A stretch of DNA of 55,507 bases, from positions 1 through 55,507 of the forward strand of contig JAISUO010000114.1 in assembly GCA_031272035.1 (NCBI GenBank), read 5' to 3'. The stretch is from Synergistaceae bacterium (GTDB taxonomy: Bacteria; Synergistota; Synergistia; Synergistales; Aminobacteriaceae). Positions within the stretch are counted from its first letter, which is position 1; each line of letters begins with the position of its first letter. This document shows positions 1 to 55,507 of the stretch, one piece after another. A program made the position numbers and the translations under genes. The notes beneath the pieces were generated by a model. It was given only the letters and a program-made list of their open reading frames with translations. It did not search any database and had not been told where the DNA came from.

Positions 1-317
1 TTGTTGATTTTGTGAAGCACCACCAGGTTTTCGTTGTCGGCGTCGTATTCCGTTTTCATTTTGGTGAAGACGGCGACGAAGTCCGCGTGCATCTTTTTAT
101 GGGCGGCCGCCTTCGGGTAAGCCGACTGGATATGCAGCTCCTGCTCGTCGTGAAAGTGTTTCTTCACGTATTCCCCCAAAAATTTTAAAGTTTGAGGAAA
201 GCGGGATTTGTTGTTGTTATCGGAAAGAATGTCGATTTGTTTGAAAAGCTCTTTGTGTTGAGTGTCGATAAAAGGAACTCCGACTTCCAGTGTTTTATCC
301 CAAAGCATGTCCATCAT
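1..317 (-). CDS. bacteriohemerythrin (3' end cut off by window edge)
   Basis: Reading the minus strand from ATG at 317 gives a protein beginning MMDMLWDKTLEVGV, followed by the hemerythrin signature FIDTQHKEL and, later, a KKHFHDEQEL segment with two more di-iron ligands (His and Glu). About 105 residues are visible and the frame is still open at base 1. The final HxxxD ligand pair of the family would lie beyond the window. Bacteriohemerythrins are small four-helix di-iron proteins that bind O2 in the cytoplasm or sit at the C-terminus of chemoreceptors. Here the domain starts at residue 1, so it is a stand-alone protein. A purine-rich AGAAAGAG lies just upstream of the start. A promoter candidate lies at 361-389. 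Confidence 0.85.
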   Translation of the reverse strand, partial: MMDMLWDKTLEVGVPFIDTQHKELFKQIDILSDNNNKSRFPQTLKFLGEYVKKHFHDEQELHIQSAYPKAAAHKKMHADFVAVFTKMKTEYDADNENLVVLHKIN

Positions 318-360
318 CTCTTTCTGTTCAGTGTATCGACGTTAAAGAAATTTAATTATT

Positions 361-389
361 TATGTATATACCATATCCCTCTTTAACAA
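361..389 (-). promoter_or_regulatory. candidate promoter for the hemerythrin gene
   Basis: On the minus strand a TTGTTA hexamer (384-389) is separated by 17 bases from TACATA (361-366), in an AT-rich gap just upstream of the start at 317. The -10 match is modest and an overlapping TATACA gives a 15-base spacing. Confidence 0.35.
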
Positions 390-437
390 ACCATCCGAAA
401 ATACGTATTCCAGTATTATCTATGTATGCCGGTCAAC

Positions 438-466
438 TGTAAAACGGGCAGCCAAAGGCCGCCCGT
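438..466 (-). terminator. rho-independent terminator after the NarL-type regulator
   Basis: On the minus strand a 10-bp stem (444-453 with 457-466, including one G-U pair) closes a 3-base loop and runs into four T residues (plus-strand A at 441-444). It lies about 40 bases after the stop of the response regulator at 504. Confidence 0.75.
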
Positions 467-503
467 CAGGAGAGATATTAGCGTAAAAGTTCCAAAAAAT
501 GGG

Positions 504-1283
504 TCAGGGAGATGTGGTTTCTGCAGAGGTTTCTTCTTTGTTTCCGTTTTCTGTTTTTTCTCCTGGCTCTTCTTTGACCTCGTCTTCTCCCTCTCCTGCG
601 GCGGTGTCGGTACCGAGAACCTGCTCCAGCGTGTCGGGGCTGAGCTGAGCGAACCCCACCTTCCAGGCCATGACCGCCGCCTGGGTGCGATCTCGAACGT
701 CCAGCTTCTTCAGCATGTGGCTCACGTGATTTTTGACGGTTTTTTCGGATAAAACCATCCGTTTGGCCACCTCGTTGTTGCTGAGCCCCTGAGCCAGCCA
801 GTAGAGAATTTCTTTTTCCCGGGGCGTCAGTCCGTCCAGCAGGTCGTTGTTATTTTTGCGCCTGGCGAAACTTGTCATCAGTTTGCCCGCCACGCGCGGG
901 TCCACGTAGGACTGTCCGCGGCTCACGCAGCGAATGGCGGCAACCAGTTCCGCCCGTCCCGAGGATTTCAGAACGAATCCCAAAACGCCTTCCGTGGAAA
1001 GCGTCGCCAGACATTCCTCGTCGTCGTAGGCGCTGATGGCGATGAGCGCCGTCCGGATTTTCAGGTTGTTGAGGTCCCGCACGAGCTGAATGCCGTCGCT
1101 GCGGGGCATGTTGATATCAAAAAGGACAATGTCCGGAAGATGTTCCTGGATCATCATCAGAGCTTCTATTCCGTCCTCCGCTTCGGCGACGACGTGAAGA
1201 TCCGGCTCCAATTCCAGGATTTTGCGAAGTCCGTCTCTGAAGAGCTTATGATCGTCCACTATGATGACTTTTAACACCTTCAC
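504..1283 (-). CDS. NarL/FixJ-family response regulator (REC + LuxR HTH)
   Basis: A 259-residue two-domain response regulator, a phosphorylation-dependent transcription factor. The N-terminal receiver domain (about residues 4-120) has the acidic pair D10/D11, phospho-acceptor D56 in FDINMP, S84 and K106. A LuxR/NarL helix-turn-helix follows (about 148-210, with LTPREKEILYWLAQG and the recognition region SEKTVKNHVSHML). The last 45 or so residues form an acidic, Glu/Thr-rich tail beyond the usual family length of about 215. The start is GTG at 1283, preceded by AGGAGGACA. No histidine kinase is adjacent, so it is an orphan regulator here with an unknown partner. It has its own promoter (1357-1385) and terminator (438-466), so it is probably monocistronic. 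Confidence 0.92.
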   Translation of the reverse strand: MKVLKVIIVDDHKLFRDGLRKILELEPDLHVVAEAEDGIEALMMIQEHLPDIVLFDINMPRSDGIQLVRDLNNLKIRTALIAISAYDDEECLATLSTEGVLGFVLKSSGRAELVAAIRCVSRGQSYVDPRVAGKLMTSFARRKNNNDLLDGLTPREKEILYWLAQGLSNNEVAKRMVLSEKTVKNHVSHMLKKLDVRDRTQAAVMAWKVGFAQLSPDTLEQVLGTDTAAGEGEDEVKEEPGEKTENGNKEETSAETTSP

Positions 1284-1356
1284 TGTCCTCCTGTCATGCT
1301 CGGCAGAAACGGCTGCACTTCCTGCAGATAAATTACGTTATAGGACTCAGGGCCTA

Positions 1357-1385
1357 ATTATAATGTACCATTTGGGGTAAAACAA
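1357..1385 (-). promoter_or_regulatory. sigma70-type promoter for the response regulator
   Basis: The minus strand carries TTGTTT (1380-1385), exactly 17 bases, then a consensus TATAAT (1357-1362). It lies about 75 bases upstream of the GTG start at 1283. Confidence 0.6.
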
Positions 1386-1413
1386 GCGTAACGGTTTTTC
1401 ATGCCCCTGTCGG

Positions 1414-1776
1414 TTATGTTTCCGTTTGGGCGTACTGCAGGACGGAAGACAGCGTGTCGATCAGCACCGATTTTTCCAGCCGCAGATAAACATCCCTCCC
1501 TGCTCTGCGACGCCCCAGCAGTCCGGCCTTTTCCAGCACCGCAAGGTGATGAGTGACGGAGGTGCGGCTGCAGGGGAAAAGATCGGCGATAGTCTTGATC
1601 GTCAGTTCTTCCCCGGGTTCAAATAACAACAATATGCGCTGTCGGGTTGCATCTCCCAAAGCATGCAGAATTTCCGCCGTATTGTGCCATTGAGCAGGCA
1701 ATTCTCTCAAATAGTGTGTTTTCATAATATCTGCAATATAATTAGACGTATCGGGACTGTCAATCATGAATATCAC
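1414..1776 (-). CDS. ArsR-family HTH transcriptional regulator
   Basis: A 120-residue winged-helix protein of the ArsR/SmtB type. Residues about 30-110 hold the fold: AEILHALGDATRQRILLLF, then the recognition helix CSRTSVTHHLAVLEKAGLL and the wing RRRAGRDVYLRLE. I see no clear CxC metal-binding site in the recognition-helix region (a single Cys in FPCSRTS), so the inducer is unknown. The GTG start at 1776 overlaps the stop of the dihydrouridine synthase gene (GTGA), which suggests translational coupling. An ATG three codons in (1767) is an alternative start. Confidence 0.85.
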   Translation of the reverse strand: MIFMIDSPDTSNYIADIMKTHYLRELPAQWHNTAEILHALGDATRQRILLLFEPGEELTIKTIADLFPCSRTSVTHHLAVLEKAGLLGRRRAGRDVYLRLEKSVLIDTLSSVLQYAQTET

Positions 1777-2795
1777 AGAGTTAGCGTTTCCGCGACGATG
1801 CTCCTTTGCAGAATTTCCAAAAGCTCTTCTACCTCTCTGGCGGCTCCCAGACGACGCCGGAGTTCCGAAGCGCCGGGGATTCCTCTGAGCGTTCCACCGG
1901 CCAGGCGCTTGAGCAGAACGACCGCCAGCCGGGGACCGCAGACGGCTTTTGCGCTTTCTCCCAGGGTTTTCAGGCGTTCGATTTGCCGTTCCGCTCCGGG
2001 AAAGACCTGTTCATCCGGAATATCCCGGCCCAAAGCTCGAAGGGCCCGCGGGAAAAGGCAGGGGTCCAACAGAGCCCCCCGGGCCAGCATCACGCCGACG
2101 CAGCCCATATTTTTGTACTCCAGAACGTCCTCAACGGTGTAAACGTCGCCGCTGGCGCTGATTTTTCCCGGAAAACGACAAGCGGCGGACTTCACCGTGG
2201 TTCGGTCGCCGCGTCCCTCGTAACGCTGGGCCGCCGTGCGTCCGTGGATGCAGACGTTATCCGCTCCCGCTTCGATAAGCCCCTCTACAAAGCGCAGGGT
2301 TTCCCCCAGGTCTGCGGCAATGCGACGAATTTTTATCCACACCGGAAGCCCCAGAGTTTTCAGTCCGCGAGTCATTTCGAAGGCCGTCCGGGGCTCGTGA
2401 AGCAGAGCGGCGCCGGCCCCGTGTTTCATGACTTTGGGCATGGGGCAGGCCATATTGATTCCCAGCGCCGCGAAGGCGAGGCTGTCCCGCGAATCTTCCG
2501 GGTTCTGCCTGTGGGCGAGGGCCGCCTCTCCGCCTCGGACCAGCGTGTCGGCGTCACTGCAAAACAGCTGCAGCACCACCGGTCCTTCATCGGGCAGGAG
2601 CCGCAGCATGCTCAGGGTTTTTGCGTTGTTGCGGACCAGTCCCGCGCAGCTGACCATTTCGGTATGGGTCAGTCCCGCGCCGAGACGGGAAAAAAACTGC
2701 CGGACCGGCGGCATTGTCAGTCCGGCCAGAGGCGCGAGCCAGAGTTCGTTGTCCAGGGACAGCCCGCCGGCGTCAGTTCGCGCGGTTTCGTTCAT
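1773..2795 (-). CDS. tRNA-dihydrouridine synthase (Dus family)
   Basis: A 340-residue FMN-dependent TIM-barrel enzyme that reduces uridine to dihydrouridine in the tRNA D-arm. APLAGLTMPPVRQF (21-34) is the FMN-binding start. NMACPMPKV contains the catalytic Cys (C117) in the family N-x-x-C-P motif. IKIR (K155) and IHGRT (H184) follow the barrel order. The segment ISASGDVYTVED and the C-terminal helical region are as expected. The start lies inside the end of coaX (23-base overlap) without its own Shine-Dalgarno site, so it is likely translationally coupled. The DusA/B/C subtype cannot be assigned securely; a DusB-like family member is the safest reading. Confidence 0.9.
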   Translation of the reverse strand: MNETARTDAGGLSLDNELWLAPLAGLTMPPVRQFFSRLGAGLTHTEMVSCAGLVRNNAKTLSMLRLLPDEGPVVLQLFCSDADTLVRGGEAALAHRQNPEDSRDSLAFAALGINMACPMPKVMKHGAGAALLHEPRTAFEMTRGLKTLGLPVWIKIRRIAADLGETLRFVEGLIEAGADNVCIHGRTAAQRYEGRGDRTTVKSAACRFPGKISASGDVYTVEDVLEYKNMGCVGVMLARGALLDPCLFPRALRALGRDIPDEQVFPGAERQIERLKTLGESAKAVCGPRLAVVLLKRLAGGTLRGIPGASELRRRLGAAREVEELLEILQRSIVAETLTL

Positions 2796-3540
2796 GAATG
2801 AGACGCAGACCGTCCAGCGTCAGCCAGGTATCGACGTAGTCGATGGATTTCGCGATCTTCGCCATAAGCTCCGCGTGACCTCCCGTGGCCACCACCTTCG
2901 CGGGGTATCCGAGCTCTTTCCGAATCAGGTCCACCAGATGGTCGGTCAGGCCGGCGTTGCCGTACAGGATGCCGGACTGGATGGATTCGTTCGTATTGGA
3001 GCCAATGACGGAGGGGGGAACTTCCAGCCCCACTCTGGGCAGTTTTGAGGCTCGGCCGAAAAGAGCCTCGATTCCGGAGATGAGTCCGGGGGCGATAACC
3101 CCTCCCAGATAGGCCCCGTCCGGGGAGACCACGTCGAAGGTGATGGCCGTGCCGTAATCGGCGATGATCAGGGGCGCGCCGTATTTGTGGCGTCCCCCCA
3201 CGGCGTTGACGATTCGGTCCGCTCCCACGTCCCGGGGGGCGGCGTAGCGGATTTCCATGCCGGTGTCGATGAAGGCGTTCACCCTCAGGCAGTCCACGGC
3301 GAAATAGGTTTTGATGGCCCCGCAGATGGGAATATCCAGAGGGGGAACGACGCTGGACAGTATGGCGCTGTCGATCTGTCCGGGCTTCACTCCGATGGTG
3401 GAAAGAAGGGTCAGCAGATAAACTCCAAATTCGTCCGACGTGTGCAGGGTAGACGACAAGCGCCAGTGACTGATGAGTTTCTCGCCATCAAAAACACCCA
3501 CAACCGTCGTCGTGTTTCCCGTATCCATAACCAGCAGCAT
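2773..3540 (-). CDS. coaX: type III pantothenate kinase
   Basis: A 255-residue ASKHA-fold kinase catalysing the first step of CoA synthesis, pantothenate to 4'-phosphopantothenate. Residues 4-10 (VMDTGNT) form the phosphate-1 loop with the first catalytic Asp. RDVGADRI (about 103-111) holds the catalytic Asp of the type III family. IADYGTAITFD is the second phosphate loop and VVATGG the adenosine loop. The length matches the family. GAGGAGG sits 7 bases before the ATG at 3540. The comEC-like gene lies immediately upstream and dus overlaps the 3' end, so this is one minus-strand operon. panB of the same pathway lies 1.7 kb further upstream. Confidence 0.95.
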   Translation of the reverse strand: MLLVMDTGNTTTVVGVFDGEKLISHWRLSSTLHTSDEFGVYLLTLLSTIGVKPGQIDSAILSSVVPPLDIPICGAIKTYFAVDCLRVNAFIDTGMEIRYAAPRDVGADRIVNAVGGRHKYGAPLIIADYGTAITFDVVSPDGAYLGGVIAPGLISGIEALFGRASKLPRVGLEVPPSVIGSNTNESIQSGILYGNAGLTDHLVDLIRKELGYPAKVVATGGHAELMAKIAKSIDYVDTWLTLDGLRLIHERNRAN

Positions 3541-3603
3541 TTCGAATCCTCCTCGTTCACTGTGAATCTTTTCGGGGTTAAGTATAGCAGAGCCGCGGGT
3601 GGG

Positions 3604-5094
3604 TCATATCGCGAACAGAAGAAACGCCGCCACACTTCCCATGGGGGCCAGAAGGGCGATTCTCCGCCAGGGGACGAGGAGGGCGCGGCAGAAGATCGCG
3701 ATGAACGCCACCGTGCAGCAGTGGACGAGAAACGGGTTCCAGAGGATCTGCCAGGGAAGCAGCTGAACGATGCCCTCGGCGGCGGTCTCCCAGAGGGCGA
3801 AAAGTCCTTCCACGGCCTGCAGAGGAAAGCCCATCCCCGGCAGGTTGAGCAGGTGCAGGGCCACGGTCAGAGATGCGGCGGTCAGGACGACCCCGAAGAA
3901 ATCGGCGGCAAAAACGTTGATGAGCAGCCCGGCCAGAGGAACGGAGCCGAAGGACCAGGAGGTTTGGGGATAAGTTGACGCCCAGAGCAGGGGGCTGAAG
4001 GCGAAAAAACGAAGACACGGATGACGGCCCAGCGTTCCCCGTTCCAGAAGGGTGGCGATGGCGAAAGCGGCCAGGACAGACAGACGCCACCCCACGTCGT
4101 AAAATCGAAATGGAGATTCCAGCAGGAGCAGAACCGCCGCCAGAGAGACGGAGTTGATGGTGGAGGCCGGGCGTCCGGCGATTTCTCCCAACAGAGCGAT
4201 CTGAATCATCATTCCCGCGCGCAGGGCGCTGGCCGAGGCTCCGGTGGAAAAAACGTAGAACCACATCAAAAAACTCAGGCAGAGCGTCCTGATTTTTCCC
4301 CGCCGAAACACCCAGGACGCCAGTTTCATCAGAAGCCCCACGTGGAAGCCGGACACCGCCAGAAGATGACTGGTTCCCGTGAGCCGGTGCCTCTCGTTCA
4401 GGGATTTGTCCCGTTTGCCCGTCCAGGCGGCGTTGAGGTAAGCACCCGTCAGTCGGGGCAAATGCAGAGTCAGAGATCGGTAAAGAACGTAACGCCAGCG
4501 ATGAATGTTGAAAAAGGGGGCTTTCGAGTTCAGAGCGAAACAATTCCGGCCCTCTTCCGGAAGAATCTTATATCCTGCCGAGCCCAGGTATGCCGTCATG
4601 TCCCGGGCCCGCCAGTAAAGATCTTCCCGAAACCCGTTTTTCGAAGGAGTGTTTTTGAAGGGCCGGGGAACGCCTTCGATATGAACGAGCTGTCCCTCGG
4701 CCAGTTCGGCGAAGGGCAGCCTCAGCACGAATCCCCCCTGGCGGGTTTCTACCGAAACGGAGTACAGACGTCCCCAGGGGCGGCTTTCCACCACGATTCC
4801 CTCCGTCTTCAGGAAAGAGGGAAGGACGGGAGGGCGGGTCAGGGAAAAGGCGATCCGGATGGAGCAGACCAGGGTGGCGAGAAGGGTGAGTACGGCTATC
4901 TGCGGGTGATTTCTGGAAATCTCCGTGCCGGTCAGAACAATCAGTACGATGGCCGTTGCCAGAGCCATGGAGGGCACAACCCACCAGAGGGCGACGTTGG
5001 AAAAACGGCCGGACACGCCCATTGCCGCGACAAGTCCGGCCAGTACCGGCAGAAAAGGAGCTCTGGAAAGAATTTGCATGATTTGTAACCGCAT
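3604..5094 (-). CDS. ComEC/Rec2-type membrane protein, short form
   Basis: A 496-residue polytopic membrane protein. The N-terminal 200 residues include two or three hydrophobic segments and an OB-like soluble region (VVESRPWGRLYSV, LVHIEGVPRP) as in the DUF4131 part of ComEC. Residues about 225-470 contain the competence-domain hallmark LTGTSHLLAVSGFHVGLL followed by many transmembrane segments. Full ComEC proteins (about 700-800 aa) end in a metallo-beta-lactamase-like domain. This one stops after the membrane domain and no such domain follows in the next gene. Known ComEC transports single-stranded DNA inward during transformation; whether this short version does so is unclear. The first ATG directly abuts GAGGAG, and M6 (5079) is an alternative start. 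Confidence 0.85.
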   Translation of the reverse strand: MRLQIMQILSRAPFLPVLAGLVAAMGVSGRFSNVALWWVVPSMALATAIVLIVLTGTEISRNHPQIAVLTLLATLVCSIRIAFSLTRPPVLPSFLKTEGIVVESRPWGRLYSVSVETRQGGFVLRLPFAELAEGQLVHIEGVPRPFKNTPSKNGFREDLYWRARDMTAYLGSAGYKILPEEGRNCFALNSKAPFFNIHRWRYVLYRSLTLHLPRLTGAYLNAAWTGKRDKSLNERHRLTGTSHLLAVSGFHVGLLMKLASWVFRRGKIRTLCLSFLMWFYVFSTGASASALRAGMMIQIALLGEIAGRPASTINSVSLAAVLLLLESPFRFYDVGWRLSVLAAFAIATLLERGTLGRHPCLRFFAFSPLLWASTYPQTSWSFGSVPLAGLLINVFAADFFGVVLTAASLTVALHLLNLPGMGFPLQAVEGLFALWETAAEGIVQLLPWQILWNPFLVHCCTVAFIAIFCRALLVPWRRIALLAPMGSVAAFLLFAI

Positions 5095-5272
5095 CTCCTC
5101 AAAAAATATTGCCGCCCCGGGAATTTACTCTCATTTCCGGAGGGAACGCGAGAGATGCCGCGCAGACTGCGCAATACAGCGAATTTTAAATTTTATTTCC
5201 GGCTTTTAAAGCCTTTTACGACCCCAGTCGTCAGTTAATAAAGTTTAATATCGACGACTTCGGGCGAAAACG

Positions 5273-6133
5273 TTATTTTTTCTCGTATTCTTTCAGAACT
5301 TTGGCGTATTCTTCTTCGCAGCCCTTGCGAATGTGATAGACATGTTCTTCACCGGGGAACTTCTGATTGCGAACGTCGTCCACGTAGGCCTTGAAGGCGT
5401 TGGTGACGACTTCCGCCACGTTGGCGTATTTTTTGACGAATTTGGGAGTGAAGGCCTGGAACTGGCCCAGCATGTCTCCGCAGATGATGAGCTGGCCATC
5501 GCAGGGCAGCCCCGCGCCGATGGAGTACACGGGAATGGAAAGCCGCTTCGTGATGAACTCCGTCAGCTCGGGAGGAATCCCCTCCAACAGCAGGGTATAG
5601 GCCCCCGCCCGCTCTACGGCCAGAGCGTCTTCGATCACGTAACGGGCCGACTCCGGAGTCACTCCCTGGGCCTTGAATCCGCCCATGGGGCCGGAGCTTT
5701 GAGGCGTAAGACCGATGTGTCCGCAGACCAGAACGCCGCTTTCCGCGATGGCTTTGATGCGGCTCTCCACCCGGACGCCGCCCTCAAGTTTTACCGCGTC
5801 CATGTCCGCTTCCTTGAAAAAGCGGATGGCGTTGGCCACGGCCAGCTCGTCAGAAATCTGATAGGAACCGAAGGGCATGTCTCCCATGACGAAGGTGTTG
5901 GGGGCGCCCCGGCGAACGGCCTGACAATGGCGGATGCAGTCGTCCATCGTGACGGGGATGGTGCCGGAATAACCGAGCACGACCATTCCCAGCGAGTCGC
6001 CCACAAGGATCATGTCCATACCTGCCGCCTCGGCGAAGGAAGCCGTCGGATAGTCGTAGGCCGTGATCCAGGTAACCTTTTCACCCTTTTTCTTCATTTC
6101 CAAAAACTCAAGACGTCCTTTTTTCTTTGCCAC
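5273..6133 (-). CDS. panB: 3-methyl-2-oxobutanoate hydroxymethyltransferase
   Basis: A 286-residue ketopantoate hydroxymethyltransferase that transfers a formyl-derived carbon from methylene-THF to 2-oxoisovalerate in pantothenate synthesis. Family landmarks are ITAYDYPTA, the metal-binding MILVGDSLGMVVLGY, MGDMPFGSY, AVKLEGG, CGHIGLTPQS, the catalytic-Glu segment LLLEGIP and the C-terminal IGAGLPCDGQLII with the conserved GQF block. It is slightly longer than the E. coli enzyme (264 aa) because of a Lys-rich N-terminus and a C-terminal tail. Start GTG with AAGGAG 10 bases upstream. No panC or panD follows; the gene appears to stand alone. Confidence 0.96.
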   Translation of the reverse strand: MAKKKGRLEFLEMKKKGEKVTWITAYDYPTASFAEAAGMDMILVGDSLGMVVLGYSGTIPVTMDDCIRHCQAVRRGAPNTFVMGDMPFGSYQISDELAVANAIRFFKEADMDAVKLEGGVRVESRIKAIAESGVLVCGHIGLTPQSSGPMGGFKAQGVTPESARYVIEDALAVERAGAYTLLLEGIPPELTEFITKRLSIPVYSIGAGLPCDGQLIICGDMLGQFQAFTPKFVKKYANVAEVVTNAFKAYVDDVRNQKFPGEEHVYHIRKGCEEEYAKVLKEYEKK

Positions 6134-6402
6134 TCCACAGACACTCCTTTCACTGATAAAACCACCTGAAACACACTGTCAAACACACTCCACAACCAGA
6201 TAACCCGAATAAATCACCAATAACACGCAAATAAACCAAACAAAGACGGTGAGAATTTCTTCTCCTCGTCTTTGCAAACTATGCGGATTCTATTTTACAC
6301 GATTTACATGCTTTATGTCATGTCGACTGCAGAGATACCGGGGTGCGTCGGGGGGTTGTTCCATGGACGCGTCTTTTCCAGGGGAGAAGCCTCTTTTCTA
6401 AT
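6134..6402. other. AT-rich intergenic region upstream of panB
   Basis: A 269-base gap between two minus-strand genes. The half next to panB is AT-rich with short AACACAC repeats. A minus-strand promoter-like pair, TGACAT-type -35 (6316-6321) and TAAAAT -10 (6292-6297) with 18-base spacing, could drive panB. I see no convincing terminator for the trans-sulfuration gene and no riboswitch. Confidence 0.35.
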
Positions 6403-7611
6403 CTAAAGGCCTGTTTTCTCCAGGGCCTGCCGGAGGTCTTCGATGAGATCTTCCGTGTCCTCCAGCCCGATGCTCAGGCGGAAGAAGCCGTCGTGAAATT
6501 CTGCCGGATAGAGGTACTGTCGTTCGTCGTTTTCGCCGAGGAACACGATCAGGCTTTCGTCGTGACCCAGAGAAACGGCGGAAGTGACGATTTCCAGATG
6601 GCTGACAAAACGGTTGTGGGAATCGTGGTCGGCGCGAAGCCCGAAGGCCATGACGCCGCCGAAGCCGTTTTCCATCTGCCGGAGGGCTGTGGCGTGCCCG
6701 GAATGGCTTTCAAGGCCCGGATAGGCCACGAAGCGGACGGCTGGATGAGACTCCAGAAACTTTGCGACGGCGAGGGCGCTTTGATTGTGATGGCGCATAC
6801 GGATGGGGAGCGAAACGGCCCCGCGCATAATGAGCCAGGCGTTGAAGGGGCTGATTGCGCCTCCCTGGTTGACCATGGCCTCCGCCCGTATTTTGTCGAT
6901 CAGGGATTTTGCTCCGATCACCGCGCCGCCCATGGCGTCGCCGTGGCCGTTGATGTACTTCGTCAGGCTCTCCACGCACAGATCCGCCCCCAGCTCCAGA
7001 GGGCGCTGGTTGCAGGGAGAGGCGAAGGTATTGTCGACGGACAGAAGGGCTCCGGCGTCATGGGCGATTTTGGCCGCGGCTCGGATGTCGGTGATTTTCA
7101 GGGTGGGATTCGAAGGGGTTTCGATGTGGATCAGCTTCGTGTTGGGGCGGACGGCGGCTTTCACTTCTTCGAGGTTCGTGCTGTTCACCAGAGTCGTCTG
7201 AACTCCGTACTTTCCCGGCAGCAGTTCGTGCAGCAGACGGTAGGCCGCGATGTAGGTGCTGTCCGAAACGACCGCGTGGTCCCCGCTCTGCAGGAAGGTG
7301 AAAAACACCCCCGACAGAGCCGCCACCCCCGAGGCGAGCACGACGCAGTCCTCTCCCTCCTCCAGAGATGCGAGTTTTTCCTGCAAATATTGCTGATTCG
7401 CTCCTCCGTTGCGGGTATAGAGGTTGCCCGAGGCGCTGCTCCAGTTGAGATCCGAGGGGTCATAGGGCAGCGCGTAGCTGTTGGCCATGGTGATGGGTCT
7501 GCGGATCGCTCCGGTTTCTTTGTCGATTCCGTTTCCCACGTGCACGGAACGAGTCAGAAATCCACGTTTTTTCCCATTTTTCGCCGTTTCGCCTTCCGAC
7601 ATCTTTTTCAT
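6403..7611 (-). CDS. trans-sulfuration-family PLP enzyme (cystathionine synthase/lyase or methionine gamma-lyase type)
   Basis: A 402-residue Cys/Met-metabolism PLP-dependent enzyme. Visible landmarks are YTRNGGAN (Y65, R67 for the PLP phosphate of the neighbouring subunit), ASGVAALS (93-100), the ring-nitrogen Asp D193 in SVDNTFASP and the Schiff-base lysine K218 in SLTKYINGHGD. The family catalyses gamma- or beta-replacement/elimination on cystathionine, methionine or O-acyl-homoserine. Without a tree the exact reaction cannot be fixed. The extended N-terminus is Lys-rich. No methionine-biosynthesis neighbour or SAM riboswitch is seen, which leaves a catabolic methionine/cystathionine lyase role possible in an amino-acid fermenter. 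Confidence 0.9.
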   Translation of the reverse strand: MKKMSEGETAKNGKKRGFLTRSVHVGNGIDKETGAIRRPITMANSYALPYDPSDLNWSSASGNLYTRNGGANQQYLQEKLASLEEGEDCVVLASGVAALSGVFFTFLQSGDHAVVSDSTYIAAYRLLHELLPGKYGVQTTLVNSTNLEEVKAAVRPNTKLIHIETPSNPTLKITDIRAAAKIAHDAGALLSVDNTFASPCNQRPLELGADLCVESLTKYINGHGDAMGGAVIGAKSLIDKIRAEAMVNQGGAISPFNAWLIMRGAVSLPIRMRHHNQSALAVAKFLESHPAVRFVAYPGLESHSGHATALRQMENGFGGVMAFGLRADHDSHNRFVSHLEIVTSAVSLGHDESLIVFLGENDERQYLYPAEFHDGFFRLSIGLEDTEDLIEDLRQALEKTGL

Positions 7612-7695
7612 CCTTTCTTATTTAATAAAATATTTTCCTTATAAATAAAATAGTTTATCAGGCATTATTGTAGGAAAAGAAAAAGCCGCCGTCAA

Positions 7696-7742
7696 TAAAA
7701 AAAGACCGGCGGAAGCGAACAAGTACGCTTTTCGCCGGTCTT
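7696..7742 (-). terminator. terminator of the TRAP operon
   Basis: A perfect 10-bp inverted repeat (7702-7711 with 7733-7742) with a 21-base loop is followed on the minus strand by a run of T (plus-strand A at 7697-7703). It lies 36 bases after the dctM stop. Confidence 0.85.
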
Positions 7743-7777
7743 CCTGCGTTTCGAGAAAGGTCGTTCCGAAGGAGGAG

Positions 7778-9079
7778 CTATCGAATCTGTCCTGCCAGGC
7801 GGGGAATCCACAGAGCGACGGGCTCGAAATAGGTGATGATCAGCAGGGCGACCACGTTGGCCGCGATCAGAGGCAGAGCGGCTCTTGAGATTCGCTCCAG
7901 CGTCAGCCTTTCCCCCATGCGCTGATTGATGCCGCAGGCGACGAAGAGGTTGACCCCAAGAGGCGGGGTGCTCATTCCGATGGCGAGGTTCACGATCATG
8001 ATGATCCCCAAATGCACCGGGTCCACCCCCAGAGGGGTCGTGATGGGCAGCAGGATGGGCGCCAGGATGATCAGGGCCGCGTTGGTCTCCATGATACAGC
8101 CCGCGAACAGCAGAATGATATTGATCAGCATCAGGATGATGAACCGGCTGTTGGTCATGGCCAGAACGGCCCTCGCCACGGCGTCGGGGATTCTTTCGCT
8201 GGTCATGATCCACCCGAAAACCTGCGCCGTGCAGACGATCAGCATAATCATGGCCGTGGTAACCGCCGCGTCCACCAGAATGCCGTAAATGGCCCGGACG
8301 TCCAGCTCCCGATAAACGAAGAGCCCGATGAAAAGCCCGTAGACCACGGCGATTCCCGCCGCTTCCGTGGGAGTGAAAATGCTGCCGTAGATGCCCCCCA
8401 GAATGATAACCGGCATCAGAAGCGCCCAGATGGACTCCCGTACGGCCTTCAGAACCTCTCTTATGGAAAATTTGCTTTTCTCTCCGCCGTAGCCCTCGTG
8501 CTTCGCGATCCACCAGGAGGTGATCATGAGGCTCAGTCCCACCACGATGCCCGGCCCGAAGCCGGAGGTGAAAAGCGTCTTTACCGAGACGCTGGACATG
8601 ATGGCGTAGGTGACCATGGGAATGCTGGGGGGAATGATGATTCCAATGGCTCCCGACAGAGCCATGACCGCCGAGGAGAAGCCCCGGTCGTAGCCTCCCC
8701 TGACCATGTAGGGAATCATAATCCCGCCGATGGCCGCCACGGTGGCCGGCCCGGAACCGGATATGGCGGCGAAAAACATGCAGGTGAGAATACCCACCAG
8801 CGCCAGTCCGCCGGTCAGGGAGCCCACCAGCGCGTTCGCCAGGTTGATCAGACGCCGGGAAATTCCTCCGGAGTCCATCAGGGAGCCCGCCATCATGAAA
8901 AGCGGAATGGCCAGCATGGGGAAGGAGTCCGCCGCGGTGAACATCCGCTGCGGGATGACCATCAGGGGAAGGGAGCTCCCCAGAGCGATGGCCGCCAGGG
9001 AGGAAACCCCCAGCACCATGGCGATGGGAACGCCGATAATCGCCAGAATCAGAAAGCTGATACCCAGTATCGCGCCCAT
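7778..9079 (-). CDS. dctM: TRAP transporter large permease subunit (DctM family)
   Basis: A 433-residue, very hydrophobic protein with about 12 transmembrane segments, the ion-coupled channel subunit of a tripartite ATP-independent periplasmic transporter. Typical family features are the N-terminal GVPIAMVLGVSSL, MFTAADSFPMLAIPLFMMAGSLMDSGG, AAISGSGPATVAAIG, IIIPPSIPMVTYA and the C-terminal IGMSTPPLGVNLFVA. The start lies 3 bases after the dctQ stop, so dctP-dctQ-dctM form an operon closed by the terminator at 7696-7742. The substrate class (C4-dicarboxylate, sialic acid, keto acid or other) is not visible from this subunit. Confidence 0.95.
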   Translation of the reverse strand: MGAILGISFLILAIIGVPIAMVLGVSSLAAIALGSSLPLMVIPQRMFTAADSFPMLAIPLFMMAGSLMDSGGISRRLINLANALVGSLTGGLALVGILTCMFFAAISGSGPATVAAIGGIMIPYMVRGGYDRGFSSAVMALSGAIGIIIPPSIPMVTYAIMSSVSVKTLFTSGFGPGIVVGLSLMITSWWIAKHEGYGGEKSKFSIREVLKAVRESIWALLMPVIILGGIYGSIFTPTEAAGIAVVYGLFIGLFVYRELDVRAIYGILVDAAVTTAMIMLIVCTAQVFGWIMTSERIPDAVARAVLAMTNSRFIILMLINIILLFAGCIMETNAALIILAPILLPITTPLGVDPVHLGIIMIVNLAIGMSTPPLGVNLFVACGINQRMGERLTLERISRAALPLIAANVVALLIITYFEPVALWIPRLAGQIR

Positions 9080-9082
9080 CCC

Positions 9083-9583
9083 TCAGTCCTCCAGTCCCGT
9101 GATCATCCGGTCGCTTCCGAACGTCTTCAGAGAGCGGACAATCACCTGAATGTAGCGGATTATCATCAGAACCGAGCCCGCCGGCAGGGCGGAGTAGGCG
9201 ATCCACATGGGGATTCGCATGGCCGGGGTGAGCTGGTGGTTGACGGCCTGAACCCGGATGATGGCGATGGAATAGAACAGAACGACCCCGCAGAAAAAGA
9301 CGCAAATCAACAGTGCGACGATGTTGACGGCTTTCCTCGCCTTCAGGGGCAAAAGCATCGTAAAGGCTTCCACGCCGACGTGGACGGTCCTCTTAATGCC
9401 CTCGCTGGCCCCGATCATGGTTATCCACACCAGAAGATAGCGGGTGAACTCCTCCGACCAGGGCAGGGACCGTCCCAGCTGACGAAACACGACCTGGATG
9501 AACACGACAAAGGTGATGGCGGCCATAAAGGCCGCCAGCAGGTATCGCTCCAGATGATGGAATATACGTTTCACAGAATTCAT
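9083..9583 (-). CDS. dctQ: TRAP transporter small permease subunit (DctQ family)
   Basis: A 166-residue membrane protein with four predicted transmembrane helices (about 14-34, 48-66, 88-110 and 128-148). The DctQ-type segment ERYLLAAFMAAITFVVFIQVVFRQ is followed by WSEEFTRYLLVWITMIGASEGIKR with the family E-E and W-x-x-x-x-G pattern. It forms the membrane complex with DctM. Its ATG overlaps the dctP stop by one base (TGATG), and dctM begins 3 bases after its stop, indicating tight coupling. Confidence 0.93.
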   Translation of the reverse strand: MNSVKRIFHHLERYLLAAFMAAITFVVFIQVVFRQLGRSLPWSEEFTRYLLVWITMIGASEGIKRTVHVGVEAFTMLLPLKARKAVNIVALLICVFFCGVVLFYSIAIIRVQAVNHQLTPAMRIPMWIAYSALPAGSVLMIIRYIQVIVRSLKTFGSDRMITGLED

Positions 9584-10587
9584 CAGTTGAAAGCCCGGAC
9601 CCGCTCGATCAGATCGGCCGGAATTTTGCCCTGGCCTGTTCCCGTGAATTCGTCGTAGACGGGTTTGACCGCCTCGATAAAGAGCTTTTTGTCGACTTCG
9701 TTGATCTTCATGCCCTTTTCGCCCAGTTCCTTAACCAGCTTTGTGTTCATCTCGTCCAGCAGTCCGCGCTCGTAGTCGCGGCTCTGCAGCAGACACTCTT
9801 TGAAAGTCTTCTGCAGGTCGGCGGGCAGAGAGTCGAAGAAGGCCTTGGAGACCAGCACGGGGGCCGGAGCGTAGAAATGTTCCGTCAGGGACAGGTAGTC
9901 CTGCACTTCGTAAAACTTCGAGGTATCGACGATGGCGAGGGGGTTCTCCTGGGCGTCGATGGTCTTCTGCTGAAGGGCCGTAAAGAGCTCTCCGAAGGCC
10001 ATGGGCGTGGGGTCGGCCTTCATGACGCGGAAGGTGGCCATGTGGATGGGGTTTTCCATCGTGCGAATCTTTATGCCGGCCAGATCCGCCGGAACCTTGA
10101 TGGGCAGCTTGGAGTTGGTGACGTCGCGAAATCCGTTCTCGAAGAAACAAAGTCCGATGATGCCCTGAGAGACGAGCTGATCGAGCATCTTCTGTCCGAT
10201 TTCGCTGTCCACACAGGCCCGGGCGGCCTTTGTGCTGGCGAAGATGAAGGGCAGGTCGAAAACCAGGAAATCCGACGTGAAGCCGGACAACGGGGCCGTG
10301 GAAACCACCGTCATCTGCACTGTGCCCAGCTGGAGGCCCTCGATCAGGTCGCGCTCGCTTCCGATCTGGGAGCTGTGGAACACCTCCACTCCGATTTTAC
10401 CGCCGCTGGCCTTTTCGATCAGCTCCTTGAAGCGCACCATCCCCAGGTTATAGGGATGGGTAGGAGCCAGCGTGTGCCCCAGACGAACGGAAAACTCCGG
10501 CGCGGCGAAGGCCGTGTCCGCAAACGTCTGGCCCAGAAACAGGAACGTCAGAACGCACAATCCCGCTAAAAAGCACTTCTTTTTCAT
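9583..10587 (-). CDS. dctP: TRAP transporter solute-binding protein (DctP family)
   Basis: A 334-residue periplasmic binding protein. A Sec signal peptide (MKKKCFLAGLCVLTFLFLGQTFADTAFA, cleavage about residue 28) precedes the mature start RLGHTLAPTHPYNLGMVRFKELIEKASGGKI. The substrate carboxylate-binding Arg of the family lies in the region GIKIRTMENPIHMATF. I chose the start at 10587 because GAGGAGG lies 6 bases upstream; an in-frame ATG at 10632 would add a hydrophobic 15-residue extension. The protein delivers organic acids to DctQM. Substrate not assigned. Confidence 0.94.
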   Translation of the reverse strand: MKKKCFLAGLCVLTFLFLGQTFADTAFAAPEFSVRLGHTLAPTHPYNLGMVRFKELIEKASGGKIGVEVFHSSQIGSERDLIEGLQLGTVQMTVVSTAPLSGFTSDFLVFDLPFIFASTKAARACVDSEIGQKMLDQLVSQGIIGLCFFENGFRDVTNSKLPIKVPADLAGIKIRTMENPIHMATFRVMKADPTPMAFGELFTALQQKTIDAQENPLAIVDTSKFYEVQDYLSLTEHFYAPAPVLVSKAFFDSLPADLQKTFKECLLQSRDYERGLLDEMNTKLVKELGEKGMKINEVDKKLFIEAVKPVYDEFTGTGQGKIPADLIERVRAFN

Positions 10588-10759
10588 ACAAATTCCCTCC
10601 TCAAATATAAAACATAATATAAAAAAGAACACCGATTCCTTGACTTTTAGAATTATACAATACTTATGAGTTCATGGGCAGAAGACTCGCGGGGGGAAGT
10701 TATGTATAATATTCACGAAGTGATGTATGAATCTGGTTCAGAAGAACGGAGATTCTGAT

Positions 10760-12643
10760 ATGGCAGGACGTTTTTTGAAAAACAATGTGGTTATGCTGTT
10801 GTTCTTCGCCTCCGCTCTTTTGGTGCTGCTGATCGCGGTCAACACTCACACGGTCATGAACAAGACCGTGGTTCTGATGCAGGATTCGGCGCAAAAGCAC
10901 CTGCTGGCCGCGGGGCGGGCGGCGGCCATGTTCATCACTCCGGAAGAACTGGCCCGCTACAAAACAGAAGAGGATACCCATTGTCCGGAATATGAGAGTC
11001 TGCGGGAGAGACTGATTCAGTTCGGAAAAGAATACGGCGTCGTTTACGTCTATTACTGGCGCGACAGCGGAGACGGGCGTCTGCAGTACATCGTGGACAA
11101 CGATACGGATGAGGAAACCCAGGTGACGCCGGACGATTATTTCGACGTCATCGAAGACCCTCTGGCGGCGACGGCCCTTGCCGGTGAGGACGCGGTCAAC
11201 GATTTCGGAGAGTACGTGCCGAGCTGGAAGGGGCTTATCTCGGCCTATATTCCCGTTCGGGACGCGGAGGGGAATATCGTCTGCGTCGCGGGGGTGGACA
11301 TTTCCGACGAAATCATTCTCACCCAGCGCAGCGATACGACTTTTCTCACCCTCCTGCAGGCCGTGGCCCTGGCGTCTTCTGTTCTGAGCGGAGGCGCGAC
11401 CTTTTGGCTGTACCGGCGAAAAGCGGCTCAGAGTGAAAGCGCCCATGTGGCCAAAAGCCGTTTCCTTTCCAGCATGAGTCATGAGATGCACACTCCCATG
11501 AACGCCATCATCGGCATGACCGCGCTGGCGAAAACATCTCCCGACCCGACGCGGAAGGATTACTGTCTGGAAAAAATCGAAAGCGCCTCAAAACACCTCC
11601 TTGGCATCATCAACGACGTTCTGGACATGTCGAAGTTCGATGAAAACGAAATGGAGCTGTCTCCCGTGAATTTCGGTTTTGAAAAGATGCTGCGAAAGAC
11701 CGTGGACATCTTCGAATTTCAGGCGGAGGACAAAAAGCAGACCCTTTCCGTCTCCGTGGATCCCAAAATTCCGGAGCTTCTGTACGGAGACGAGCGCAGG
11801 CTGACCCAGATCATGATGAAACTGCTTTCCAACGCTGTAAAGTTCACCCCCGACGAGGGAAAGATTCGTGTGGAAGCCCGCCTGGCGGAAGAAACGGACT
11901 CCGCCTGCTGTATCCTGGTGGAGGTGAGCGACACGGGAATCGGTATCGAAAAAGAGCAGCTTTCGCAGCTGTTTAATTCTTTTCAACAGACTGAAGACTC
12001 GCTGTCGCGCCGATTTGGCGGAGCGGGCCTGGGGCTGGCCATTGCCAAACGGACGGTGGAACTCATGGGCGGAAAGATCTGGGTGAAATCCGAAAGCGGT
12101 ACGGGTTCGACCTTCGGTTACACCGTCTGGCTGGCCCGGGAGCCCGAAACGCCGGCCGTCTTTTCCGACGGAGCGGCGGAAAACGAGCCTCAGCCCCCGG
12201 CGGCGGGTCAGGATGAGGAAGAGGGTTCTTTCGAGGATTGCCGCGTTCTTCTGGCCGAGGACGTGGAGATCAACCGGGAGATCGTTCTGTCGCTTCTGGA
12301 GCCCATGGGGCTGTCCATAGACTGCGCGCAGAACGGGCTGGAGGCCTTCGAAAAATTCAGAGCCTCGCCAGGGCGGTACGACATGATTTTCATGGACGTG
12401 CAGATGCCGGAAATGGACGGCTGCGAGGCCACCCGGCGCATTCGCGCTCTGGAAATTCCCGAGGCGAGGGCGGTTCCCATTGTGGCCATGAGCGCCAATT
12501 CCTTTCAGGAGGACGTGGAGGCCTGTCTGGCCGCCGGCATGAACGACCATGTGGCCAAGCCGCTGGATTTGGACGAAGTTCTCGCCCGATTGCGGCTCTA
12601 TCTTTCCAAAAAAGAGAGAAAAAAAGTCGTCACGCTGATGTGA
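10760..12643 (+). CDS. membrane-bound hybrid histidine kinase with receiver domain
   Basis: A 627-residue sensor kinase. The first transmembrane segment (about residues 8-30) is followed by a periplasmic sensor domain of about 150 residues (IQFGKEYGVVYVYYW, ISAYIPVRDAEGNIVCVAGVDIS), resembling a Cache-type fold, and a second transmembrane segment near TFLTLLQAVALASSVL. Next come HisKA with the phospho-His in SHEMHTPMNA, HATPase_c (N box LLSNAVKFTP, G1 SDTGIGIEK, G2 GGAGLGLAI) and a C-terminal REC domain (LLAEDVEINR, phospho-Asp in MDVQMPEMDG, AKPLDLDE). The start at ATG 10760 follows GGAG at 8 bases; an upstream in-frame ATG (10727) lacks one. The sensor domain resembles that of the cyclase at 33838-35085. 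The gene stands alone and no HPt partner is visible. Confidence 0.93.
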   Translation: MAGRFLKNNVVMLLFFASALLVLLIAVNTHTVMNKTVVLMQDSAQKHLLAAGRAAAMFITPEELARYKTEEDTHCPEYESLRERLIQFGKEYGVVYVYYWRDSGDGRLQYIVDNDTDEETQVTPDDYFDVIEDPLAATALAGEDAVNDFGEYVPSWKGLISAYIPVRDAEGNIVCVAGVDISDEIILTQRSDTTFLTLLQAVALASSVLSGGATFWLYRRKAAQSESAHVAKSRFLSSMSHEMHTPMNAIIGMTALAKTSPDPTRKDYCLEKIESASKHLLGIINDVLDMSKFDENEMELSPVNFGFEKMLRKTVDIFEFQAEDKKQTLSVSVDPKIPELLYGDERRLTQIMMKLLSNAVKFTPDEGKIRVEARLAEETDSACCILVEVSDTGIGIEKEQLSQLFNSFQQTEDSLSRRFGGAGLGLAIAKRTVELMGGKIWVKSESGTGSTFGYTVWLAREPETPAVFSDGAAENEPQPPAAGQDEEEGSFEDCRVLLAEDVEINREIVLSLLEPMGLSIDCAQNGLEAFEKFRASPGRYDMIFMDVQMPEMDGCEATRRIRALEIPEARAVPIVAMSANSFQEDVEACLAAGMNDHVAKPLDLDEVLARLRLYLSKKERKKVVTLM

Positions 12644-12775
12644 TGCCGATGCCCGTATGTCCCAGGGCGCCCAGGCCGGCGTCCTGAAGCGGCGCTGTGG
12701 TTTTGTAACATAAGTTTAATTTTACTGTTTTTGGCGGAAAAATCGGCTTGACAGAAAGCTATTTTCAGAAAAAGA

Positions 12776-12804
12776 TTGACAAATTTGTGAGAAGGCTATA
12801 CTAT
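12776..12804 (+). promoter_or_regulatory. promoter of the amino-acid ABC operon
   Basis: A consensus TTGACA (12776-12781) is followed after 17 bases by TACTAT (12799-12804), which overlaps TATACT (12797-12802, 15-base spacing). A second TTGACA lies at 12748-12753. This is the only gap before the operon that runs from 12917 to 16468. Confidence 0.6.
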
Positions 12805-12916
12805 CCCCTTCAATTGTTTTCAGTTTATTAAAGTATAAAAAAAAGTTTACTCCGTGGAGCAAGGTGTGATTCCAGATGTGCATTTGTTGGGACATTATTT
12901 TCTCCGGCGTCGCCCC

Positions 12917-13645
12917 ATGATCGAAATATCGGGCCTCCACAAGTGGTTTGACGCGGAGCTTCAGGTACTCCGGGGGATAGATCTCTCGATTGCCGAAAGC
13001 GAAGTTGTGGTCATCATCGGGGCCAGCGGCTCCGGCAAAAGTACGTTGCTGCGCTGTGTCTGCTGCCTGGAGGACTTCCAGGAGGGGGACATCACGGTGG
13101 ACGGCACTTCGGTCCGTACGATCGCGAAACATACCGGGCTCCGCAGTGAAATCGGCATGGTGTTCCAGCAGTTCAATCTTTTCCCTCACATGACGGTGTT
13201 GCAGAACCTGATGCTGGGGCCCCTGAAGGTGCAGAAGCGGGAAAAAAGCGAAGTTCTGAAGCGGGCTCTGGAGATGCTGGATCGGGTAGGGATAAGCGAT
13301 AAGGCGCACATCTACCCCGGTTTTCTTTCAGGAGGACAGCAGCAGAGGGTGGCCATCGCCCGGGCCCTTGTCATGAATCCCCGGGTGATGCTGTTCGACG
13401 AACCCACATCGGCCCTGGACCCGGAGATGATCCAGGAGGTTCTGGACGTCATGAAGAATCTGGCGAAAGAGGGCATGACGATGATGGTGGTCACTCACGA
13501 GCTCAATTTTGCCCGGGACGTGGCCGACCGGGTCATCTTTCTGGATGGGGGGGTGATCGCCGAGCAGGGGCCCCCCGATGTGATTTTCACCAATCCCGGG
13601 GAAGCCAGAACCCGGGCGTTTATTGGAAAGATCATAAATCTTTGA
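12917..13645 (+). CDS. polar amino-acid ABC transporter ATP-binding protein
   Basis: A 242-residue ATPase of the GlnQ/HisP/ArtP family that energises uptake of polar amino acids. Walker A is GASGSGKST, the Q-loop is [17 protein letters not shown], the signature is [15 protein letters not shown], Walker B is [14 protein letters not shown] and the H-loop is [11 protein letters not shown]. The start is placed at ATG 12917 ([11 protein letters not shown]) by comparison with the family. A GTG at 12854 would add 21 atypical residues, and neither start has a strong Shine-Dalgarno site. It is the first gene of an operon with the binding protein, M20 peptidase and permease. Confidence 0.95.
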
Positions 13646-13696
13646 ATCTCGTTAATTTATTAATGATAGATTAATAACAGAATGGAGGTTTTTGTT

Positions 13697-14509
13697 ATGA
13701 CAGGTTCGATTTTCGGGAAGCGAGGAATGCTTTTTGTGCTGTCGGGAATACTGATGGCGCTCCTTTTGGTCGCGTCCGGGGCGTTTGCGGCGACTCCGGA
13801 GGAAATAAAGGCGCGGGGGAAAATTGTTGTCCTCACCGCTCCAGGATATTTCCCCTTTGAAATGATCGACGAAAACGGAGACATTATCGGGTTCGACATG
13901 GACATAGGCAAAGCCATTGCGGATGACCTGGGCGTTAAGATGGAAATCGTTTCGATCACCTGGGACGGCATTATCCCCGCCCTCGAAACGGAAAAAGGCG
14001 ATCTCATTCTGGGCGGCATGGCGATTACCGAGGAGCGCCAAAAGAAAATCCTTTTCAGCGAGCCCTATTTCTACGCGGGTCTGGGCCTTCTGCTCAGCGA
14101 AAAGTACAAGGACATCAAATCCTGGAAGGACATGGACGTGAAGGGCGTTAAGATCGGCGTCCGGCTGGGGCAGACCTCCGATTTCTATTCCGAGACCTTT
14201 TTCAAAAATGCGGAAATCGTGAAATTCACCAACGACACCGCCACCATGGCCATGGCCGTGGCCGACGGCAAGATCGACGCCGCCATTCACAACACGCCCT
14301 GGGTTCTGGTTTACGTCAAAAAGAACCCAAAAGGACTTTTCGCCTTTGTGGACGAGAAGCATTATGAAATGCCGGTGGGCATTGGGATCAACCAGAACAG
14401 CCCGGAGCTGAAAAAAGCCGTGGACGCCACCGTAAAGAAAATCCGCGAAACGAAATATGACGAGCTCTATAAATACTGGTTCGTCGATATGCCCTGGTTC
14501 AAGGAATAA
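13697..14509 (+). CDS. amino-acid ABC transporter substrate-binding protein (SBP family 3)
   Basis: A 270-residue periplasmic binding protein. The Sec signal peptide ends at about SGAFAA (residue 30) and is followed by IKARGKIVVLTAPGYFPFEMIDENG, the classical start of the glutamine/histidine-type binding fold (Pfam SBP_bac_3). IIGFDMDIGKAIADDLG and the hinge region with LGQTSDFYSETFF, where a TTxG loop normally sits, support this. A GGAGG 8 bases ahead of ATG 13697 decides the start over an upstream in-frame ATG (13682). It is the recruitment component for the permease at 15818. The ligand cannot be assigned from sequence alone. Confidence 0.94.
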   Translation: MTGSIFGKRGMLFVLSGILMALLLVASGAFAATPEEIKARGKIVVLTAPGYFPFEMIDENGDIIGFDMDIGKAIADDLGVKMEIVSITWDGIIPALETEKGDLILGGMAITEERQKKILFSEPYFYAGLGLLLSEKYKDIKSWKDMDVKGVKIGVRLGQTSDFYSETFFKNAEIVKFTNDTATMAMAVADGKIDAAIHNTPWVLVYVKKNPKGLFAFVDEKHYEMPVGIGINQNSPELKKAVDATVKKIRETKYDELYKYWFVDMPWFKE

Positions 14510-14547
14510 CCTTGGGTTCAGGGATTCTTTTCGAGGATTTTTCGAGG

Positions 14548-15804
14548 ATGAGCGAAAAAAATTTTTGTGAACTGCTGGACGCGGAAGCCGAAAAAACGGT
14601 GGATCTGTGCCGTAATCTGGTGAGAATTCCCTCGGAGGACCCTCCCGGCGACACGCGGGCGATTGCAAAATTCATCAATGACCTTTTCAAAGAGGCGGGC
14701 GTCGAAAGCGAAATCGTTGCGCCTCATGCCGAAAAGCCCAGCGTCGTCGCCACGGTGCGGGGGCGGAGAGAGGGAAAACACGTGGTTTTCAACGGACATA
14801 TGGACACTTTTCCCGTGGGGGATCGCTCCCGATGGACCCGAGATCCCTTCGGAGGCGAAATTGCCGACGGGAAACTGTACGGCCGGGGCGCGGCCGACAT
14901 GAAGGGCGGGCTGGCCGCCAGTATCATGTCCGTGCTTCTGCTGAACCGCATGAAGGACCAGTGGCCCGGGAAGGTCTCCATTACCTGTGTTTCCGACGAG
15001 GAGGTTTTCGGCCCCTGGGGAACCCGGTACCTGCTGAAGGAACGTCCCGAACTTCTGGGAGATGCGCTGATCAATGGGGAACCTTCTTCTCTGGAGCACA
15101 TCCGCATCGGTGAAAAGGGAAAGCATCGTTTCAGGATCGTCACCCGGACCGCCGGAGGGCATGGGGCCTATGCCGGGCTTCGGGAAAACGCCATCGATCG
15201 CATGATGGCCATTCTGCAGAAACTGTACTCCTTCAAAAACGACGAAAAAATGAGGGTTTCCGAGACCATGCGGAAGGTCATGGAGCGTTCCGCCGGGGTC
15301 TACGACAAGGTTCTGGGGCCCGGTTCTCTGGAGGCGGCCCTGCGGACGACCATGAACGTGGGAACCATATCCGGCGGAATCATGGTCAATCTGGTGGCCG
15401 AGCACTGCGAAGCCGAGGTGGATTTCCGGCTGCCCCCCGGCGTTACGGTGGATTACCTGAAGAGCTGGCTGAACCGGCAGATAGCGGAGTTTCCCGACAC
15501 GGAGCTGACGGAGCTGAGCAGCGCCGACCCGGTGCTGACTCCGCCGGATCACCCGCTGATCCGTTTGGCCGAAAAAACAGCCGCGGAGGTGTGCGGATTT
15601 CCGGTCTTCCCCAATTACAGTCTTGGGGGAACTGAGGCTTATCTCTGGCGCAGCCGGGGGACTCCCGGGGTGGTCTACGGACCTTCCCACCATAACATGG
15701 GATCGCCGGACGAGTACATCGTCACGGAAGAACTTCCTCTGGTGACCAAAGTGCAGGCCCTGGTCGCCTGGCGTTTTCTCGCCGGGCTTTGCGAAAACGA
15801 ATAG
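14548..15804 (+). CDS. M20-family metallopeptidase/deacylase (ArgE/DapE/CPG2 type)
   Basis: A 418-residue di-zinc hydrolase. The metal-binding pattern is complete: FNGHMDTFPVG (His-x-Asp), GRGAADMKGG (bridging Asp), VSDEEVFG (general-base Glu-Glu), GEPSS in place of the second Asp/Glu region, and a C-terminal His in YGPSHHNMGSPDE. The dimerisation domain sits in the middle (IVTRTAGGHGAYAGL). Family members remove acyl or amino-acid groups from N-acyl amino acids or dipeptides. It lies between the binding protein and the permease of an amino-acid ABC system, which suggests that the imported substrate is a conjugate hydrolysed inside the cell. Start ATG 14548; a TTG at 14512 is an alternative. 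Confidence 0.9.
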   Translation: MSEKNFCELLDAEAEKTVDLCRNLVRIPSEDPPGDTRAIAKFINDLFKEAGVESEIVAPHAEKPSVVATVRGRREGKHVVFNGHMDTFPVGDRSRWTRDPFGGEIADGKLYGRGAADMKGGLAASIMSVLLLNRMKDQWPGKVSITCVSDEEVFGPWGTRYLLKERPELLGDALINGEPSSLEHIRIGEKGKHRFRIVTRTAGGHGAYAGLRENAIDRMMAILQKLYSFKNDEKMRVSETMRKVMERSAGVYDKVLGPGSLEAALRTTMNVGTISGGIMVNLVAEHCEAEVDFRLPPGVTVDYLKSWLNRQIAEFPDTELTELSSADPVLTPPDHPLIRLAEKTAAEVCGFPVFPNYSLGGTEAYLWRSRGTPGVVYGPSHHNMGSPDEYIVTEELPLVTKVQALVAWRFLAGLCENE

Positions 15805-15817
15805 AGAAGGAGCGGTC

Positions 15818-16468
15818 ATGGATCTTTCGTTCGTCGTCAGATACGGGAAGCCGTTGTTGATGGGGCTGTGGGTGACGCTTTACGTTTCATTTTTCGCGAC
15901 GATTTTCGGCATTGTCGTGGGGATCCTGACGGGCATCGCCAGAACGTCGAAAATTTGGCTTCTCCGATGGGTATGTTCGCTTTACGTTCAGGTGATACGG
16001 GGCATTCCACTGCTGGTGTTCCTGCTCTACATTTATTTCGGGATCGGGAAAATCGTGAACCTGTCGGCTCTGACCGCCGCCATTTTGGGGCTGGGCCTGT
16101 TCAGCGGCGCTTATGTGGCCGAAATCGTTCGGGGGGGCATTCAGGCTCTGCCCAAAGGACAGTGGGAAGCCGCTCAGTGCATCGGGCTCGACTACTGGCA
16201 GCAGATGCGCTACATCGTCATGCCTCAGGCTCTGAGGGCCATTCTTCCGGCTCTGGCGGGACAGTTCATCACCCTCGTCAAGGATTCGTCCCTGGTGTCC
16301 GTCATTTCCATCGTGGAGCTGACTTTGGTGGCGAAAAACATCGTGGTCCGTACTTTTCAGCCCTTCGAGGTCTACACCTGTACCGCCCTTCTCTATCTGG
16401 CCATGACCTACTCTCTTTCGAAGCTGGTGGGTCTGCTGGAAAAGAAATACGCGGCCCACAGAATTTGA
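15818..16468 (+). CDS. polar amino-acid ABC transporter permease
   Basis: A 216-residue inner-membrane permease of the HisM/GlnP/YecS family with about five transmembrane helices. The cytoplasmic EAA loop that contacts the ATPase is EIVRGGIQALPKGQWEAAQCIGLD, and the N-terminal WVTLYVSFFATIFGIVVGI is typical. GAGAAGGAGCGGTC lies before the ATG. A single permease gene suggests a homodimer. A strong bidirectional terminator follows at 16499-16526. Confidence 0.95.
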   Translation: MDLSFVVRYGKPLLMGLWVTLYVSFFATIFGIVVGILTGIARTSKIWLLRWVCSLYVQVIRGIPLLVFLLYIYFGIGKIVNLSALTAAILGLGLFSGAYVAEIVRGGIQALPKGQWEAAQCIGLDYWQQMRYIVMPQALRAILPALAGQFITLVKDSSLVSVISIVELTLVAKNIVVRTFQPFEVYTCTALLYLAMTYSLSKLVGLLEKKYAAHRI

Positions 16469-16498
16469 CTCGGGTCCCATGAAAGCTGCGAATATGAC

Positions 16499-16526
16499 AA
16501 AAAGCCCGGTGCAGGCCGGGCTTTTT
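16499..16526. terminator. bidirectional terminator between the ABC operon and the metal ATPase cluster
   Basis: An 11-bp perfect inverted repeat with A tract, GCCCGG stem and T tract (16499-16509 with 16516-16526) and a 6-base loop. It has T runs in both directions and lies between convergent genes. Confidence 0.9.
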
Positions 16527-16535
16527 TGACGAGTA

Positions 16536-16844
16536 TCAGTCGTTGTCGTTCAGGACCTGCGACAGGTCCTCCAGAAGGTTTTTCAGAGATTGCAGACGCG
16601 TGTCGGAGGTCTCGCGCTCCAGTTCCCTCATCCGCAGGAAAACAGGCTGTGCCCGTATCAAACGGGACAGAGGCAGACGTTTTTTGTCGTACTCCAGCAA
16701 AAGGCCCTGGGTTCGGGGGTTGACTTCCACCTTTTGCATCCCGTCGATACGCATGAGAGCCGACGAAAGGAGTTCCGCCAGAGCGGCATCGGCCAGCAGA
16801 GACGTTCGCAGGCGTACTCGTCCTTCAATAAAACTTTCAATCAT
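16536..16844 (-). CDS. small HMA-like domain protein, partner of the metal ATPase
   Basis: A 102-residue protein. Residues about 1-60 have the beta-alpha-beta pattern of a heavy-metal-associated-like fold (EGRVRLRTSLL, then SALMRIDGMQKVEVNPRTQGLLLEYD) but lack the CxxC metal-binding pair. The remainder is a charged helix (RELERETSDTRLQSLKNLLEDLSQ). The start has AAGGAG upstream. It lies directly downstream of, and codirectional with, the P-type ATPase. Its domain resembles the ATPase's own N-terminal domain (GRLRLRCPKG, GVTGVKVSHRTGSLLIRY), so it is probably an accessory or regulatory subunit. That function is inference. Confidence 0.75.
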   Translation of the reverse strand: MIESFIEGRVRLRTSLLADAALAELLSSALMRIDGMQKVEVNPRTQGLLLEYDKKRLPLSRLIRAQPVFLRMRELERETSDTRLQSLKNLLEDLSQVLNDND

Positions 16845-16871
16845 CTCGTTGCTCCTTCCAATCAGTCGAAC

Positions 16872-19013
16872 TCAAAAGGACCGGGGGCTTCGCGCAGGGT
16901 GATTCTCCTCCCCTGAGGGGGCATCGAGAACGGGCGCGAGGCCGTAAACGGCGGAGGCCGTCGTTGTCAGATTGTGCAAAAGGGCGGCAAGAGCCGGCGA
17001 AATCATACCACCCAGCCCAAGAATCATTAACAGAGAGTTGGCGCCGATGATGAAGGAATAGTTGCGATAAATTTTTTTCATCGTTTCCTGCCCCAGCTGC
17101 CGGGCGTCGATAATCCCGCTCAGGCGATTGCCCGTCAGCACCACGTCCGCCACGGCCTGAGCGATGTCGGCGCCTTCTCCCAGGGTCACTCCCACGTTCG
17201 CCGCGGCCAGTCCCGGAGCGTCGTTGATTCCGTCTCCCACCATGAGCACTCTGTTGCCGGAACGCTTCATGTCCCTGATGGCTTCGGTTTTGTCCTCTGG
17301 AAGCAGTCGGGCTCTGACCTCGTCGATACCCAGCTTCCTCGCGATGTTTTTCGCCACCAGGGGATTGTCCCCCGTCAGCATGGCGATTCTCCGAATCCCC
17401 GCGGCTCTCAGCTCCTTTACCGTCGCGGCGGCATCCGGTCTCAGCGGATCTTCAATGCAGAGAAGCCCGGCGAGGCGGTTTCCTCTGGCAAGGAACAGCA
17501 CGGAATACAGCTTCATCATCTCATCGATAACCGCCCGTTGTGCCGCATTGCAGGAAATTCCCTCGTCCTCCAGCACGAAATGGGCGCTGCCCAGCAGTAT
17601 TTTTTCGTCCGGAAGCCCGTCGCTTCCGGGGATGCGAGACGCAATGCCGTGGGCGACGGCGTATTCCACCGTGGAATGTTCCTCCCGGTGAGCCAGGTGC
17701 TCCTGTTCGGCCTGTTTGACCACGGCCCGGGCGATGGAGTGGGGGAAATGCTCCTCCAGGCAGGCGGCGGTGCGTAAAACATCATTGCGGGAAAATCCTT
17801 CGAAGGCGATAACCTTTACCACGGTGGGAGTGGAGACGGTGAGGGTACCCGTTTTGTCAAAAACCACGGTGTCGGCCTCGCTCAGTTCCTCCAAAAAACG
17901 TCCGCCCCTGATCAGCACGCCCCGTTTTGCCCCTTCCCGCATGGCGGAAAGAATGATCAGCGGCGTGGAAAGTTTGAGGGCGCAGGAATAATCCACCATG
18001 AGAGAGGCGGAAGCCCGGACGGCGTCCCCCGTCAGGAACCACACGGCCCCCGCCAGGAGAAAACTGTAAGGAACCACGGCGTCCGCCATTTTTTCGGCAC
18101 GGCTCTGTATGGCGGCCTTCAGGTCCTCCGACTCGTCGATCATCTCGGCGATGCGATGAATGCGGGTCTCGCTGTCGAAGGCCGTGACGCGCACGACCAG
18201 GGCGCCCTCCTCAATGGCGGTTCCGGCGTAAACGGAAAGTCCCGGCGTGCGATGAACAGGTTCTGCTTCTCCCGTCATTGCGGATTGATTCACCATCGCT
18301 TCCCCTTCCACGATCTGTCCGTCCACCGGAATGACGCTGCCGGTCTGGAGGATTACCAGGTCTCCCAGCTTCAGTTGGGACATGGCGATTCGCCCGATCT
18401 GTCCATCCTCCCGACGAACCCAGAGCCCGTCGATGTTCAAAGCCAGGCTCTCGACCAGGCTCTCCTTTGATCGCTGACGGGTCCAGCTTTCCAGAACGCC
18501 GCCCAGGGTTAGAAGAGTGGTGATGACGCCTGCCGTGCGAAAATCCTGCCGGAGCATGGACACGCCTACGGCAGAGGCGTCAAGGACGGCAACGTCCAGT
18601 TTTCTCCGCCGGAGACTGGCGAGGCCCTGTCGGAAAAGGGGGAGGGCCCGACAGACGGCGACAATCCGGCGCAGATTGAAAGGCAGAACCGATCGCACCG
18701 CCACCCCGGCAAAAAGAGAAAACAAAGAACTTCCCAGGCTGGTTCCCTCGGGGCGCAGAAGACTGCCATCGATTTGATCGCAGTACGATTCGTCCAGTAT
18801 CTCCGCCGTCCGGAGAAGAGTTTCCTTCACGCTCCCGTCGCCTTCATAACGGATCAGGAGACTTCCGGTCCTGTGGGAAACTTTGACGCCGGTTACCCCC
18901 GGCTGCGTTTCCAGAAGCGCCTCAATGACGTATCCCTGCTCCTGTGAAAATGATCCCTTCGGGCAGCGAAGACGCAGGCGTCCCGGCAGGTCATGTTCGA
19001 TTCGAAATTCCAT
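16872..19013 (-). CDS. heavy-metal P-type ATPase (P1B-like) with atypical Ser-Cys-Ala membrane motif
   Basis: A 713-residue P-type ATPase. An N-terminal degenerate HMA-like domain (1-65, no CxxC) is followed by membrane helices, the actuator domain with MTGEAEP (246-252), phosphorylation motif DKTGT (D386), HP-type nucleotide contact EEHFPHSIA, TGDNPLVAKNIA and hinge VGDGINDAPGL. Canonical P1B pumps carry CPC, CPH or SPC in transmembrane helix 6. Here the aligned segment is DYSCALKLSTP (341-351): one Cys, no preceding Pro-containing triplet, and a Lys. The metal is therefore not predictable. It sits between a small single-helix protein gene (upstream) and an HMA-like gene (downstream), all on the minus strand. 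Confidence 0.92.
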   Translation of the reverse strand: MEFRIEHDLPGRLRLRCPKGSFSQEQGYVIEALLETQPGVTGVKVSHRTGSLLIRYEGDGSVKETLLRTAEILDESYCDQIDGSLLRPEGTSLGSSLFSLFAGVAVRSVLPFNLRRIVAVCRALPLFRQGLASLRRRKLDVAVLDASAVGVSMLRQDFRTAGVITTLLTLGGVLESWTRQRSKESLVESLALNIDGLWVRREDGQIGRIAMSQLKLGDLVILQTGSVIPVDGQIVEGEAMVNQSAMTGEAEPVHRTPGLSVYAGTAIEEGALVVRVTAFDSETRIHRIAEMIDESEDLKAAIQSRAEKMADAVVPYSFLLAGAVWFLTGDAVRASASLMVDYSCALKLSTPLIILSAMREGAKRGVLIRGGRFLEELSEADTVVFDKTGTLTVSTPTVVKVIAFEGFSRNDVLRTAACLEEHFPHSIARAVVKQAEQEHLAHREEHSTVEYAVAHGIASRIPGSDGLPDEKILLGSAHFVLEDEGISCNAAQRAVIDEMMKLYSVLFLARGNRLAGLLCIEDPLRPDAAATVKELRAAGIRRIAMLTGDNPLVAKNIARKLGIDEVRARLLPEDKTEAIRDMKRSGNRVLMVGDGINDAPGLAAANVGVTLGEGADIAQAVADVVLTGNRLSGIIDARQLGQETMKKIYRNYSFIIGANSLLMILGLGGMISPALAALLHNLTTTASAVYGLAPVLDAPSGEENHPARSPRSF

Positions 19014-19049
19014 CTCGGTTTGGAAGGATAGAGAAGCTTCGGGAAAACC

Positions 19050-19283
19050 TCAGCGATCCTCCGCCTTTTGCGCGTTGACATACTGAGCCTCGGCCACCAC
19101 GTCGTCCATGGTTTCCTTCAGACGTTCCATCGCGCCTGCGGCGCAGTTTTTCAGATCCAGCCCTTTGGCGGTCACTGCCACAGCCACCTGCTTTGCCCTG
19201 CCGCTTTTGACGAACCATACGGTTCCCAGCCCGAAGAGCGTACCTGCCGCAAACAAAAGAGCCTTCTCGTACTTCAGTGTCAT
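19050..19283 (-). CDS. small single-pass membrane protein upstream of the metal ATPase
   Basis: A 77-residue protein with one hydrophobic segment (KALLFAAGTLFGLGTVWFV, about residues 6-24) followed by Lys/Arg and an amphipathic helix (LDLKNCAAGAMERLKETMDDVVAEAQ). It resembles the small DUF6110-type proteins found next to HMA-type ATPases. I am working from memory of that family, so the assignment is tentative. It is likely cotranscribed with the ATPase 36 bases downstream. Role unknown; possibly a regulatory subunit or anchor. Confidence 0.7.
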   Translation of the reverse strand: MTLKYEKALLFAAGTLFGLGTVWFVKSGRAKQVAVAVTAKGLDLKNCAAGAMERLKETMDDVVAEAQYVNAQKAEDR

Positions 19284-19519
19284 TCCCGTCCACCATCCAA
19301 GTGTGAGTTTATACTCCAGGGCGAACCCAAAACACCGTAAAACGTTCTTCCTGAGTATTAGGAAGTATTTTAGGCCAGCTCAATTTTTATTGACAGGTAA
19401 AAATGATAAATATAAATGATGTAAAAACACTGATGTTCTATGTATAGGATAAAAACGTGAAAAGAATAGTTGGCGTATAAAAGACTAAGCGGAAAATTAA
19501 TAGAAAATTCGATCTGTGA

Positions 19520-20914
19520 TTATTTCCCCACGCAGAAATGGCTGAATACGCTGTCCAGCAGAGCGTCGTCGCACTGGATGCCCAAAATATGTTCGAGACA
19601 TTCCCTTGTGGCGGAGAGCAGACTGGCCACCAGATCCTGCCCCAGTTTTTCTGCGGCTGCGGCTTCGGCCTCGGTGATGGAGCTCACGGCCTCTCCCACC
19701 TCGGCGAGCTGACGGGCGGAAACGTTCAGTCCCGCATCCAGCGTCCCGCTGCCCGTGGCCATGGAGATGATCAGTTCTTTCAGGGGATCCAGGCCTTCTC
19801 CTTTTTTGGCGGAAAGAGAGAGGACGGGACTTTCCGGCGAGATGGTCCGGATGTCCTCCTCGGTGAGCAGGTGAGGTTTGTCCGACTTGTTCAGGACGAC
19901 GATGTGATCTTTTTCCGACAGACGCTCAATGTAGGCCCGATCGTCCTCCTCCATGGGGGCGGAGCCGTCAAGAATCCAGAGGCAGATGTCCGCTTTTTTC
20001 AGCTCTTCGTTGGTGCGCTCAATTCCGCTGGCCTCGATTTCGTCGGAGGGGGCTCGTAGTCCTGCCGTGTCCACCAGGCGAATGGGAACCCCCCGCCAGG
20101 TGATGGCCTCCTCAATGACGTCCCGGGTGGTGCCCGGCAGGGCCGTGACAATAGCCCGGGCCTGTTTCAGCAGAGCGTTCAGAAGAGAGGATTTTCCCAC
20201 GTTGGGACGGCCCGTGAGGGCCACACGAACTCCTTCTCTCAGCAGGAGTCCCATGGAGCACCGGTCTCTCAGGTCCTCCAGGCTCAACCGGAGAGTGGCC
20301 AGAGAGTCCGCCAGTTCCGTCTCGCTGACCCAGGGCGCGGCGTCCTCCGGAAAGTCCAGCCCCACCTCCAGGGCGCTCTGAAGGGTAAGGAGCTCCTCCC
20401 GTATTTCCGAGGCGAAGGAAGAAAGTTCTCCTGAAAGCGTTCGGGCCGCGGCACGAAGGGCCTCTTCACTGCGGGAACGGATGATGCCCAGCACCGCCTC
20501 CGCCTGAGAAAGGTCGATTCGTCCGTTGAGAAAGGCCCGCCGCGTGAATTCTCCCGGCTCTGCCAGTCGGGCTCCCCGGTGAATCAGACGCTCCAGGCAG
20601 AGCTGGGCAACCAGAGTTCCTCCGTGGGTGTGAAGCTCGACCACGTCTTCACCGGTGTAGCTTTTCGGCCCGGGAAAATACACGGCCAGCACCTGGTCGA
20701 TGGGTCGATCCGTCTCGTCCAGAAGCAGAGCCAGCCGCATGAGCCGGGGAGGGAGAAAATTCAGATCTCCGTCGGGTGTTTCTTTTGGAAAGGAAAGCAC
20801 GCCTCTCGCCAGGTCCAGGGACGCGGAGCCCGAAAGCCGCACGATGGCGATGCCCGCCTCTCCCCAGGCCGTGGCGATAGCGGCTATGGTGTCGGTGTTT
20901 TCACGATTCGGCAC
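19520..20914 (-). CDS. mnmE: tRNA uridine-5-carboxymethylaminomethyl modification GTPase
   Basis: A 464-residue GTPase that, with MnmG, modifies U34 of tRNAs. The N-terminal THF-binding domain (AAIATAWGEAGIAIVRLSG, then GEDVVELHTHGG and RRAFLNGRIDLSQAEAV) is followed by the helical domain and the inserted G domain: G1 GRPNVGKSS (235-243), G2 GTTRD, G3 DTAGLR, G4 NKSD. The C-terminal catalytic Cys lies in CVGK (461-464). The GTG start lies 14 bases inside the end of cca, implying coupling. mnmG is not in the window. Confidence 0.97.
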   Translation of the reverse strand: MPNRENTDTIAAIATAWGEAGIAIVRLSGSASLDLARGVLSFPKETPDGDLNFLPPRLMRLALLLDETDRPIDQVLAVYFPGPKSYTGEDVVELHTHGGTLVAQLCLERLIHRGARLAEPGEFTRRAFLNGRIDLSQAEAVLGIIRSRSEEALRAAARTLSGELSSFASEIREELLTLQSALEVGLDFPEDAAPWVSETELADSLATLRLSLEDLRDRCSMGLLLREGVRVALTGRPNVGKSSLLNALLKQARAIVTALPGTTRDVIEEAITWRGVPIRLVDTAGLRAPSDEIEASGIERTNEELKKADICLWILDGSAPMEEDDRAYIERLSEKDHIVVLNKSDKPHLLTEEDIRTISPESPVLSLSAKKGEGLDPLKELIISMATGSGTLDAGLNVSARQLAEVGEAVSSITEAEAAAAEKLGQDLVASLLSATRECLEHILGIQCDDALLDSVFSHFCVGK

Positions 20915-22193
20915 GGTAATGTTTCACCCACTCCGAAGCTTCTTTTTTGCTGGAGATAATTCCCAGTCCCACCGCCATGTCCATGGCTCCGAGGATTTCT
21001 CCCACCACTTTTCCTGGTTGAATGTTCAGAAGGCTCATGACCTCGCTGCCGGTGAGATAGCGGGTGTTGCCCTCCATGCGGCGGCGGACGTCCTCAAAGC
21101 GTCGAAGCACCTCGCTGAGCCGCCATTTATTGGCCACCAGCGTCTCCATGTCCCGGACCTTGTCCGCCCTGGAGTTGCAGATGGCAAAGTTCACGATGGC
21201 CATGGGGGCTTCGAACCCGTGCTTCAGAAGCGACCGGCAGAACTGCTCTTCCGTTACGGGGTTGTACATAGCATGGTAGTGCTGAATCACTGTCTCCACC
21301 AGTTTGGTTGTTTCGGAGCCCATGTTCCATGCCATGAGACAGCGGGAAGCGATTTTCGCCGCTTTTTTCGTGTCCGTGGGGCTGCCCTTTTCCGCGCCGG
21401 CATGATGGAAAATCGCCGCCAGAGGCAGAGCCACGCTGGCTCCGGTGGTCTTCCGGTTCTTCAGAAATTCCTGCACCGCCCGCACCGTCTCCAGGGAGTG
21501 ATCAAAAAGGCTCTGGCTCTCGTCGTCTTCCAGGGGGATTTCCTTCAGACGCTGGATTTCTTCCATAAAAAAGGGGAGAAGCCCGTAATAATCGCAGAGA
21601 TAAAGAAAATCCCAGGGCCGGGCGTTCATACCGCTTAAAATCTCGCGGCCCCAGCGTTCTGAGGGCATAGAGCGGATGGCGTCGGAGGAGGTGTTGATGA
21701 ACTGTCGGACGTCCGCCCCGCTTTTCCAGAAAATGTCCATATCCAGCTCCGACGCGAAACGGAACATGCGCAGAATGCGAATGGGGTCGTTCCGAACCAG
21801 GTCGATGTCGTCGCCGGTCAGACGGATCACTCCGTTGCGGATGTCCCGCCGTCCGTTCCAGGGGTCCACTAAAACGTTGTCGCTGCGTATGGCGATGGCG
21901 TTGATGCTGAAGTCGCGCTGCGCAAGGTCCTCTTCGATGGACGCTCCGCGTATGCAGGCGATTTCAGTTCTCACGCCGGAAAGTGTGGCGCGGAGCACGG
22001 GGAAAGACTCGTCGCCTCCCAGCGTTCCACTGCCCAGGGAAGTCGCCAGGGCCTCCAGGTCGCAGCGCTCCACCGCCACATCCAAATCGGTTGGTTCGAG
22101 TCCTCTCACCACGTCCCGGGCCGGGTCTCCCACCAGCCAGGCCCGTGTCCCTGCCGCTTCAATTGTTTTGAGAACTCGCAGGTACGTTTTCAT
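20901..22193 (-). CDS. cca: CCA-adding enzyme / tRNA nucleotidyltransferase family protein
   Basis: A 430-residue class II nucleotidyltransferase. The N-terminal active site shows WLVGDPARDVVRG, then TDLDVAV (the DxD metal pair), EIACIRG, and DFSINAIAIR followed by DPWNGRRDIRNGVIR, where the template-reading region of the family sits, and ILRMFRFASELD. The usual GG of the first motif is VG here. A helical C-terminal half with an HD-like metal-binding arrangement (FDHSLETV, FHHAG) follows. It either completes tRNA 3' ends with CCA or acts as a poly(A) polymerase; the bacterial context and the lack of a second homologue favour CCA addition. It overlaps mnmE by 14 bases and the small gene upstream by 35. 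Confidence 0.92.
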   Translation of the reverse strand: MKTYLRVLKTIEAAGTRAWLVGDPARDVVRGLEPTDLDVAVERCDLEALATSLGSGTLGGDESFPVLRATLSGVRTEIACIRGASIEEDLAQRDFSINAIAIRSDNVLVDPWNGRRDIRNGVIRLTGDDIDLVRNDPIRILRMFRFASELDMDIFWKSGADVRQFINTSSDAIRSMPSERWGREILSGMNARPWDFLYLCDYYGLLPFFMEEIQRLKEIPLEDDESQSLFDHSLETVRAVQEFLKNRKTTGASVALPLAAIFHHAGAEKGSPTDTKKAAKIASRCLMAWNMGSETTKLVETVIQHYHAMYNPVTEEQFCRSLLKHGFEAPMAIVNFAICNSRADKVRDMETLVANKWRLSEVLRRFEDVRRRMEGNTRYLTGSEVMSLLNIQPGKVVGEILGAMDMAVGLGIISSKKEASEWVKHYRAES

Positions 22194-22446
22194 TGGGTTT
22201 GACCTTCCTCTCCAAAAACTGCATCTCTTCCATTATGGCCGACATTTCGTCGCTTATGGATTTGATCTGGTCTGCAACAGCATTTATTTCTGTCGTCGTA
22301 TTGTGCAAGTTTCCCGCCATGGAACTCAGAGTTTCGACAAGGCTGCTCAGGGTTTGTTCCAGGGGCCACATTTCCCCTTTTGCCCGTTTTCCTCTGTTCT
22401 GAGGATTTTTCTCCGCAACCACTCTTTTGACCTCCCCAATTCCCAT
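22159..22446 (-). CDS. small coiled-coil protein of unknown function
   Basis: A 95-residue protein with a basic N-terminus (VKRVVAEKNPQNRGKRAKG). A long helical heptad-patterned stretch follows (LEQTLSSLVETLSSMAGNLHNTTTEINAVADQIKSISDEMSAIMEEMQFLE, about residues 29-80), typical of coiled coils such as chemoreceptor signalling rods, but with no recognisable receptor tip. It overlaps the first 35 bases of cca and shares its strand, so translation is probably coupled. No Shine-Dalgarno site stands out. I do not recognise the family. It could be a small structural or anchoring protein. Confidence 0.5.
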   Translation of the reverse strand: MGIGEVKRVVAEKNPQNRGKRAKGEMWPLEQTLSSLVETLSSMAGNLHNTTTEINAVADQIKSISDEMSAIMEEMQFLERKVKPNENVPASSQNN

Positions 22447-22576
22447 CTGTTTCAGTCAGTTCAAATAAAATATTCAGATCGGAAAAGGTAGTTTATTAAA
22501 AGAGTGTAGCACAGTTCTACCGATACAAAAAGACCGAGGCAGACCCAAATGAGAATAAGAGGGCCTGATAAGAGAA

Positions 22577-22610
22577 CTGGATAAGAAAATCTGGATAAGA
22601 AAGTCTGAAT
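22577..22610. repeat. 14-base tandem repeat between the coiled-coil gene and flaG
   Basis: The unit CTGGATAAGAAAAT is followed directly by CTGGATAAGAAAGT (one mismatch) and a third diverged copy starting CTGAATGAAG. A partial copy also precedes it (CTGATAAGAGAA). It lies just downstream of the flaG stop in the transcription direction. Confidence 0.7.
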
Positions 22611-22630
22611 GAAGAATATGAAAAAACGGA

Positions 22631-22999
22631 TCAGGCTTTCAGATCCATGCGGTCTTTCATGTGTGCGATCAGGTACGCCACCATGCCGAGGGTTTCTTCC
22701 GTGGGAATGTTGCGCAGGACTCTCCCGTCGGAGCGATCGATAACCTGAACCTGGACCATGTTCACGCCTTCGCGGACGTGATATTTCAGGTCCGTCTGGG
22801 TCAGCTCCATGAGTTCGCAGACCTTTTCCAGGATTGCACGTTTTTTTTCATGGCTCTGGCTCGAAAAGATCCCCGCGACGTCCTCGCCGGCTCCAGGCGC
22901 GGGAGTCTTTTGAGGGCTCGTCCTCCGGGGATGCAAAACCTCAGGGACAAAAGGCGGGTTCTCCTGTCGCAGATTGCGTTCGAACTTGTCGATCTTCAC
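22631..22999 (-). CDS. flaG: FlaG-family flagellar protein
   Basis: A 122-residue protein. The C-terminal half (about 65-120) has the FlaG domain pattern: a helical VCELMELTQTDLKYHVREGVNMVQVQVIDRSDGRVLRNIPTEE, the last part being the family hallmark of a turn followed by R-x-I-P-x-E. FlaG proteins are small cytoplasmic factors linked to flagellar filament length. I set the start at GTG 22999 because AGAGGTGA lies 7 bases upstream; reading upstream in frame would add 20 residues without a ribosome binding site. It sits 165 bases downstream of the flagellin gene on the same strand. Confidence 0.85.
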   Translation of the reverse strand: MKIDKFERNLRQENPPFVPEVLHPRRTSPQKTPAPGAGEDVAGIFSSQSHEKKRAILEKVCELMELTQTDLKYHVREGVNMVQVQVIDRSDGRVLRNIPTEETLGMVAYLIAHMKDRMDLKA

Positions 23000-23164
23000 G
23001 GTTGTCACCTCTCGAATGAAATTTACACTTTGCCTCCAGGTCGGGACACGATTCTGCAATCCGCCATAAGGATCATGAAGGAAGGGAAAGGACCCCGAAT
23101 GGTGACGAGGTCCCTCCTGATTGAGAACCCTTCTTTATTTTGGAAGAAGGATGGATGTTAACTT

Positions 23165-25507
23165 TTATCTCAGCAGGCTCAGAATGTTCTGAGGAAGCTG
23201 GTTCGCCTGGCTCAACATGCTGTTTCCCGCCTGGAGCATGATCTGCAGTTTGGTGAAGTTCACCATTTCCTTTGCCATGTCCGTGTCACGGATGCGGCTC
23301 TCAGCGGCGGTCAGATTCTCGCTGGCGGTGGTCAGGTTGTTGATGGTGTGCTCAAGGCGGTTCTGGTAAGCGCCCAGCTTCGCTCTCTGAGTGGAAACCT
23401 TGTCCAGCGCGTTGTCGATGACGGTGATGGAGCGGGCCGCCGAGGTCCGGTTGGTGACCAGAACCTTGTTCAGGCCCAGAGCGTCGGAGCGCATGTCGCC
23501 CACGTCGATACCCATGTCTTCACCTTCGTTGGCGCCTATCTGGAACACCGTGGTGTTGTCCGCAAGGTGCAGGAACGTGGTGTAGGGATCCGCACCGGAA
23601 GCAGCGGAGGCGGAAGTGAAGTCGAATTTTTTCGTACTGTTGTTCCAGGTGGCCACGACGTCGGCGGTGGCGTCAAACTCCACGTCCACGTTGGGGTGCA
23701 GTTGACCGATGAGGCGATTGCCGGTGACCTTCGCCTTGTCCACGACGATTTTCCCGGAGTGAGCATCGGTGGCGGTAACGGTGAAGTCCGTTTCCTTTGC
23801 TTCCTGCACCACGCTGAGAGAAAGGGCGTTGAGCAGGTCCTCATCTCCGGCGAAGGAGAGCTTTCCGGCATCGCCGGTCAGGGCCGTACGGATCAGAATG
23901 GTACCCTGCACGGCCTCGGAGGTATTGGCCGTGGGTGTCTCCACGAAGGAGGCAAAGGTGTTCGCGCCGGCGCCGGTGACGTATTTGCCCTGCCCAAGAC
24001 CGCCGTTCAGCTCGGAACGGCTGATGGCGTCGTTGAGCTTCTGGGCCACGCTGCCCATGGTGTCGTTCTTGTAGAGGGTGATGCTGGTGGTTTTCCCGTC
24101 GCCCTGGGTGATGGTGATCTTCTGAGGGTCGTTGACCAGGAAGCGACCCTGGGCGTCCCAGAATTTTTCGATGTCCCAGAGGCGGGTGCTCGAATCAGAC
24201 AGGTCTCCGACGCCCTTTACCTTGAGGGTGGCTGTCGTTCCATTCAGCAGAGGGGCGGATCCGAGGTTGAGAGTTATGGTGCCTCGGGTGACCTTGCCGG
24301 TTGCGTCCATGGAAATTTGCTCAAAGGGTATAGATTTCTCAGTGGGATTCGCGCCAAGGACGAACGTGCCTCCAATCGAGATCGGGGCACCGCCCGGGTT
24401 TGCCATGGTGGCCGTTACCTCGAAGTCGGCCGCCGTGGATGTGGCGGTCGTGTTGACGACAGCTTTTTCCCCGGCCGTGAAAGCGGCGAGATTGGCGGTG
24501 GTTAACAAAGTCCTGTCAAAAGAGAGCCCCAAACCTGCGATGTTCGTCGGGACATCGGCGGCGGGAGTTGGCGTGAGAGTGACGGTATCGGTGACGTCCG
24601 TGACGACTCCGTCTTTGTCCATCATGGTTCCGGAGATTTTGATGGTGACGCTGGAACTGGAAGCGGACTCCACTTCGAACAGCAGACTGGAGTTGTTCGT
24701 GGTCAGCGCCGCATCTGTCTTTATGAGGTTTGCAAGGTTAAGTCCCGCGCCGGCTGTACCTCCAAACGACGAAGCTATGGTCGTCTTCGCGTTACCCGGG
24801 GTTGCGGGTGTCGCGACTGCGACGGTGTACTCTCCCGATGCCAGTCCGGCCGTCTTTCCGGAGGTGAAAATGCTGGCGTTGTTGGTGGAAAAAGTGACGA
24901 CATCGGGATGCTTGATTCGGAAGATGTCCGTTTTCTGGATCTCGGCGTCGCCGGGGTCGGCGGTGATTTGAATCTTGTAGTTGCCCTCGGCGGCCCGTTT
25001 CTGTCCGAACTGGTCGATGACCCGAAGACCGCCGTTGACTATGGCTTTCGTGGTCAGCTTGTCAGAGGACCACAGAGTGGCGGCGGACCCGTCCAGCAGT
25101 TTCTTTTTGTTGAACTGGGTGGTATTGCCGATGCGAGTGACTTCCTGACGAAGCTGGTCGATTTCCTCCTGGATGTAAGAGCGGTCCTGCTGAGTCAGAG
25201 TGTCGTTGGCGGCCTGAACGGCCAGCTCGCGCATACGCTGAAGAATGCTGTGGGTCTCGTTGAGAGCGCCCTCAGCGGTCTGAATCATGGAAATGCCGTC
25301 CTGCGCGTTGGCGGTGGCGCGATCCAGCCCCCGGGTCTGAGCCCGCATTTTTTCGGAAATGGCCAGTCCTGCGGCGTCGTCGGCGGCGGAGTTGATGCGC
25401 AGTCCCGTGGACAGCTTCTGAATGGACTTCTGGAGCATGCTGTTGGTGGACGTGATGGCGTTGAGAGACTGCATAGCCGGAATATTGTGATTGATAACCA
25501 TACCCAT
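23165..25507 (-). CDS. fliC: flagellin with very large variable domain
   Basis: A 780-residue flagellin, about 1.5-2.5 times the usual length. The N-terminal D0/D1 region is intact ([70 protein letters not shown]). The C-terminal D1/D0 is intact as well ([32 protein letters not shown], ending [14 protein letters not shown]). Between them lie about 500 residues of Thr/Ala-rich beta-type sequence, including an IN-like unit ([20 protein letters not shown]). The start at ATG 25507 has AAGGAGGTT upstream. The promoter at 25717-25745 is sigma70-like. It is the major filament candidate, with a degenerate paralogue upstream. Confidence 0.95.
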
Positions 25508-25810
25508 GATAAAAGAACCTCCTTGTTTTTTGTCCTGGCGGGCATCCCTGCCTGTCAAGAGGTATGCACATATGTAATTGAATAAACCTTTTTCGAATGC
25601 TTAACGTATGGAACAAGATATGTTAAGAGTCACCAGTGTCATAAAATGCTTTTTTAACCACCTCCGATAGTTTCATATAACCTGAGTTCTTTTGTAAGAC
25701 CGTCGCTTACGACATATTTATAAAATACGCAGTGACGAAAATCAATAAGAAGAATTGACGATAATAATTTTACAAAATACAAATAATTATGTTGAATTTT
25801 AGTCAAAATA
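25508..25810. other. intergenic region between the two flagellin genes
   Basis: A 303-base AT-rich gap. It holds the promoter for the downstream flagellin (25717-25745), leaving an untranslated leader of about 200 bases, and a ribosome binding site next to 25507. I see no sigma28-type GCCGATAA element in the minus orientation and no strong terminator for the upstream flagellin. Confidence 0.6.
25717..25745 (-). promoter_or_regulatory. sigma70-type promoter of the main flagellin gene
   Basis: On the minus strand TTGATT (25740-25745), exactly 17 bases, then TATAAA (25717-25722). A long 5' leader separates it from the start at 25507. A 15-base stretch overlapping the -10 (25719-25733) recurs exactly at 50929-50943. 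Confidence 0.6.
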
Positions 25811-28159
25811 TCATGTAAAACTGTGCATTATGTTCCCGAACTGAAGCATGATCCGGAACTTTGTGACGTCCATCATTTTTTTCGCCATGTCCGTATCCCG
25901 TATGCGGCTGCTGACGGCAAAGAGGTTCTCACTGGTTGCGCTGAGACTGTTGATGGTGTGCTCCAGACGGTTCTGACAGGCCCTCAGCTTCGCGCGCTGT
26001 GTGGAAACTTTGTCCAGCGCCTGGTCGATGATGGTGACGGATCGGCCCGCTGATTCCCGATCGGTGATCAGAACCCGATTCAGTCCCAGTGCGTTGGATC
26101 GCATGTCTCCAATGCCGATGCTCATGTCTTCGCCGCCGTTTGCGCCGGTCTGAATTACCGTTGAGTTGTCCGTAAGCTGCAGGAACGTGGTATAGGCTTT
26201 TTCGCCGGGGGCAAAGTCGAACTTCTTTGTGAGGCCGTTCCAGACGGCCGAGACGTTGGCGGCGGCGTCGAACTCCAGATCCACATTGGAGTGAATCTGA
26301 CCGATAAGGCGATTGCCACTGACGCGCACGCCATCCACAAGGATTTCTCCGGTGAGGGCGTCAGCGGCGGTGACGGTGAAATTCGTTTCCTTCGCATCCT
26401 GCAGGACGCTGAGCCCCAGCGCGTTGAGAACGTCTTCGTCTCCGGCGAAAAAGAGCCTTCCCGCGTCTCCGGTGAGGGCGGAACGGATCAGAAGGGCGCC
26501 CGTCGCGGATTCTGAGCTGTCGTCCGTGTTTTTTTCCTCCTCCACGAAGGAAGCGAAGGAATCCTGCATCGCGTTGACGGCGTACAGCTCCTGCCCAAGT
26601 CCCCCTTCCAGTTCGGAGAGGCGGATGGCGTCGCTGATCTTTTTCGCCACGTCCTCCATACTGTCGTTTTTATAGAGGGTAAAACCGGCGACTTTTCCGT
26701 TTCCCTGGGTAATGGAGATATACTGAGGATCCTCAACAAGAAAACGGCCCTGGGTGTTCCAGAATTTGTCGATGTTCCGGAGGCGGCTGTCCTTCCGGGC
26801 GAGGGGCCTGACGTCAGGGGCGACGATCAGAGTCGCCCTGTCGCCGTCTTTGACGGCTGCGGAGCCGAAGTCCAGCGTGACGGTTCCCACTGTGGCTTTG
26901 CCCTGTCTGTCCAGTGTGACATATCCGAAGTCTATCGTCCTGCCCCTGATGACGTCCGCGTCGATGGCGACGGGCGAGGCGAAGAATACAAAGGGAGATG
27001 ACGGCCCCGTGATATTGAGCTTCACCTGGTTTGGCGCGGCGGTCGGGGAGATTGTATCGATAACGGCTTTTTGTCCAACGGTGAACTCGGAGACATCGGA
27101 GCCCGCTGTCGCGTTTTCCTGGAGAGTCATGTCGAGTCCTGACGGTCCCGAAAGAAACACGCTTTTGCTGCCGCCTGCCGTGAAGGTCGCGGACTGCGGG
27201 CCGATGACGGTGCGATTTCCGCTCCTGTCCATGACGAACCCCTGATACTGAACCGTCACCTTTCCCGTGCCGGCATCGACGTCCGTCACCTCAAACAATA
27301 TACTGGAGTTATCCGTGTTTCCTGCGGCGGCGAGAGCGTATAACTGCAAATTATGCAGACCCGTCTGCAAAGGTCCGCCGCCGGAGCCGGGGAGCGTTCT
27401 TCCGCCGGGGATCGTCGAGGCGGTCACCTCTCTGTATGTCGCTCCCTGTTGTACGGACTGCACGGTCACATCGTATCGTCCCGGGGGCAGGTTGGAGCCT
27501 CTTCCGGATTTGAAGGCGTCGGGGGCGCTGGTGCTGAAGGTGAACGGGCTGCCGATGCTCTGCCCTCCGGAATTTCGGAGCCTGAAGATGTTGGATTTTT
27601 TAACCTCGGCCTGACCGGGGTCGGCGGTGATGTGGATTTTGTAGCTGCCCCCGGCGGGCCGCTTTCGAACGGGCTGATCCATGATTCGAAGTCCGCCGCC
27701 GATGATGGCCTTCGTGGTCATTTTGTCCGTCGACCAGAGGACCCCCGCGGAGCCGTTCAACAGCTTCTTTTTGTTGAACTGGGTGCTGTTCCCGATGCGG
27801 GTGATCTCGTCCCGGAGCCGGTCGATTTCCGCCTGAATGCAGCTTCGGTCCCGTCGGGTCAGGGTGTCGCCGGCGGCCTGCAGAGACAGCTCCCGCATAC
27901 GCTGGAGAATGCCGCTCGTGTCGCTGAGTGCCCTTTCGGCGACCTGAATCATGGAAATACCATTCTGTGCGCCGGCGACAGCCCGGTTCAGCCCACGGGC
28001 CCGGGCGAGCATTCTCTCGGAAATGGCGGGGTCGGCGGCGGAGTTGATGCGCAGCCCCGCGGAGAGGCTCCGAATGGCTCTCTGAAGTGCGGGGCCGCTG
28101 GCGGCGGGGGAGTCGAAAAACTGAAACGCGGGGATGTTGCTGTTGATAATCAAAGCCAA
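25811..28159 (-). CDS. divergent flagellin paralogue lacking the conserved C-terminal end
   Basis: A 782-residue protein, alignable with the neighbouring flagellin along its whole length. Both ends are eroded. The invariant N-terminal motif [12 protein letters not shown] is reduced to SAADPAIS, the first helix is altered (AFQFFDSPAASGPALQRA), and the C-terminus stops at QFGNIMHSFT, about 15 residues before the usual [14 protein letters not shown]. Central domains, the IN-like unit (FTLYKNDSMEDVAKKI) and [12 protein letters not shown] remain. The reading frame is uninterrupted. The start is TTG 28159 with GAGAGG 8 bases upstream. D0 of flagellin is needed for export and polymerisation, so this is either a specialised minor subunit, a non-polymerising protein or an early pseudogene. 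A structured leader lies upstream (28240-28369). Confidence 0.85.
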   Translation of the reverse strand: MALIINSNIPAFQFFDSPAASGPALQRAIRSLSAGLRINSAADPAISERMLARARGLNRAVAGAQNGISMIQVAERALSDTSGILQRMRELSLQAAGDTLTRRDRSCIQAEIDRLRDEITRIGNSTQFNKKKLLNGSAGVLWSTDKMTTKAIIGGGLRIMDQPVRKRPAGGSYKIHITADPGQAEVKKSNIFRLRNSGGQSIGSPFTFSTSAPDAFKSGRGSNLPPGRYDVTVQSVQQGATYREVTASTIPGGRTLPGSGGGPLQTGLHNLQLYALAAAGNTDNSSILFEVTDVDAGTGKVTVQYQGFVMDRSGNRTVIGPQSATFTAGGSKSVFLSGPSGLDMTLQENATAGSDVSEFTVGQKAVIDTISPTAAPNQVKLNITGPSSPFVFFASPVAIDADVIRGRTIDFGYVTLDRQGKATVGTVTLDFGSAAVKDGDRATLIVAPDVRPLARKDSRLRNIDKFWNTQGRFLVEDPQYISITQGNGKVAGFTLYKNDSMEDVAKKISDAIRLSELEGGLGQELYAVNAMQDSFASFVEEEKNTDDSSESATGALLIRSALTGDAGRLFFAGDEDVLNALGLSVLQDAKETNFTVTAADALTGEILVDGVRVSGNRLIGQIHSNVDLEFDAAANVSAVWNGLTKKFDFAPGEKAYTTFLQLTDNSTVIQTGANGGEDMSIGIGDMRSNALGLNRVLITDRESAGRSVTIIDQALDKVSTQRAKLRACQNRLEHTINSLSATSENLFAVSSRIRDTDMAKKMMDVTKFRIMLQFGNIMHSFT

Positions 28160-28235
28160 GTCAGAAACCTCTCAGTATCGTTTGTCAAGTTTATTATTTA
28201 CTCAAAAACACGGCGTAAATAAGTTTGCGTAATTT

Positions 28236-28268
28236 ATATAAAAACCCCTCTTCGTTGCGGAAGAGGGG
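28236..28268 (-). terminator. terminator inside the flagellin-paralogue leader
   Basis: A perfect 9-bp stem (28245-28253 with 28260-28268) and 6-base loop, followed on the minus strand by five T residues (plus-strand A 28240-28244). It lies 80 bases before the TTG start of the flagellin paralogue, so it would attenuate that gene. Confidence 0.85.
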
Positions 28269-28369
28269 CTGAGGTAACCGCGGCAGGGAATGGCTCAGGT
28301 ATTCCTTGCCCCAGATGGGGTGATGTAATCGACTGCATCATAAACACCTTATACCAATCGATTTACTGC
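28240..28369 (-). ncRNA. candidate structured leader RNA or small RNA upstream of the flagellin paralogue
   Basis: A strong promoter and an intrinsic terminator enclose about 130 bases. The RNA (minus strand) can form a TGATG/CATCA hairpin, a CCCC-AUCU-GGGG hairpin, a GGAAU/AUUCC hairpin and a CTGAG/CTCAG pairing (28294-28298 with 28269-28273). GGGGC (28308-28312) could also pair with GCCCC (28265-28269), which includes the 5' arm of the terminator. That gives a plausible on/off switch. I compared it by eye with the c-di-GMP-I, TPP, T-box, ZTP, fluoride and THF classes and found no match. Role unknown: attenuating leader or independent sRNA. Confidence 0.5.
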
Positions 28370-28375
28370 ACATTA

Positions 28376-28404
28376 TTTATAAAGTAAGCGTTATTCAAAG
28401 TCAA
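28376..28404 (-). promoter_or_regulatory. strong sigma70-type promoter of the leader RNA
   Basis: On the minus strand TTGACT (28399-28404), 17 bases, then TATAAA (28376-28381). The predicted start of transcription is near 28369. Confidence 0.7.
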
Positions 28405-28573
28405 TAGGGGAAAATAATAACAATATCTTAGGAATAGTGAGTTTTCAATCTGATAATTTGTCATAAATTAACGTCAGCAGGCTCTTATTACAATATTGTT
28501 ATTTAGGGTTCGGGGGAGTCAGGGCTGTCGTCCCGCGCCGGAAATTTTCGGTCCCTTTCGAAGCGGGGCGGGA

Positions 28574-28579
28574 TATAAT
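28574..28579 (+). promoter_or_regulatory. candidate -10 element for tex
   Basis: A consensus TATAAT 122 bases before the tex start. No good -35 hexamer lies 16-18 bases upstream, so confidence is limited. Confidence 0.35.
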
Positions 28580-28700
28580 ACAATGTTTCGCATGAAATAC
28601 GGGAGGGTCCAGGCGAGAAGAGCGGTTTGCGTGAGATGAAAATTTTGTGCGAAAACGCCTGGATTTGTAACGAAACGTTTGCTTCGGGGAGGCTGGAGGA

Positions 28701-31052
28701 ATGAGCGAAGTTGACAAAACGACGGACGCGGGGGCCATCGCCCTTCAGGTGGCGGAGGAACTGGAGCTTTCCGGAGCGCAGGTTCGTGCGGTTCTCGATC
28801 TGTTCGGGCAGGGGTGTACGGTTCCCTTCATCGCGCGTTACCGCAAGGAGGCGACGGGCTCTCTGGATGAAACCGTCATCACCGCGATCCGCGACCGGGA
28901 CGAAAAAATACGGGAACTGGAGAAGAGACGGGCCGCGATTGTGGAGTCCCTTTCCCAGCGGGGGCTGCTGACGGAGGCGCTGGGGGCGGCGGTGTCCTCG
29001 GCCCGGACGCTGACCGCTCTGGAGGACATCTATCTGCCCTTCCGTCCCAAACGCAAAACCCGGGCCTCCGTGGCGGCGGAGAAGGGCCTGACGCCTTTGG
29101 CCGAGGCGCTGCTGGAGCAGCTGGAGACCTTCAGTCCCGAAAAAGAGGCGGAGCGGTTCGTTTCCGCCGAAAAGGGCGTGGACTCCGTCGAGTCCGCCCT
29201 GCGGGGAGCCTGTGACATTCTGGCGGAGCGATTCAGCGAGGACGCGGAAGCCCGCCGCGAGATCCGGAAGATCTTCGCCCGAAAGGCCCTTCTCAAAAGC
29301 GGCTGTGTGAAGGGCATGGAGGAAGAAGGGGCCAACTACAGGGACTATTTTGAATGGGAGGAATCGGCGGCGGGAGCTCCGTCCCATCGCGTTCTGGCCG
29401 TCCTGAGAGGAGAGCGGGAGGGCTTTCTTTCGGTTTCCATGCTGCCGCCGGAGGAAGACTGTCTGTCTCTGCTGAAGCGAATGTTCGTGCAGGGGACCAG
29501 CGAGGCCTCTCGCCTGGTGGCGGACGCGACGGAGGACGGATACAGGCGTCTTTTGCGGCCCTCCATGGAGACGGAGCTGCGCAACGCCCTGAAGAAGCGG
29601 GCGGATGCCGAGGCCATTCGCATCTTTGCCGGGAACGTGAAGGAAGTGCTGATGGCGGCTCCCATGGGTCAGAAGGCCACTCTGGCCATCGACCCGGGGC
29701 TTCGCACGGGCTGCAAGGTGGTCTGTCTGGACGCTCAGGGGAACCTGCTTCACGACGACGTGGTGTTTCCCCATACCGGAGAGCGTCAAAGAGCGGAGGC
29801 GGCCCGGAAAATCCCTGAGCTGGTGAAAAAATACGCCATTGAGGCCATCGCCATCGGAAACGGAACCGCGGGCCGGGAGACGGAGACTTTTGTCCGGGAG
29901 CTGAACCTGCCGCCGGAGATTATTGTGGCCTCGGTGAACGAGAGCGGGGCTTCGGTCTATTCCGCATCGGAGGCCGCAAGACGGGAGTTCCCCGACCGTG
30001 ACGTCACCGTTCGGGGCGCGGTTTCCATTGGACGCCGCCTGATGGACCCTCTGGCGGAGCTGATTCGCATCGATCCAAAGGCCATCGGTGTGGGCCAGTA
30101 TCAGCACGACGTGGACCAGAAGGAGCTGAAGAAATCCCTGGACGACGTGGTGGCGCACTGCGTCAACGCCGTGGGGGTGGAGGTCAACACCGCCAGCCCG
30201 GAGCTGCTGTCCTACGTTTCAGGGCTTAACGCCCAGGTGGCGGGGCAGCTGGTGAAGTATCGGGAGGTCAACGGACCCTTTGTCTCCCGGGACGCCCTGC
30301 GGAAGGTTCCCCGCCTTGGACCCCGAACCTTCGAGCAGGCGGCGGGGTTCCTGCGGATTCACGGCGGGAAGAATCCTCTGGATGCCTCGGCGGTGCATCC
30401 CGAAAATTATTCCACCGTTGAGCGGATGGCGGAGGCCCTGAGCTGCTCCGTGGAGGACCTGATGCGTCAGCCGGAGCTGCGGGCTCGGATTGAGCCGGAA
30501 AAGTTTGTCTCCAAAAAGGCGGGACTGCCCACCCTTCGGGACATTTTGCAGGAACTGGCGAAACCCGGGCGGGATCCCCGGGAATCCTTCGAGGCCTTTG
30601 CCTTCGATCCCGACCTCCGAACGATCGGAGACCTGCGGGTGGGGATGGTTCTCCCCGGCATCGTGAGCAACGTGGCGGCGTTCGGCGCTTTTGTAGACAT
30701 TGGAGTTCATCAGGACGGTCTTGTCCACGTGAGCCGCATGTCCGATACCTTCGTGGAGAATCCTCAGGCCTTTCTCCGACCGGGCCAGCAGGTGAAGGTG
30801 GCCGTTTTGGAGGTGGACGAGGCCCGAAAACGCATCTCCCTCTCCATGAAAAAGCGGGACCTGACGGGAGAAACGGAGGAAAAAGGCCGTCTTTCGGAGG
30901 GCGCTCGCGTTTCGGGGAGGGCGCGCTCCGCCGGAGGCGAAAAAGCCGGAAGAAAAAAGGAAGAGGCCTCCGATCTTTCCCTGGGGTCCCTGTTTCGTCA
31001 GCAGTTTTCTGAAGCCCGGGGAAACTCCCGGCCCGGACGGACCCGTAAATAA
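28701..31052 (+). CDS. tex: Tex-family RNA-binding transcription accessory protein
   Basis: A 783-residue protein of the Tex/YhgF/Spt6-like family, a nucleic-acid-binding transcription factor. In order: the N-terminal Tex helical domain with TVPFIARYRKEATGSLDE and LEDIYLPFRPKRKTRA; the YqgF/RNase-H-like domain (LAIDPGLRTGCKVVCLD, about 332-348); helix-hairpin-helix repeats (VEVNTASPELLSYVSGL, FVSRDALRKVPRLGPRTFEQAAGFLRI); and a C-terminal S1 domain (GMVLPGIVSNVAAFGAFVDIGVHQDGLVHVS). A basic tail ends at the stop. GGAGG precedes the ATG. The stop codon lies inside a 17-base tandem duplication (31046-31079). Confidence 0.96.
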   Translation: MSEVDKTTDAGAIALQVAEELELSGAQVRAVLDLFGQGCTVPFIARYRKEATGSLDETVITAIRDRDEKIRELEKRRAAIVESLSQRGLLTEALGAAVSSARTLTALEDIYLPFRPKRKTRASVAAEKGLTPLAEALLEQLETFSPEKEAERFVSAEKGVDSVESALRGACDILAERFSEDAEARREIRKIFARKALLKSGCVKGMEEEGANYRDYFEWEESAAGAPSHRVLAVLRGEREGFLSVSMLPPEEDCLSLLKRMFVQGTSEASRLVADATEDGYRRLLRPSMETELRNALKKRADAEAIRIFAGNVKEVLMAAPMGQKATLAIDPGLRTGCKVVCLDAQGNLLHDDVVFPHTGERQRAEAARKIPELVKKYAIEAIAIGNGTAGRETETFVRELNLPPEIIVASVNESGASVYSASEAARREFPDRDVTVRGAVSIGRRLMDPLAELIRIDPKAIGVGQYQHDVDQKELKKSLDDVVAHCVNAVGVEVNTASPELLSYVSGLNAQVAGQLVKYREVNGPFVSRDALRKVPRLGPRTFEQAAGFLRIHGGKNPLDASAVHPENYSTVERMAEALSCSVEDLMRQPELRARIEPEKFVSKKAGLPTLRDILQELAKPGRDPRESFEAFAFDPDLRTIGDLRVGMVLPGIVSNVAAFGAFVDIGVHQDGLVHVSRMSDTFVENPQAFLRPGQQVKVAVLEVDEARKRISLSMKKRDLTGETEEKGRLSEGARVSGRARSAGGEKAGRKKEEASDLSLGSLFRQQFSEARGNSRPGRTRK

Positions 31053-31079
31053 AAAAGGTTGTTAAATAAAAAAGGTTGC
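31046..31079. repeat. 17-base tandem duplication across the tex stop codon
   Basis: Two adjacent 17-base copies, TAAATAAAAAAGGTTGT then TAAATAAAAAAGGTTGC, differ only in the last base. The tex TAA (31050-31052) is inside copy one. Copy two forms most of the spacer before the next gene. Confidence 0.9.
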
Positions 31080-31086
31080 TGATTCA

Positions 31087-32370
31087 ATGGAACGTTTTGA
31101 TACGCTGGTAATTGGCGGCGGCCCCGCAGGGCTCATGGCGGCGGGGTTTGCGGCGGAGGCGGGGGAGCGGGTGCTTCTGGTGGAAAAAAACGCGTCCCTT
31201 GGGGAAAAACTGCTGCTGGCGGGCAAACGCCGGTGCAACCTCACCAACGCCGAGCCGGACATGGGGGCTTTCCTGGCGCGCTATGGGGAAAAGGGGCGCT
31301 TTCTGTACTCGGCCTTCAGTCGTTTCGGGCCGTCGGAGACCCGGGCGTTTTTTGCCCAAAACGGAGTCAGGACCATCGTCGAGCGAGGCAATCGGGTTTT
31401 TCCCGACCTTCCCCCCGGAAGCCTTGAGGGGGCTCAAAGGGTTCTGGAATGTCTTCTGCGCCGCTGCAAAAAGGGAGGCGTCCGGATTCTCCGCAGCTCG
31501 CCGGTTCGGGGGCTCAGATTCCGGGAGGGCCGGGTGGAGCGCCTGGTCACCGCGGTGGAGGAACTTACCGCCGACCGCTTTATTTTGGCCACGGGAGGGA
31601 AATCCTTCCCGAAAACGGGCTCTTCGGGAGACGGATACCGCTTCGCCGCGCAGGCGGGGCATACCATTGTGGAGCCCACTCCCGCCATCGTTCCTGTCAG
31701 GACCAGGGAGACCTGGGTGAAGCTGGCCCGGGGATTCAACCTGCGAAACGTGCGGCTCACGGTTCTGGTGAACGGAGAAAAGGAGACGGAGCGATTCGGG
31801 GAGATGGAGTTCACCAACTTTGGGGTGAGCGGCCCCATCGTCATGGAGTTGAGCGCCTCCGTCCCGGACTGGATGAAGAGGGGAACGGTGGAGTTCGTCC
31901 TGAATCTGAAGCCCGCCCTCTCTCAGGAAAAGCTGGAGGCCCGAATTGCCCGGGATTTCGAAAAATATCAGGATCGGGAGTTTGGACGGGCTTTGACGGA
32001 CCTGGCGCCCGCCCGGCTGATCCCCATGATTCTGGAGCTTTCGGACGTTCCCGCCGAGAAGGGGGTGGCCTGGGTGTCGCCGGAGGAGCGGCGGGACCTG
32101 GCCCGTCTGCTGGGGAACATCACCCTGACGGTGAACGGTCTGTGGAGCTTCGATCACGCGGTGGTGACCCGGGGAGGGGTGTCTCTGAAGGAAGTGGACC
32201 CGGCCACGATGCGGTCTAAATTGTGTGAAAATCTTTATTTCGCCGGAGAGATTTTGGACCTGGACGGCCCCACGGGAGGGTTTAACCTTCAGGTCTGCTG
32301 GTCTACGGGTTTTGCGGCAGGCACTGCCGCAGGGAAGGTTTCTGTGATACACTCGCAGGAGACGGACTGA
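31087..32370 (+). CDS. NAD(P)/FAD-dependent oxidoreductase, BaiN/HI0933 family
   Basis: A 427-residue flavoprotein. The N-terminal dinucleotide-binding Rossmann motif is LVIGGGPAGLMAAGFAAEAG (residues 7-26), followed by the family marker LLLAGKRRCNLTNAE. RFILATGGKSFPKTGSSGDGYRFA is the HI0933-like signature. The C-terminus GEILDLDGPTGGFNLQVCWSTGFAAG closes the FAD site. Members include BaiN-type bile-acid reductases, but most have no known substrate. It is 34 bases downstream of tex and may be cotranscribed. Its role here is unknown. Confidence 0.92.
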   Translation: MERFDTLVIGGGPAGLMAAGFAAEAGERVLLVEKNASLGEKLLLAGKRRCNLTNAEPDMGAFLARYGEKGRFLYSAFSRFGPSETRAFFAQNGVRTIVERGNRVFPDLPPGSLEGAQRVLECLLRRCKKGGVRILRSSPVRGLRFREGRVERLVTAVEELTADRFILATGGKSFPKTGSSGDGYRFAAQAGHTIVEPTPAIVPVRTRETWVKLARGFNLRNVRLTVLVNGEKETERFGEMEFTNFGVSGPIVMELSASVPDWMKRGTVEFVLNLKPALSQEKLEARIARDFEKYQDREFGRALTDLAPARLIPMILELSDVPAEKGVAWVSPEERRDLARLLGNITLTVNGLWSFDHAVVTRGGVSLKEVDPATMRSKLCENLYFAGEILDLDGPTGGFNLQVCWSTGFAAGTAAGKVSVIHSQETD

Positions 32371-32461
32371 AGCGCAGGAAAAGACCCTCGCGCTTCTCTG
32401 AAACGATTCGGCAGTTTTTTCGATTTTCGGTAGGGAATACTGCCTGTTGGGAGGCTGTAAA

Positions 32462-33841
32462 TTGAATCTGCCACGTCTGATTATTGCCGACGAGGTCAGG
32501 CCGGTGACCGTGCCGGATGGAGTGACGCTGGTTTACGCCATGGTGCGGGCGGGGCTGAAGGTGAAACTTTTTGTCTGCGGCCGGGAGGAAGCGGACGTGT
32601 ACCTGCTGAAGAAGCTGATGGGGGAGTCTCCTGTCGTCCTGGATACCTGGACCTGCGGCAGCATGAAGAACCTGAAAAACATCTTCCAGGAGGCCGCGGA
32701 TCCCTCGGCGCTGAATGTCGTTCTCGTTTCGCTGGGAGAGCGGGGAGAAGAAGAAATCGCCCAGGTGCGTCCCGAGGTGACGGAACTGGCTCAGGCGCTG
32801 TCCTGCGGAGTGGTGACCCTGTTTTCGGCGGCGGCCTCCGCCATGCTCATGTCCGGCATCGCCATGTCGGTCCTCTCCGGTTTTGAGAGGCCGGAGGGCA
32901 ATCTGGCTCAGGGCGCTATTTTTACCTCGGTGCGAAACCCCAGAGAATATCAGCTGCTGGAGCAGGACTACGGAAGAAAAACGCCGGTCCTGACGCTGGG
33001 CTACATTCCCAGGGATCTGGAGCGGCCGAAATTCGTCCTGAGAGAACTTTACAACCCCGCGGCGGCCACCCGGGTGCTCCAGCTCCGAAGCGCCTCCATG
33101 CAGCTGGCTTCCGCCGTGAACCAGGTGGAATGGCAGATCCTCGACGCTTTTGGGCGTCTGAAACAGGAATGGGTTCCGCCTCAGGTGGTTCGAACGCCCT
33201 CCAAGCACATTCGCGTGGCCATTGTGGGAGACAGCGCGATTTCTCTGGAGGGGGCCGAGGTAGGCGGACTCTTCCGCCTGCTGGGTTGCGAAGTTCGGGA
33301 CTACGACCCCTGGCAGGACCCCTTTCCCACGGATGCGGAGGTTATCTATTTCCCCCATTCCCTGGGCTGGTGTTACGCGCAGAGGCTGTTGCAGAACGAG
33401 GCCTTCCGGGACGGGATTCTCCAGAGCATCGCCACGAACCACCTTGTTTTCGTCAATGGCGGGTCTGCGCCGCTTTTTGGCCGTTACCTGGTCTCTCCGG
33501 ATGGAGAAAAATACGATGGGCTTGGTGTGTTCTCCTTTCACGGACAGTATTCGCCCCACAAAGGCAGCATGAATCTGCATCGAGTGGAGGCCCGGTGCAC
33601 CGTGGACACCTTCATCGGCAGACAGGAAGAAAAACTTCGGGGTTACGCCCTGGATTACGTTACCGTGGCCAATCCGGGGAACCAGGTTCCCGCCACCATG
33701 GCCTACCGGGACGTCCGCAGAAATGTAGAACTGGGCAACACCGGCTGGGTAAAGGGGTATTGTTTTGCCACCGACCTTCACCTGGATCTCTGGAGCAACA
33801 TTGAGTTCGTCAATCGCTGGCTTTCGCTCCGTAAGCGTTAG
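32462..33841 (+). CDS. CbiA-like protein without P-loop and without glutaminase cysteine
   Basis: A 459-residue protein whose layout follows cobyrinate a,c-diamide synthase. The N-terminal domain (1-240) starts LPRLIIADEVRP and includes LDTWTCGSMKN (CbiA: LDSWMLG) and VLTLGYIPRDL (CbiA: VLGALPRD). The C-terminal class-I amidotransferase-like domain includes IRVAIVGDSAISLEGAEVGGLFRLLGCEV. The Walker A loop expected at residues 9-17 is absent (ADEVRPVTVPDGVT). The nucleophile region YAECGG-x-MYL appears as VFVNGGSAPLF, so the Cys is Asn. It is therefore unlikely to make an ATP-dependent amide bond. Start TTG 32462 with GGGAGG 7 bases upstream. It overlaps the convergent cyclase gene by 4 bases. 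Confidence 0.7.
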   Translation: MNLPRLIIADEVRPVTVPDGVTLVYAMVRAGLKVKLFVCGREEADVYLLKKLMGESPVVLDTWTCGSMKNLKNIFQEAADPSALNVVLVSLGERGEEEIAQVRPEVTELAQALSCGVVTLFSAAASAMLMSGIAMSVLSGFERPEGNLAQGAIFTSVRNPREYQLLEQDYGRKTPVLTLGYIPRDLERPKFVLRELYNPAAATRVLQLRSASMQLASAVNQVEWQILDAFGRLKQEWVPPQVVRTPSKHIRVAIVGDSAISLEGAEVGGLFRLLGCEVRDYDPWQDPFPTDAEVIYFPHSLGWCYAQRLLQNEAFRDGILQSIATNHLVFVNGGSAPLFGRYLVSPDGEKYDGLGVFSFHGQYSPHKGSMNLHRVEARCTVDTFIGRQEEKLRGYALDYVTVANPGNQVPATMAYRDVRRNVELGNTGWVKGYCFATDLHLDLWSNIEFVNRWLSLRKR

Positions 33842-35085
33842 AGCCCGTCCTCTTCCTCGCCCATGCCGTCTTCATAGACGCAGTAGCGGTGTTTTCCGCT
33901 CTGTTTTGCGTTGTACATGGCGATGTCGGCGTATTTGATAAGGACGTTGAAGTTGGTGGAGTGCCAGGGATACAGGGCCACTCCCACGCTGAGTCCCACT
34001 TTATATTTTCGGATGTAGCGTTCGATGAGGGGCTGCGTTCCGAACTCATCCAGTACTTTCCTCGCCGCCGCGGAGGCTCCTTCCTCGGTGGATATTCCCG
34101 GCACGATCTGCACGAATTCGTCGCCTCCCACCCGGGCGGAAACGTTCAGCGCCCCCGCAGCCGGTCGGAAGGCCTTCGAGTTTTTGTGTACGTTTTCCAG
34201 ATACACGGCGGTTGCCCGCAGCAGTTCGTCTCCGGCGTCGTGTCCCGACCCGTCGTTCACCTTCTTGAAATTGTCCATGTCCACGAAGAGCAGAGCGAAA
34301 GGCGTTTTCGTCCTGTTTCCCCGTTGTTCCTCGTCCGAAGAAATCCGCGTCAGGTAGGAAATCAGATACTGCCGGTTGGGCAGTTTTGTCAGAGAGTCGT
34401 AATTTGCCATGTGGTACAGCTCTTTCTGCATTTTGTACATTCGGTGAGCCAGCAACGTCATAGCCAGCATCATGAGGACCATGACCACCGCGGTGGTTCC
34501 CGCCAGAAACAGCATGTTGAAGCGGGCCGTGGCGGTATTTTGCTTCAGGAAGGTATCCGGAATGTCAACACAGAGAATACCCACAACTTTCCCTTTTCTG
34601 AAAACAGGGACGGCTCCGGAATTGCAGTCGTCCAGGGGATCCGATACATTCAGGATTTCCGTGGATTCCAGTCCCAGAAAGGCCAGTTCCTGGGCGTGGG
34701 AGAGAGTGTATTCCTCGAAAGTCGCCCCCTTGTTTTCGTCGGTATCCAGGACGCAGCGGTATTTGCCGTCGATCTCCTGAAGGGCGTAGATATACTGGGC
34801 CCCCAGATCCCACTGAAGCTGCCGCAGGGCGTCGACGGCGCCGGAGTAGGCCGCCTGGTCGGTGCTGATGCCCTCAGGGCTGGTCCAGGAAACGAATTTA
34901 TCCGGGTCGATTTTATCTCGTGCTGCTATGGAAATAGAGATAACCTGATTTTTTACACTTTCTTCAAGAATGTTCTGCATGTCAGAGGCGTTCTTCACCG
35001 ACATAAAAATAACAAATCCCAGAACAAGGATGAAAAACAGACCCACAAGCATTACAATCATATAGTGCCACGCGTTTTTTTCCAT
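33838..35085 (-). CDS. membrane-bound diguanylate cyclase (GGDEF)
   Basis: A 415-residue protein. Transmembrane segment about 9-30, a periplasmic Cache-like domain (LGAQYIYALQEIDGKYRCVLDTDEN, VFRKGKVVGILCVDIPD), a second transmembrane segment (FNMLFLAGTTAVVMVLMMLAM), then a GGDEF domain: NYDSLTKLPNRQYL, VDMDNFKKVND, SGHDAGDELL and the active-site VGGDEFVQI. It should make c-di-GMP. The product-inhibition RxxD site usually found five residues before GGDEF is missing (GALNVSAR). Start ATG 35085 follows GTGAGGACA; an upstream in-frame start (35160) adds 25 residues. The sensor domain is like that of the hybrid kinase at 10760. Confidence 0.9.
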   Translation of the reverse strand: MEKNAWHYMIVMLVGLFFILVLGFVIFMSVKNASDMQNILEESVKNQVISISIAARDKIDPDKFVSWTSPEGISTDQAAYSGAVDALRQLQWDLGAQYIYALQEIDGKYRCVLDTDENKGATFEEYTLSHAQELAFLGLESTEILNVSDPLDDCNSGAVPVFRKGKVVGILCVDIPDTFLKQNTATARFNMLFLAGTTAVVMVLMMLAMTLLAHRMYKMQKELYHMANYDSLTKLPNRQYLISYLTRISSDEEQRGNRTKTPFALLFVDMDNFKKVNDGSGHDAGDELLRATAVYLENVHKNSKAFRPAAGALNVSARVGGDEFVQIVPGISTEEGASAAARKVLDEFGTQPLIERYIRKYKVGLSVGVALYPWHSTNFNVLIKYADIAMYNAKQSGKHRYCVYEDGMGEEEDGL

Positions 35086-35327
35086 TGTCCTCACGTCATC
35101 ACGGTCGTATGGGATAAAAAAGAGCTGCGGATACGCCAAACACAAAAGGGCAATATACAAAACCCTTTTGATTTGAATGGAATGTTACCACAAAGCTCCA
35201 TCGGAGTACAACCCCCGCCCTCTTGGGCCGGATCGGAAAGGATTGATCGGCCTCACCTCTTTCAGGGCAACAAAAAAGGGGTTGTCAATAGTTTTTCGGA
35301 CCAAAAGTTAAGCAGCTTCGACTGAGT

Positions 35328-35825
35328 GATTGCCGAGCCATTTTTCAAGCCACTGCGTCGGACTGAGATAACCCGGTCTTTTCTGTACGCGTTTGGTGTT
35401 ATAAAAACCTTCAATATATGCAAACATTGTTTGTCGTGCTTCTTCTTTCGTCTTGAATTGCGTCCAATGAACCGCCTCCTTCTTCAAATTTGCGAAAAAA
35501 CTTTCACTCCATTGGAACGGCCTTTCAATCACTCTCCCTCGAACCAGATTGACATACCCTTCTCCACGGGCCTTCTTGCTGTCCGTCAATGAACGCTGCC
35601 TGCGCCTTAGATGAACACTCTTCAAACCCCTGTCTTCCATAACCTTTTTGACGCGCCTGAACGACGCCTCTTTCCCTGGGTTAGAAGTATCCCGCAGATA
35701 CGTTCTATTCTATATACACCGCGATCGTTATTGAAAATGTCCTGAACAGTCTGAGCAAAATCCTGGGATCGCCGTTCTTGTTTCTCATGAGTCTTTTTCC
35801 ATTCGTAATAACCGCTGCGCGACAC
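35328..35825 (-). pseudogene. IS3-family transposase OrfB, frameshifted and internally deleted
   Basis: The N-terminal piece (35640-35825) carries MSRSGYYEWKK and NNDRGVYRIERICGIL, the HTH_21 part of IS3 OrfB. The reading frame then shifts near 35640 and continues as RGLKSVHLRRRQRSLTDSKKARG. It jumps straight to the integrase C-terminus (SESFFANLKKEAVHWTQFKTKEEA, FYNTKRVQKRPGYLSPTQW). The catalytic DDE core, normally about 100 residues with two Asp, is missing. It is a dead transposase. Confidence 0.8.
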
Positions 35826-35887
35826 TTCTAAAAACGCGGCCCACTTCCTTTCCGGATATTCCGGGTGTGTCGCTGTGAAGTGATATT

Positions 35888-36169
35888 TTACTTCTGCAGC
35901 TTCACGAAGCAGGCCGCGGCTTTTTTTAACATGTCCCTCTCAATCTTCAGTTCCGCGTTTTCAAGACGGAGTGCTTTCAGCTCTTCCTCTATCGTCGCGC
36001 TTTGCGTTTTGTCTCCCTGGGCCGTATAGCGCTGACGCCACCAGTAAAGCATACTTTCCGAGACTCCCAAGTCTTCAGCTGCTTCTTTGACCGTTTTGCG
36101 TCTCTCGTACTCCCGCCGAGCCTCCGGGCTCAGGCTTTCGAAGGAGAGATCCCCGTCGTATCGTTCCAT
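35888..36169 (-). CDS. IS3-family transposase OrfA
   Basis: A 93-residue protein. The helix-turn-helix is RRKTVKEAAEDLGVSESMLYWWRQRYT (about residues 24-50), followed by a leucine-zipper-like helix EEELKALRLENAELKIERDMLKKAAACFV. It is full length for OrfA, binds the element ends in active copies, and lies directly upstream of the broken orfB. Confidence 0.85.
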   Translation of the reverse strand: MERYDGDLSFESLSPEARREYERRKTVKEAAEDLGVSESMLYWWRQRYTAQGDKTQSATIEEELKALRLENAELKIERDMLKKAAACFVKLQK

Positions 36170-36263
36170 GTCAGTGCAGGATCCCTTCTCTTTCTTTATG
36201 TTTCACTGAAAAGGATAGGCCGTCAGTGGGAGGTCTGTCAAGGTAAGACCCGCATCGAAGTTG

Positions 36264-36290
36264 AAAAAGCCTCCGGCCGAAGCCGGAGGC
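36264..36290 (-). terminator. terminator of pepF
   Basis: A perfect 9-bp GC-rich stem (36269-36277 with 36282-36290) with a TTCG tetraloop on the minus strand, followed by five T residues (plus-strand A 36264-36268). It lies 28 bases after the pepF stop. Confidence 0.92.
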
Positions 36291-36317
36291 AGCGAGTCGA
36301 TTATCCCGTGAAAAATG

Positions 36318-38183
36318 TTAGAACAGTTTATCCGCCTCGGCCAGTTTTTCTTTGAAGGTGGCCATCGTGCGTTCGAAGGGATCGGAGCGGCTCAGGTCCA
36401 CGCCGGCCTTTTTCAGGATTTCCAGGGAGAAATCGCTGGAACCGCTTTTCAGAAAGGTCAGGTAACGTTCCCGGGCGGTGTCTCCTTCGTTGAGGATGGC
36501 GCTGGCGAAGGCTCCGGCCGCCGTGAACCCGGTCACGTACTTGTAAACATAAAAAGCCGTATAAAAATGGGGGATACGCGCCCACTCCATGCGGAGGGGC
36601 TCGTCGATCACGAGTTCAGGGCCGTAGTATTTCGCGTTGAGGTCTCCCCAGAGCCCGCTCAGGTACACGGGGGTCAGAGCTTCGCCTTCTTCGGCGTGAC
36701 GGTGAGTGATCTTCTCGTATTCCGCGAACATGGCCTGCCGGAAGAAAGTGGTTCGTACCGAGTCGAAATAGTAGGACAGAAGCCATTTCCGGTCCGGGCT
36801 TTTCCGCAGGAGATATTCCAGCAGCAGCGCCTCGTTGGTGGTGGAGGCCACCTCCGCCAGGAGAATCGTGTAATCCGCGTAGACCTGGGGCTGGGCCTCG
36901 TGGGCGTACCAGGAGTGAAGGGAATGCCCCATTTCGTGGGCGATGGTGAAGACGTCCCGCAGGGTGCCGTTGTAGTTCAGCAGGACATAGGGTCGGGTGC
37001 CGTAACTGCCCCAGGAATACGCGCCCTTTCGCTTTCCCTGATTTTCGTAAACGTCGATCCATCGCTCTGAAAAACCGCGTTTCAGGGTATTCACGTAGTC
37101 CGTTCCCAGGGGGGTCAGGGCCTCTGTCACCATGTCCAGAGCGTCCTCCCAGGAGATTTCGCTCAGAGGTTCGTCGGTCAGGGGAACGTTCAGGTCGTAA
37201 TAGTGCAGTTCTTCCAGTCCCAAAGCCCGGCGGCGCAGAGCGACGCAGCCGTGGAGCAGGGAGGCCTGAGCGTTGGCGGTGTTCACCACGTTGTCATAAA
37301 CGGTTTCGGGCACGTTGTCTGGAAAGAGGGCGGCCTCAAGGCTGTTGGCGTATCGTCGGGCGGTGGAGTAGAAAAGGTCTCCCTTCACCGACCCCGCATA
37401 GAGCGCCCCGATGGCGTTGCGGTACGCGCCGTATGTCTCGTGAATGCCGTTGAAAGCGGCTTTTCGCACGTTTCGATCTTTGCTGCGGCTGAGTTTGTAA
37501 TAACGCTCTTCCGTCAGTTCCACGTCCTGCCCCTTTTCGTCACGGATCACGGGGAATTTCATGTCGGCGTCGGTGAGCATGGTAAAAGCGTTTTGGGCCA
37601 CTCCGCCGATCTCCTGGCTTCGGGCCAGCAGTTCTTCCTCTCTGGTGCTCAGAACGTGCTCTCGCTCCCTCAGCAGCTCTGAAAAATAGAAGGCGTAGAG
37701 CCTGAGCTCTTCCCGGGCCTTCATAAATTCTTCAATGCGTCCCTCCGGCATGGAGAGGATTTCGGGGTGAAAAAACGACGTGGCCGCCGCGTGGCGCATG
37801 GAAAGGTTTTCCACCCGGTCCGCCAGCTCCTGATGTCGGGTGACACGCAGGTCCTCATGACTCTTCATGTTGGCGTAAACGTAGAGCTTTCCCAGTTCTT
37901 TCGAAATCGCCTCATCCTGACGCATAAACTCCAGCAGCGTGTCGGCGGAGGCGCTGACCTTCCCTTTGTACCCGGCGAGCTTTTCCAGTTGGGGCGCCAG
38001 CTCGGCGAAAGATTTTTCCCAGTGACTCAGGGAGGGATAAATAGCCTCCAGGTCCCATTTGAATCGGTCCTCGATCTCCGAACGCTCGGGAATTTTCCCC
38101 GTCCCCCCGTCCCCGCCCTCCGCGGCGAACATTCGGGATTTAAAGTCGTGAAATTTAAAGTTGTAAAATTTGAAGTCGAACAC
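36318..38183 (-). CDS. pepF: oligoendopeptidase F, M3 family
   Basis: A 621-residue cytoplasmic zinc oligopeptidase that degrades short peptides. The zinc site is HEMGH (416-420) with third ligand E444 in LLAEVASTTNEALL. The typical start RSEIEDRFKWDLEAIYP begins at residue 34 and the C-terminal FTAAGAFASAILN region fits the family. The first 33 residues are an extension. Residues 2-16 come from three 15-base DNA repeats and read FDFKF-YNFKF-HDFKS. Start GTG 38183 with GGGAGG upstream; an ATG at M18 is a possible alternative. The terminator is at 36264-36290. Confidence 0.95.
   Translation of the reverse strand: MFDFKFYNFKFHDFKSRMFAAEGGDGGTGKIPERSEIEDRFKWDLEAIYPSLSHWEKSFAELAPQLEKLAGYKGKVSASADTLLEFMRQDEAISKELGKLYVYANMKSHEDLRVTRHQELADRVENLSMRHAAATSFFHPEILSMPEGRIEEFMKAREELRLYAFYFSELLREREHVLSTREEELLARSQEIGGVAQNAFTMLTDADMKFPVIRDEKGQDVELTEERYYKLSRSKDRNVRKAAFNGIHETYGAYRNAIGALYAGSVKGDLFYSTARRYANSLEAALFPDNVPETVYDNVVNTANAQASLLHGCVALRRRALGLEELHYYDLNVPLTDEPLSEISWEDALDMVTEALTPLGTDYVNTLKRGFSERWIDVYENQGKRKGAYSWGSYGTRPYVLLNYNGTLRDVFTIAHEMGHSLHSWYAHEAQPQVYADYTILLAEVASTTNEALLLEYLLRKSPDRKWLLSYYFDSVRTTFFRQAMFAEYEKITHRHAEEGEALTPVYLSGLWGDLNAKYYGPELVIDEPLRMEWARIPHFYTAFYVYKYVTGFTAAGAFASAILNEGDTARERYLTFLKSGSSDFSLEILKKAGVDLSRSDPFERTMATFKEKLAEADKLF
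38139..38183. repeat. three in-frame 15-base repeats at the pepF 5' end
   Basis: Three consecutive 15-base units (38139-38153, 38154-38168, 38169-38183) of the type TTTAAAGTYGTRAAA. The third is the most diverged. They encode a repeated five-residue FKF-type pattern at the start of PepF. Confidence 0.85.
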
Positions 38184-38224
38184 TCTGTCGTGCCTCCCTG
38201 TAACGATGATTCCTCACGGGATAA

Positions 38225-38230
38225 TATAAT
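38225..38230 (+). promoter_or_regulatory. candidate -10 element for nagA
   Basis: TATAAT in the AT-rich divergent gap between pepF and nagA, 48 bases before the nagA start. The -35 region is poor. Confidence 0.35.
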
Positions 38231-38278
38231 AACAAATAACGCTGCGGAAGAAATAAGATTGAAGGCAGGCGATGGGGG

Positions 38279-39439
38279 ATGGGGCTCAAACTGCTGACGG
38301 GAGGAAAAATCCTTCTGGCCGACGAAATTGTCGAGGGGAGGGCGCTTCTTTTCTCCGACAGAATTCTGGCGCTTCTGCCGGAGGACCGCACGGAGGGAAT
38401 CGAGGCGGAGCGGAGGGATGTTTCAGGAGCGTACATCTCGCCGGGGTTCATTGATGTTCACGTCAATGGCGCGGGGGGCGCGGACGCCCTGGACGCTGGG
38501 GATGAATCCCTTGACGTTTTTTGCCGTTGCCTCGCGGAGCACGGAGTCACTGCGTTTCTGCCCACGGTTGTCACGGCCCCGAAGGCGGATCGGGAGGCGG
38601 TTGCGGAGAGCGTGAGACGGGCCATGAAGCGCGAAACTCCCGGCGCGGCGGTGCTGGGACTGCATTTGGAAGGCCCCTGGATCGACGAGAACCGGAGAGG
38701 GGCCCATCCATTGGCTCACATCGAGGCGGTCCCCGACGCGGAATGGGTGGAGAGGCGGGCGGACGTGGTTCGCATGGTGACCTTTTCTCCCCGTCGGGAT
38801 GAAGGGGGCGATTTTCTGCGGACCCTTCTGCGGCTGGGCATCGTTCCCTCTCTGGGGCACACGGACGCGGATTTCGACGAGGCGATGACGGTCCTGAGGG
38901 CGGGAGCGAAGTCCATCGCCCACCTGTTCAACGCCCAGAGCGGTCTGCACCACCGGGCGCCGGGGATGGTGGGGGCGGCGCTGTGCTCCCGGGCCATGTG
39001 TGAGCTGATCGCGGATGGGGCTCACGTGCGGGCGGAACTGTTCGAGCCCCTCTGCCGCGCCATCGGGACGGATCGTCTCTTGCTCGTCACGGACTCCATG
39101 CGTGCGGCGGGGCTTTCGGACGGAGAGTACGATTTCGCCGGCCGACGGGTGAGAGTGGAAGACGGCGTTCCCCGGCTGCCGGACGGCACACTGGCCGGCA
39201 GCGCCCTGACCATGAATCGGGCGGTCCGGAACATGTGGCGCGCCACAGGACGCCCTCTGCCGGAGATTGTGGGGCTCGCCTCCGCCAACCCCGCGAAGCT
39301 GCTGGGTCTCGAGGGTCGAAAGGGCTCTTTGGCCCCCGGAAACGATGCCGATCTCCTCTGTTTCGATGAAAATCTGGAGGTCCTGATAACCTTTGTCGGA
39401 GGCCGATGCGTCCATACATCACAGGCAGAACCGGCATGA
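38279..39439 (+). CDS. nagA: N-acetylglucosamine-6-phosphate deacetylase
   Basis: A 386-residue amidohydrolase that converts GlcNAc-6-phosphate to glucosamine-6-phosphate and acetate. Metal and substrate landmarks are PGFIDVHVNGAGG (about 58-70), GLHLEGPW with the metal Glu, LGHTDADFDE, AHLFNAQSGLHHRAPG and the catalytic Asp in LVTDSMRAAG. The C-terminus NPAKLLGLEGRKGSLAPGNDADLL is typical of the superfamily. It is the first gene on the plus strand after pepF. No nagB or GlcNAc PTS is adjacent, so the imported sugar may come through one of the ABC systems downstream; that link is inference. Confidence 0.95.
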   Translation: MGLKLLTGGKILLADEIVEGRALLFSDRILALLPEDRTEGIEAERRDVSGAYISPGFIDVHVNGAGGADALDAGDESLDVFCRCLAEHGVTAFLPTVVTAPKADREAVAESVRRAMKRETPGAAVLGLHLEGPWIDENRRGAHPLAHIEAVPDAEWVERRADVVRMVTFSPRRDEGGDFLRTLLRLGIVPSLGHTDADFDEAMTVLRAGAKSIAHLFNAQSGLHHRAPGMVGAALCSRAMCELIADGAHVRAELFEPLCRAIGTDRLLLVTDSMRAAGLSDGEYDFAGRRVRVEDGVPRLPDGTLAGSALTMNRAVRNMWRATGRPLPEIVGLASANPAKLLGLEGRKGSLAPGNDADLLCFDENLEVLITFVGGRCVHTSQAEPA

Positions 39440-39511
39440 CGACGGCATAAAGGAATTTTTGCCGCTCCTCCGCAACTCATGATACACTATAATAAAGTGT
39501 TGCATTAGCAA

Positions 39512-39532
39512 TCGTATTATTCTCGTATTATT
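39512..39532. repeat. short tandem duplication downstream of nagA
   Basis: TCGTATTATT occurs at 39512-39521 and again at 39523-39532, one base apart, in an AT-rich stretch. Confidence 0.6.
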
Positions 39533-39617
39533 TTATTAATGTTTGTGCGAATTGTTTTGTTGCGCATCGTTTCCTTAATAATAACCGGATTTTGCCGTTC
39601 GACTGGAGGAATGCGGG

Positions 39618-39731
39618 ATGCTTGAGAGACTTTCGTACAGATCCGCAGATTGTTACGGGGTGGTCTTTGTTTTGGACGCGGGCGCCCCTGAAGCAAAATG
39701 CATCCATAAAAATCCCTTGTCGATATTTTGA
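39618..39731 (+). CDS. candidate 37-residue small protein or leader peptide
   Basis: An ATG 8 bases after GGAGG opens a 37-codon frame (MLERLSYRSADCYGVV... ending HKNPLSIF). Its TGA overlaps the GAGGAGG that serves the next gene at 39745. This arrangement suggests translational coupling to the cyclase gene. The composition is ordinary (two Cys, a short hydrophobic patch), without a signal peptide or recognisable family. It is only supported by the ribosome binding site and position. Confidence 0.35.
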   Translation: MLERLSYRSADCYGVVFVLDAGAPEAKCIHKNPLSIF

Positions 39732-39744
39732 GGAGGATGAAATA

Positions 39745-40395
39745 ATGAGCAGGATCATCGACCTGACGTATCCGCTGGACCCGGATATGCTTGTGTGGCC
39801 GGGAAACCGGCGTCCGGTTTACGAGTGGCTTGAATGCACCAACACGGCTCCGGCCAACGTGACATACATGAGCATGTGCGCCCACACGGGAACGCATGTG
39901 GACTCTCCGCTGCACTTTTGCGACGGGGGAGAGACCGTCGATCGAATGTCTCTCGATCATTTCTGGGGCAGGGCCAAAATGTTTGAGGTGGACCCCTGCA
40001 TGGAGGGGGGAGAAATCCCCCGTTCCGCCGTCGAAGAGGCGAACTTCACCCTGGACGGGGCGAAAATTTTTGTCCTGAGAACCAGAGTTGAACGCTACGC
40101 CAACGTCCGGCAGTACAATTTGGAGTACGCCTATCCTTCCGTGGACCTTTTGGGCTGGCTGATGTCGGAGGGCGTGATCTGCTATATGACCGACGCCACG
40201 TCCATCGATCCCTGGGGAGACGCCGAGAGCCCGAGGCATCGCTGTTTCCTGCGGGGCGGGCACGCCATCGTGGAGAACCTGAAAAACCTGGCAAAGCTCC
40301 CCAAAGACAGAACGTTTACGATCTGCGCCATGCCTCTCGCCCTTCCCGGACGGGAGGGATCCCCCTGCCGGGCCGCGGCCTGGCTGGACGACTGA
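39745..40395 (+). CDS. cyclase-family metal hydrolase (kynurenine formamidase-like)
   Basis: A 216-residue protein of the Cyclase family (PF04199). The metal-binding signature HTGTHVDSPLHF (H47, H51, D53, H57) and the N-terminal IIDLTYPLDPDMLVWPGN are diagnostic. Known members hydrolyse N-formylkynurenine, isatin or cyclic amides. This one is not assignable to a substrate. The start ATG 39745 has GAGGAGG at 8 bases; an upstream in-frame extension has none. It lies 120 bases upstream of the first ribose-type binding protein and may share its transcript. Confidence 0.88.
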   Translation: MSRIIDLTYPLDPDMLVWPGNRRPVYEWLECTNTAPANVTYMSMCAHTGTHVDSPLHFCDGGETVDRMSLDHFWGRAKMFEVDPCMEGGEIPRSAVEEANFTLDGAKIFVLRTRVERYANVRQYNLEYAYPSVDLLGWLMSEGVICYMTDATSIDPWGDAESPRHRCFLRGGHAIVENLKNLAKLPKDRTFTICAMPLALPGREGSPCRAAAWLDD

Positions 40396-40514
40396 AGGAG
40401 GTGATGCCGGTTCCCCGTCCCCCTGAACTTTACTCAGTGTTTTTGGAAGCGTAAGTTTTTGGGAAACGTCATTTAGAAATTCGACAATCAGACATTATTG
40501 GAGGTGCAGTGTTT

Positions 40515-41516
40515 ATGTTCAGAAAAGCGACGTTGTTTGCGTTTGTGCTGGCATTTTGTCTCGTTCCCGCGGCCCTTGCGGCGGAAGGACCCTTTGTGAT
40601 CGGATTCAGCGAGTTCAACATGGGGAACTCCTGGCGCACTCAGAGTATGGAGGAAGCGAAGTACGCGGCAAGCCAGAACAAAGACGTAAAGGAACTGGTC
40701 GTCACCCAGGCGGAGGCGGACGTCTCCAAGCAAATCGCGGACATTGAGGACCTCATCGCCAAAAAGGTGGACGCCATCATCATCAACGCCGGCTCTCCGA
40801 AGGCACTGAACCCCGTCATCGCCAAAGCGGTGGCGGCAGGCATCACGGTGGTGGACTTCGACAGCGTCACGGAATCCGACAAGTCCTACCATCTGACCAT
40901 CGATCAGCATGAATTTGGCCGCGTCCTTGCCGACTGGCTGGCCAAAACCCTGAACGGCAAGGGAGACATCGTCGTTTTCAACGGAATGAAGGGGACGAAG
41001 GACAGCGCCGACCGCTTCGGCGGGGCGGAGAGCGTCTTCTCCAAACATCCCGGCATCAAAATCGTGCAGACGGTGAACGCCGACTGGGACTACGCGAAGG
41101 CGAAGCGAGCCATGGAAACCATTTTTGCCTCCAACCTGAAGATCGACGGAATCTGGTCTCAGGGCGGCGCCATGTCTCAGGCCGTTATCGACGCCTACAC
41201 CGAGCGGGGACAGGAACCTCCGTTCATCACCGGCGAGGACAACAACGGCTTCTTCAAGGCCTGGAAGAAAACAAAGGATAAATATCCCAAATTCGACTCG
41301 ATAGCCACGAGCTGCCCGACCTGGATCAGCGCGGCGGCCATGGAGCTGGCTCTGGACGTTCTCAAGGGGAAAAAGGTGGAAAAGGAAACGATCCTTCCCG
41401 TCCCCGTCACCACCAGCGAAAATATCGACAAATACGTGAAGATGGACCTTCCCGACAGCTACTGGTGCAACTCCAGGCTTCCGGAGGATGTCGTTAAAAA
41501 ACTGTTCGTGCGCTGA
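40515..41516 (+). CDS. ribose-type ABC transporter substrate-binding protein (first importer)
   Basis: A 333-residue periplasmic binding protein of the Peripla_BP_4/RbsB class. The Sec signal peptide ends at about PAALAA (residue 21) and is followed by FVIGFSEFNMGNSWRTQ, the first ligand-binding strand. VDAIIINAGSPKALNPVIAKAVAAGITVVDFD is the typical hinge/binding section and GAMSQAVIDAYTERG follows. It recruits a sugar or similar ligand for the permeases at 43170-45091. The start is ATG 40515 (GGAGG 10 bases upstream), with GTG 40509 possible. Confidence 0.92.
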   Translation: MFRKATLFAFVLAFCLVPAALAAEGPFVIGFSEFNMGNSWRTQSMEEAKYAASQNKDVKELVVTQAEADVSKQIADIEDLIAKKVDAIIINAGSPKALNPVIAKAVAAGITVVDFDSVTESDKSYHLTIDQHEFGRVLADWLAKTLNGKGDIVVFNGMKGTKDSADRFGGAESVFSKHPGIKIVQTVNADWDYAKAKRAMETIFASNLKIDGIWSQGGAMSQAVIDAYTERGQEPPFITGEDNNGFFKAWKKTKDKYPKFDSIATSCPTWISAAAMELALDVLKGKKVEKETILPVPVTTSENIDKYVKMDLPDSYWCNSRLPEDVVKKLFVR

Positions 41517-41538
41517 ATTTCATGGTGTACTGAAGCCG

Positions 41539-43173
41539 ATGATGCATTCCGATGTCCCGTCCCGGACCCCGACGCTGGAGCTGCGGAACCTCTGCAAAAG
41601 TTTCGCGGGAAACGCGGCCGTCCGGGACCTGACCCTCGAAGTCCACGGGGGAGAAATCCACAGCCTTGTGGGCGAGAACGGAGCGGGCAAGTCCACGGTC
41701 ATGAAGATGATCGCGGGGATTTACGCGCCCGATTCCGGAGAAATAAGGCTGAAGGGGCGGGCCGTCCGCTTCGGCGGTTACGACAAGGCCCGAAAGGCGG
41801 GAATTGGCCTGGTCTATCAGGAACTTTCCCTGCTGCCCCAGCTCTCCGTGGCGGAGAACATCTTTTTGGGGGCCCTGAAGTCCCGATTCGGCCTGGTGCG
41901 ATGGCGCGAGATGCGGGAGGAGGCCCGTCAGGCCCTGTCTCTCATCGGGGCGGACATCGATCCCTCGCTTCTGGCGGGCAGTCTGTCCATGGCCCGTCGT
42001 CAGATGGTGGAAATCGCCAGAGTGCTGCTCCAGAAGCCGGATATCGTCATCTTTGACGAGCCCACGACCGCCCTTTCCGCCGAGGAGGCCGAGCGCCTTT
42101 TCGCCGTCATGAACGACCTGAAGCGGAAGGGCTGCGCGGTGGTGTTCATCTCCCATCGTCTGAAAGAGGTTCTCAGAATATCGGACAGGGTGACCGTCAT
42201 GAAGGACGGAGTGAAGGTGCTGACGGAAAACATCGGCTTTTTCGATGAAAACAAACTCATCTCTCTGATGGTGGGGCGGGAGCTCACGGACATCTACCCG
42301 CCAAAATTATCTCAAAAAACGGAAAATACTCAGGCGCCGGAAATTTTCTCGTTTCAGAGCGTCTCCCCGTCGGGCGGAAAGGTCGCCTTTTCCATACGGG
42401 AGGGCGAGGTGCTGGGCGTTGGAGGGCTCGCCGGACAGGGACAGGACGTTTTGCTGGAAAGCATGTTCGGACTGAGGGAGAAGGGCCGGTCCTCAATGGT
42501 TCTGCGGGGCAGGGAGCTGCGTTTCGCGAACCCCATGCAGGCCATCCGTTCGGGAATTGCACTGGTGCCCCAGGATCGCAACCGTCAGGGCGGATTCGGC
42601 GTTCTCTCCGTTCCGGCGAATATGGCTTCCGCCACGCTGAAGGACCGGCAGACTCTGGGATTTGTTCGGGTCCGCGAGGAGCGAGAGGCCGTGTCCGGGA
42701 TGATCCGGCGGCTGAACATTCGAACCCTGGGCCGGGACGGCTCCGAGGACTCCGACTTGTCCTTCGCGGCTCTGGCCTCTCTGGAGTGCCGTCTGCTCAG
42801 CGGCGGAAACATGCAGAAGGTGGTGTTCGGCAGGTGGCTTTTGCCGGACCCGGGGCTGATGATTCTGCTCTCGCCCACCAGCGGAATTGACATCGGGACG
42901 AAGCGCCAGATTTACCACCTCATCCGGGATCTGGCGAATCGGGGCGTGGTGGTGATCGTCCTGTCCAGCGACATGATCGAGCTGATCGGCCTCTGCGACA
43001 GGGTGCTGGTCATGAACGCCGGAAAAGTGACGGCGGACCTCTCCGGCCCGCGGCTGACGGAGGAGGACATCATGAAAGCCTCCGTGGCCGCTCCCGACGC
43101 CCTGCCGAACCCGAATTCCGGTTCCGGGCTCAAAAATTCCGGGCTCAAAAAAGAAGGGAGAACGGGTTCATGA
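41539..43173 (+). CDS. ribose-type ABC importer ATPase, fused two-domain, second domain lacking Walker B acids
   Basis: A 544-residue RbsA/MglA-type protein with two ATPase domains. NBD1 is complete: Walker A GENGAGKST, Q-loop LVYQELSLLPQLS, signature LSMARRQMVEIA, Walker B IVIFDEPTTALS, H-loop FISHRLKE. NBD2 has the usual weak Walker A (GLAGQGQDV) and a good signature (LLSGGNMQKV), but its Walker B reads MILLSPTSGID where the family has LILDEPT, so both acidic residues are gone. The start is set at ATG 41539 after the binding-protein stop. The C-terminus contains a 15-base DNA duplication (SGLKN-SGLKK). It overlaps the permease gene by 4 bases. Confidence 0.92.
   Translation: MMHSDVPSRTPTLELRNLCKSFAGNAAVRDLTLEVHGGEIHSLVGENGAGKSTVMKMIAGIYAPDSGEIRLKGRAVRFGGYDKARKAGIGLVYQELSLLPQLSVAENIFLGALKSRFGLVRWREMREEARQALSLIGADIDPSLLAGSLSMARRQMVEIARVLLQKPDIVIFDEPTTALSAEEAERLFAVMNDLKRKGCAVVFISHRLKEVLRISDRVTVMKDGVKVLTENIGFFDENKLISLMVGRELTDIYPPKLSQKTENTQAPEIFSFQSVSPSGGKVAFSIREGEVLGVGGLAGQGQDVLLESMFGLREKGRSSMVLRGRELRFANPMQAIRSGIALVPQDRNRQGGFGVLSVPANMASATLKDRQTLGFVRVREEREAVSGMIRRLNIRTLGRDGSEDSDLSFAALASLECRLLSGGNMQKVVFGRWLLPDPGLMILLSPTSGIDIGTKRQIYHLIRDLANRGVVVIVLSSDMIELIGLCDRVLVMNAGKVTADLSGPRLTEEDIMKASVAAPDALPNPNSGSGLKNSGLKKEGRTGS
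43122..43151. repeat. 15-base perfect tandem duplication at the ATPase C-terminus
   Basis: TTCCGGGCTCAAAAA occurs at 43122-43136 and again at 43137-43151 with no mismatch, in frame. It encodes repeated SGLKN/SGLKK residues about 10 residues before the stop. Confidence 0.92.
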
Positions 43174-44153
43174 CGGAAAACCGGCGCGACCTGAGACTGT
43201 ATTTACCCGTTTACCTTATTGTCGTCCTGGTCTATCTGGTGGCGGGATACCTGAGCCCCGACTTCTTCACCTGGCGGAACAACGTCAATCTGTTTTCCAG
43301 GGTGACGCCTCTGGTGCTGGCGGGGCTGGCGCAGACCATCGTCACTCTCAGCGGCGGGCTCGACCTTTCCATCGGGTCCATCATCAGCCTCTGCTGCGTG
43401 ATCGGGGCCTCCATGCCCTGGGTGGACACGCCGGCCAACGTCTTTCTGTGGGCGGTATGCCCTCCCCTGGCGGGGGCGCTTATGGGGTTCATCAACGGGC
43501 TGATCGTGGGCCTGATGAAATTTCCTCCTTTTATTGTGACCCTCTCCACCAGTGCGATCTGGCTGGGTGTGGCGATTTTCATCCTGCCGGAGCCGGGGGG
43601 CGAGGTTTCAATGGCCGCGGCGGAGTTCGTGGGCGGGAACCTGTGGGGCGTCCCGATTCCCCTGATCCTCTTTCTTTTCTTCGTGCTGGCCTGCCACCTT
43701 CTCGTGACCCGAACCGCCATGGGACGCGCGATTTACGCCGTTGGCGGGGATGAGAACATCGCCGTCCAGTCCGGCATTCACCCCGCCAGGGTCTGGCTTT
43801 TCAGTTACACCCTGGGCGGCGTGCTCTGCGGTTTTGCCGGAGCCTACCAGTCCGCCTGGATGTTCTCCGCGGACCCGCTGGTGGGCGAGCCCTACGTGAT
43901 GAACTCCATCGCGGTGACCGTCATTGGAGGCACGGCCCTCACGGGGGGACGGGGAGGCGTGGCGGGCGTCATCGGGGGAGCCTACATTTTTTATCTCATC
44001 AATAACGTGCTGAACCTTCTCGCGATTTCTACGTTTTACCAGTACATCGCGAAGGGTCTGATTCTGATCGTCGCCCTTGTCATCTCGTCTCCCGAGACGC
44101 TGAGCCGCATTCGCGGGCTGGGACGGAAGATCGCGGGAGGGAGCGTCCGATGA
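43170..44153 (+). CDS. ribose-type ABC permease, first importer, subunit 1
   Basis: A 327-residue RbsC-family permease with about 9-10 transmembrane helices. AGLAQTIVTLSGGLDLSIGSIISL is the conserved early motif (the family pattern has V-L-x-G-G-I-D-L-S-x-G), with NGLIVGLMKFPPFIVTLSTSAIWLGV and VIGGTALTGGRGGVAGVIGGAY. The start overlaps the ATPase stop by 4 bases (ATGA). A second permease overlaps its 3' end by 4 bases, suggesting a heterodimeric channel. Confidence 0.94.
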   Translation: MTENRRDLRLYLPVYLIVVLVYLVAGYLSPDFFTWRNNVNLFSRVTPLVLAGLAQTIVTLSGGLDLSIGSIISLCCVIGASMPWVDTPANVFLWAVCPPLAGALMGFINGLIVGLMKFPPFIVTLSTSAIWLGVAIFILPEPGGEVSMAAAEFVGGNLWGVPIPLILFLFFVLACHLLVTRTAMGRAIYAVGGDENIAVQSGIHPARVWLFSYTLGGVLCGFAGAYQSAWMFSADPLVGEPYVMNSIAVTVIGGTALTGGRGGVAGVIGGAYIFYLINNVLNLLAISTFYQYIAKGLILIVALVISSPETLSRIRGLGRKIAGGSVR

Positions 44154-45091
44154 AAAAACCGTTTCGAGGCGCGCGGTATTTCCTGCTCCTGAGCATGATT
44201 GTGGTGCTGTTTCTCGTGGGTAACAGCGTGTCGGAGGGTTTTCTCTCCTGGCGGCACGCGGGGGTGATTCTGCGGACGGCCTCTTTCGTGGGCGTGGCTG
44301 CCATCGGGCAGACTCTGGTGGTTCTGACGGGCGGCATCGACCTCTCCGTGGGGGCGCTGATCACCATGGGCAACGTCTTCACCTGCATGTTCGTCAACGG
44401 GCAGAACGAGAATACCCTCTGGGCCGTTCCGGCGGTTCTCCTGATCGGGGCTCTCTTTGGGGTTCTCAGCGGGCTGGGGGTCGCCCTCCTGCGCATCTCG
44501 CCGATGGTGATGACCATGGCCGCCGGCGCTATTGTGACGGGGATCACCCTGGTGGCCACCCACGGGTCCCCCAAGGGGCAGGCGTCTCCGATTTTGCGCG
44601 TTCTCGGGGTGGGCAGCAGGCTGAATCTGCCGGTCACCGTGTGGCTGTGGCTGATTTTGGCCGTCGCGGCGACGGTGGTTCTGCGCCGGACCACCTTTGG
44701 GCGCAAAATTTACTGCGTGGGGGCCAGCGAGACGGCGGCGACCTTTTCGGGAATCGACGTCATGAGCGTCACGACCCGCTGTTACACCATCTCCGGCGTC
44801 ACGGCGATGATCGTGGGCGTCATGATGGCGGGTTACACCGAAACCGCCTTTTTGGGCATCGGCGCGGAGTACACCCTTTCCTCCATTACGGCGGTGGTCA
44901 TCGGCGGCGCGTCCATGGCCGGAGGGCGGGGGGATTACCTGGGCACCCTGCTGGGGGCGGTGCTTCTCGTCCTGATCGAGAGCCTCCTCACCGTCATGAA
45001 CATTCAGGAGGCCGGAAAAAAAATCGTGAGCGGGCTGGTGATCCTGACGATCATCGCCCTCTACTACAGGGCGGAAAAAAACAGAGCGTAA
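44150..45091 (+). CDS. ribose-type ABC permease, first importer, subunit 2
   Basis: A 313-residue RbsC-family permease. VAAIGQTLVVLTGGIDLSVGALITMGN is the family motif, and VVIGGASMAGGRGDYLGTLLGAVLLVLIESLL near the end is typical. It overlaps the preceding permease by 4 bases. After its stop (45089-45091) a short GACGCG/CGCGTC hairpin (45092-45111) without a T run occurs before the second binding protein. It forms the likely heterodimer partner of the first permease. Confidence 0.93.
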   Translation: MKKPFRGARYFLLLSMIVVLFLVGNSVSEGFLSWRHAGVILRTASFVGVAAIGQTLVVLTGGIDLSVGALITMGNVFTCMFVNGQNENTLWAVPAVLLIGALFGVLSGLGVALLRISPMVMTMAAGAIVTGITLVATHGSPKGQASPILRVLGVGSRLNLPVTVWLWLILAVAATVVLRRTTFGRKIYCVGASETAATFSGIDVMSVTTRCYTISGVTAMIVGVMMAGYTETAFLGIGAEYTLSSITAVVIGGASMAGGRGDYLGTLLGAVLLVLIESLLTVMNIQEAGKKIVSGLVILTIIALYYRAEKNRA

Positions 45092-45165
45092 GACGCGGGT
45101 GTTTTCGCGTCATGCTGTATGCGTTTCACATCATAATTATTTATTTTAAGGAGGGTTTTTGTACG

Positions 45166-46209
45166 ATGAAAAAGATTTTTGCGACAGTGTTGGTGCTGCT
45201 GGTGCTGGTCTCCTGCGTCGGAACCGCGGACGCGGCGAAGAAGTGGCGTATCGCTCTGAGCAACGACTACGCGGGGAACTCCTGGCGTCAGACGATGCTT
45301 CGGGACTTCGAGGCCGCCGTGAAGGTCGCCCAGGAGAAGGGTCTGATCGAGGAAGCCCGGGTCTTCACCACCAATGAAAGCTCCGCCGCCGAGCAGGCCG
45401 CCCAGCTTCAGAACCTCATTCTCGAGGGCTACGACGCCATCGTTCTCGACGCCGCCTCCCCGACGGCCCTCAACGCGGCGGTGAAGAAGGCCGTTGACGC
45501 GGGGATCATCGTGATCTCCTTCGACAACGCCATCACCGAGGAAAGCGCCTATCGTATCTTCACGGACTTCTACTACGACGGGAAATATCAGACCGAGTTC
45601 GTGGCCTCCAAGTTCCCCAACGGAGCCAACCTGCTGGAGATCCGCGGTCTGCCCGGAACCTTCGTGGACGAAACGATCCACAAGGGAATTGTCGACGTCG
45701 TCGCCGCCAACCCCAAACTGAAGATCGTGGGCGAGGTTTACGGCAACTGGACCGGCTCCGTGGCCCAGAAGGAAGTCGCCGGAATTCTGCCCTCCCTGCC
45801 GGAAATTCAGGCCGTGGTCACCCAGGGCGGCGACGGCTACGGCGCGCTGAAGGCCTTCGAGGCCGCGGGACGTCCCATTCCTCTGATTATCATGGGGCAC
45901 CGTTACGACGAACTGGAGGCTTGGAAGGAGCTTCTGGCCAAGGATCCGAAGTACGACACCATCTCCATCTCCATCTCCCCCAGCCTCGTTCAGGTCGCCT
46001 TCTGGCTTGCGCTGGAGGTGCTGAACGGCACGGACGTTCCGAAGGTCATCAACGTTCCGCCTCTGACCATCCTGAAGGATCGCCTGGATGAGTTCCTGAG
46101 CAAAACGGAAAAGGGCGGCGTCGCCAGCGTCTATTATCCGCAGGCCTGGGTGCAGGAGCTGATCGCCAACGTAAAGGCCGGAAAACCCGCGCCGGCGGAC
46201 CCCAGGTAG
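45166..46209 (+). CDS. ribose-type ABC transporter substrate-binding protein (second importer)
   Basis: A 347-residue binding protein. The N-terminal MKKIFATVLVLLVLVSC contains a possible lipobox (LVSC), so it may be a lipoprotein; a Sec cleavage after TADA is the alternative. The mature part starts WRIALSNDYAGNSWRQTM and shows GYDAIVLDAASPTALNAAVKKAVDAGIIVISFDNA. It is clearly related to the first importer's binding protein (NSWR, ASPTALNA). Start ATG 45166 with AAGGAGG upstream. A strong terminator (46319-46342) separates it from its probable ATPase and permeases, so it may be transcribed with the first importer. Confidence 0.92.
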   Translation: MKKIFATVLVLLVLVSCVGTADAAKKWRIALSNDYAGNSWRQTMLRDFEAAVKVAQEKGLIEEARVFTTNESSAAEQAAQLQNLILEGYDAIVLDAASPTALNAAVKKAVDAGIIVISFDNAITEESAYRIFTDFYYDGKYQTEFVASKFPNGANLLEIRGLPGTFVDETIHKGIVDVVAANPKLKIVGEVYGNWTGSVAQKEVAGILPSLPEIQAVVTQGGDGYGALKAFEAAGRPIPLIIMGHRYDELEAWKELLAKDPKYDTISISISPSLVQVAFWLALEVLNGTDVPKVINVPPLTILKDRLDEFLSKTEKGGVASVYYPQAWVQELIANVKAGKPAPADPR

Positions 46210-46318
46210 TGAAAAAGGAAACGGACTGCGTTCGGAAAACAGTCTGAAACGAGCCTGAAACAGTCTGGAAAATCTGACGGGAAAATCTCTTTTGCTTTTG
46301 ATCGATGGACAAAGCTGT

Positions 46319-46342
46319 GGGGCGGACCTTTCCGCCCCTTTT
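46319..46342 (+). terminator. terminator after the second binding-protein gene
   Basis: A perfect 8-bp stem (46319-46326 with 46331-46338) with a 4-base loop, followed by TTTTAT. It separates the binding-protein gene from the ATPase gene at 46418. Confidence 0.88.
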
Positions 46343-46368
46343 ATCGTGTGTTGTGAACTGGTGTATTT

Positions 46369-46377
46369 TGATATAAT
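46369..46377 (+). promoter_or_regulatory. extended -10 promoter for the second importer's ATPase
   Basis: TGATATAAT (46369-46377) is an extended -10 element, 41 bases before the ATPase start. TTGTGA (46351-46356) at 15 bases is a weak -35. It lies immediately after the terminator at 46319-46342. Confidence 0.6.
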
Positions 46378-46417
46378 GAATAATATTCAAATATAAAAAT
46401 ATGAGGTTGTCGTCGGG

Positions 46418-47872
46418 ATGAAAAATATCATCGAGCTCAGAAATATCGACAAATTTTTCCTCCATTCGCAGGCGCTGGACGGGGTGAACCTCACCATCGA
46501 CGAGGGAGAGATTGTCGGTGTTGTCGGACACAACGGGGCGGGAAAGTCCACCCTGGTCAACATCATCACCGGAACGTACCCTCAGAGCGGGGGAGAGCTT
46601 CTGATCGACGGAGAGACGGTGGAGAATTTCGACGTCCACGAGGCCAACAGAAGGGGCATTCGCACGGTTTTTCAGGAGCTCAGCCTGTGTCCAAACCTCT
46701 CCGTGGTGGAAAATATTCGAATTTTTCATCCGGCGATTTCCGGACCCGGCTGGCGCGCCCGGGCGGCGGAGCTGGCGGTGAATGTGCTGGACGCCATCTT
46801 TCCGGGGCACGGCATCTCTCCTTTCGTCAGCGTGGAGGATTTGACCCTCGGACAGCGTCAGATCGTGGAAATCGCGAAGGCCTTTATCGTGACGGACACG
46901 CCTTCCCGGCTCATCATTCTGGACGAGCCCACCAGCGCTCTGGATCCCCGAATGGCCCGGCTGTTCATGAATTACCTCCGCTCGGCCAAGGACCCGAAAA
47001 TAAGCTGCATCTACATCTCCCACATTCTGGACGAGGTTCTTTCCTGCACGGACCGCATCGTCGTGGTGAAAAACGGGCAGATCGTCGGGAATCTTCCGGC
47101 GAAAAGCGTCGACCGGCAGTGGATTCTGGAGAAAATGGGCAGTTCCAGGGTCGCGGGACGGAGCGGCGCTCAATCCGCCTCCGCCCGGGAGGCCGGGAAA
47201 AAAGAATCCGGCGCGTCTCCGTCCGGGTTGGAGGAATTTGTGGTTCGTCCCCTGAAGGACGGGGTGACGGTGCGGCGAGGGGAGGTCGTGGGCCTGGCGG
47301 GCCTCGCGGGGCACGGGCAGACGGCGCTGCTGCTGGACCTCTACGACCATAAGCGCAACCGGGATTACGCCATTACGGGGCCGGTGACCTTTGTGGCGGG
47401 AGATCGCCAGCAGGACGGCATCTTTCCCGTGTGGAGCATCGTCAAAAACATGACCGCCCAGACCTGGGACAGAGTGAAAAAGTTTCTGCTGATCCATCCC
47501 GGCAAAGAGCGGGCCGTGGCGGAGAAGTGGCAGAAGACCATCAACGTCAAAGCCGCGTCCCTGACCGACGGCATTCTCAGCCTGAGCGGAGGAAATCAGC
47601 AGAAAATTCTCTTCGCCCGATGTCTGGAGTCCTCCGCGCCCCTGGTGCTGATGGATGACCCCACGAGGGGCGTGGACGTGGAGACCAAGGACGAGATTTA
47701 TCGCATTATTCTTGAGGAAAAGAGCAGGGGCCGGAGCTTCGTCTGGTACACCACGGAGATGGACGAGGTGCGGTACTGCGACGCCGTCTACGTTTTTCGG
47801 GACGGAGAGATTGCGGCGAAACTGACGGGAGACGAAATAACCGAAGAAGAAATCCTGAAAAGCTCGTTTTAA
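46418..47872 (+). CDS. ribose-type ABC importer ATPase, second importer
   Basis: A 484-residue two-domain ATPase. NBD1: Walker A GHNGAGKST (about 37-45), Q-loop TVFQELSLCPNLS, signature LTLGQRQIVEIA, Walker [14 protein letters not shown]-loop YISHILDE. NBD2: weak Walker A (GLAGHGQTAL), signature LSLSGGNQQKI and Walker B LVLMDDPTRGVD, where the catalytic Glu is Asp. The linker (GRSGAQSASAREAGKKESGASP) is long and low-complexity. It is shorter than RbsA (about 500 aa). Two permease genes follow. The ligand is unknown. Confidence 0.92.
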   Translation: MKNIIELRNIDKFFLHSQALDGVNLTIDEGEIVGVVGHNGAGKSTLVNIITGTYPQSGGELLIDGETVENFDVHEANRRGIRTVFQELSLCPNLSVVENIRIFHPAISGPGWRARAAELAVNVLDAIFPGHGISPFVSVEDLTLGQRQIVEIAKAFIVTDTPSRLIILDEPTSALDPRMARLFMNYLRSAKDPKISCIYISHILDEVLSCTDRIVVVKNGQIVGNLPAKSVDRQWILEKMGSSRVAGRSGAQSASAREAGKKESGASPSGLEEFVVRPLKDGVTVRRGEVVGLAGLAGHGQTALLLDLYDHKRNRDYAITGPVTFVAGDRQQDGIFPVWSIVKNMTAQTWDRVKKFLLIHPGKERAVAEKWQKTINVKAASLTDGILSLSGGNQQKILFARCLESSAPLVLMDDPTRGVDVETKDEIYRIILEEKSRGRSFVWYTTEMDEVRYCDAVYVFRDGEIAAKLTGDEITEEEILKSSF

Positions 47873-47914
47873 ATTTCAAGTTTTTAGTGAATTTTATTGA
47901 GAAGAATTTATTGA

Positions 47915-48877
47915 TTGGAAGTGAACAGAGTGCCGACTGCCTCTTTTACGGGAAAAATGAAAAGCCGACTGTTGCCCTGGTGCTCCATTTTGCTCGTTTT
48001 CATTCCCATCGCCGTTCTTCGCCCCCGGATTATGAGTTACGCCGGGCTTCAGCTGCTGCTGAACATGGCGATGCCGCTGACGCTGGCCACCATCGCGCAG
48101 ATGTTCGTCATGGCCATAGGCGAGATCGACTTTTCGCTGGGCAACCTGGTGGGACTGGTGACCTGCATCGCCGGAGCGGTGATGTCCAAAAACGTTCTGA
48201 CGGGGGCGGCCTCGCTGGTGCTGATCGTTTTGGTCTACATGTTCGCCGGGGCCATGATTTACCTGAAAAAATTGCCCTCCATCATCGTGACGATCGGGTT
48301 TTCCTTCATATGGGCGGGAATTGCCACAACGCTTCAGCCCACGCCGGGAGGAAACATTCCCGCGCCGGTGGTGAGCGCCTTCGGGCTGCAGACCCCCTGG
48401 ATTCCCTTCCCGATCGTGTTCATGGGGCTTCTGGCCCTGATGGGCTATGCCCTCGTGTTCAGAACCCGGTTCGGCATTCTGGCCCGAGGCGTGGGAGGCA
48501 ACCCCAAAGCCGTTTTGCAGGCGGGATACTCCTGTTTTCGGGTTTACGTGCTGATTTTTGGGCTGGCCGGACTTTTTGGCGTGCTGGCGGGGCTGGCCCT
48601 GGCCGGAGTGACCACCAGCGCCGACGCCAACATGGCGAGGAATTACACGCTCTTCAGCGTGGCCGGCGTGGTGATCGGAGGCGGAACCTTCTCCGGAGGT
48701 CGGGTGTCGCCCCTGGGGGCTGTGCTGGGGGCCTGTACCATGACGCTGGTGGGGACGCTCCTTACTTTTTTGAAAATTCGACCGGACTGGCAGATAGGCG
48801 CACAGGGAATGATTATCTTCGTGGTGCTGCTCATCAGCCGGCTCATCCGAAATACGGGGAAGATCAATTATGTCTGA
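47915..48877 (+). CDS. ribose-type ABC permease, second importer, subunit 1
   Basis: A 320-residue permease with about 9 hydrophobic helices. LATIAQMFVMAIGEIDFSLGNLVGLV replaces the family GGIDLSxG motif with GEIDFSLG. The later VVIGGGTFSGGRVSPLGAVLGACTMTLVG fits. Start uncertain: TTG 47915 or GTG 47930. A near-duplicate AATTTTATTGA / AATTTATTGA (47890-47914) lies upstream. It overlaps the next permease by 8 bases. Confidence 0.9.
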   Translation: MEVNRVPTASFTGKMKSRLLPWCSILLVFIPIAVLRPRIMSYAGLQLLLNMAMPLTLATIAQMFVMAIGEIDFSLGNLVGLVTCIAGAVMSKNVLTGAASLVLIVLVYMFAGAMIYLKKLPSIIVTIGFSFIWAGIATTLQPTPGGNIPAPVVSAFGLQTPWIPFPIVFMGLLALMGYALVFRTRFGILARGVGGNPKAVLQAGYSCFRVYVLIFGLAGLFGVLAGLALAGVTTSADANMARNYTLFSVAGVVIGGGTFSGGRVSPLGAVLGACTMTLVGTLLTFLKIRPDWQIGAQGMIIFVVLLISRLIRNTGKINYV

Positions 48878-49844
48878 CGCATCGGTTCGAAGCACGGCGT
48901 TTTCAGCATTTTCCGGTTTGATTCGGCAGAAACGATTCTGGCCGTATCTTGCGGCGGTCTTCGTCTACCTCGTCATCTCCCGAATATCCGGCAACGCGGA
49001 GGCGACTCTGGCCGCATCCATGAGTTTCGCGTCCTTCTTCATTCTGGTGGGGATCGGGCAGATGCTGGTCATCACCACGGGGCCCGGCAACATCGACCTT
49101 TCCATCCCGTACACCATCGCCCTGGCGGGGCTCATCGCGATGAAGACCATGAACGAGGTCAACGCCAACATTCTGATGGGTTTTGCCGCCGGAATAGCCG
49201 CGGGAGCCGTCATCGGGGTCGTCAACTATATTCTGATCCGGCTGATTCTTATGCCCCCCATGATCGCCACGCTTTCCTCCAGCTTCATCGTGCGGACCCT
49301 GTCCATCGTCTTTTTCCGGGGTCTGCAGATCAAGCCGCCCACGGCCCTGGCCCGTTTTGCCAACGCGAAGATCGCCGGAGCGCCGGTGATTTTCCTGATC
49401 GTCCTGTGTGTGGCGGCGCTGATGGCCGCCGTTCTTGCCCGAAGCCGCTACGGACGCTCCATTCACGCCATCGGGCAGAATATGCGGGCCGCCTGGCTCA
49501 GCAACATCTCCGTTATGCGTGTGAAACTCCTGACCTATATGCTCTGCGGTATTTTTGCGGCCGCCACGGGAGTGCTGCTGTCCGGCTTTATCGGCGGGGC
49601 CACGCTGGACATGGGCGATGAGTATATGATGTACTCCATCGCCGTGGTGGTTCTGGGAGGGAGCAGCATTGCCGGCGGAGACTCCAACGTGTCGGGCATC
49701 GTGGGAGCTTCCCTGTTTCTGTACCTGCTGGTCAACCTTCTGAACATCATGGGGCTGGGAATCAGTCTGCGGAACATCATCACGGGCCTGATCATCATCG
49801 CCATCATCTTCATCGGAGGCGAACGCGCCTCGAAAAAAAGCTGA
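48870..49844 (+). CDS. ribose-type ABC permease, second importer, subunit 2
   Basis: A 324-residue permease. LVGIGQMLVITTGPGNIDLSIPYTIAL is a variant of the family motif (GPGNIDLS for GGIDLS), as seen in some ribose/xylose-type permeases. VVVLGGSSIAGGDSNVSGIVGASLFLYLL closes the core. It overlaps the previous permease by 8 bases. The stop codon is inside the first unit of a repeat array (49830-49909), and a terminator follows at 49939-49971. Confidence 0.92.
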   Translation: MSDASVRSTAFSAFSGLIRQKRFWPYLAAVFVYLVISRISGNAEATLAASMSFASFFILVGIGQMLVITTGPGNIDLSIPYTIALAGLIAMKTMNEVNANILMGFAAGIAAGAVIGVVNYILIRLILMPPMIATLSSSFIVRTLSIVFFRGLQIKPPTALARFANAKIAGAPVIFLIVLCVAALMAAVLARSRYGRSIHAIGQNMRAAWLSNISVMRVKLLTYMLCGIFAAATGVLLSGFIGGATLDMGDEYMMYSIAVVVLGGSSIAGGDSNVSGIVGASLFLYLLVNLLNIMGLGISLRNIITGLIIIAIIFIGGERASKKS

Positions 49845-49909
49845 CTCGAAAAAAGTTGATTGATTTGAAAAAAGCTGATTTAAAAAAAGTTGATTTGAAA
49901 AAACTGAGC
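49830..49909. repeat. five degenerate 15-16 base repeats across the permease stop codon
   Basis: Five consecutive units of the type TTGAAAAAAGYTGAT start at 49830, 49846, 49865, 49880 and 49895. The second unit is extended to 19 bases. The first unit contains the stop codon of the permease gene. Confidence 0.8.
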
Positions 49910-49921
49910 TGAAGCAAAAAA

Positions 49922-49943
49922 TCATCACAGGGTCATCACAGGG
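49922..49943. repeat. 11-base perfect tandem duplication before the importer terminator
   Basis: TCATCACAGGG at 49922-49932 is repeated exactly at 49933-49943. The second copy supplies part of the 5' arm of the terminator stem. Confidence 0.85.
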
Positions 49944-49971
49944 GAGGACAGGTTTCCTCCTCTGTTTTTTT
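49939..49971 (+). terminator. terminator of the second importer operon
   Basis: A 10-bp stem (49939-49948 with 49955-49964, one G-U pair) with a 6-base loop is followed by seven T residues. Confidence 0.9.
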
Positions 49972-50005
49972 CCGCGGCGGTTACGGATGGATCGACGTCG
50001 GTCAA

Positions 50006-50018
50006 ATGATAAAATCAT
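50006..50018. promoter_or_regulatory. candidate operator palindrome upstream of the toxin-antitoxin pair
   Basis: ATGAT-AAA-ATCAT is a 5-bp perfect inverted repeat overlapping a TGATAAAAT -10-like element, 67 bases before the antitoxin start. Type II antitoxins usually bind palindromes here; this assignment is inference. Confidence 0.3.
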
Positions 50019-50084
50019 CCCTGAGAAAGCGTGCAGGGTCAAACTTACGCGGTTGTGACGCACGATACGAGAAAGGTGAATCAC

Positions 50085-50312
50085 ATGAACGACCTGATAT
50101 TGAATGCCGATACACTTCCCGAGCCGTTGTTGCGGTTGATTCGAACCGACAGGGTAAGAGTTCGTGAAGAAGGCGGAGAAATTCGCCTTACGCCCATAGG
50201 AGAGACATTTGATTGTACGGCGGGTTTGCGTGGAATGCTTGCCGGGTGTGAATCAATATCCGTGGATAAATTTCTGGAGCGTAAACACGCCGACAGGGAG
50301 CTCGATTTATGA
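50085..50312 (+). CDS. putative type II antitoxin (VapB-like position)
   Basis: A 75-residue protein. The N-terminal half is strand-forming (DTLPEPLLRLIRTDRVRVREEGGEIRLTPIGE), resembling an AbrB/Phd-type swapped-hairpin DNA-binding region. The C-terminal part (LRGMLAGCESISVDKFLERKHADRELDL) is acidic and basic, as in toxin-wrapping tails. Start ATG 50085 has AAGGTGA 5 bases upstream. It overlaps the PIN-domain toxin by 4 bases (ATGA), the classic antitoxin-toxin order. Family recognition is weaker than for the toxin. Confidence 0.75.
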   Translation: MNDLILNADTLPEPLLRLIRTDRVRVREEGGEIRLTPIGETFDCTAGLRGMLAGCESISVDKFLERKHADRELDL

Positions 50313-50725
50313 GCGAACATTATATTTTGGATGCCTGCGCGCTCATCGCTTTATTGAAAAACGAACGCGGAGCCGATGAAGTTTCTTCGATTATAAACAG
50401 AGCCTATGAAGGGAAAGCAAATATTTCCATGAATAAGCTGAACCTTTTAGAAGTTTATTACGACGTTTATCGTTCAGTTGGAAAGGAAATGGCTGACCAG
50501 GTAGTAACCGAGCTGAAAAAGCATCCCGTCACCATTGTCTCTGAAATCAGCGATATAGTTTTTGCCGAGGCGGGTCGATTGAAAGCCACGTATAAAATTT
50601 CCCTCGCCGATGCGATTGCGGCGGCTGAGACCTCCACTTCCGACGGCGCGTTGCTGACGGCCGATCATCATGAACTAGACATCATCGAACAGAAGGAAAA
50701 TATCCTGTTTCACTGGATCCGTTGA
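50309..50725 (+). CDS. PIN-domain toxin (VapC-like ribonuclease)
   Basis: A 138-residue PIN-domain protein. The four acidic metal ligands are all visible: D8 in YILDACALIALL, E48 in NLLEVYYD, D101 in SLADAIAAA and D119 in LLTADHHELD. Such toxins cleave RNA (often tRNA or rRNA) and are blocked by the cognate antitoxin, here encoded by the overlapping gene upstream. Base and codon use is more AT-rich than in the neighbouring transporter genes, consistent with horizontal acquisition. Confidence 0.9.
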   Translation: MSEHYILDACALIALLKNERGADEVSSIINRAYEGKANISMNKLNLLEVYYDVYRSVGKEMADQVVTELKKHPVTIVSEISDIVFAEAGRLKATYKISLADAIAAAETSTSDGALLTADHHELDIIEQKENILFHWIR

Positions 50726-51167
50726 CCGGACAGGGGAGAGCGGACCGTTCTCCCCCTGCGGTGTTCTGTACATCAGTTTTGCGGTGAACGGGATATTTTT
50801 TCTGTTTGCAGTTCCATCACATCACAGTTCCAATATTTCTGTCTAAAAAATTCACGATACTTTTTTTGCAGCTCTCTGAGGGACTGTTCCGCTAGGTGTC
50901 AATGCTATATTTTTACGCGTATTTTTGGTATAAAATACGCAGTCTCGCTCTGTATGCGCAATTCCGCCGTCCGCCGGAGAGGCGGTCTTTTCCCCCCTGT
51001 CTGCAGGTGAGGCTGGAGTAATATTGTAAAAAAAGTAAAATTGTTATACATTATCAGATGTAATAAGCCACTATGACAAAAAAAGTAAAAATCAAGAGAA
51101 CAGAGGAGCTTTTCGTAAAGATGTTATTTTACCGCTTGATTTTATGACGAGAAAAGTGGTATGAGAG
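50726..51167. other. intergenic region between the toxin gene and the HD-GYP gene
   Basis: A 442-base gap. It contains a GC-rich hairpin without T run (50733-50755). A 9-bp inverted repeat GCGTATTTT/AAAATACGC (50917-50940) overlaps an extended -10-like TGGTATAAA. A weak terminator-like hairpin lies at 50971-50991. AAAAAAAGTAAAA is repeated near 51028 and 51078. No gene is supported. Confidence 0.55.
50971..50991 (+). terminator. weak terminator-like hairpin
   Basis: CCGCC (50971-50975) pairs with GGCGG (50981-50985) across a 5-base loop, followed by TCTTTT. The stem is only 5 bp. Confidence 0.35.
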
Positions 51168-53282
51168 ATGAAGCAAATATTGGTAGTGGATGACAGCATA
51201 TTGAGTCTCAGGCAGGTTGCCGCTCAGCTCTCCGGCAGTTACGAGTTTTCGCTGGTGAAGTCGGGACGGGAAGCTGTTGCGTTTCAGAAGCGGGAGAGCG
51301 CCGATCTCGTGCTGTTGGACGTGGAAATGCCCGAGATGGATGGGTTTCAGACCATTGCCGCTCTGAAGGCTTTGAGGGAATCCGCCGACGTTCCGGTGAT
51401 CTTTCTTACCGGCAACATCGACGATGAAACTCAGGTTCGGGCGTTGGAAGCGGGCGCGGTGGATTTTATCACCAAGCCGGTGGATAAAAGTATTTTACTT
51501 CACAGAATCGCGCTCCATCTGCGGCTGTACGAATACCGGACCAACCTCAGCAACGCGAAGCAGGACCTGGAAAACGGCATCGTCGAGTCCTTTGCCGATC
51601 TTGTGGAGTGCAAGGACCGCAACACGGGAGACCATGTCATGCGGACCGGAAAATACCTTCGAAAGCTGGGTCGTGAGCTGATAGCGAGGGGCCTGTTCCC
51701 GGATGAGCTTTCCGAGGAAACCCTGGATATGATGGTGCAGGCGGCGCCCTTCCACGACATCGGAAAAATCGGAATCAGCGACATCATTCTGCTGAAGCCC
51801 TCTCCTCTGACCGCGGCGGAGTACGAAGAGGTGAAACATCACACGTCCATCGGAGGCCGTCTGCTGGAGAGGCTCTATCAGCACCTTCCTTCCCAGCGTT
51901 TTCTTGAATACGCGATGATTATGGCCGAAGGGCACCATGAACGCTTCGACGGAAAGGGGTATCCCTGGGGCAGGAAGGGGACGGATATTCCTCTGTGCTG
52001 CCGTCTGCTGTCGGTGGTCAACGTGTTCGACGCCTGCAGAACCAATCGCTGCTACAGGCCGGGAATGAGTGTGGAGAAAGCCTGTTCCGTCGTTGAGCAG
52101 GAGGCGGGGAAGTATTTCGACCCGACCGTTGTGGACGCTTTCCGGGCGATTATGGACTCCATCGACGAGTTTCCGGAAGAAAAGAGCGTTCTGCGCAGGA
52201 GATCTCCGGAGGGGACGCCGGACGTTCAGAGCATTCAGACGGACAGGATGAAGGAAATTCTGGTGGTGGACGACAACCTTGCCAGCCTGAAACAAATCGG
52301 GGTCATCCTCGCCGACGATTACGCCTACTCTCTGGCCGTTTCCGGAGAACAGGCCTGGGCCTCCTGCGCCCGCAGCACGCCGGATCTCATTCTGCTGGAC
52401 GTGGAGATGCCGGGGACAAACGGTTTTGACGTCATCGCCAGAATCCGCGAAAATCCTGTTTTAAGCCATATTCCGGTGATTTTCCTCACGGGGAATCGGG
52501 ATGTGACCACGGAGGTGCGGGGGCTTCAGTCCGGTGCGGTGGACTTCATCAAAAAACCGGTGTCGAAGAATATCCTGCTTCACCGCATAAAACTGCACCT
52601 GAACATCGCCGCCTGGGAGGCGTATCTGACGGGAGCCGTTCGGGAGATGTCCGACCACCTGGCCATATCCATCGCGGAACTGATCGAGTGTCGGGACGAG
52701 AACACCGGCGGGCATGTGGCCCGCACCGCCGACTACATGAGGCTGATTGGAAAGGAACTGCAGGCCCGGGGGCGATTTCCGGGCGAGCTGTCCGACGCCG
52801 CTCTCGAAATGATGGTGCGAGGGGCGCCTCTCCACGACATCGGGAAAGTGTTCATCAGCGACAGAATTCTCCTGAAGCCGGACCGCCTGGACGAGGCGGA
52901 ATTTGAAAAAATGAAAACCCACGCCACCGTGGGAGCCACCATTTTGGAGAACATGTTTAAACGCACTCCGACCCAGACTTACCTCAGATATGCCGTCATG
53001 ATCGCCGCTTCACATCATGAAAGATACGACGGGAGAGGCTACCCGCGGGGTCTTGTGGGAAAGGACATTCCCTTCTGCGGGCGGCTTATGGCCGTCGCGG
53101 ACGTCTACGACGCGCTTGTGGACGACAGGGTTTACCGGAAGGGGTTGAGCCATGCGGAAGCGTTTCACATCATTATGGAAGGACGCGGCACGCAGTTCGA
53201 CCCGGAAATTGTGGACGCTTTCGAGGCCTGCGAGCAAACCTTCGCGGAAATGGTCTCGCTTCGAAGAAACGCCATGGAGTGA
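51168..53282 (+). CDS. tandem REC-HD-GYP-REC-HD-GYP protein (c-di-GMP phosphodiesterase type)
   Basis: A 704-residue cytoplasmic protein made of two complete REC-HD-GYP (RpfG-like) units offset by exactly 360 residues. Unit 1: MKQILVVDDS, phospho-acceptor D51, HDIGK (H196/D197), HH 256-257, GYP 264-266. Unit 2: MKEILVVDDN from M361, D411, HDIGK (H556/D557), HH 616-617, GYP 624-626. The last metal-binding Asp of the HD-GYP domain (D645, ADVYDAL) is Asn in unit 1 (N285, VNVFDAC). HD-GYP enzymes hydrolyse c-di-GMP; unit 2 looks competent, unit 1 doubtful. Each REC is normally phosphorylated by a kinase, and the hybrid kinase at 53988 is a candidate. Confidence 0.93.
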   Translation: MKQILVVDDSILSLRQVAAQLSGSYEFSLVKSGREAVAFQKRESADLVLLDVEMPEMDGFQTIAALKALRESADVPVIFLTGNIDDETQVRALEAGAVDFITKPVDKSILLHRIALHLRLYEYRTNLSNAKQDLENGIVESFADLVECKDRNTGDHVMRTGKYLRKLGRELIARGLFPDELSEETLDMMVQAAPFHDIGKIGISDIILLKPSPLTAAEYEEVKHHTSIGGRLLERLYQHLPSQRFLEYAMIMAEGHHERFDGKGYPWGRKGTDIPLCCRLLSVVNVFDACRTNRCYRPGMSVEKACSVVEQEAGKYFDPTVVDAFRAIMDSIDEFPEEKSVLRRRSPEGTPDVQSIQTDRMKEILVVDDNLASLKQIGVILADDYAYSLAVSGEQAWASCARSTPDLILLDVEMPGTNGFDVIARIRENPVLSHIPVIFLTGNRDVTTEVRGLQSGAVDFIKKPVSKNILLHRIKLHLNIAAWEAYLTGAVREMSDHLAISIAELIECRDENTGGHVARTADYMRLIGKELQARGRFPGELSDAALEMMVRGAPLHDIGKVFISDRILLKPDRLDEAEFEKMKTHATVGATILENMFKRTPTQTYLRYAVMIAASHHERYDGRGYPRGLVGKDIPFCGRLMAVADVYDALVDDRVYRKGLSHAEAFHIIMEGRGTQFDPEIVDAFEACEQTFAEMVSLRRNAME

Positions 53283-53369
53283 TCCGGCCCGGACGGCGGC
53301 GTGGGAGGCGGATTGTACGTTTTTGGATTGCGAGTGTTTTGAGTGATGACAAAAGGGAGCTGAGTTTTC

Positions 53370-53930
53370 ATGAAAAAGAACATTTTCTTGAAAAATGAAA
53401 AAAAACATAGCGTGTTCTCCTGGGAAAAACTTGGCGACATTAAGGAGGGAAGAGGCGATTTGGGGGAGGAAATGCCCGTCCTCGTCTATCGTCTCATGCA
53501 ATACACCATGCTTGACGTTTTAAGCAGAGATGTGGGAGAGGAGAAGGCCAACGAGTACTTCCGCAGGGCGGGCTATCTGGCGGGAACGGCCTTCGCCCGA
53601 AACACCCTGGATCTGAAAGTGGACTTCAGCCTCTTCACGGCGAATCTGCAAAAAAAGCTGAAGGACCTCAAAATCGGCATTTTGCGCATGGAGGCTTTTG
53701 ACGCGGAGAGCGGCGAAATTGTTCTCACCGTGGGGGAGGATCTGGACTGCAGCGGGCTTCCGATTACGGACGAAACCGTTTGCAACTACGACGAGGGGTT
53801 CATCGCCGGCATTCTCGAAGCCTATTCCGGAAAGAAATACGACGTTCACGAGGTGGACTGCTGGGCCAGCGGAGACCGGGTCTGCCGTTTTCAGGGAGTT
53901 GTGGCGAACCTCCCTTCGGACATCCATTAA
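53370..53930 (+). CDS. V4R-domain protein
   Basis: A 186-residue soluble protein. Residues about 35-180 match the V4R (4-vinyl reductase) domain seen in sensory proteins: EKANEYFRRAGYLAGTAFA, then ETVCNYDEGFIAGILEAYSGKKYDVHEVDCWASGDRVCRF, with two Cys in the typical C-W-A-x-G-x-x-x-C arrangement. V4R domains bind small hydrophobic molecules or metal and regulate partner modules. Its place between the HD-GYP protein and a soluble hybrid kinase suggests it is the detached sensor of that pathway. The stop codon sits in a 15-base duplication. Confidence 0.85.
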   Translation: MKKNIFLKNEKKHSVFSWEKLGDIKEGRGDLGEEMPVLVYRLMQYTMLDVLSRDVGEEKANEYFRRAGYLAGTAFARNTLDLKVDFSLFTANLQKKLKDLKIGILRMEAFDAESGEIVLTVGEDLDCSGLPITDETVCNYDEGFIAGILEAYSGKKYDVHEVDCWASGDRVCRFQGVVANLPSDIH

Positions 53931-53955
53931 TGGGCTGTCGATTAATGGACTGTCG
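53926..53955. repeat. 15-base tandem duplication across the V4R stop codon
   Basis: ATTAATGGGCTGTCG (53926-53940) is followed directly by ATTAATGGACTGTCG (53941-53955), with one mismatch. The V4R gene stop codon lies in copy one. Confidence 0.9.
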
Positions 53956-53987
53956 ACTTTGGCGTTGACTTTTCGGGTTTCGGGGGG

Positions 53988-55507
53988 TTGAACGCCACGG
54001 ATCCCATCGCTGAAGTTTTATTCAACTATCTGCGCGACGTTCTGTACAGTCCCGATCGTGCCGTACTGGATCGAAACCTGCTGCCGGCGGGCTTTCGAGA
54101 CTTTGCCGACGGGCTGCAGTTTTTTTGCGAGTGCGTGATTGAAACCCGCGATCTGGCCAGAGCTCTGGCGAAGGGAGAACTGCGGTACGAGAATCTTCCT
54201 TCGCCGGAAAATGAAATCGCCGCGCCCCTGAAGGCGCTACACTCCTCCCTGAAACACATGACCTGGCAGACGAAACGGGTGGCCGAGGGAGATTACCAGC
54301 AAAGAATGGAGTTCATGGGGGACTTCGCCGAGGCCTTCAACACCATGGTGGAGCACCTGGCCTGGAGGCAGTCCGCTCTGGTGGAGGCCAAAAAGGCGGC
54401 GGAGAACGCGTCGGAGTCCAAAAGCGCCTTTCTCGCCACCGTGAGCCACGAAATTCGAACTCCCCTCAACACCATTCTGGGCCTGGCCGAAGTGGAGCTG
54501 GGGGGGCAGCTGCAGGGACAAACCCGCATGAACGTCGAAAAAATACACAGCTCCGCCATGACCCTGCTGGGTATCATCAACGACCTTCTGGACATTTCGA
54601 AAATTGAGGCGGGAGGCATCGAGCTGGTGCCGGTGGATTTCACCATTCCCGAATTCATCAGTGACGTGGCCCAGTTGAACGTTGTCCGCATCGGCTCCAA
54701 ACCCGTCGTCTTCGAAATGGAAATAGACAAAAATCTTCCCGTCAGGGTGAACGGCGACGAGCTGAGGGTGAAACAGATACTGAACAACCTGCTCTCCAAC
54801 GCGTTCAAGTACACGAAGGAAGGCCGGGTCGTTCTTCGGGTGGGGTGCCGGCACAAACTTCCCCAGGAGGACGAATTTTTCAGAAAAGAGAGCGGGCCGG
54901 AAAACGTGAAGGAGGCCCTGTTCACCTTCAGCATTCGGGACACGGGAATAGGCATTCGGGAATCGGATTTGGCGAAGCTCTTTTCGGAGTACGTTCAGCT
55001 GGACGCGAAGATGAACCGGCACATTGAGAGCACGGGCCTGGGTCTGTCCATCACGAAGGGGCTTCTCGACCTGATGGGCGGGACCATTTCGGTGGAGAGC
55101 GAATATGGCGTGGGAAGCGTTTTCAGCGCGGAAATCCCCCTCAGAATCGTGGATGGAAACCCCATCGGCCAGGCCACGAAGGAGGCTCTGGAGCGTTTCC
55201 GGTTTATACAAAAACCCTTCGGAGGGCCGCAAAAGTTTGTGCGGACGCCGATTCCTGACGGTCGCGTGCTGGTGGTGGACGACGTGGTGACCAACCAGGA
55301 CGTGGCCCGTGGGCTTCTGACGCCTTACGGCCTGCAGGTGGACTGCGTGTCCGGAGGAGCGGAGGCCATCGAAAAAATACGACAGGGAAGCGAACCGGGC
55401 GGAGTTCGTTATGACGCGGTGTTCATGGACCACATGATGCCTGAGATGGACGGAATTGAGGCGACTCGAATCATCCGTGAGGAGCTGGGGACGGAGTACG
55501 CCCGAAC
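53988..55507 (+). CDS. soluble hybrid histidine kinase (3' end beyond the window)
   Basis: At least 506 residues, open at the window end. It starts at TTG 53988, the only usual start codon after the in-frame stop at 53943, with a G-rich stretch immediately upstream. No transmembrane segment is visible. An N-terminal 80-residue region (AEVLFNYLRDVLYSP, FADGLQFFCECVIETRDLARALAKGEL) leads into a HAMP-like/coiled linker (VAEGDYQQRMEFMGDFAEAFNTMVEHL). HisKA follows (SHEIRTPLNTILG), then HATPase_c (LLSNAFKYTKEG, RDTGIGIRE, ESTGLGLSITKGLLD) and the start of a REC domain (VLVVDDVVTNQ, MDHMMPEMDG). The lack of its own sensor domain supports signalling via the V4R protein upstream. Confidence 0.9.
   Translation, partial: MNATDPIAEVLFNYLRDVLYSPDRAVLDRNLLPAGFRDFADGLQFFCECVIETRDLARALAKGELRYENLPSPENEIAAPLKALHSSLKHMTWQTKRVAEGDYQQRMEFMGDFAEAFNTMVEHLAWRQSALVEAKKAAENASESKSAFLATVSHEIRTPLNTILGLAEVELGGQLQGQTRMNVEKIHSSAMTLLGIINDLLDISKIEAGGIELVPVDFTIPEFISDVAQLNVVRIGSKPVVFEMEIDKNLPVRVNGDELRVKQILNNLLSNAFKYTKEGRVVLRVGCRHKLPQEDEFFRKESGPENVKEALFTFSIRDTGIGIRESDLAKLFSEYVQLDAKMNRHIESTGLGLSITKGLLDLMGGTISVESEYGVGSVFSAEIPLRIVDGNPIGQATKEALERFRFIQKPFGGPQKFVRTPIPDGRVLVVDDVVTNQDVARGLLTPYGLQVDCVSGGAEAIEKIRQGSEPGGVRYDAVFMDHMMPEMDGIEATRIIREELGTEYAR

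Follow-up and report, generated by a model that had tools for sequence, protein, structure and literature searches.

Why would a flagellin gene be preceded by both a promoter and a terminator, placed one after the other upstream of its start codon? The question arises in the window, the whole stretch of 55,507 nucleotides of a Synergistaceae bacterium that we analyzed. There, a block at positions 28236-28404 lies between tex (28701 onward) and a flagellin gene on the minus strand (25811-28159), which are divergently transcribed. This gene, here called paralogue 1, is degenerate. An intact flagellin, paralogue 2 (23165-25507, minus strand), is 55% identical to it and lies immediately downstream. 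An earlier note on this DNA described the block as a leader RNA running from promoter to terminator, and suggested a new switch or a stand-alone small RNA. The leader itself is supported, as the promoter and the terminator are both real. In the explanation that we consider best, the leader is specific to the lineage, and an intrinsic terminator that acts constitutively cuts off most transcripts of a flagellin paralogue in decay. We give this reading a probability of roughly 0.6.

The promoter of paralogue 1 is of the sigma-70 type (28376-28404, minus strand). It consists of the hexamers TTGACT (28404-28399) and TATAAA (28381-28376), with a spacer of 17 nucleotides. A consensus promoter scanner missed it, solely because that program accepts no base but T at the end of the -10 hexamer. 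With up to two mismatches, the expectation for such a promoter in the window is 0.1. By pattern match, a duplicate, TTGATT-17-TATAAATA, is found at 25715-25745 on the same strand and belongs to paralogue 2. We searched the 3.18-Mb genome for the pattern TTGAYT-N17-TATAAATA, allowing one mismatch. It gave two matches, both exact, and both precede the two adjacent flagellins of the window (28404 and 25745). The near-consensus promoter described before is thus confirmed as above chance. The pattern was composed after the second copy had already been seen; despite this, chance does not account for the position of the copy at the neighbouring paralogue. The two promoter 31-mers are identical at 22 of 31 positions, with an alignment score that no shuffle reached. 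The distance from promoter to start codon is 245 nt in paralogue 1 and 238 nt in paralogue 2. Since this promoter shape occurs only at two adjacent flagellins, with similar distances to the start, the simplest view of the block is that it forms the 5' leader of the flagellin itself, and not an unrelated small-RNA gene. Its sequence shows that the paralogue 1 promoter arose by duplication and belongs to this flagellin: it copies the one at the neighbouring flagellin.

Two other elements were noticed around this promoter. The AT-rich region between it and tex contains an imperfect inverted repeat of 22 nt (77%) at 28416-28437 and 28482-28503, a possible operator or divergent promoter region. A sigma-28-like promoter just 5' of the TTG start, seen by eye, was not retained, as hardly any leader would remain with it.

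The promoter also bears on the proposal of a stand-alone small RNA. Such an RNA would end at the terminator and act in trans, for example by pairing with other flagellin messages. The block is a compact unit from promoter to terminator, and this part of the proposal stands. What weakens it is that its promoter copies that of the neighbouring flagellin. In addition, the duplexes predicted with four leaders or starts of flagellin genes in the same genome were no stronger than those of shuffled controls, and the block shows no conservation in 188 genomes of the phylum. A trans-acting RNA is quite improbable here.

The second element of the block is the intrinsic terminator, which lies on the flagellin strand as claimed before. 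It has an 11-bp stem (28243-28270, minus strand) followed by TTTTTATAT, with the U-tract extending to 28236. The 40 nt around it fold with a z-score of -5.2 against dinucleotide shuffles. Terminator scores of the d'Aubenton-Carafa type are 20-36, varying with the position at which the stem is cut. The block ends 76 bases 5' of the TTG start at 28159. In the 260 nt 5' of the start codon, a terminator-like hairpin is present in only two of the other 21 flagellin leaders (L045 and L054), so flagellin leaders of the family do not generally carry a terminator. The hairpin of L045 comes directly after the stop codon of the preceding flagellin.

A terminator in this place could have another origin. 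It might be what remains of the 3' end of a third flagellin copy, since deleted, with the promoter also belonging to that copy. Paralogue 1 would then have lost its own promoter and would sit behind an old terminator. Several results are consistent with this history. Within the window, the terminator 25-mer is matched best by the 3' terminator of paralogue 2 (23126-23150, minus strand; 19/25). When the whole block is aligned to the 3' end of paralogue 2, only 0.1-0.3% of full shuffles do better. The GC content of the block (0.49) is also above that of its flanks (0.27 and 0.33). However, with the terminator fixed, the similarity of the pre-terminator part becomes marginal (3-5% in one test). 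A second test of this part gave 4-18% when anchored and 30-80% when free. A profile of the flagellin C-terminus found nothing meaningful in the six frames, and the similar distances from promoter to start speak for an original leader. We therefore regard a deleted third copy as unlikely. The related idea, that the block is what a flagellin tail has decayed into, came from a by-eye likeness to FMMQSITSPHLGQ. It was rejected after the negative profile search and the marginal shuffle tests.

We return to the reading of an original leader with a constitutive terminator. From the positions of promoter and terminator, the predicted transcript has about 134 nt (28236-28369, minus strand). Its sequence is only marginally similar to the leader of paralogue 2. 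If the terminator were regulated, a ligand, a protein or the translation of a short open reading frame would choose between termination and read-through, and expression of the flagellin variant would be conditional. The parts of the block are in the right order for this, namely promoter, leader and terminator. However, the RNA ahead of the terminator does not look like a sensor. The 99 nt 5' of the terminator fold with a z-score of -0.59, and 75 of 300 shuffles fold equally well; no structured sensor region was found in them. A weak 5' hairpin, GTAAATCGATTG...CAGTCGATTAC (28325-28366, minus strand), has a z-score of -2.1 when taken alone. The second predicted hairpin (28278-28314, minus strand) lies in a segment at chance level (z -0.9). 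The several short hairpins previously described before the terminator were not confirmed to exceed chance.

The second hairpin includes GGGGC (28312-28308), on which the earlier note had based a possible switch. The motif is present, and it can pair either with CCCC or with GCCCC of the terminator 5' arm, as stated there. Nevertheless, a complement to the terminator arm of the same length (5 nt) occurs in 64% of shuffled leaders, and forcing the GGGGC:GCCCC pairing costs about 6 kcal/mol. The alternative pairing is possible, at chance level and with this cost.

We also searched for relatives of the leader. No Rfam family reached its gathering threshold in the window. The best match below threshold was the PyrR binding site RF00515, with 24 bits (gathering score 54) and an E value of 0.27, in agreement with the previous impression that the leader matches no riboswitch class. 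DNA searches of 100 relatives, and then of 188 phylum genomes, returned nothing but the window and, in one genome (G074), a 21-base match to the terminator. A covariance model built from the single sequence and run on the 100 relatives gave weak matches. On inspection, they were hairpins resembling terminators, a stretch resembling a tRNA and one chance hairpin. The earlier proposal was to look for the same block, with compensatory changes, in relatives; no homologue appeared in the 188 phylum genomes by DNA search or in the 100 relatives by covariance model. Phage and plasmid collections gave nothing better than E 0.6. In two genus relatives (G001 and G002), tex is kept and is preceded by a different sequence; the stretches examined show no flagellin next to it, and so gave no orthologous leader for comparison. 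Within these collections, the leader is known from one genome. A loop, CTGAGCCATTCC, with a downstream CTCAG as pseudoknot partner, was noted by eye and discarded. It had no genome match, and its two viral-contig matches lie in surroundings unlike the leader.

One further feature could serve regulation. An open reading frame of 37 codons, or 35 if counted from the ATG at 28341, crosses the terminator and ends just past the U-tract (28234-28347, minus strand). A weak AAGGTG lies upstream, and a leader peptide is possible. About 3% of shuffled leaders have a frame of such length, which is mildly unusual. Because the frame crosses the terminator, its translation could be coupled to read-through: a closely trailing ribosome could block the hairpin. 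Against a regulated attenuator we set the pre-terminator folding, the chance-level competing pairing, the Rfam result and the lack of a homologue among the 188 phylum genomes. Regulation of this terminator is rather unlikely. In a narrower form, the attenuator would be specific to the lineage, and translation of the leader frame (35-37 codons) or a ligand-dependent fold would let transcription into the variant flagellin gene; this is very improbable. A new switch, a new attenuator or a response to c-di-GMP, as first proposed, is not supported beyond the arrangement of the parts: the RNA ahead of the terminator folds in no unusual way, the competing pairing is as frequent by chance, and the 188 phylum genomes gave no homologue.

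The state of the gene behind the terminator agrees with a leader that mostly terminates. Paralogue 1 starts with TTG where its relatives have ATG. It has a deletion from DDAAGL to DP within the conserved N-terminal domain, and the C-terminal tail ending in LSLLR is absent. Its N-terminal domain scores 97 bits, compared with 163 bits in paralogue 2. With four outgroup flagellins, we estimated the rate of change at second codon positions as 0.18-0.20 on the paralogue 1 branch versus 0.07-0.08 on that of paralogue 2. So, paralogue 1 is a decaying, tandemly duplicated flagellin with relaxed codon constraint. The decay is recent or partial, since the frame is still open across 782 codons. Likewise, third positions of paralogue 1 changed faster (0.31-0.35) than second positions. 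It means that some constraint outlasted the duplication and that the gene is perhaps still in use.

In the surroundings of the pair, no 3' terminator is apparent between paralogue 1 and the promoter of paralogue 2. A FlaG protein gene (22631-23059, minus strand) lies just downstream of the two flagellins. Farther away, an integrase-core (rve_2) fragment (35308-35640, minus strand) is probably the remnant of an insertion sequence.

The leaders of other flagellins show what paralogue 1 may have lost. Of 21 flagellin leaders of the family, 20 have between one and three hairpins whose loop contains GGA, within 100 nt 5' of the start codon; these 20 include the leaders of paralogue 2 and of two more flagellins from the same genome. 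The stem sequences differ among them. In 200 shuffles, the corresponding count had a mean of 3.8 and a maximum of 12. In paralogue 2, the hairpin is GGCAGGGATGCC (25541-25552, minus strand), of the CsrA-site type. No GGA-loop hairpin precedes paralogue 1, and the stretch from its terminator to the TTG lacks any GGA. Besides that of paralogue 2, the leaders noted for such hairpins are those of L033, L034, L036, L040, L044, L046, L065, L066 and L068, in which they lie up to about 100 nt 5' of the ATG. In L033 and L068, the Shine-Dalgarno sequence lies inside one GGA loop. In Bacillus subtilis, CsrA binds the 5' leader of hag and occludes the Shine-Dalgarno sequence, and FliW relieves this effect (PMC6529632). 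In the family leaders, the hairpins look like CsrA-type control of translation, and their sites outnumber those of the textbook leader of hag. On another contig of the same genome (G000:C119, 8848-12429), csrA and fliW are close to a flagellin gene, the arrangement expected for control of flagellin by CsrA and FliW.

Taking these results together, we propose the following course for the truncated leader. RNA polymerase would start at the promoter of paralogue 1, near 28369. It would transcribe about 134 nt and then mostly terminate at the strong terminator (28270-28236). Only read-through transcripts would reach the TTG start, resulting in little or no expression of the gene. The short RNA would be a by-product, and the terminator would act constitutively, with no ligand switch. 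If this plain reading is true, the locus illustrates, on a small scale, the silencing of a duplicated flagellin gene: its coding region decays, it loses CsrA-type control and its transcripts end early, within the leader. If the terminator were regulated instead, flagellin would be attenuated at the level of transcription, whereas the known control of hag by CsrA and FliW is translational.

Compared with known systems, the block resembles transcription attenuators in having a promoter, a short leader and an intrinsic terminator 5' of the start codon, all on the strand of the gene. It differs from them in that its leader gave no sign of a sensor or of alternative structures above chance, and showed no conservation in the 188 phylum genomes. 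With the PyrR binding site it shares the generic order of hairpin and then terminator, at the 24 bits given above. However, many pairs are mismatched, and the gene here is a flagellin and not a pyr operon. The CsrA/FliW-controlled hag leader of Bacillus subtilis (PMC6529632) is also a flagellin 5' leader. Likewise, the genome studied here has csrA and fliW, and its neighbouring flagellin leaders bear GGA-loop hairpins. In contrast to hag, which is controlled at translation, the leader of paralogue 1 has no GGA-loop hairpin and carries a terminator instead.
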